Assembly: GCA_003559475.1 (NCBI GenBank)
Contig: PWLF01000285.1
Span: 1-32,302 of the forward strand
Reading direction: 5' to 3'
DNA from: Bacteroidales bacterium
GTDB lineage: Bacteria > Bacteroidota > Bacteroidia > Bacteroidales > UBA7960
Length of the DNA: 32,302 nt
Under the pieces are notes generated by a model, which was not told the DNA's origin, did no database searches, and worked only from the letters and a program-made list of their open reading frames with translations. Position 1 is the first letter of the stretch; every line of letters begins with the position of its first letter. Positions 1 to 32,302 of the stretch are shown here, one piece after another. The position numbers and the translations under genes are program-made.

Positions 1-170
1 GCGAACTTAAACAAACTTTTGATAAGCTAAAAAACAGCTTTTTCAAATCTAATGAAAGCTTTACTGAAATATCTATGGGTATGACTAACGATTATAAAAT
101 CGGCATTGAAGAAGGCAGTACCCTTGTTAGAATTGGAACAGCAATTTTCGGAGAGAGGGATTATCACTAA
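1..170 (+). CDS. YggS-family pyridoxal phosphate homeostasis protein, C-terminal fragment (5' end outside window)
   Basis: Frame 3 reads [55 protein letters not shown]; the 'LSMGMS.D...AI..GST.VRIGtaIFG.R.Y' motif is characteristic of YggS/PROSC C-termini. Confidence 0.88.
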
Positions 171-200
171 ACCACAATCCTTTAAACACTAAAAAATAAC

Positions 201-3200
201 TTATTTATTAAAAACAACATATAAGACGGGTATAAACACTAAAGTAAATAATGTTGATACCATTAACCCTCCGATTACTGTAACTCCTAACGGAGACCAT
301 ATTTCCGAACCTATTCCAGTGCTCAATGCCATTGGTATCATTGCCAGTATTGTTGTGAAAGATGTCATCAAAACAGGTCTCAAACGATTTCTTCCGGCTT
401 GAATAACTGCTTCAATAAAAGGAACATCCCTTTTTATAAGTAAATTAGTATAATCCACCAATACTATTCCGTTGTTAACAACAATACCTATAAGCATAAT
501 AACACCTAAAAATGTAACTACGCTCAATGTTAAACCTGTAACTAAGAATGCTAAAATTACACCTGTAATTGAAAGGGGTATAGTAAAAATAATTATAAAA
601 GGATTTTTTAAAGATTCAAACTGTGATGCCATTACCATAAAAACAAGGATTAATCCTATAATAAAAATTATATACATATCGCCGAATGCTTCTTGTTGTT
701 CTGTGACCTGCCCTCCTATTTCAACGCCAATTCCTTCCGGCACATCCATTTTATCAAGCTCTTCATTAACCAGATTAGCGGCTTCGCCTAGTGATATTCC
801 ATAAGCATCAGCAGAGATATAAGCAACTCTTTGACGCATTTCCCTTCTAATTTCCAGTCTGCCGATACCTTCTTCAATCTTTGATACCAAACCTAACGGT
901 ACAGTAGTACCTGTTAATGTGCTAAGCATAATATTTTGCACATTATCAACACTATTTCGATAATGTTCAGGATATCTGATATTTATAGGAATATTTTCAC
1001 CTTCAAAATTAACTGTTCCTCCGTCTGCTCCGTAAAGACTATGTCTTATTTGCATTGAAGCCATTGCAGTATTTAAGCCGACAGAAGCTGCTTTATCTTT
1101 ATCCAAAATAACTCTTAGTTCTGGCTTCCCTCTATCAACAGTAGATTCAATATTATTAATATTTCTCATCTGTCGAAGCCGGCTTTCCACGTCTAAAGCC
1201 ACCTCATTGATAAGATCAAGATTATGCCCTGTTACTTTGATTTCAATCGGGCTGATATTACCTAGTATAGCTGCAGATATAAGACTTCCTCCTGTAGTTG
1301 TATAAACTTCCACTTCCGGAATTTCGCCTATTCTTTTCCTTATAATCTCTGCAATTTCTTCAGATGATCTATCGCGTTCTTCAGGTAGAACAAGTCGCCC
1401 AAATACAGTCGTAATATTCCTGCCTTCCCTAAAGCCAACACTTCCCAAAATACCCTCTCTGCTTTGTCCTGTTATAGAATATAAGGAGCGAAGTTCCGGT
1501 ATTTCTTCTCTAAAAATGTCTTCTATTTGATTTGTTATCTTCAAAGTTTCTTCACTACTTGCATCTATTCGGGTTTCCACAACAGTACTGACATCTCCGG
1601 CATCAAACACGGGAATATAATCCGTGCCAATATATTTTGTTAAATATAATGAAGTAGCAAAAACCAGTATCACTATAGAAATTACAACAGTTTTGTGATA
1701 AACCGCAAAGTTCAATAATTTTACATAAAAACTTTCTATTGAATTGAAAAAGCTCTCACTTATTCTAAAAAAGTAAGAAGAATTATTTTTATTCTGTTTT
1801 TTTATAAGTTTTGACGAAAGCATTGGCGTTAAAAACAAAGCAGTAAATAAAGATGCAAGGAGCGTTACTGCTGTAAGAACAGCCAACTGTTTAAATATAA
1901 TTCCAACTACTCCGGACATAAACAGCAAGGGAACAAAAATGGCAATTGTAGTTAAAGTAGCTGCCGTAATAGCTAATCCCATTTCTCTTGTGCCAAATAT
2001 TGCCGCTTGTTTGGGAGACACACCGTTTTCTATATGCCTTGTTATATTCTCTAAAACTACGATTGCATTATCAATAACCATTCCTATGGCAATAGCTATT
2101 GAAAGTAAAGAAAAGATATTGACGGTAAAACCGGCAAAATACATATAAATAAAAGCAACAATAAGAGAAAAAGGAATAGTAATGATAATTATCAAAGAGC
2201 TTCTTATTTCTCTTAAAAAAATAAGTACAACAATAATTACAAATATTGCTGCAAAAAATATCGTTCTAAACAAGTTATCTATTGAAACTACTACTAATTC
2301 AGAGTTATCCATTAATTCTTCAACCGAAACATCTTCCGGTAGAACAGGCATAATATTTTCCATTTCTTTTCTGACTGCTTCAACCACTTCTAAAGTATTC
2401 GCTCCTGATTGTTTCATGACGAAAATTCCGACACCATTTCTGGAATTGATTCTTGCAACCTCATCAGCTTCTTTAAGCCCTCTTGTTATTAAAGCTATAT
2501 CAGAAAGTCTTACGGGTTTGCCATCATGTAGTGTAATCAGCGTATTACTGATATCAAACAATGACTTAAAATCACCGGGAGTAGTAACAGAGAGGTCACT
2601 TTTGCCCGCAACAATATTTCCTGCCGGAACAGTAACATTCTCTGATTTAACTGCTTGCGCAATTTGGTTGATTGAAAGGTTGTATGCTTTTTGCTTATAA
2701 GGATCTATATCTATTTTAATTTCACTTCTGGGTTCACCCATGTTGATAAGAGCCCCAACACCGGGGGCTCTATTAAGGGCGTTAATGACTTTATCATCAA
2801 TAATTCTTCCTAAATTATCAAAATTTTCAACTGCATTAACTCCATAAATCAAAACAGGAAACATGTCGGTATCCACTCTCATAACAACCGGCGTCTCGGC
2901 TCCATCAGGGAGGTCTCTTTCTTTTAAATTAATAAAATCTCTTACCGTTCCCATAACTTCTTCCAAATTGGTATCCCAATCAAACTGTAAAGTAATGAAT
3001 GAGACATTGTCTTTTGATTCAGAAGTCATGTTGATAAGATTTCCCGTTCCGGCTAAAACCTCCTCTAGCTCGGCAGTAACATGCTCTTCTACCTCTTCAG
3101 CTGAGGCACCCGGATATACAGTTGAAACAGTCAGAGCAGGCAGCTCAATTTCAGGAAAAACATCCTTGGGAAGCATCAAATAACTGATTATCCCAAAGAG

Positions 3201-3266
3201 GAAAATTGCTAAAAAAAGCATTATTGTAAAAACCGGTCTGTTAACTCCTGTTTTTGATAGTATCAT
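201..3266 (-). CDS. RND efflux permease (AcrB/MdtB/CzcA superfamily)
   Basis: 1021 aa; N-term 'NRPVFTIMLFLAIFLFGIISYLMLPKDVFPEIELPALTVSTVYPGASAEEVE' and two TM blocks with 'GMVIDNAIVVLENITRH' and 'GIVVNNGIVLVDY'. Confidence 0.96.
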   Translation of the reverse strand: MILSKTGVNRPVFTIMLFLAIFLFGIISYLMLPKDVFPEIELPALTVSTVYPGASAEEVEEHVTAELEEVLAGTGNLINMTSESKDNVSFITLQFDWDTNLEEVMGTVRDFINLKERDLPDGAETPVVMRVDTDMFPVLIYGVNAVENFDNLGRIIDDKVINALNRAPGVGALINMGEPRSEIKIDIDPYKQKAYNLSINQIAQAVKSENVTVPAGNIVAGKSDLSVTTPGDFKSLFDISNTLITLHDGKPVRLSDIALITRGLKEADEVARINSRNGVGIFVMKQSGANTLEVVEAVRKEMENIMPVLPEDVSVEELMDNSELVVVSIDNLFRTIFFAAIFVIIVVLIFLREIRSSLIIIITIPFSLIVAFIYMYFAGFTVNIFSLLSIAIAIGMVIDNAIVVLENITRHIENGVSPKQAAIFGTREMGLAITAATLTTIAIFVPLLFMSGVVGIIFKQLAVLTAVTLLASLFTALFLTPMLSSKLIKKQNKNNSSYFFRISESFFNSIESFYVKLLNFAVYHKTVVISIVILVFATSLYLTKYIGTDYIPVFDAGDVSTVVETRIDASSEETLKITNQIEDIFREEIPELRSLYSITGQSREGILGSVGFREGRNITTVFGRLVLPEERDRSSEEIAEIIRKRIGEIPEVEVYTTTGGSLISAAILGNISPIEIKVTGHNLDLINEVALDVESRLRQMRNINNIESTVDRGKPELRVILDKDKAASVGLNTAMASMQIRHSLYGADGGTVNFEGENIPINIRYPEHYRNSVDNVQNIMLSTLTGTTVPLGLVSKIEEGIGRLEIRREMRQRVAYISADAYGISLGEAANLVNEELDKMDVPEGIGVEIGGQVTEQQEAFGDMYIIFIIGLILVFMVMASQFESLKNPFIIIFTIPLSITGVILAFLVTGLTLSVVTFLGVIMLIGIVVNNGIVLVDYTNLLIKRDVPFIEAVIQAGRNRLRPVLMTSFTTILAMIPMALSTGIGSEIWSPLGVTVIGGLMVSTLFTLVFIPVLYVVFNK

Positions 3267-3287
3267 ATTTTTCTTTATTTACTCAAA

Positions 3288-4376
3288 TTATTTAACAATA
3301 TTCTTTACTCTGACTTTAGTATTTTCTTCTAAAGCATGCAACCCTGATATAGCAACATAATCACCTTCTTTCAAACCTTTTACTGCAATTTTTCCTTCAA
3401 CTTCATCTATTACAGATACAGTTTTCTTTTCAGCGATTTCATTCTTTATCAACCAAACATAACCTCTGCTGTTTTCACGTTCTAAAACAGCATGCCTCGG
3501 TAAAAAGAACAAAGAATCTACTCCAAGCTCAATATTTACACGCGAATACATACCGGGCATAAGCATGTTTTTATCATTATCAACAATTATTTCAACTTCT
3601 GCTGTTCTTGAACTTTTTGACAACACAGGCTTTATAAATGATATTTTTCCCTGAAAAACTTCATCAGGATAAACATCGGTTGTTATTTCCGGTCTGATAT
3701 TTTTATTTAGACCCGGAATAAGATTTTCATTAACATCAATTACAACTTTTACGGGGTCAAGTTGCATTAATCTGATAATACCGGAGGTATGCGAATAACC
3801 TATTTCCAGCCCGGGAGAGAAGCTAAACGTTTCGCCTTCATTAACAAGATGTTCAACAATAACACCAGAAAAAGGAGCCCTTATTTCACTATTATTTTTA
3901 AAAAAAAGATACTGTGCTTCTGCTGCCTTATATTTGGCTTTAATATGGTCATATTCCTGTTGAGTAGTACTTTCACTTTCTCTTAACCTTGCAACACGTT
4001 CATAATCTTTCTTAAGCGTTTCATATTCATAACGTGACATTGCTGTGGCTTCTCCTGAGAGCCTGACTACAAGATCGTTTTTGCTAACATAACTACCTTC
4101 CGGATACAAAATATTTTCAATCCTGCCCGGTATAGCACTTCCCAAATTTGCTTCACGATAAGGCTTAACTGTACCTGTAAACATAAGTTGCGAACGATGT
4201 TCTTCTTTACTTGCTTCATGAACAGAAACAATAACACCATCATCATCAATAAGCTCTTTATCATTCTTATCATTCACATTACATGATACAATAAATAAAA
4301 TTGCTGTAACAATCTTTATATTTATCATAAAACAATATTTGCTAAAAACTCTTTTGAATATTTTCTTATTTATCAT
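3288..4376 (-). CDS. RND efflux periplasmic adaptor (membrane fusion protein), probable lipoprotein
   Basis: 'GTVKPYREANLGSAIPGRIENILYPEGSYVSKNDLVVRL' lipoyl/HlyD-like core; lipobox-like 'LFIVSC'. Actual start may be the internal Met (MINIKIV, about 4328). Confidence 0.92.
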   Translation of the reverse strand: MINKKIFKRVFSKYCFMINIKIVTAILFIVSCNVNDKNDKELIDDDGVIVSVHEASKEEHRSQLMFTGTVKPYREANLGSAIPGRIENILYPEGSYVSKNDLVVRLSGEATAMSRYEYETLKKDYERVARLRESESTTQQEYDHIKAKYKAAEAQYLFFKNNSEIRAPFSGVIVEHLVNEGETFSFSPGLEIGYSHTSGIIRLMQLDPVKVVIDVNENLIPGLNKNIRPEITTDVYPDEVFQGKISFIKPVLSKSSRTAEVEIIVDNDKNMLMPGMYSRVNIELGVDSLFFLPRHAVLERENSRGYVWLIKNEIAEKKTVSVIDEVEGKIAVKGLKEGDYVAISGLHALEENTKVRVKNIVK

Positions 4377-4395
4377 AACTATAAAACGTTAAAAA

Positions 4396-5952
4396 TTAAT
4401 CATTTATCAATTCACCTATAGCTTTTTGCATTTGCGTTTGCTTTAATTTCAGCTCTGATTTAGCTTCAATATGAGTTGAATGGGCTTCTCTCCAAAGCGT
4501 TTGGGCTTCCATTAACTCTGTTGAAGTGATTTTACCAACATCAAAATTATTTTGAGCTAAATCAAGATTATTTTTGGCTTGAGATAATGATAACTCGGCA
4601 ATATTAAGTTTATCGCGAGCCTCACTTATAGAATAAAAAATTTTATTCACCTCAATTTGAATAAGTTCCCTGTAGTCTTCCAGCTTAAGTTGCTGAACTT
4701 TCTTTTCGTGTTTAGCAGAACTAAGGACATGTCGTCTTTCATTCCAGTGAAATATCGGGACTCTCATAACAACGCCCACATTCCAGTCGCTACCAAACTG
4801 ATCGCTGAAACCATGATAAGGGCTTGGATTGGCAAAGTAATAATTTGCACTTAAAGCAATATCAGGCAAAAAGCGAGATTCAGCAAGTTTGACAGCAGAT
4901 TCTCCGAGTTCAACAGATTTTGAAGCGATTTTCAGCTCAGGACGATTATCTAACGCACTATGAAAAAGTTCATCTAAAGATAATACTTCATCCGATATCC
5001 ATATATCATCATAGAGCTCAATCTCTTCATTAATAGGCAATCCAATTAACTGGCACAACATTTGCTTTGTAAGAGACAGTCCATTAGCAGCTCTTCTTTT
5101 ATCCATAGCCGCTTCATTTAGCTTAATTCTAACTTTTAAAAGTTTGTTTTGCGAAATTATATCCTCTCTATAAAGATTTTCCATATCCTTAACCGTCTTT
5201 TCAAGCAAATTATAATAGGTTTGAGCCAACTCATATTTTTCTTGCAGAGTATATGCTTTCCAGTAGTATTTTTCAACCTCATACATCAATTCCGATAACT
5301 CTAACTCTTCATTATGCTTAGAAATATCCTCTATCTGTTGAGCTATTTTATACTGTGTTCTGGTTTTCCCTCCTGAATAAATGGTTTGAGTCATTCCAAA
5401 ATTCAGCATATAATTATTTTTTTGACCGAATTTCATCTCATCTTCCGGAAGCCATGAGTAGCTGTAAAAGACAGGATTCCCATCCGGACCAAAAACAGGC
5501 TCAGAAGTAATCGGATGAAAAACTACGCCGGTATTATCAGGGTGAGGAAAATTCGGGTCAAGCAATCTTCCAGGATCAACCTGCCCTGTTTGAGGATCAA
5601 TAGCGGTATAAGGTACAACCGGCAACAACATATCATCATCAAACAACTGAAATTGTTTGTTCGTTCTAATATAACCTCCGGTAAGATCAAATCCCGGCAA
5701 AAAATAAGTGAAAGAAGCATCTCTCATTGATGATGCTGCTAACCTGTGATGATGAGCAATTTCAAGTTTGCGGTTATTTTCTTTTGCCATACTGCGCACA
5801 TCATCTAAAGAAAGCAATTTAGCACTAGTTTCCTCAGAACCGCTTGCAGGTATAACAAATAATCCTGAAATAAATAAACAGAGCAACCCTTTTTTTATCA
5901 TGAAAATACTCTTTAACATATATTTTAATCTTTTATAAGACATTTTTGTCAT
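4396..5952 (-). CDS. TolC family outer membrane efflux protein
   Basis: 518 aa; signal peptide, paired coiled-coil repeats ('LAQNNFDVGKITSTELMEAQTLWREAHSTHIEAKSELK'); located in the RND operon. Confidence 0.93.
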   Translation of the reverse strand: MTKMSYKRLKYMLKSIFMIKKGLLCLFISGLFVIPASGSEETSAKLLSLDDVRSMAKENNRKLEIAHHHRLAASSMRDASFTYFLPGFDLTGGYIRTNKQFQLFDDDMLLPVVPYTAIDPQTGQVDPGRLLDPNFPHPDNTGVVFHPITSEPVFGPDGNPVFYSYSWLPEDEMKFGQKNNYMLNFGMTQTIYSGGKTRTQYKIAQQIEDISKHNEELELSELMYEVEKYYWKAYTLQEKYELAQTYYNLLEKTVKDMENLYREDIISQNKLLKVRIKLNEAAMDKRRAANGLSLTKQMLCQLIGLPINEEIELYDDIWISDEVLSLDELFHSALDNRPELKIASKSVELGESAVKLAESRFLPDIALSANYYFANPSPYHGFSDQFGSDWNVGVVMRVPIFHWNERRHVLSSAKHEKKVQQLKLEDYRELIQIEVNKIFYSISEARDKLNIAELSLSQAKNNLDLAQNNFDVGKITSTELMEAQTLWREAHSTHIEAKSELKLKQTQMQKAIGELIND

Positions 5953-6550
5953 TTAAAATACCATTTTGAATAATCGCTATTATTTCATAAAAAATACTGT
6001 CAATGCTTTTTGGAATATTACCATGCATGTAATCGGGTAATGTTTTGTCAACAGTAGCATTTATCAAATTATCCATTACACTGAGCATTACCATAACAAC
6101 TACGCTTCTATTTATATTTTTCCTGACATATCCTGTTTTTATACCATCATCCAAAAGTTTAACAAATACAGTATTAACCATTTTTTTTCTGTATTCAGAG
6201 AGTTTTTGCCAAAGATTAGGGGCGTTAGTTTGAATATCTTCAATAAAATGCCTGGAAACAGTTGATAATGTTTTTGTTGTTAAGGTTAAAGCAGAGTGCA
6301 TCTTTTCCGGAAAACTATCATCAGAATTGGCAATAAGATTCAATTCTTTGGTTAAAAAATCTGTTTTTTTATTTAAATAATCTCTTAAAATATCCTCTTT
6401 GCTCCTGTAATATTTGTATAAAGTACGTTTGCTTATACAAGCTTTTTTGGCTATTTCATCAACGGTGGTTTTTGAATAACCAAAATGAAAGAATAACTCT
6501 TCTGCACTTGATAATACTCGCTTTCCGGATACAGTGTCTTTATTATTCAT
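5933..6550 (-). CDS. TetR/AcrR family transcriptional regulator
   Basis: N-term HTH 'AEELFFHFGYSKTTVDEIAKKACISKRTLYKYYRSKEDIL'; overlaps the start of the TolC gene by 20 bp. Confidence 0.93.
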   Translation of the reverse strand: MNNKDTVSGKRVLSSAEELFFHFGYSKTTVDEIAKKACISKRTLYKYYRSKEDILRDYLNKKTDFLTKELNLIANSDDSFPEKMHSALTLTTKTLSTVSRHFIEDIQTNAPNLWQKLSEYRKKMVNTVFVKLLDDGIKTGYVRKNINRSVVVMVMLSVMDNLINATVDKTLPDYMHGNIPKSIDSIFYEIIAIIQNGILNDKNVL

Positions 6551-6710
6551 AATTTAAAAAGTGTAAACTGATTATACTATTTTAGTTTATTTGTGCAAAT
6601 ATAATAATTTATTTAGGAGAAAAACAAATATTGAGTTGTTTTGATGTTTTTTTTGAAAAAAATTTTTGCAAACATACGAGAATATTAAGATTAGCTATTT
6701 TTTTCCTTAA

Positions 6711-6775
6711 AGCTCATAATTTCGCTCTTAAACTCTTAATGATAGCCTTTTAAAACATTAAGTTATTAAACGAGA
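6711..6775. repeat. Dispersed intergenic stem-loop repeat, family 1, copy A
   Basis: GCTCATAATTTCGCTCTTAAACTCTTAATGATAGCCTTTTAAAACATTAAG; contains inverted repeat CTTAATG (6735-6741)/CATTAAG (6756-6762). Confidence 0.65.
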
Positions 6776-6962
6776 GAATTTAAGAGTGTTTGAGTAATTA
6801 ATCTTACTTTTTTAATTTCTACATTATAACCTTCTAATATGCGAATATAAAGATTGATTGTCATATATATAAAACAAAATATCTAAATATGTTGTTGATA
6901 GTATTAAAAAATATTATATTTGTAAAAAAATAAATTTAGTTTTAATTAAAAGATTTTAATCT

Positions 6963-8309
6963 ATGGATACAAAAAAGTTTTTTATTTATGGGGTACTTTC
7001 ATTAGTATCATTTTTACTTATTTTAATTACAAGTTGTGATAAAGACAACATTTCCGATGGTGGAGAGAACGGCTCGCGAGATTTATTGGATGGACAACTG
7101 ACCAAAATTGGAGAAGAGGGAAATTATTTTAACATTTTTTTTATTGAACCTGTTGATGGTTTTGATATAGGAAATATTACAGTTGTGAGTACGGATGGCG
7201 AAAAATCAAATTTAAGGACTATTGCAACAATTGATAATCCTATATTAGCTGAAACAGCAAGTATTATGATAGATAGATATCCTGAGTTTACAAGTTATGA
7301 TGGTACCAATATTGAAGTAAATATTGGCATGAAGTTTACAGAAGATGGTATTTCTTTTATGGGTACCGGAGAGACATCTGTAAAATCAGGAGCTGTTAAT
7401 AGAGAGCAGGTTTTAGTTAGATACGATGCTAAAGTTGGCGATATTTTTAGCACATCTCTTCATGGCAGAACACAAAGCCAAAAGGTTATTTCAAGTCATG
7501 AGCAAAAAAGTGTCTCTTATCTGATATTAGAATTAATAGAACATGATATACCAAATCTTATTAGCTTGAATACATATTACAATAGCATGAATGGATTTTC
7601 AGGAGGGGTTGCTACATTTGAAGGTGGTATAGAAATTAATTTTAATGTAAGTAGTAAAAACTCAAATGAGCCGATTGACAACGGTGATGACGATGGTGAT
7701 ATTGAATACGGAGAAATGACAGATCCCAGAGATGGGCAAACTTATAAAACAGTAGAAATCGGTGACCAGATATGGATGGCTGAAAATATTGCTTACCTAC
7801 CCGAAATAACTTATGAAAATGACTGGGATAGTGAAACCGAACCACAATATGCAGTTTATGATTATGCTCCTGGTAGTGGAACTGAAACTGTTCCAAATGC
7901 TAAGGCCAGCGAAAATTACGAGATTTATGGAGTTCTTTATAATTGGTCGGCTGCGATTCAAGCATGCCCTACGGGATGGCATTTACCAAGTGATGCTGAA
8001 TTCACAGAATTAGTAAATTATTTAGGAGGGGAAGATGTTGCCGGTGGTAAGCTAAAAGCCACAACTCATTGGGAAAGTCCAAACTTTGGTGCAACTAATG
8101 TTAGTGGTTTTACAGCCCTCCCCGGGGGGTCCCGCTTCCGTTCAGGAGCATTCAACAATATTGAAACCAACGGTGGCTGGTGGACTACTACGGATCGTGA
8201 TGATTTGACTGCATGGTATTATGCCTTGCACTACACTCATAGCAAGATGAATAGATTCAGTGGCAATAGGGGCGCGGGTTTTTCTGTCCGTTGCATAAAA
8301 AACAATTAA
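6963..8309 (+). CDS. Lipoprotein with C-terminal FISUMP domain
   Basis: Lipobox 'LILITSCDKD'; 'DPRDGQTYKTVEIGDQIWMAENIAYLPE', 'YGVLYNWSAAIQACPTGWHLPSDAEFTELVNYLGG' and C-term 'GFSVRCIKNN' are FISUMP signatures. Confidence 0.9.
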   Translation: MDTKKFFIYGVLSLVSFLLILITSCDKDNISDGGENGSRDLLDGQLTKIGEEGNYFNIFFIEPVDGFDIGNITVVSTDGEKSNLRTIATIDNPILAETASIMIDRYPEFTSYDGTNIEVNIGMKFTEDGISFMGTGETSVKSGAVNREQVLVRYDAKVGDIFSTSLHGRTQSQKVISSHEQKSVSYLILELIEHDIPNLISLNTYYNSMNGFSGGVATFEGGIEINFNVSSKNSNEPIDNGDDDGDIEYGEMTDPRDGQTYKTVEIGDQIWMAENIAYLPEITYENDWDSETEPQYAVYDYAPGSGTETVPNAKASENYEIYGVLYNWSAAIQACPTGWHLPSDAEFTELVNYLGGEDVAGGKLKATTHWESPNFGATNVSGFTALPGGSRFRSGAFNNIETNGGWWTTTDRDDLTAWYYALHYTHSKMNRFSGNRGAGFSVRCIKNN

Positions 8310-8365
8310 TTTAAAATCATATTAATCATATCATTCCTTCATTCAGACAGGAATATGAATATTTT

Positions 8366-8406
8366 AGAAAATCAGGCTTCAGTTTGAGTGGAGCCTGATT
8401 TTTTGT
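8366..8406 (+). terminator. Rho-independent terminator downstream of the FISUMP lipoprotein
   Basis: 11-bp perfect inverted repeat AAAATCAGGCT (8368-8378) / AGCCTGATTTT (8392-8402) followed by a T-rich tract. Confidence 0.8.
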
Positions 8407-8440
8407 TTTACATTAGTACAAAAATCCTGCTCGGAGCAAT

Positions 8441-9544
8441 CTAAAAGCGAATTCTAATATAATTACCGGACAAGCTTACAGGAAGCTTTTTTCCATTAGA
8501 AGTTATTATTAAATCTTCAAGTGGGTAAAAAACAAAACTCTGAAATGTTCCTGAGTTAGTAATAGAGTATCCACCCTTATTTCTCTTAAGTCCATTTTCA
8601 GTATTTTTTAGGATGGAAATAACTTCATCTTCATCAAGAACAGACTTCTGTGATAATACTAAATTCAAAAAACTTAAGCGTTTTTCGCTGCCTGTATTTG
8701 TTACACGAGATAAAGGTTTCATGGTTTCTGATATAAAATGCATGGTGCAAGCCTGATAAGAATTTTGTGTTTTTACAAAAAAACACTTCTCGGAAGTGGC
8801 CTCAAAAACAAATGAATTCTTGTTTTTTGAATCAGTAATCAAGGCTGTTGTAGCATAACTCAATGACGAATTTGTCAAAATTTTTTCAGCCATATCTAGA
8901 TTATACGCTTCCTCTATAACTTTCCTCAATAACAATACATTTGGCGATATTGGGGATTTTATTCTGCCATTTTTGGCACCTAATACTAAGTGATTGTTCA
9001 CACAAATTCCGGACTTGTTATAACCGTTTATTACACCAATAAAGAAGCCTAACCCGACATGTGTAAACGGCACAGAATTTTTTATGCAAACTCTGTGAAT
9101 CACAGTAACTTCATACTTTAATGCTAATGAAGCAATCCATTTTAAAGAATCTGTATTTCTAGCAATTATTGTTGTAGGTGAAAAAAAATTAAAACTGGAA
9201 CAAAATATGCTTTTCCTAAATACATCATAAATAAAGTTTATAAAAAATATAACTTTATAAGATATCTCAGATGCGTCAGCTATCCCACGGAGTTCATCAA
9301 TATACTTTTTCTCCACGTAAAGCCGTTTTAAAGACTTTTTAAATATTAAAGCCAAACTTTTTATAACGAGAACAATAAGCTTATTCTTGAATAACTTGTA
9401 TAAAGGATGTTTTGAAAGTTTTAACAATTTGCCATGTGCATAGCCGGTTTCATAATATGAATCTGCTTTGATATTCAAAACCCAAATCCCTTCATGTTTA
9501 TATATAAAAGATGATTTATGGTAAATCTTTTTTGTATTCATCAA
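8441..9544 (-). CDS. C45-like autoproteolytic acyltransferase/hydrolase (penicillin acylase/AAT-like Ntn hydrolase)
   Basis: 'SYYETGYAHGKLLK' N-term; internal Cys followed by 'CSSFNFFSPTTIIARNTDS' resembling the Ntn nucleophile plus 'gRn.D' motif; 'GVINGYNKSGICVNNH'. Confidence 0.6.
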   Translation of the reverse strand: MMNTKKIYHKSSFIYKHEGIWVLNIKADSYYETGYAHGKLLKLSKHPLYKLFKNKLIVLVIKSLALIFKKSLKRLYVEKKYIDELRGIADASEISYKVIFFINFIYDVFRKSIFCSSFNFFSPTTIIARNTDSLKWIASLALKYEVTVIHRVCIKNSVPFTHVGLGFFIGVINGYNKSGICVNNHLVLGAKNGRIKSPISPNVLLLRKVIEEAYNLDMAEKILTNSSLSYATTALITDSKNKNSFVFEATSEKCFFVKTQNSYQACTMHFISETMKPLSRVTNTGSEKRLSFLNLVLSQKSVLDEDEVISILKNTENGLKRNKGGYSITNSGTFQSFVFYPLEDLIITSNGKKLPVSLSGNYIRIRF

Positions 9545-9669
9545 AAACTTTTAAGTTATCGGTCAAAAATAATATACAAACAGCAAAGGCTTTAATACTT
9601 TTTTAAAACTCCCCATCTTTTAGATAATATTTTCCTAATACTTTTAAAGGTTGGGAATTGTAGCATAAC

Positions 9670-10128
9670 TTATAATTTCTTAGGCTGTAACAGACTTAAA
9701 ATTAAAAAAATACAACATAGCAAAGTAAGCACAAAGCCATAACAGAAAAAATCAACAAAGTGACTAAACTCAAGATGAACATTAGGTCGTTTCATTACGC
9801 GTTGAATAATAAAAACAAACGGCAGACTTACTACTAATATCAATACTACTTTCATTATCTTTATTGCAATCCCTGAAATTATTTGTATTGAAAATAAAGT
9901 TTTTACTGCCAAAAATCCGAATATTAAAGGCACTAAACCTAAGACCAAAGATTGCCAAACACCTAAATTAATCATCAACTTAGTAATTCTGAAACCACTG
10001 AAGCTTCCAAAAAAACCTGCACTTACCCAAGCTAAAAAAAATGAAATAAATCCGATAACGCACACCAGAAAATATACCAACCTGAAAAGAGAAAAATCTC
10101 TAAAAAGCAGAAAATTATTTATATTCAC
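9670..10128 (-). CDS. Hypothetical membrane protein (four predicted hydrophobic segments)
   Basis: 152-aa ORF, strongly hydrophobic; no family recognised. Confidence 0.6.
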   Translation of the reverse strand: MNINNFLLFRDFSLFRLVYFLVCVIGFISFFLAWVSAGFFGSFSGFRITKLMINLGVWQSLVLGLVPLIFGFLAVKTLFSIQIISGIAIKIMKVVLILVVSLPFVFIIQRVMKRPNVHLEFSHFVDFFCYGFVLTLLCCIFLILSLLQPKKL

Positions 10129-10332
10129 TTTCTTATATATTATAATATGTGATTACTAAGGAAGCAAGCTTCACAAGGTTATTTATGAAAACTTAAATTA
10201 TATACTGCAAATTTAAACTTTTATTTTTTAACTCCAAAGGATTTTAGAATTTGCCGAATATTTCGGCTCATTGCCTAATCTATTTATAAAATAAGGTTTC
10301 TATAAAACCACAAATATAGAAAAATAAAGCGA

Positions 10333-10395
10333 CCTCTCTTTACGACTCTGTGGTTAAACAATACCATCGCTTTGCAGCTTTTCTTTAAATGTATC
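10333..10395. repeat. Dispersed intergenic 'CTCTGTGGTTAAA' repeat, family 2, copy A
   Basis: CTCTCTTTACGACTCTGTGGTTAAACAATACCATCGCTTTGCAGC; matches the copies near 16.9 kb and 24.3 kb. Confidence 0.65.
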
Positions 10396-10699
10396 GGATT
10401 TTGTTTTTATTTGATTATGCCGGGTATGAGTTTTGAAAAGTGCTTTTTTTAAAGTTAATGTAAAAGGATAGATGATTTGGTACTGTTTTATTTTAAAGGA
10501 TTTGATAGTAATATTTTCTCTTTTTTTTTAAAAAATCTATTAAAAGCCGGGTATTTATACGAACTTTTTATATATTTGCAAGAGTAATTAGTTTATTATG
10601 AAAGTAAACTAATGAATATTAAAAAGAAAACCATTGGAAACAGAAAGTAATGTTTTAAAATTGATAATATTTTATATTATTTTGAAAACTTTATACCAA

Positions 10700-13507
10700 A
10701 TGAACAAAATATTTCGTATTTTTTTATTAATATTCTTTTTACAGACTTCGATATTATTGAACAGCCAACCAAATGCGGATTTTACTTTTTCTCCAAATAA
10801 TGTTTGCGCCGGCACTGTTATAAGTTTTGTCAATAACTCTACCGGAGATAGCTTTCATTGGAATTTTGGAGATGGAAACACATCTAATGAAGAAAACCCT
10901 ACCCACACATTTTTTCCGGCTTCCGGAGATGGAAGTCAGAATTTTTCTGTTACGCTTACTGCTTATCAGGGCGATGATGAGGATTCTCAAACCGAAACGG
11001 TTTCCGTTCTTCGTCCACCCGGAACAGAACTTATAGACCCTTACAATTGGCCGTCATTTGCCAAATGTACCGGGAATGGCGATTTTGAACTAACTGTAGA
11101 AAACAATTCTAATTCCACAAATACAAATTATGTGATTGAGTGGGGAGATGGCTCTCCAGATTTTGTTACAGGTGATTTTGAGACAGCTACAAATAATTAC
11201 TCTTCACCCGGTCTTTATGAGCTTATTTTTACTGTTACCGGCGAAAATGGATGTATCGCCAGCGACACAATAGACATTTTATATGGAGCAAACCCGGGTT
11301 TGGGAATTGTTGGACCTGAAGGCTCAGTCGGTTGTGCACCTGTAGATTTGACCTATGAAATTACAGGTGTAGCCGGAAACATTGGCACCAATTATATGTT
11401 TCAATTTGATGATGGAAGCGACCCTTATATATTTACTCAGGACGATATTCCTAATTCAATAACTCATATGTTTACAGATGCTTCTTGTATTCAAAGTGAT
11501 GACAATTTTAGGCTTGTTGGTTATGCCGAAAATCAATGTGGTTATCAACAAGTTACAATTGAACCTATTAGAGTTGATCGCGAACCGATTGCAAGAATTC
11601 AATTAGATACCAACATTGTTTGTGTGAATGAACCTATAACTTTTCACAACAACTCAGAACCGGTTTGTGGAGGAAACCCAAACCTTACACAATATACCTG
11701 GTATTTTGATGGTGAGGAGCATTCTGTTGGAAATTCTAATGCATCTCAAACGCATGTGTTTGATAACCCCGGTGATAAAACAATAACACTTGAAGCATTA
11801 AACACAAGTGTTACATGTAACGGAGGTTTTAGTTCTTTCGATACAATCATTACAGTACTTGGAGATGATCAACTTGATACCCCTGCTGACTGGTTAATTA
11901 CCGGAGATGATACAGGGTGCCAAGGTGCCGAATTTACATTTTCAATACCAGCTGTAGACAATGCTACCTATTACGATTGGATATTGCCGGACGGTGCCGA
12001 AATCATTGACGGTGAGGGAACTAATGAAATAACTGTAATTTTTGGCACAAAAACCACTAAGGGAGAGGTTGAAATAACTGTAATAGCCGGAAACGAATGT
12101 AGTGTTAGTGAAGAATCTGAAACTTTTAATTTTACAATTTTACCACTTCCCGGCCCAATTAGTGAAATTCAAGGTTTAGATCATTTTTGTGAAGGATCTG
12201 AGCATATTGAAAACTATAGCATTGACCCACTTGAAGTTAGTGGAGATATAACATGGCAAGTGCCTGCCGGTGCAACAATAAATAGTGGTCAGGGAACTAC
12301 TGAAATTGAAGTACACTTTTCTCCTACATTTGAATCAGGAGTTATTTCAGTTGCTGCCGAAAATGCCTGCGGAGAAACTGAGCCAACCGAACTTCTCGTC
12401 TTATTACTTGACCTGCCTCATGATGCATCGGGTCTTGAAGGACCTGATTATGTTTGCCAAAATGATAGCGTAACTTTCTATGTGCCGGAAATAACCTATG
12501 CTAACAGCTATCGTTGGTTTCTAAATGATAATGAGTTAATTGAGTCAGAACAAAGCGAAATAACACTTTTTATGGACGGAGAGCCGGGAGAGCATACTGT
12601 AAGTGTACTGGGAGTCAATGATTGTGGCGAAGGACAAATTGATGAGCATATAATTATTATAAAAGCCATCCCCGAACCGGAATTTGCTCCGCAAGACCAT
12701 TGCTTTGGTTATGTAGCTCATTTTACTGATGGTGCAGCTATAGATAGTAATATTGAACAGTTTTACTGGAGTTTTGGAGACGGATATAGCTCAACACTGC
12801 CTGAACCCGTTCATATTTATGATACAATTGGTGAATTTGAAGTAACTCTTGAAGTAACTTCATTTGATGGGTGCATGGCTTTTGTTACTGACACAATTCA
12901 AGTATATGATATCCCTTACAGCAGGTTCTATGCTAACCCGGATACTGTATTTATCGGGCAATCAGTGCAATTTGTTGACGAGTCATATTTGCATCATGAT
13001 ACCTTGAAATATGCATCTTACTGGTTTTATGATTTTGGAGATGATACAGAAAGAGAGTTCGTACAGCATCCTACTAAAGCGTATAACGAAACAGGAAAAT
13101 ATACAGTTATGCAAATAGTTGATATAGATAATCCCGATATTGAATTTGGATGCCCTGATACCAGCTATGTTGATGTTTTAGTAGTTAAAGATTTTTATAT
13201 ACCAAACGCATTTATGCCCGGAGGAGGTAGTGGATCTGGTGATGATGGCATAATGTTTTTTGGACCGGTCATGGGTGGCGATGGCTTTCCTCCGGGTGAT
13301 GATGGATATGAAATAGAGTTAGAGTTTTCAATTTATAACAGATGGGGTGAACAAATATACTATGAGAAAGGCTTAGAACCAAAGTGGGATGGCACAATTA
13401 GAAGTGGCCCGATAGCACCGCAAGGTGTTTATGTTTGGAGATTAATGTATAAAGACAGGGAGGGAAAACCAATTGTTAAAACCGGAAGTGTATTGCTTTT
13501 AAAATAG
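10700..13507 (+). CDS. PKD-repeat surface protein with gliding-motility-associated C-terminal (T9SS type B) sorting domain
   Basis: ORF is open from 10634 but the signal peptide starts at Met 10700 (MNKIFRIFLLIFFLQTSILLNSQ). Multiple 'FHWNFGDGNTSNEENPTHTF'/'FYWSFGDGYSSTLPEPVHIY' PKD motifs; C-term 'YIPNAFMPGG...FSIYNRWGEQIYYEKGLEPKWDGTIRSGPIAPQGVYVWRLMYKDREGK'. Confidence 0.93.
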   Translation: MNKIFRIFLLIFFLQTSILLNSQPNADFTFSPNNVCAGTVISFVNNSTGDSFHWNFGDGNTSNEENPTHTFFPASGDGSQNFSVTLTAYQGDDEDSQTETVSVLRPPGTELIDPYNWPSFAKCTGNGDFELTVENNSNSTNTNYVIEWGDGSPDFVTGDFETATNNYSSPGLYELIFTVTGENGCIASDTIDILYGANPGLGIVGPEGSVGCAPVDLTYEITGVAGNIGTNYMFQFDDGSDPYIFTQDDIPNSITHMFTDASCIQSDDNFRLVGYAENQCGYQQVTIEPIRVDREPIARIQLDTNIVCVNEPITFHNNSEPVCGGNPNLTQYTWYFDGEEHSVGNSNASQTHVFDNPGDKTITLEALNTSVTCNGGFSSFDTIITVLGDDQLDTPADWLITGDDTGCQGAEFTFSIPAVDNATYYDWILPDGAEIIDGEGTNEITVIFGTKTTKGEVEITVIAGNECSVSEESETFNFTILPLPGPISEIQGLDHFCEGSEHIENYSIDPLEVSGDITWQVPAGATINSGQGTTEIEVHFSPTFESGVISVAAENACGETEPTELLVLLLDLPHDASGLEGPDYVCQNDSVTFYVPEITYANSYRWFLNDNELIESEQSEITLFMDGEPGEHTVSVLGVNDCGEGQIDEHIIIIKAIPEPEFAPQDHCFGYVAHFTDGAAIDSNIEQFYWSFGDGYSSTLPEPVHIYDTIGEFEVTLEVTSFDGCMAFVTDTIQVYDIPYSRFYANPDTVFIGQSVQFVDESYLHHDTLKYASYWFYDFGDDTEREFVQHPTKAYNETGKYTVMQIVDIDNPDIEFGCPDTSYVDVLVVKDFYIPNAFMPGGGSGSGDDGIMFFGPVMGGDGFPPGDDGYEIELEFSIYNRWGEQIYYEKGLEPKWDGTIRSGPIAPQGVYVWRLMYKDREGKPIVKTGSVLLLK

Positions 13508-13516
13508 ATAAGTTTT

Positions 13517-14578
13517 ATGAGAGAATATTGCATTTTAATTATTAAATATTTTTCAGCAAAATATTACTTTTGTCTGATTGTAATTGCCGGATTTTATTTT
13601 TCCAGTACTTTAAATGTTAAAGGGCAAGATGTTCCATATTCGCAATTTGTTGCATCTGGAATTTACTTAAACCCTGCACTTGTTGGCTCTAATATTTGCC
13701 CAAGGGTTAAATTATTTCATCGTGAACAATGGACTTCTATACCCAGAGCTTATTCAAATACGCATGTTATGTTTGACTGGCACTCGTATAGGATAGATTC
13801 GGGTTTAGGTTTTTCATATAAAAATGATTCACAAGGTGATGGATTATTGCAATCTCATCACATCAGAGCATCTTATTCAAAACCAATAAAGCTAAGCGAT
13901 AGATGGAGTATGAGAGCCGGTATATATGCTGCATATGCTTTAAGACAGCTAAATTGGAATAAACTCGAATTTGTCGACCAACTAGATCCCAATCACGGTT
14001 TTATTCATAATACACAGGTTCTTACACCGGAAGAAACAAATATTCATTATCCCGACTTTGGATCAGGAATAACTTTTAATTACAATAATAAACTATATAC
14101 AGGTTTCTCAATAAATCGCCTTTTTCGACCGGAGATAAATTATTATGATCACATGTCTGAACGACTAAACATGAAGTTTTCCGGACACCTTGGCTATGTA
14201 ATTCCCTTAACAGATAATTGGCAACACGATCGAGACTGGGAGAAGAACGCTACTTTAACACCAAATATACTATTCGAAAAACAAGGATATTTTTATCAGG
14301 TTACCGGAGGCTTCTACTTTAGCAGAGACCCGGTATTTGCGGGTGTTTGGGCAAGACACGCTTTTGAAAATATGGATGCAATAGTTTTTAATCTGGGATT
14401 TCAACAACCAAAATATAAGGTTGGGTATAGTTATGATTTTACCATCTCCCCATTAACTGCAAGGTCATCGGGAGGAAGCCATGAAATTAGCCTTACCTGG
14501 TATCTTAGTTGTCCCGAACCTCCCGACACAAGATATCAGCCAATGGACTGTCCTTGTCCTCCATCATTTTTAAAGTAG
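13517..14578 (+). CDS. PorP/SprF family type IX secretion system membrane protein
   Basis: 'QDVPYSQFVASGIYLNPALVGSNICPRVKLFHREQWTSIPRAYSNTHVMFDW' start and beta-barrel pattern; immediately downstream of a type B CTD protein. Confidence 0.93.
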   Translation: MREYCILIIKYFSAKYYFCLIVIAGFYFSSTLNVKGQDVPYSQFVASGIYLNPALVGSNICPRVKLFHREQWTSIPRAYSNTHVMFDWHSYRIDSGLGFSYKNDSQGDGLLQSHHIRASYSKPIKLSDRWSMRAGIYAAYALRQLNWNKLEFVDQLDPNHGFIHNTQVLTPEETNIHYPDFGSGITFNYNNKLYTGFSINRLFRPEINYYDHMSERLNMKFSGHLGYVIPLTDNWQHDRDWEKNATLTPNILFEKQGYFYQVTGGFYFSRDPVFAGVWARHAFENMDAIVFNLGFQQPKYKVGYSYDFTISPLTARSSGGSHEISLTWYLSCPEPPDTRYQPMDCPCPPSFLK

Positions 14579-14733
14579 TTATTATTCTATTTATTAAATT
14601 GAATAATCAACACTTTTAGCTATTAAGGCTAATCAAAAAAAAAAATTACATTAAAATATTTCGTATGTTTGTAATATAAAACAATTATTTTTATTCAAAA
14701 TCAATTACATTTTTAATAATAAAAAAAATAAAT

Positions 14734-16764
14734 ATGATAAAAAATAAACTGAGAGAATTAATATTGCTTTTATCCGTTATTGGACTGTTATCAGTGAATA
14801 ATCTTAAGGCTAATGAAAACGAAATAACACTAATTTTTACATCAGAGTATGTTTGTTCATGGACTCCACTTGAATATATAGTTGTAGAAAATGTAACACA
14901 AGATGCAGAAATAACACTTGATTATCCAGATACCGTATTAGTATTACCTTTTTCAACCGGCATTGGCGATATTTCAGGAGATTATAATGATTTGTATGTT
15001 TCACAAAACTATCCAAATCCTTTTTCCAAAAAAACACATATTGATATTAGTATTGTGGAGAAAGATGATCTTACCATAACTGTTTATGATATTACCGGGA
15101 GGAAGTTAACAAGTTATAACGCTGAGTTAGAGCCAAACGTTCATAATTTTACCTTTTATGCTTGTAATGAACAATCCTATATTTTAAAAGTAACTTCCAA
15201 AAAACATAAGGAAAAACAGTTGATGATACAAACTGGAAAGACAGGAGAAGGGATTTCAAGAATAGAATATAATGGAATAACATCAAAAACCGAAAAACGT
15301 CAGCAAACATCAAAAACTGAACTTCCTTTTGATAAAGGAGATGTGTTAAGATTTACCGGATATATAGGTGATGATTATGATGAAATTGTTGAAAAAATTA
15401 CAGAGGATAAAGATTATATTTTTTATATTCTCAACACTGTTCCCAATGCTCCAATTGCAGTTTCTGCAACAAATATCGAATACGATGGTTTTACGGCAAA
15501 CTGGGAGAATGTTTCCGGTTTTGAAGTAACCCATTATTTGTTGGATGTTTCAACAGATAGCGATTTTAGCTCTTATATTATTGAACAAGAAGATATAGGC
15601 GATGATACGGATTATGAAGTAACTGATTTAGATCCCGGTACGGAATATCATTACAGGGTTTATGCAGTAAATGAATGTGGAACCTCAGATGCATCAAATG
15701 TAATTGATGTTGAGACAATATGTCCTGAGCCGGATGTACCATCTGCGACAAATGCAACAAATATAGAAGAGCATGCATTTACGGCAAATTGGGAAGAAGT
15801 AACATCATACCCTGCTGTTACTCATTATCTGTTAGATGTTTCCACAAATATCAATTTTTCTTCTTTTGTAGCTGATTATGAGCAAAAAAATGTTGGAAAT
15901 AACACCAGTGACCTAGTAACGGATTTAGACCCCTCTACTGAATACTACTATAGGGTATTTGCGGTAAATAGTTGTGGAACATCTGATGCTTCAGATGTAA
16001 TAGAAGTTGAGACGGAAGAAATTGAGCTTCCGTTAAAATGCTCTCCCTGCAATGGCATTACTGAAGTTAGTTGTATTTATAGTGGAGAAACATACGGTGT
16101 GGTCGAAGTAGAATATACAGTAGAAGGGATAACACAGAATTGTTGCTGGCTTGACAGAAATCTTGGTGCTTCAAATGATTGCGATAATTACGATGATTAT
16201 GAATGTTATGGCGACTTGTTTCAGTGGGGAAGATTAGCTGATGGACATCAATTGATAAACTGGACTTGTGGTGATGCAGATAATTGTGGAACTCCTGAAC
16301 ATGGAACAACAACAACTCTTGCTACAAGTGATAATCCCGGGCATAACGAATTTATTACAAATAGTAATCCTAATTTTGATTGGTTAGGTAATGATCATCA
16401 AAACAATAATTTATGGAAAACTGATAACGGCACAATACAAAATAACCCTTGTCCTGCCGGCTGGCGTGTTCCAACAGAAGATGAGTGGCAGGCAGAATTA
16501 GATACCTGGGATTGGTCTGAATCAGGAGACACTCCTATAACAGAGGCTCTTGCATCAGCTCTTAAATTACCTGTTGCAGGCAACCGCTCCGGCACCAATG
16601 GATCGTTCAACAATGTAGGTTCCTTCGGCGACTATTGGTCAAGTAATGCAGATGGGAATAACTCGCTTGCCTTGTTCTTCCGTAGCAATATTGCCGGTAT
16701 GGGTGCCGGATACTTCCGGGCTAGCGGACGCTCAGTAAGATGCATAAAGGATGACCCAAATTAA
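14734..16764 (+). CDS. Multidomain surface protein: N-terminal T9SS-tail-like domain, two fibronectin type III domains, C-terminal FISUMP domain
   Basis: 'VSQNYPNPFSKKTHIDISIVEKDDLTITVYDITGRKLTSY' (Por_Secre_tail-like) near the N-terminus; two 'PDAPSATNIEYDGFTANWENV...YLLDVSTD..F..Y....VTDLDPGTEYHYRVYAVNECGTSDASN' Fn3 units; 'NNPCPAGWRVPTEDEWQAEL...GRSVRCIKDD' FISUMP end. Confidence 0.88.
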   Translation: MIKNKLRELILLLSVIGLLSVNNLKANENEITLIFTSEYVCSWTPLEYIVVENVTQDAEITLDYPDTVLVLPFSTGIGDISGDYNDLYVSQNYPNPFSKKTHIDISIVEKDDLTITVYDITGRKLTSYNAELEPNVHNFTFYACNEQSYILKVTSKKHKEKQLMIQTGKTGEGISRIEYNGITSKTEKRQQTSKTELPFDKGDVLRFTGYIGDDYDEIVEKITEDKDYIFYILNTVPNAPIAVSATNIEYDGFTANWENVSGFEVTHYLLDVSTDSDFSSYIIEQEDIGDDTDYEVTDLDPGTEYHYRVYAVNECGTSDASNVIDVETICPEPDVPSATNATNIEEHAFTANWEEVTSYPAVTHYLLDVSTNINFSSFVADYEQKNVGNNTSDLVTDLDPSTEYYYRVFAVNSCGTSDASDVIEVETEEIELPLKCSPCNGITEVSCIYSGETYGVVEVEYTVEGITQNCCWLDRNLGASNDCDNYDDYECYGDLFQWGRLADGHQLINWTCGDADNCGTPEHGTTTTLATSDNPGHNEFITNSNPNFDWLGNDHQNNNLWKTDNGTIQNNPCPAGWRVPTEDEWQAELDTWDWSESGDTPITEALASALKLPVAGNRSGTNGSFNNVGSFGDYWSSNADGNNSLALFFRSNIAGMGAGYFRASGRSVRCIKDDPN

Positions 16765-16890
16765 ATAAAATAAATTTAACGGGTAAACAACTCGGATTAT
16801 TTTTGTTATATTTTTTTTACTAATAACGTCACATTTAATAGTTGAATGCACATACTTTTTACTTTCTACTTTATAAACTTCAATTTTAAC

Positions 16891-16945
16891 TTACACACTT
16901 TGTGAAGCACTGTGGATAAAAGATAACCGCACTTTACAATTTTTT
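16891..16945. repeat. Dispersed intergenic 'CTCTGTGGTTAAA' repeat, family 2, copy B (diverged)
   Basis: TTACACACTTTGTGAAGCACTGTGGATAAAAGATAACCGCACTTTACAATTTTTTTTCAGG. Confidence 0.6.
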
Positions 16946-17153
16946 TTCAGGTAGTTAGCTGTGCATACTTAGCTGTATAAGTAAAATAATAAGTTTTGAT
17001 GATGTGGATAAAATTAGGTGTATTACGGATTAATGCATAGGAATTTTTGTTTAGTTTTACTTCCTTTGAGCAAAGGGTTTTAAATTAGATACTTTATTAA
17101 AAAATACATTTAATAACTACTCAATTTATTATTAACTAAACACCGTTTTATCT

Positions 17154-19091
17154 ATGAAAAGACTAATTAACACATTCGTTTTGAGCATTTTATGCATTAG
17201 CGTTTTAGCACAAGCACCACAAATGTTTAACTATCAGGCAGTGCTGAGAAATGATTCAGGAGAGCCGATTCCATTGCAGTCGGTAACTGTAACCATAGAA
17301 ATTCTAAAGGGCAGTGCAACAGGCAACTCTGTTTTTAGCGAAACGCATAATACCCAAACCAACAAATTTGGTTTGATAAACCTGCAAATTGGCTCCGAGG
17401 AATCACTTGATGGAGTTGACTGGGCAGCAGATGATCACTTTATAGAGATAATTGTTGATGGCACATCAATAGGCACTACCCGACTGTTGGGCGCGCCTTA
17501 TGCTTTATATGCAGGATCTACAACCGAAACTGACCCCGTTTTTAATGCTTGGGATAAATCTACGGGAATTTCTATAACCGAAAGTCAAATCAGCGACTTA
17601 GGAGCTTACATTGAAACCGAAACTGACCCTGTTTTTGATGCTTGGGATAAATCTACGGGAATTTCTATAACCGAAAGTCAAATCAGCGACTTTGGAACTT
17701 ACATTGAAACAGAAACTGACCCTGTTTTTAATGCTTGGGATAAATCTACGGGAATTTCTATAACCGAAAGTCAAATCAGTGATTTAGGAACTTATATTGA
17801 AACAGAAACTGACCCTGTTTTTAATGCTTGGGATAAATCTACGGGAATTTCTATAACCGAAAGTCAAATCAGCGACTTAGGAACTTATATTGAAGCAGAA
17901 ACTGACCCTGTTTTTATGGCTTGGGATAAGGACTACAACGATCTGACAAACACGCCCAATATTCTTGATAGCATCAACACGCATGGATTTGACGGACAAT
18001 ACAGCAGTTTAGCAGGGCAACCCACAAATTTAAGTGATTTTACAAATGATATGGGATTTATAACAGAAGAAAACCAACAGCTTTCGGTATCTGATACAGG
18101 TGACACATTAAGATTAGAAAACGGTGGGTTTGTAATCATACCCGGAATTAGTGTTGCAAATTCCCCTGACCAATTAGCAAGCTTAACTACCTCGGCAGTA
18201 ACAGAAATATCGTCTCACTCAGCAGTATCAGGAGGCAATATAACTGACGAGGGGCTTGGTCCAATTATTGCTCGTGGAGTTTGCTGGAGCACTTCAATGA
18301 ATCCGACAACAGCTAATTCTCATACAACTGATGGTACAGGCACCGGTAGTTTTACAAGTGATATCGCAGGTCTGTTAGCCAACACCACATATTATGTGCG
18401 TGCTTATGCTACTAATAGTGTGGGTACAAGCTATGGTAATCAACAAAGTTTTACTACAATTGAGGATGGGTTAAATTCGGCTCTGACTTATGGAACTGTA
18501 ACAGATATTGATGGCAATACCTATGCTACTATTGAAATTGGCACACAAGAATGGATGGCACAAAATCTTCGCACATCCAGATATAGAAATGGCGACATTA
18601 TACCAAATGTTCCATGTAGTGAGGCATGGAATGATTTTGACATAGGCGCATGGACTCATTATGATGATGACAGCTCCTACGATTTCCCTTACGGAAAGAT
18701 GTATAATTGGCATGCAGCAGATGATCCCCGGGGAATATGCCCAACAGGTTGGAGTATACCCACCGATGCAGAATGGGAAGAACTAGCAGACCATTTAGGC
18801 GGCGCAACTATTGCCGGCGGCTTAATGAAATCAAGCGGTACAGAATACTGGACTAGCCCCAACGCAAATGCAAATAACCAGAGTGGTTTCTCCGGTCTGC
18901 CCGGCGGTTACATGTGGACCGGTGTTAATCTTGGCTTCTGGGAAATAAACAACTTCGGAAGCTGGTGGACTGCTACTGAGACTTCCGGAACCATTGCTAT
19001 TTCTCGTGGACTCTTTTATAATCATGGCAACTTGACCAGTAACACCCAAAATAAAACAACTGCACGATCGATTCGGTGCATCAAAGATTAA
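17154..19091 (+). CDS. Secreted FISUMP-domain protein with 31-aa tandem repeats
   Basis: Signal peptide then 'APQMFNYQAVLRNDSGEPIPLQSVTVTIEIL'; tandem ETDPVFNAWDKSTGISITESQISDLGTYIET units; Fn3-like 'ARGVCWSTSMNPTTANSHTTDGTGTGSFTSDIAGLLANTTYYVRAYATNSVGTSYG'; FISUMP C-term ending 'ARSIRCIKD'. Confidence 0.9.
   Translation: MKRLINTFVLSILCISVLAQAPQMFNYQAVLRNDSGEPIPLQSVTVTIEILKGSATGNSVFSETHNTQTNKFGLINLQIGSEESLDGVDWAADDHFIEIIVDGTSIGTTRLLGAPYALYAGSTTETDPVFNAWDKSTGISITESQISDLGAYIETETDPVFDAWDKSTGISITESQISDFGTYIETETDPVFNAWDKSTGISITESQISDLGTYIETETDPVFNAWDKSTGISITESQISDLGTYIEAETDPVFMAWDKDYNDLTNTPNILDSINTHGFDGQYSSLAGQPTNLSDFTNDMGFITEENQQLSVSDTGDTLRLENGGFVIIPGISVANSPDQLASLTTSAVTEISSHSAVSGGNITDEGLGPIIARGVCWSTSMNPTTANSHTTDGTGTGSFTSDIAGLLANTTYYVRAYATNSVGTSYGNQQSFTTIEDGLNSALTYGTVTDIDGNTYATIEIGTQEWMAQNLRTSRYRNGDIIPNVPCSEAWNDFDIGAWTHYDDDSSYDFPYGKMYNWHAADDPRGICPTGWSIPTDAEWEELADHLGGATIAGGLMKSSGTEYWTSPNANANNQSGFSGLPGGYMWTGVNLGFWEINNFGSWWTATETSGTIAISRGLFYNHGNLTSNTQNKTTARSIRCIKD
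17526..17930 (+). repeat. 93-bp (31-aa) in-frame tandem repeat, 4 full copies plus a partial fifth
   Basis: Units begin at 17526, 17619, 17712, 17805 and 17898 (partial, diverging after ETDPVFMAWDK); units nearly identical at nucleotide level. Confidence 0.95.
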
Positions 19092-19101
19092 TTTATTTTA
19101 T

Positions 19102-19158
19102 TTACCCCGTGAAATCACATGAAACATACCACAAAGTGAATTTCACGGGGTTTATTTT
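19102..19158 (+). terminator. Rho-independent terminator downstream of the tandem-repeat FISUMP gene
   Basis: 12-bp perfect inverted repeat ACCCCGTGAAAT (19104-19115) / ATTTCACGGGGT (19140-19151) followed by TTATTTT. Confidence 0.75.
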
Positions 19159-19230
19159 GCTATTTGATTTTTTTGAAAAAAAAGGGTTTACCATATAAGC
19201 TACTGTGTTAAATTCATTTTTTTCTACCTC

Positions 19231-19298
19231 AATGCTCTTAATTTCTCCCTTAATCCCTTAATGGTACTCTTTTTTTAAAACATTAAGATATTTCGTTA
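19231..19298. repeat. Dispersed intergenic stem-loop repeat, family 1, copy B
   Basis: GCTCTTAATTTCTCCCTTAATCCCTTAATGGTACTCTTTTTTTAAAACATTAAG; same inverted repeat CTTAATG (19257-19263)/CATTAAG (19281-19287). Confidence 0.65.
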
Positions 19299-19481
19299 AA
19301 AGTCAAATTTATTTTGAAAAAAATATGTTATTTAACATATTGAAATCGGGGAAATTTTGGTCATATTTTGTACTAAAAAAAATTGCATATTTATTTAATA
19401 ATTAATATTTTTGTTTTTTAAGGATGATGGCTTTTGATTTATCATTTTTTTCGAACATATAGTTCCAAAAATTTTATAATT

Positions 19482-20051
19482 ATGAAGAATTATTGTATAT
19501 TATTTGTTATTATCCTGATATTCTCAAATGGTAGTTGTTCCAAATATGACTGTCATCAACCGGGAGTACCGGATGCCACGCAGGAGGGGAAGAACATAAG
19601 CGGATGCGCTGTAAATGAAATAGTTGTGAGACCTACAAGAAGTTTTGGATATCCGGCATCTCATAGACTTTCTTATGAAAAAGATACCGGACGAGTTTTT
19701 TTAAGTTTGAGAGAGACCTTTTATAGCAGTTTAAATAGGGAATGTGGACTTCCTTATGAGTTAGAAGTCCGTATAGCTGCATACAATGTTTTTAATACAG
19801 GTAAAATTAAAAGCGATGATATTTACGCAACTGTTAGAATAATAAACACAGATTCTGAACAGGTAAATTACAGATATAGAGCTTTTTTGGATGGATTATC
19901 AGCCAATGTTGAGATAACAAGACTTGATACAGTTGAAAAAATTGCGTCCGGCACATTTGATTTTGAAGCTTATAAAGAAATTGATAACGATGAGTTTAAT
20001 CTTAATAAAAAAGTTTATGTCACCAATGGCATATTTGATTTTAAATATTAA
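19482..20051 (+). CDS. Hypothetical lipoprotein
   Basis: ORF open from 19434; likely start MKNYCILFVIILIFSNGSCSKYD at 19482 with lipobox-like 'SNGSC'. Function unknown. Confidence 0.65.
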   Translation: MKNYCILFVIILIFSNGSCSKYDCHQPGVPDATQEGKNISGCAVNEIVVRPTRSFGYPASHRLSYEKDTGRVFLSLRETFYSSLNRECGLPYELEVRIAAYNVFNTGKIKSDDIYATVRIINTDSEQVNYRYRAFLDGLSANVEITRLDTVEKIASGTFDFEAYKEIDNDEFNLNKKVYVTNGIFDFKY

Positions 20052-20087
20052 ATAAATGTTTAAAAAGATTATAATCTTATTTAATCT

Positions 20088-20750
20088 ATGAATAAGCTAA
20101 AAGCTTTTTTGCTAACATCTGTTTTTTGTTGTTTACATCTGACGCTAATTTCTAATGAATCCGTAAGAAATAGCATCTATATCTCTCCAAGTTATAATAG
20201 CCCCTCTGCCAATTATGGCTATCCGGTAGGATATGATGACGGTATTTCTATAAATAAATATGGCTACGGTTTTAGCATTGGATACATATATTATTTTACT
20301 AATAATGACACTTTACTTAACTATGGCATTGATTTGGCAATATTGGACATGAATCATAATAAAAATATAGTTCCGTCTAGACAGGAAAGATTTATTGGCA
20401 GTCGTATAACTTCTATAAATATTGGTCCAATCGTATCAATCGTTCCTAAAAACAAATTTCGCATTGATATTTACTCACAAGGTGCTGTTGGTTATTCAAA
20501 ATCGCGGATTTATAATCCGGAAACTAATTTTATTAACAGAAGTGACGGTAGATCAATTCAATATCGTTTTGCCACAGGAATTCGAATAGGCTATAATATG
20601 CTATATTATACTTTTGAATATAATTGGGGGCAACCAAAACTGGAATGTTATGTTGGATATCCTGTTGAAGCATGGGAAACAACTACCTATAATTTTAACC
20701 AAAATTATTTCAAGTTTGGTTTTTCATTTATTATTCCTGCTTTTAAATAA
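20088..20750 (+). CDS. Outer-membrane beta-barrel-like protein
   Basis: Signal peptide; alternating beta pattern ('YGYGFSIGYIYYFTNNDTLLNYGIDLAIL', 'FRIDIYSQGAVGYSKS', 'YRFATGIRIGYNMLYYTFEYNWG') with terminal aromatic strand 'YFKFGFSFIIPAFK'. Confidence 0.65.
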   Translation: MNKLKAFLLTSVFCCLHLTLISNESVRNSIYISPSYNSPSANYGYPVGYDDGISINKYGYGFSIGYIYYFTNNDTLLNYGIDLAILDMNHNKNIVPSRQERFIGSRITSINIGPIVSIVPKNKFRIDIYSQGAVGYSKSRIYNPETNFINRSDGRSIQYRFATGIRIGYNMLYYTFEYNWGQPKLECYVGYPVEAWETTTYNFNQNYFKFGFSFIIPAFK

Positions 20751-20770
20751 TTCAGAATTAATCATAATGA

Positions 20771-21256
20771 CTTTTCATCGTTAACTATAAAAATAATATT
20801 AATGACCTTATTATAGATATAGGAAGTAACGGTTGTGGTCATTCAGCACTTGGAGATGAGTTGTTTCAATATATTTAGCATGTTCCTTTCCAGCAGTATG
20901 GTAAAGTTTTAATTAAAAATAGTGACAGACAAGCAGCATATCATAGAGAGATATTTGATTTACCGGAGTGTTGGGAACCGGGCTTCGAAACTTATTACGT
21001 GGAGGATATGCATGAACTTAGAGAAAATGATTTGAGATTTTCAGGCAATACTTACCTGTTAAACGGTCATTTTACATTTTCTTCTGTAGCAGACTTTGCC
21101 TGGACTTTTAAGCATTTTGAAATGGGTGAAATTATTGGGGAAGAAACAGGCGGTCTGGCAATTAGCTTTGGAGATATTATTGTACAAAATCTCCCAAACT
21201 CTGACTTGCAGCTTAATGTTTTGCATAAACTATTTTTTGCGATTTTTATGCATTAG
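20771..21256 (+). pseudogene. S41 family peptidase remnant (C-terminal catalytic part; N-terminus missing, in-frame TAG)
   Basis: Frame 2 reads ...NNINDLIIDIGSNGCGHSALGDELFQYI*HVPFQQYGKVLIKNSDRQAAYHREIF...NTYLLNGHFTFSSVADFAWTFKHFEMGEIIGEETGGLAISFGD. This is the S41 'LIIDlRgNgGG...' and '..l.n..tfSSa..fa' signatures; TAG at 20876-20878 is in the same frame as the 20999-21256 ORF. Confidence 0.75.
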
Positions 21257-21555
21257 TATACCTAATTTTTATTTATATTTGCTTTCGTTAGGGATGTGTT
21301 TTAAACACACATTTTTATGTCTTTGATATTATGAAGTACTTGCAATTGAGAGTTTAACGACTCGCGAATAAAAAATAAAATGCAGGCTAAATTAGACATT
21401 AAGAGAGTTATTCTACAAATTAAGGCTGATTTATATCTAATTAAATCGCATAATCAAGACACATTGAACTTAATAATTAATTAAGAAAAAGGTTTATTTT
21501 TAACATACACATAGGTTTAAAATTTCTTATTATTAACTTTAAAAAAACACATATT

Positions 21556-21927
21556 ATGAAAAAAAATTTTGCTATTTTAGGTTTAATGCTTTTTGCTTTT
21601 TTTATTAATGTAAATCACGCACAAAAGGAATCAAATATTGTTGTTGATGATTTAGAAACTGCTTGTGAGCATCTTGACGCTTTGATAATTATTATAAATG
21701 AACAAGTAGAATTAGTTAATAGTGTTCCATTAAAAGATATCACGGGAATAAAAAAAGCTAAACTTGATTCATTAAAAAACATTCATGAGGAAATTGGCTC
21801 ATCTATTCAAGAAAAAGGGATTGAAAAATCTGAAATAGAAGAATGTGAGTCATATGATGAGTTTACAGAATTAATGCAGTCTGCTATTCCAAAGTTAAGC
21901 GAGTGTTATCAATCATTAGAGGATTAA
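21556..21927 (+). CDS. Small secreted hypothetical protein
   Basis: 123 aa with signal peptide 'MKKNFAILGLMLFAFFINVNHAQ'; Glu/Lys-rich helical remainder; no family recognised. Confidence 0.6.
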   Translation: MKKNFAILGLMLFAFFINVNHAQKESNIVVDDLETACEHLDALIIIINEQVELVNSVPLKDITGIKKAKLDSLKNIHEEIGSSIQEKGIEKSEIEECESYDEFTELMQSAIPKLSECYQSLED

Positions 21928-22039
21928 TTTTTTATGAGTTGCTTGTTTTTATTGAGTAAATGCAACAGCATTTATAACTTGATATAATGTTGTTTTATTT
22001 GTAACCGAGTTAATTGTTTTAACTAAAAATTATACTACT

Positions 22040-22840
22040 ATGAAAATATTATTAAAATTATTTATTGTAATGCTGTTAGGAACTTTATCCTACGGACAAA
22101 ATTCGGATGTGTCACCTTCTATTGATATTAATATGGTACTTATACCGGAAGGAGAGTTTGAGCATGATTCGCGTAAAATTATTGTTCCCGGCTTTTGGAT
22201 GAGTGAAGAAATTACAAACAAAGAATTCAGAGAGTTTATTGATGATTTAAAAGCAAACCCGGATGATAGTTTAGGATTAATGAATCTTAGCAAAGTCGTA
22301 AAAGATAAAGATTTAAGTAATGCCATAACATTTTTTAGTTACAAGGAAGTTTTAAATAACATAACTTATTCTAAAGGGTGGAATGGAGGAGATTTTGAAA
22401 ATTATTTTTATTCGGAAAAATATGATGATTATCCTGTCGTAGGAGTTTCATTTGAAAGCGCCCGGTTTTTCTGTATATGGAAAACTAAACAATTAAATAA
22501 ACAAAGAGAAAAAAATGATTTGCCTCCTTTAGCTGATATTAGACTACCAACCGAAAGCGAATGGTTATATGCAGCAAAAGGGAATAAAGAAAGAAAGAAG
22601 CAACCAACATCTTCTGAATTACATCCGGCTAAGAGCGGAGATAGTAACATATATGGATTACATAACATTAATAGTAATGTTAGCGAATGGACAAGCAATA
22701 TATCAGAAGAAGGAAAAGGTCTTATTAAGGGCAGTTCATGGGAAAAAACAGTAACTATTGATGAAAGAATAATAAAACCTGTTGATTACAAAAGCAACTC
22801 CGTAGGTTTCAGAGTAGTTATGAGCGACTTAGGAGAATAA
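22040..22840 (+). CDS. SUMF1/formylglycine-generating-enzyme-like domain protein (secreted)
   Basis: 'MVLIPEGEFEHDSRKIIVPGFWMSEEITNKEFREFI', 'YPVVGVSFESARFFCIWKTKQLN', 'DIRLPTESEWLYAAKG', 'NVSEWTSN', 'KGSSWEK...SVGFRVVMSD'. Confidence 0.85.
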   Translation: MKILLKLFIVMLLGTLSYGQNSDVSPSIDINMVLIPEGEFEHDSRKIIVPGFWMSEEITNKEFREFIDDLKANPDDSLGLMNLSKVVKDKDLSNAITFFSYKEVLNNITYSKGWNGGDFENYFYSEKYDDYPVVGVSFESARFFCIWKTKQLNKQREKNDLPPLADIRLPTESEWLYAAKGNKERKKQPTSSELHPAKSGDSNIYGLHNINSNVSEWTSNISEEGKGLIKGSSWEKTVTIDERIIKPVDYKSNSVGFRVVMSDLGE

Positions 22841-23057
22841 AAAACTAAACTTTTTGCGTGAACTTTTTTAACAAATTTTTACTTTTTAATTCTTCAAGCT
22901 ATTAGGGATTACAAAACTGTTCATAATTCTTAAAAAAATGGACATCTGTTTAACCTGTGCTCATTTGAGACTCATCAAAACTTATAAATGTTCATAAATA
23001 AGCAATAATTGGACGTATTTTTTTGGTAATATCAAAAATTGAACATATATTTGCAAG

Positions 23058-24212
23058 GTGTTCAAAAAAAGTAAAATAATGAACAAATCAAGAAATGAAA
23101 AATTTGATAGAAAAAAACCTTTCAATGATTTACCATTATTACCACCTGATAAAGATATTGAAAATAACCCTGTCATTTTAAAGCAATTAGTATTAGCATC
23201 GAGGGCTTTAGCATCTGTAAATGGCAGTTTAAAGAGACTACCTAATCCATTAATGTTGATAAACACATTATCTTTACAAGAAGCAAAAACATCTACAGAG
23301 ATTGAAAATATATTTACAACCGAAGACGAATTATACAAGGCAATTTCAGACACATATAAAAAAAGGGATATAAATCCGGCTACGAAAGAAGTCTTAAAAT
23401 ACCGGGAAGCACTTTGGGCAGGTTACAAAGAATTACAAAAAAGCCAAAAAATTGAAACTAATTTAATTAAACAGATTTTTAATCAAATAAAAAAAACTTC
23501 TTCAGGTTATAGACCTCCACAGGCTCAGGTAGTGATTAAACGGGGAGAAAGTGAATTACGCCCGGGCGAGACAATCTACACACCTACCAGAGGAGATGAG
23601 TTTATAGAAAAATTAATGGAGAATTTAATAGATTATCTTAATGATGATGAAAAATATCCGGCAGATCCATTATTAAAAATGTGTGTTTCACATTATCAGT
23701 TCGAAGCAATTCATCCCTTTCAAGACGGAAATGGCAGAACAGGTCGAATTTTGAATCTTCTATATTTATTTAACAAAGGATTGTTGAGTCAACCGATACT
23801 TTATATGTCAAAGTTTATAATTCTAAATAAAGAGGATTATTATTTTAAATTAGGAGCAGTAAGTCAGCGAAATAAATGGGAAGATTGGGTTTTGTTTATG
23901 CTGGAAGCAGTAGAAAAAACTTCTATATTAACAGATAACAGGATTAATGAGATATTATCACAAATGGAAAGCACGCTTATATATGCCAAAGATAAAATGA
24001 AGTGGTATAATAAAGAAATAAACGAAGTAATATTCAGTCAGCCTTATATAAAACCTAATCTAATCGGAAAAACTATTGGAAAAACATCAAGAACTACATT
24101 GACAAAATACATGAATGAATTAGTAAACAATAAAATACTTACACCCAAAAAAGATGGAGTTGAAGTGTTTTATATAAATGAAGATTTAATAAGAATATTG
24201 GAAGGAAGCTAA
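23058..24212 (+). CDS. Fic family protein (probable AMP transferase), class II with N-terminal inhibitory motif
   Basis: Motif 'HPFQDGNGRTGR' (canonical HPFxDGNGRxxR); N-terminal 'STEIEN' (23292-23309) fits the [S/T]xxxE[G/N] inhibitory motif; C-terminal winged-helix-like region. Confidence 0.94.
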   Translation: MFKKSKIMNKSRNEKFDRKKPFNDLPLLPPDKDIENNPVILKQLVLASRALASVNGSLKRLPNPLMLINTLSLQEAKTSTEIENIFTTEDELYKAISDTYKKRDINPATKEVLKYREALWAGYKELQKSQKIETNLIKQIFNQIKKTSSGYRPPQAQVVIKRGESELRPGETIYTPTRGDEFIEKLMENLIDYLNDDEKYPADPLLKMCVSHYQFEAIHPFQDGNGRTGRILNLLYLFNKGLLSQPILYMSKFIILNKEDYYFKLGAVSQRNKWEDWVLFMLEAVEKTSILTDNRINEILSQMESTLIYAKDKMKWYNKEINEVIFSQPYIKPNLIGKTIGKTSRTTLTKYMNELVNNKILTPKKDGVEVFYINEDLIRILEGS

Positions 24213-24319
24213 TAACAGATTTTGTTTTAGAGCAGATTTAAAAAATACGATAAAGTCGCAAAAGAAGTATTACCTTGGCAATAAAACGCTTTTGCCGGCA
24301 TTACCCCCTCTCTTTTTGC

Positions 24320-24402
24320 AAAACACACTCTGTGCAACTCTGTGAAAAAACTCTGTGAAACACTGTGGTTAAACAATAACAGCACTTTGTGATTATTTGA
24401 AG
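24320..24402. repeat. Dispersed intergenic 'CTCTGTGGTTAAA' repeat, family 2, copy C (longest)
   Basis: ACACACTCTGTGCAACTCTGTGAAAAAACTCTGTGAAACACTGTGGTTAAACAATAACAGCACTTTGTGATTATTTGAAGG, with internal CTCTGTG reiteration. Confidence 0.7.
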
Positions 24403-24627
24403 GAAATTACCTTAATTAACTTCGCTGTCTCTTAATAAAGTCAAAGGCATTTGGGAAGATTATTATTTTTTAAAAAATTTAAATGCTTTATTTGTTTGTA
24501 ATATTTATTGAAAAACATCGAAACTACTGATTAATAATTTGATTTCGCCAAAATATCTTATCCATAGCTTCAAACTTCGTTCTACTCTTCTATACAAATT
24601 TCAATACATTCTGTTACTTATTAATTA

Positions 24628-25656
24628 TCAATCAAGAGTTCTAACACATCTTAAAGAATAGCCGTAAGATACCAAAGGATCACTGGTAAAGGTCAACATA
24701 AGATACATTTTATCCGAATTATATCTTAAAAATCTATGAAAAGTTTCAACACTACCACTTGATGACCACCAAAAACCTTTTTCTCCCATTCTGGTAAATG
24801 TTTTGTCGCCTTCAACATACCCTCCCGGAAGACCTGAAAATCCGGTATTATTGTTAATAGCAGAATTATTTCCAACATCACACTCCACTGAACTAAAATT
24901 CCAGTCATTATAATCAGTTAATGCTGAGCCAACAGCATTATGTACATCATCACATTGATACTCTGAATTAATAAATAAGTAACGATGAGTCAAATCACCC
25001 CAGTCGCAATCAACACCCGTTTGATTCATACCTTCTCCTCCATTAGGTACATGAAAACCGTCGGGGCAAATTCCTTGAGATTTAGCCGGAGGAAGGTCGC
25101 CAATTCTATCCCAATCCATAGCGGCACTCCACTGGTAAAGGTATCCGTATTCATCAAAATATGTTGCACAGTCATCATTATAGCAACCACACCAGCCCAC
25201 GTCTTCGCCATCTTCCCAGGCAACAGACGTACATCCATTATCATATTTCAAGTTTTCTGCAAACCAACATCTGCCTCCAATTTGTACTAACTTATAAACA
25301 TATCCATCATACTCAATCTCATATTCATAGGTGGTTCCTTCAAGTCCTTCACAAGGATTTTCTAAAAGTTCCGGTTCAGGACCACACCATATTTCATGCC
25401 ATTCATCTAACCAAATTTCAAAACATCGGGTTATTGAGTTATAAATAATCAAAGATTCAGCAGGATTATCTATAGCATCTCTTTGAGATTGCATCATTCT
25501 GGGTAATAAAAATCCTTTATCTTCAGAAATAAGCTCAAGAACAGCTGAAGGATGTGCTTCATTATCTGATGTATCACTAATTGCTATTCTTTGTTGTGAG
25601 TATATAAATATAGGAGATAGAAAAATTAATAAAATTAAACTTTTTGTTGTCTGCAT
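24628..25656 (-). CDS. Secreted FISUMP-domain protein
   Basis: Signal peptide; 'DTSDNEAHPSAVLELISEDKGFLLPRMMQSQRDAI' start; 'YKLVQIGGRCWFAENLKYDNG', 'SQGICPDGFHVPNGGE', 'GFSGLPGGYVEGD...YGYSLRCVRTLD'. Confidence 0.9.
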   Translation of the reverse strand: MQTTKSLILLIFLSPIFIYSQQRIAISDTSDNEAHPSAVLELISEDKGFLLPRMMQSQRDAIDNPAESLIIYNSITRCFEIWLDEWHEIWCGPEPELLENPCEGLEGTTYEYEIEYDGYVYKLVQIGGRCWFAENLKYDNGCTSVAWEDGEDVGWCGCYNDDCATYFDEYGYLYQWSAAMDWDRIGDLPPAKSQGICPDGFHVPNGGEGMNQTGVDCDWGDLTHRYLFINSEYQCDDVHNAVGSALTDYNDWNFSSVECDVGNNSAINNNTGFSGLPGGYVEGDKTFTRMGEKGFWWSSSGSVETFHRFLRYNSDKMYLMLTFTSDPLVSYGYSLRCVRTLD

Positions 25657-25744
25657 AATTATTTTTATTAGTAATAAATGTTATATAATAGTAGTAAAAT
25701 TGTAAGATAATCTTTTTAGTTGATACAAAAATAATAAAAATAAT

Positions 25745-25778
25745 ATTGCAGGTAATTTTTTTTTTATACTTTTGCAAT
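25745..25778 (+). promoter_or_regulatory. Putative Bacteroidetes-type promoter of ffs (TTG ... TANNTTTG)
   Basis: TTGCAG at about 25747 and TACTTTTG (TAnnTTTG) at about 25768-25775, just upstream of the predicted RNA 5' end. Confidence 0.5.
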
Positions 25779-25876
25779 GGGTAAGTCTTATACGACCAGC
25801 TCCTACCGAATTCCCCCAGGTCCGAAAGGAAGCAAGGGTAAGGTGGTTGTAGCGGTGCGATATAAGTAACTTACCC
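25779..25876 (+). ncRNA. ffs: Signal recognition particle RNA, bacterial small type (4.5S)
   Basis: 'CCCCCAGGTCCGAAAGGAAGCAAGGGTAAGG' matches the conserved SRP domain IV core (AGGTCCGGAAGGAAGCAGC..); complementary ends GGGTAAGT.../...ACTTACCC close the hairpin. Confidence 0.94.
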
Positions 25877-25983
25877 TTTTTTATTTTTTAAAAACATATT
25901 TTTTTATTTTTGTATTCAGAAATTGACTATTTTTATTTTTTTATAATAAGATTAATAATTGTTTAACTAAAAAATATATACTA

Positions 25984-26637
25984 ATGAAATTTTTTATTGA
26001 TACAGCTAACCTCGATCAGATAAAACAAGCAAATGAGCTTGGAATTTTAGACGGAGTAACTACAAATCCTTCTTTGATGGCTAAAGAAGGTATTACAGGA
26101 CACGATAATATAATGAAGCATTATGTTGATATTTGCAATATTGTAAATGGTGATGTTAGTGCAGAAGTTATAGCTACAGAATATGATAAAATTATCAAAG
26201 AAGGAGAAGCTTTAGCATCGCTGCATGAGAATATTGTTGTTAAGGTTCCAATGATAAAAGATGGTATTAAGGCTATAAAATATCTTTCATCAAATAATAT
26301 AAAAACCAATTGCACTCTTGTTTTTTCAGCCGGACAGGCACTATTAGCGGCTAAAGCAGGTGCCACTTATCTGTCTCCATTCATTGGAAGATTAGATGAC
26401 ATATCTTATGACGGCGTTTCTCTTATCGAACAAATAGTTTATATATACAATACCCATGGGTTTGAAACGGAAGTTCTTGCTGCAAGTATAAGACATAGTA
26501 ATCATATTATAAAATGTGCTGAAGCCGGAGCAGATGTAGTTACATGCCCACTTGATCCAATTTTAAAACTGTTAGATCACCCTCTAACAAACATTGGACT
26601 GGAGAAATTTTTAGCAGACTATAAAAAAGGGAATTAA
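25984..26637 (+). CDS. fsa: Fructose-6-phosphate aldolase / transaldolase-like protein
   Basis: '[36 protein letters not shown]', 'NIVVKVPM' (Schiff-base Lys), '[31 protein letters not shown]'. Confidence 0.95.
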
Positions 26638-26651
26638 TTTTTTTAAACTAA

Positions 26652-28052
26652 ATGCTAATGAACTTGACTAAATTTTTATTTTATTCAATAATTGTTTTAT
26701 TGATATTTTTTTCGCATTCTGCAGAAGCGCAAGATATACGAGAAGATAGAGTGTCGGAAGTCATTGAGAAAAACCCTGATAAAGAGTTTTTAATATACAA
26801 ATATCCTATAAGAGAGCAAATTGCTCCTCCGGTTGTCAGAAGAACTGAGAGAGCTTTTGAAGATGCAGACAGTTTAAATGCCGATTTTATATTAATTCAC
26901 ATGAATACTTATGGCGGCATGGTTGAATCAGCTGACAGCATAAGGACAAAAGTAATGCAGTCAAAAATTCCTGTTATCGTATTCATTGACAATAATGCGG
27001 CATCTGCAGGAGCTTTAATATCAATAGCAGCTGACAGGATATATATGAGACCGGGAGGAAATATAGGCGCTGCAACAGTTGTTGATCAAACAGGAGAAGA
27101 AGTGCCTGACAAATTTCAGTCATATATGAGGTCTATGATGCGTTCTACAGCTGAAGCAAAAGATCGTGACCCCCTGATTGCTCAAGCTATGGTTGACCCC
27201 TCTTTTGAAATTAAAGGAGTTGTGGAAAAAGGGAAAGTCTTAACTTTTACATCATCAGAAGCACTGGAATGGGGTTTTTGTGAAGGAATAGCTGAAAATA
27301 CAAAACAAGTTCTGGAATTAGCAGGAATAGAAAATTATACTATAATTGAACAAGAACTTACTGTTACTGACCGTATTATTAACTTTTTAATCAGCCCTTT
27401 AGTAAGCGGTATCCTTATAATGCTCATTATGGGTGGTTTATATTTTGAATTGCAAACACCGGGAGTTGGTTTTCCAATATTTGTTTCCGTTTTAGCAGCA
27501 TCATTATATTTTGCCCCTCTTTATGCAGAAGGAATTGCAGAACACTGGGAGATAGCATTGTTTATTGTAGGGATTATTTTAATAGGTGTTGAATTATTTG
27601 CTATCCCGGGTTTTGGTTTTACCGGTATATTGGGAGCTGTGTTTGTTATAACAGGATTAACTCTTGCTATGGTTGATAGCAATGGGTTAGACTATACAGG
27701 CGTCCCACTTCAGGAAGTTCTAATGGCTTTCATGATTGTTATTATAGCTATGTTTCTTTCTATCTCATCGTCAATGTATTTAAGTCAAAAACTATTTTCT
27801 ACATCAAGATTTGGCGAACTTGCACTTAATACAGTTCAAGAAACATCATCGGGATATAGCTCAGCAAACCCTCAAATGTCAATATTAATTGGTAAAACAG
27901 GTGTTGCAAAAACTATGTTAAGACCAAGCGGAAAAATTGAAATTGATGATGATATATACGATGCTACCGCTTTAACCGGGTTTATTGACAAAGGAGAAAA
28001 AGTTAAAGTTGTTAAACATGAAACTTCTCAGGTTTTTGTAATAAAAACATGA
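26652..28052 (+). CDS. NfeD family protein (N-terminal ClpP-class serine protease domain plus membrane and OB-fold NfeD domain)
   Basis: 'DFILIHMNTYGGMVESADSIRTKVMQSKIPVIVFIDNNAASAGALISIAADRIYMRPGGNIGAATVV'; TM cluster; C-term 'LIGKTGVAKTMLRPSGKIEIDDDIYDA'. Confidence 0.94.
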   Translation: MLMNLTKFLFYSIIVLLIFFSHSAEAQDIREDRVSEVIEKNPDKEFLIYKYPIREQIAPPVVRRTERAFEDADSLNADFILIHMNTYGGMVESADSIRTKVMQSKIPVIVFIDNNAASAGALISIAADRIYMRPGGNIGAATVVDQTGEEVPDKFQSYMRSMMRSTAEAKDRDPLIAQAMVDPSFEIKGVVEKGKVLTFTSSEALEWGFCEGIAENTKQVLELAGIENYTIIEQELTVTDRIINFLISPLVSGILIMLIMGGLYFELQTPGVGFPIFVSVLAASLYFAPLYAEGIAEHWEIALFIVGIILIGVELFAIPGFGFTGILGAVFVITGLTLAMVDSNGLDYTGVPLQEVLMAFMIVIIAMFLSISSSMYLSQKLFSTSRFGELALNTVQETSSGYSSANPQMSILIGKTGVAKTMLRPSGKIEIDDDIYDATALTGFIDKGEKVKVVKHETSQVFVIKT

Positions 28053-28092
28053 TTTAAGATTGCCTTTTTCGGCATCAAAATGCTTTTAAATA

Positions 28093-29388
28093 TTATAACT
28101 CTGTCCAGGTCAATCTATCTTCACTTGAGTATTGCCATGGAGCCCCATTGTTTTCAATATTTGCAAAAATAGTATTTATAGGGGCTGGAGCAGAACCTTC
28201 TTCCATTACAAGATATCTCCTCATGTCAATAATAAAAGTTGGATGATCAATGTTAACAGGGCATTCTTTTGCACAAGCATTACATGTTGTACAAGCCCAT
28301 ATTTCTTCTTCTGTGATATATTGACGAATAAAAGATTTATTATCACTAAAGCTTTTATCTTTAATTAATTTTGGAGCTTTTTCCTTCATTCTTTTTCTAA
28401 TTTCAATAAAAAGCTTTCGCGGTGATAATTCTTTTCCTGTAATGTTTGCAGGGCAAACGGAAGTACATCTTCCGCATTGAGTACATGCGAGAGAGTCAAA
28501 ATAGTTTTTCCATGTAAAATCTTCAGCATCCAATATTCCAAACCTTGACACTTCTGTACTTTGATTTGGATCGGTAGAGGCTGCAGCTTCGGGATTAAGC
28601 ATCATTTTAACTTCTCTTGCTACTGATTCCATATTAGGAAGTTTTCCAAGTGGTGTTAGCCTACTAAGAAAAACATTAGGTACAGATGTAAAAATATGAA
28701 AGTGCTTAGAATATGGAAGGACATTTGCAAAAATAAATATTAAAATTATATGCACCCACCAGTTAACTTCATGTATAACATACATTGTTTCGTATGGTAA
28801 TCCTGCAAATACCGGAGAAATAATCTCACTTATTGGGTATCTGCCTACAAAACTTGCATCATTTACATGCATTAAAACATAAAAAATATTTGTCCCTGCC
28901 AACGAAAGCATCAAGATTAATATAAAGCTTAATGCAAGTAATGCATCTTTGTGATTCTTTTTGGATAATTCCTTTCCATGCAATCTGGGAATATTTAAAA
29001 ACAACCTGCGAATTATAAATACTATTACAAATAAAGCAATCAGGTAGGCGAAAATATCCCCTAGGCCAATAAATACTTCATAAAACACACCAAGGTCACC
29101 CAAAGACCTTTCTAATCCGGTTACTCCATCAATCACTATTTCAATACTTCCGACAAGAATTATGCAAAAACCCCAAAATACAAGAGCATGCATAAATCCT
29201 GCTACAGGATTTCTAAAAATTTTATCCTGTAAAAATGCATTTTTAATCGTAAGCTTTATCCTTTTTCCAAATTCTTTTACAGGATAAGCAGGTTTTGTTA
29301 ATTTAAAAAATGCAATAATTTTTGAAACAGAATAAGCAAATATTGCTATTGTAATAAAAAGCAATACTATAAAGATAATTTCTCTCAT
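28093..29388 (-). CDS. Membrane-bound Fe-S protein (NarI-like TM region plus two 4Fe-4S motifs), probable ETF:quinone oxidoreductase-type subunit
   Basis: Multiple TMs; 'CTQCGRCTSVCPANITGKELSPRKLFIEIRKRM' and 'CTTCNACAKECPVNIDHPTFIIDMRRYLVMEEG'; clusters with etfBA and a CCG protein. Confidence 0.88.
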   Translation of the reverse strand: MREIIFIVLLFITIAIFAYSVSKIIAFFKLTKPAYPVKEFGKRIKLTIKNAFLQDKIFRNPVAGFMHALVFWGFCIILVGSIEIVIDGVTGLERSLGDLGVFYEVFIGLGDIFAYLIALFVIVFIIRRLFLNIPRLHGKELSKKNHKDALLALSFILILMLSLAGTNIFYVLMHVNDASFVGRYPISEIISPVFAGLPYETMYVIHEVNWWVHIILIFIFANVLPYSKHFHIFTSVPNVFLSRLTPLGKLPNMESVAREVKMMLNPEAAASTDPNQSTEVSRFGILDAEDFTWKNYFDSLACTQCGRCTSVCPANITGKELSPRKLFIEIRKRMKEKAPKLIKDKSFSDNKSFIRQYITEEEIWACTTCNACAKECPVNIDHPTFIIDMRRYLVMEEGSAPAPINTIFANIENNGAPWQYSSEDRLTWTEL

Positions 29389-29466
29389 TTTACATTTATT
29401 TTTTTACTTTTTAAAAAAGCAATCTTATTTATTATATATCAAAAATCTTTAAAACTGAATTAATAA

Positions 29467-30435
29467 TTATGATTTAATTTTTTTGACTGAATCAATAAGA
29501 TTCGGCAAAACTTTAAAAGCATCTCCTACTATACCGTAATCAGCATAGCTAAATATTGGAGCTTCTTTATCTTTATCAATTGCCACAATTATTTTAGAAT
29601 CACTAATTCCACCGATATGCTGTATTGCTCCTGAAATTCCAACTGCTATATAAAGTGATGGAGCGATAATTTTTCCTGTTTGACCAACATGCTCATCATG
29701 AGGTCTCCATCCTTCATCCGAAACCGGTCTTGAACAAGCTAATCCTGCTCCTAGCATATCAGCAAGCTCTTCTAAAGGTTTCCAGTTATCTGCTGACTTC
29801 ATTCCTCTACCACCTGCTACTACGACATCTGCTTCAGTCAAGATAATTTTTCCTGTTATCATGTCTGTATTGGCAACATTTGTTTTAATCATTGCATCAT
29901 CAACTTCCGGAGTAAATTTTTAAATATTTACATCAACAGGATTTTCTATAATATCAGAAGCATTTGCATTAAGTGTAAGAATTTTCTTGTCAGATTTAAT
30001 TTTTACATTTAAAAAAGCTGCTCCGTTATATGTTCTTTTTTTAACGGTCAAAGGACTTAATGAAGTTGGTAAATGAGTTACACCTGATGCCAGTCCGGCC
30101 TTTAATTTAACTGATAATCTCGGAGCAATTGCTTTTCCAACATTTGAATGGCTAAACAAAACTATTTCTCCGTTTTCTTTATCGAAAATATCGGCTATAA
30201 TTTTTGTATAAGCCATTGAATCTTCATGCTTAAATTTTTCATCGGTAACGGATATAATTTTATTTGCACCGTATTTTGCAAGTAAAGATAACTCTTCATC
30301 TGCAACATCGCCTATAGAAACTGCAACTACTTGACTTGATTTTTCTTTTGCAATTTGAGAAGCGTATGATACAGCTTCAAAAGAATTTTTTTTAAGTTTT
30401 CCGTTTCTATTTTCTGAAAAAACTAATATAGACAT
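29467..30435 (-). pseudogene. etfA: Electron transfer flavoprotein alpha subunit interrupted by one in-frame TAA (29920-29922); also readable as two ORFs, 29920..30435 and 29467..29892
   Basis: Both ORFs lie in the same minus-strand frame. Joined read: ...[66 protein letters not shown]...; domain I upstream, FAD-binding domain II downstream. Confidence 0.85.
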
Positions 30436-30470
30436 ATATTTATGATTTTTAAATTATTAACAATATTTAT

Positions 30471-31220
30471 TTATAACACTTTAGCCTCGTTATGGAGGAG
30501 GTCAACTAATTTATCAGTATCTTCCTCTTCAATCATTTTGCAAGCAGCTTTTGGAGGAGGTAGTTCATAAACCTCATTTTCAATAAGTGCTTCTACATTT
30601 ATTCCCTGAACTACATTAAGAGGCTTTGATCTTGCCATCATAATACCTCTCATGGCAGGGATACGAGGGTCAATACATATTCCTTTTTGTACTATTGCAA
30701 TAAAAGGTGTGTTAATATTTATAGTTTCTTTGCCACCGTCAATTTCTCTTTTCAATGTAAACTTATCACCATCAAAATCACACTGAGTAACGGCTGATAC
30801 TGAAGTCATTTCTAAAAATTCTGCTAGCATACCACCAACACAAGCTGAGTTAAAATCGCTTGATTCTATACCACAGAAAATAACATCGAAGCTGTCATTT
30901 TTCACAACTTCCGCAATTTGAGCTGCAATTGAATATGAGTCAACAGGATCTGCATCAACTCTTATTGCATCATCAGCACCCATTGCTAGAGCTTTTCTAA
31001 TGGTTGGTTCTGAACCTGCACCACCGACAGTTACAACTGTTACTTTTGTTATTTTTCCACCTGAACCTTCTTTAAGTTCCAAAGCTCTTGTTAAAGCTAA
31101 CTCATCCCACGGATTAATAATCCATTGTACTCCTGTTTTGTCAAGCTCCTTATCATCATTTACAAACTTAATTTTTGTAGTTGTATCAACAACTTCGCTA
31201 AGACATACTAAGATTTTCAT
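30471..31220 (-). CDS. etfB: Electron transfer flavoprotein beta subunit
   Basis: 'MKILVCLSEVVDTTTKIKF...INPWDELALTRALELKEGSGGKITKVTVVTVGGAGSEPTIRKALAMGADDAIRVD'. Confidence 0.95.
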   Translation of the reverse strand: MKILVCLSEVVDTTTKIKFVNDDKELDKTGVQWIINPWDELALTRALELKEGSGGKITKVTVVTVGGAGSEPTIRKALAMGADDAIRVDADPVDSYSIAAQIAEVVKNDSFDVIFCGIESSDFNSACVGGMLAEFLEMTSVSAVTQCDFDGDKFTLKREIDGGKETININTPFIAIVQKGICIDPRIPAMRGIMMARSKPLNVVQGINVEALIENEVYELPPPKAACKMIEEEDTDKLVDLLHNEAKVL

Positions 31221-31386
31221 GCTTTTTTTTATTTAATTAAACTTTAAATTATTTTCAAAAAACCGATATTTTTATATAACTACTTTGCAATACTTGCAAA
31301 AAATATTCGCAAATATACATAAATATTTATTGCTATAAATAAAGTAAAATAAAAATCTTTAGATAGCAATATTAACAAATAACAGA

Positions 31387-32181
31387 CTATAATTTTAGAT
31401 GCTTTGCAAGTAATTCAGCAACATCAAAATTATACACCTCCTCCTCTTTATTTTTATACTTTATGCCATCTGTAAGCATTGTCATACAAAAAGGGCATGA
31501 AGATGCAATTATTTCGGCGTTAGTATCAAGGGCTTCCTCGGTTCTTTCAATAAACACCTCTTTATCACCTTTTTCTGCTTCTTTGAACATTTGTCCACCA
31601 CCGGCTCCGCAACATAATGCATTATCCTTAGTTCTTTTCATTTCAACAACAGAAGCTCCCATTTCTTTTAATATATTCCTGGCGCATTTGTATTCATTAT
31701 TGACTCTACCCATATAACAAGGGTCATGATATGTTATTATTTTCTCAAAAGGCTCTTTATCTTCAATATTAATTTTCTTTTCATCAATCATTTGTTTTAA
31801 AAACTGAGTATGATGGATAACTTCATATTCACCGCCTATATCGGGATACTCATTTTTGAATATGTTATAGCAATGTGGGCAAATTGTTATAATTTTTTTC
31901 ACATTGTAGGAGTTTAAAATTTCAATGTTATTTAAAGCCATCATTTGGAACAGCATTTCATTTCCTGCTCTTCTTGCAGGGTCACCGGTACATTTTTCTT
32001 CTGCTCCCAGCACAGCAAAGTCAACATTTAAGTGTAATAAAATTTTCGCAAAAGCTTGGGTTACTTTCTTATACCTTGCATCATAAGCTCCGGCACATCC
32101 TACCCAAAAAAGATACTCAGGCGTTTTATTTTGTGCTGCTAATTCAGCCATTACAGGAACATTTAACTTGTCTTTTTCCAT
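31387..32181 (-). CDS. CCG-domain (heterodisulfide reductase B/D-like) Fe-S binding protein
   Basis: 'YLFWVGCAGAYDARYKKVTQAFAKIL', 'CTGDPARRAGNE', 'TYHDPCYMGRVN', 'NALCCGAGGGQMF' CCG motifs. Confidence 0.92.
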   Translation of the reverse strand: MEKDKLNVPVMAELAAQNKTPEYLFWVGCAGAYDARYKKVTQAFAKILLHLNVDFAVLGAEEKCTGDPARRAGNEMLFQMMALNNIEILNSYNVKKIITICPHCYNIFKNEYPDIGGEYEVIHHTQFLKQMIDEKKINIEDKEPFEKIITYHDPCYMGRVNNEYKCARNILKEMGASVVEMKRTKDNALCCGAGGGQMFKEAEKGDKEVFIERTEEALDTNAEIIASSCPFCMTMLTDGIKYKNKEEEVYNFDVAELLAKHLKL

Positions 32182-32302
32182 TTTTAATTTTAATTTAAAA
32201 CTCGATTTTTTAAAACTAATAAAGAAGTTTGTTTAATAATAAAAAACAAAAATATAAAATATATTTAAATACAAAAAAATAATTATTTATTTAATTAATA
32301 AC

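Follow-up and report, generated by a model that had tools for sequence, protein, structure and literature searches.

The final bases of a predicted lipoprotein gene in a Bacteroidales bacterium differ abruptly in composition from the rest of the gene. Diversity-generating retroelements (DGRs) are genetic systems that scramble protein binding sites, and the locus raises the question of whether such a system wrote this tail and, if so, where that system is now. The gene lies in a stretch of 32,302 nucleotides that is referred to here as the window. It is located on contig C78 of G000, a draft assembly of 3.18 Mb in 298 contigs that is 93.8% complete with 4% contamination.

A FISUMP lipoprotein gene with a GC-rich end

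The following features define the gene.

6963–8309, + strand: FISUMP lipoprotein gene, 448 amino acids (open reading frame, TIGR02145 and PF09603; lipobox read by eye)
7713–8306, + strand: FISUMP (Fib_succ_major) domain (profile match and AlphaFold2 model)
8110–8189, + strand: GC-rich peak, highest 70-base G+C content of the window (sliding composition)

The 448-amino acid protein scores above the curated cut-offs of both TIGR02145 (E = 2.2e-42; 145.7 bits, cut-off 41.65) and PF09603 (E = 1.2e-37; 130.5 bits, cut-off 33.9). Its N-terminus, MDTKKFFIYGVLSLVSFLLILITSC, is predicted to be a lipoprotein-like signal peptide on the basis of a by-eye reading of the lipobox, and the peptide quoted in the initial annotation of this DNA is its C-terminus. 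AlphaFold2 yielded a confident model of the FISUMP domain (pLDDT 95, pTM 0.90). The top matches of this model among solved structures were mostly C-type lectin domains, all of which were non-significant (E of at least 0.1), and a search of solved structures by sequence found none for the domain. Because these matches lend the fold weak support, its assignment draws mainly on published homology, from which the domain is probably C-type-lectin-like.

The initial annotation had described an abrupt switch to GC-rich DNA at the end of the gene, and that description proved accurate. The segment 8115–8184 contains 42 G+C in 70 bases, the highest value in the window; only 4 of 32,233 overlapping 70-base segments reach this count, and all 4 fall within the 8110–8189 cluster, in the final third of the FISUMP domain. 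The gene body has a GC content of 0.35 and a GC3 of 0.22, whereas the last 198 bases have values of 0.48 and 0.50. We considered whether the jump is a family-wide trait of FISUMP genes and ruled this out, as the tail is a GC3 outlier among 70 FISUMP tails of the same genome (mean 0.27, sd 0.07), ranking first in GC3 and third in tail GC. The window has five GC peaks, three of which (8110–8189, 16661–16735, and 18853–18925) coincide with FISUMP gene ends.

DGRs that write FISUMP tails in related genomes

A genome of the same family, G010, contains a complete DGR (locus L140) that consists of a reverse transcriptase (RT) with the motifs GLPIGNLTSQ and YVDD, two Avd-like open reading frames, a template repeat (TR), and a FISUMP target. 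The TR and the variable region (VR) form a 205-bp repeat with 41 mismatches, 36 of which are at template A. The target is a 768-residue FISUMP protein whose variable copy comprises the last 65 codons, the same place as the tail studied here. This DGR, together with published Fib_succ_major DGR targets from human stool metagenomes (PMC4159848), bears out the earlier proposal that the FISUMP C-terminus is a DGR substrate. The stool targets, such as the predicted lipoprotein SRS014459.31157, share with the 448-amino acid protein the domain, its C-terminal position, and the lipoprotein character; however, those systems have a DGR with its TR (PMC4159848), whereas neither TR nor RT was found in G000.

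The DGR of G063 writes another type of FISUMP tail (24 TR/VR mismatches, 22 at A), and further FISUMP-writing DGRs occur within the order in G091, G111, and G034. DGR RTs of the G010 kind are present in 2 of 47 genomes of the family. Among viral contigs, this RT had one distant match, which carries its own TR/VR pair, and a scan for the GC-rich core pattern found none. Phages with a FISUMP domain are represented by five distant records.

The tail retains the framework of a related template

All 85 FISUMP tails of the genome were compared with five DGR templates, and the best match of each was taken. The tail of the 448-amino acid protein aligns with the G010 template as follows.

8115–8297, + strand: VR-like tail, about 61 codons (gap-free alignment to the G010 DGR template)

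In this alignment, template A sites are changed at 34 of 67 positions and non-A sites at 33 of 116 (Fisher P = 0.004); residue changes affect 17 of 22 AAY codons compared with 15 of 39 other codons (P = 0.007). This contrast is weak when taken alone because every FISUMP tail varies at these positions; the A-site mismatch of 0.51 in the 8115–8297 tail is comparable to the mean of 0.55 across the 85 tails. Adenines of the G010 template, which belongs to another genus and stands in for a template of the tail's own, carry 34 of its 67 mismatches. In intact TR/VR pairs, usually at least 75% of mismatches are at A (PMC8144416).

Since A sites vary in all tails, the discriminating signal comes from sites that have not changed, namely third positions, non-A positions, and silent sites. 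The third-position mismatch is 0.40 in the 8115–8297 tail versus a mean of 0.69 (sd 0.08) for the 85 tails, and the mismatch at non-A first and second positions is 0.19 versus 0.33 (sd 0.075). Its identity to the templates ranks second among the 85. Template AAY codons read NNY in 20 of 22 cases (0.91; genome mean 0.65), the two exceptions being TCA and AAG, and some framework residues depart from the G010 template (R to Y). Silent identity amounts to 17 of 26 codons, a small number, where GC3-matched resampling expects 8.9 (P = 0.0008); this resampling shows that GC3 by itself does not account for the match. One housekeeping gene, compared between these two genomes, gives a silent identity of 125/297 (42%). 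Within the FISUMP domain itself, the tail exceeds the body in silent identity, both for G010 (0.62 versus 0.38) and for Geofilum rubicundum (0.68 versus 0.47). The 8115–8297 tail therefore has what a relic VR should have kept: at non-A and silent sites it preserves a related template's framework, its variable codons mostly read NNY, and it ends a probable C-type-lectin-like domain whose family includes known DGR targets.

Two further FISUMP tails in the window have GC peaks.

14734–16764, + strand: second FISUMP gene, 676 amino acids, with T9SS sorting-like and fn3 domains (open reading frame and profiles)
16567–16764, + strand: second VR-like tail, G063-like (identical at 22/34 silent sites; z = 4.4, first among the 85 tails)
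18853–19091, + strand: third GC-rich FISUMP tail, in the gene at 17154–19091 (GC peak)

The GC3-matched z-scores of the 8115–8297 tail (3.5) and the 16567–16764 tail are the two highest of 425 tail/template pairs (mean 0.13, sd 1.06), so that the two best template matches among the 85 tails both lie inside the window. The signature of the 16567–16764 tail is the stronger one and points to a different template type; its values against the G063 template are from a gapped alignment, the ungapped one being off by one codon near the end. The body of the 676-amino acid gene is closest to paralogues of its own genome, while its tail is closest to VRs of other genomes. Its FISUMP match does not reach the curated cut-off. 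The T9SS type A sorting-like domain of this protein lies near the N-terminus (residues 93–165) and is followed by fn3 and FISUMP, an unusual order because T9SS sorting domains are normally C-terminal. Compared codon by codon, the 18853–19091 tail matches none of the templates.

Search for the RT, Avd, and template

The initial annotation had suggested a TR and an RT elsewhere in the genome, an expectation that the assembly contradicts within its 93.8% completeness. The segment 8100–8309 is single-copy, with no second copy in the assembly, and no TR near-identical to it outside adenines was found. The sole RVT_1 gene of the genome was rejected as a DGR RT, as it encodes a type IX retron RT (RT_IX, E = 1e-138) next to its HTH_IX partner. 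This retron (L018 346–3315, contig C251) comprises HTH_IX, RT_IX, and a downstream 360-residue open reading frame that has no PADLOC match.

No DGR RT was present in the four genomes of the genus, namely G000 and three others. One of these, G003, has two RTs that were likewise rejected, one of group II type and one retron-like; the latter adjoins a FISUMP gene but on the opposite strand and without a TR. We also inferred a template by restoring the AAY codons of the 8115–8297 tail as AAC or AAT. A search with it across the genus recovered only the tail of the 448-amino acid gene and, in G001 and G002, tails that have diverged; no template-like sequence emerged. Remnants of an RT, Avd, or TR were absent from the window and from the FISUMP loci that were fetched. 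The Avd-like family has one copy in the host genome; the surrounding 3.3 kb hold no template, and the copy was rejected as a trace of a DGR.

The description of the tail as a DGR-type variable region thus stands as far as its template framework at silent sites and its NNY codons are concerned, but not in regard to an RT and a TR, both of which are missing from the 94%-complete assembly. Their absence, which the initial annotation had named as a ground for rejecting its proposal, speaks against an active DGR and not against a past one.

Origin of the tail

We favor a model, derived from these sequence comparisons, in which the 8115–8297 tail was shaped by a DGR and is now an orphan, most likely a fossil VR whose DGR has been lost. 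An ancestor would have possessed a DGR with a template of the lineage now found in G010. Mutagenic retrohoming would have copied the template RNA into the gene for the 448-amino acid protein, replacing its tail and leaving behind the GC-rich NNC/NNT framework of the template. The AAY codons, which may line the ligand face of the probable C-type-lectin-like domain on a predicted surface lipoprotein, would have been randomized in the process. A template that moves between genera and overwrites a resident tail would produce foreign composition in the tail alone, a common silent framework, and randomized NNY codons. The RT, Avd, and TR would afterwards have been lost from the genus, or were perhaps never fixed there, and the silent and framework sites of the tail would have drifted since. 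This drift, the absence of both RT and TR from the genomes of the genus, and a stop-broken copy in G002 (see below) all point to a relic; as neither DGR machinery nor a template was found in the genome, the likeliest status of the tail is that of a leftover. The protein has probably kept the ability to bind one fixed ligand.

An ordinary FISUMP tail might look similar if the ligand-binding face of a large paralogue family were under diversifying selection and its GC-rich codons had arrived by horizontal gene transfer; DGR templates, being copies of FISUMP genes, would resemble such a tail. Almost all of the genome's 91 FISUMP matches have variable tails without a DGR signature, which fits this view, as do a FISUMP body in the 448-amino acid protein that scores higher against genes of other genomes than against its own paralogues (143 versus 117 bits) and an A-site mismatch no higher than that of other tails. 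We consider it unlikely, however, in light of a composition shift that is confined to the tail while the GC3 of the body is native, a silent-site template match that after GC3 matching is strongest in 2 of 85 tails, and the native body of the 676-amino acid gene, whose tail alone looks foreign. That combination of native body and foreign tail could also reflect gene conversion. The 8115–8297 tail would then stem from a different FISUMP gene, itself a foreign VR, and no DGR would have written it in this lineage. Many paralogues could recombine, but the genome has no donor with a near-identical tail, and this route appears highly improbable.

We consider it rather improbable that the tail is still diversified by a DGR whose RT and template reside in the missing ~6% of the genome, in contigs that were not assembled, or on a mobile element that acts in trans. 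Such an arrangement would fit an incomplete assembly in 298 contigs, a tail that is still an open frame with most AAY sites ending in C or T, and the DGRs of 2 of 47 family genomes. It is at odds with the lack of a DGR RT in all four genomes of the genus, the failure of both direct and inferred-template searches, and framework and silent drift above that of intact pairs, in which such sites are essentially identical.

On this model, the tail would belong to an already known kind, the orphan DGR variable region. In Treponema denticola isolates that have neither an RT nor a TR, DGR target genes are orphaned (PMC4891356) and are likewise read as remnants of lost DGRs. There, the template persists in sister isolates (PMC4891356), whereas for the 8115–8297 tail it does so only in other genera. 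The closest comparison is the G010 DGR, with which the locus shares a FISUMP target, a gap-free alignment of tail and template, and a common silent framework; it differs in that G010 has its RT, Avd-like frames, and TR, with mismatches concentrated at A, while our tail is measured against that foreign template. In Legionella, a DGR varies a surface-displayed lipoprotein (Arambula 2013, as cited in PMC8144416) and is active in its own island; the surface location of the 448-amino acid lipoprotein is predicted.

DGRs are usually detected by their RT, so that VRs whose DGR has gone are overlooked. Such orphans can be flagged without a template of their own when their silent sites and NNY codons are compared to those templates that related genera carry. 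If our model is true, binding sites written by DGRs persist after the DGR is gone, and the extent of their decay can be used to date them. A far more tentative idea, which we find doubtful, is that horizontally roaming DGRs with at least two different templates wrote into resident FISUMP genes 8 kb apart and then left, and that part of the 91-domain family is an archive of frozen VRs that grade from clear to faded.

FISUMP tails across the genus and in Geofilum

The three same-genus genomes have 10–14 FISUMP matches each, compared with 91 in the host genome. The expansion in the host is exceptional and lineage-specific, and its members are frequently tandem and close to contig ends. In one recently duplicated gene pair (C62/C94) that was examined for A-bias, conservation of one tail exceeds that of its own body and the other tail has diverged; no A-bias was apparent by eye, and ordinary divergence is therefore the rule in that pair.

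G002, which has no DGR RT, contains two more VR-like tails, one of them in a stop-broken gene. This FISUMP pseudogene (L212 4170–4840, minus strand, contig C49) has several stops and adjoins a probable tRNA-Pro. Adenine mutagenesis could not have produced its stops (TAA at an AAC site and TAG at a GAG site), which probably reflect later decay. A protein of Geofilum rubicundum (L230 1986–3629) has two tandem FISUMP domains, one for each tail type, and an integrase gene is located on the other strand ~0.9 kb upstream of its gene.
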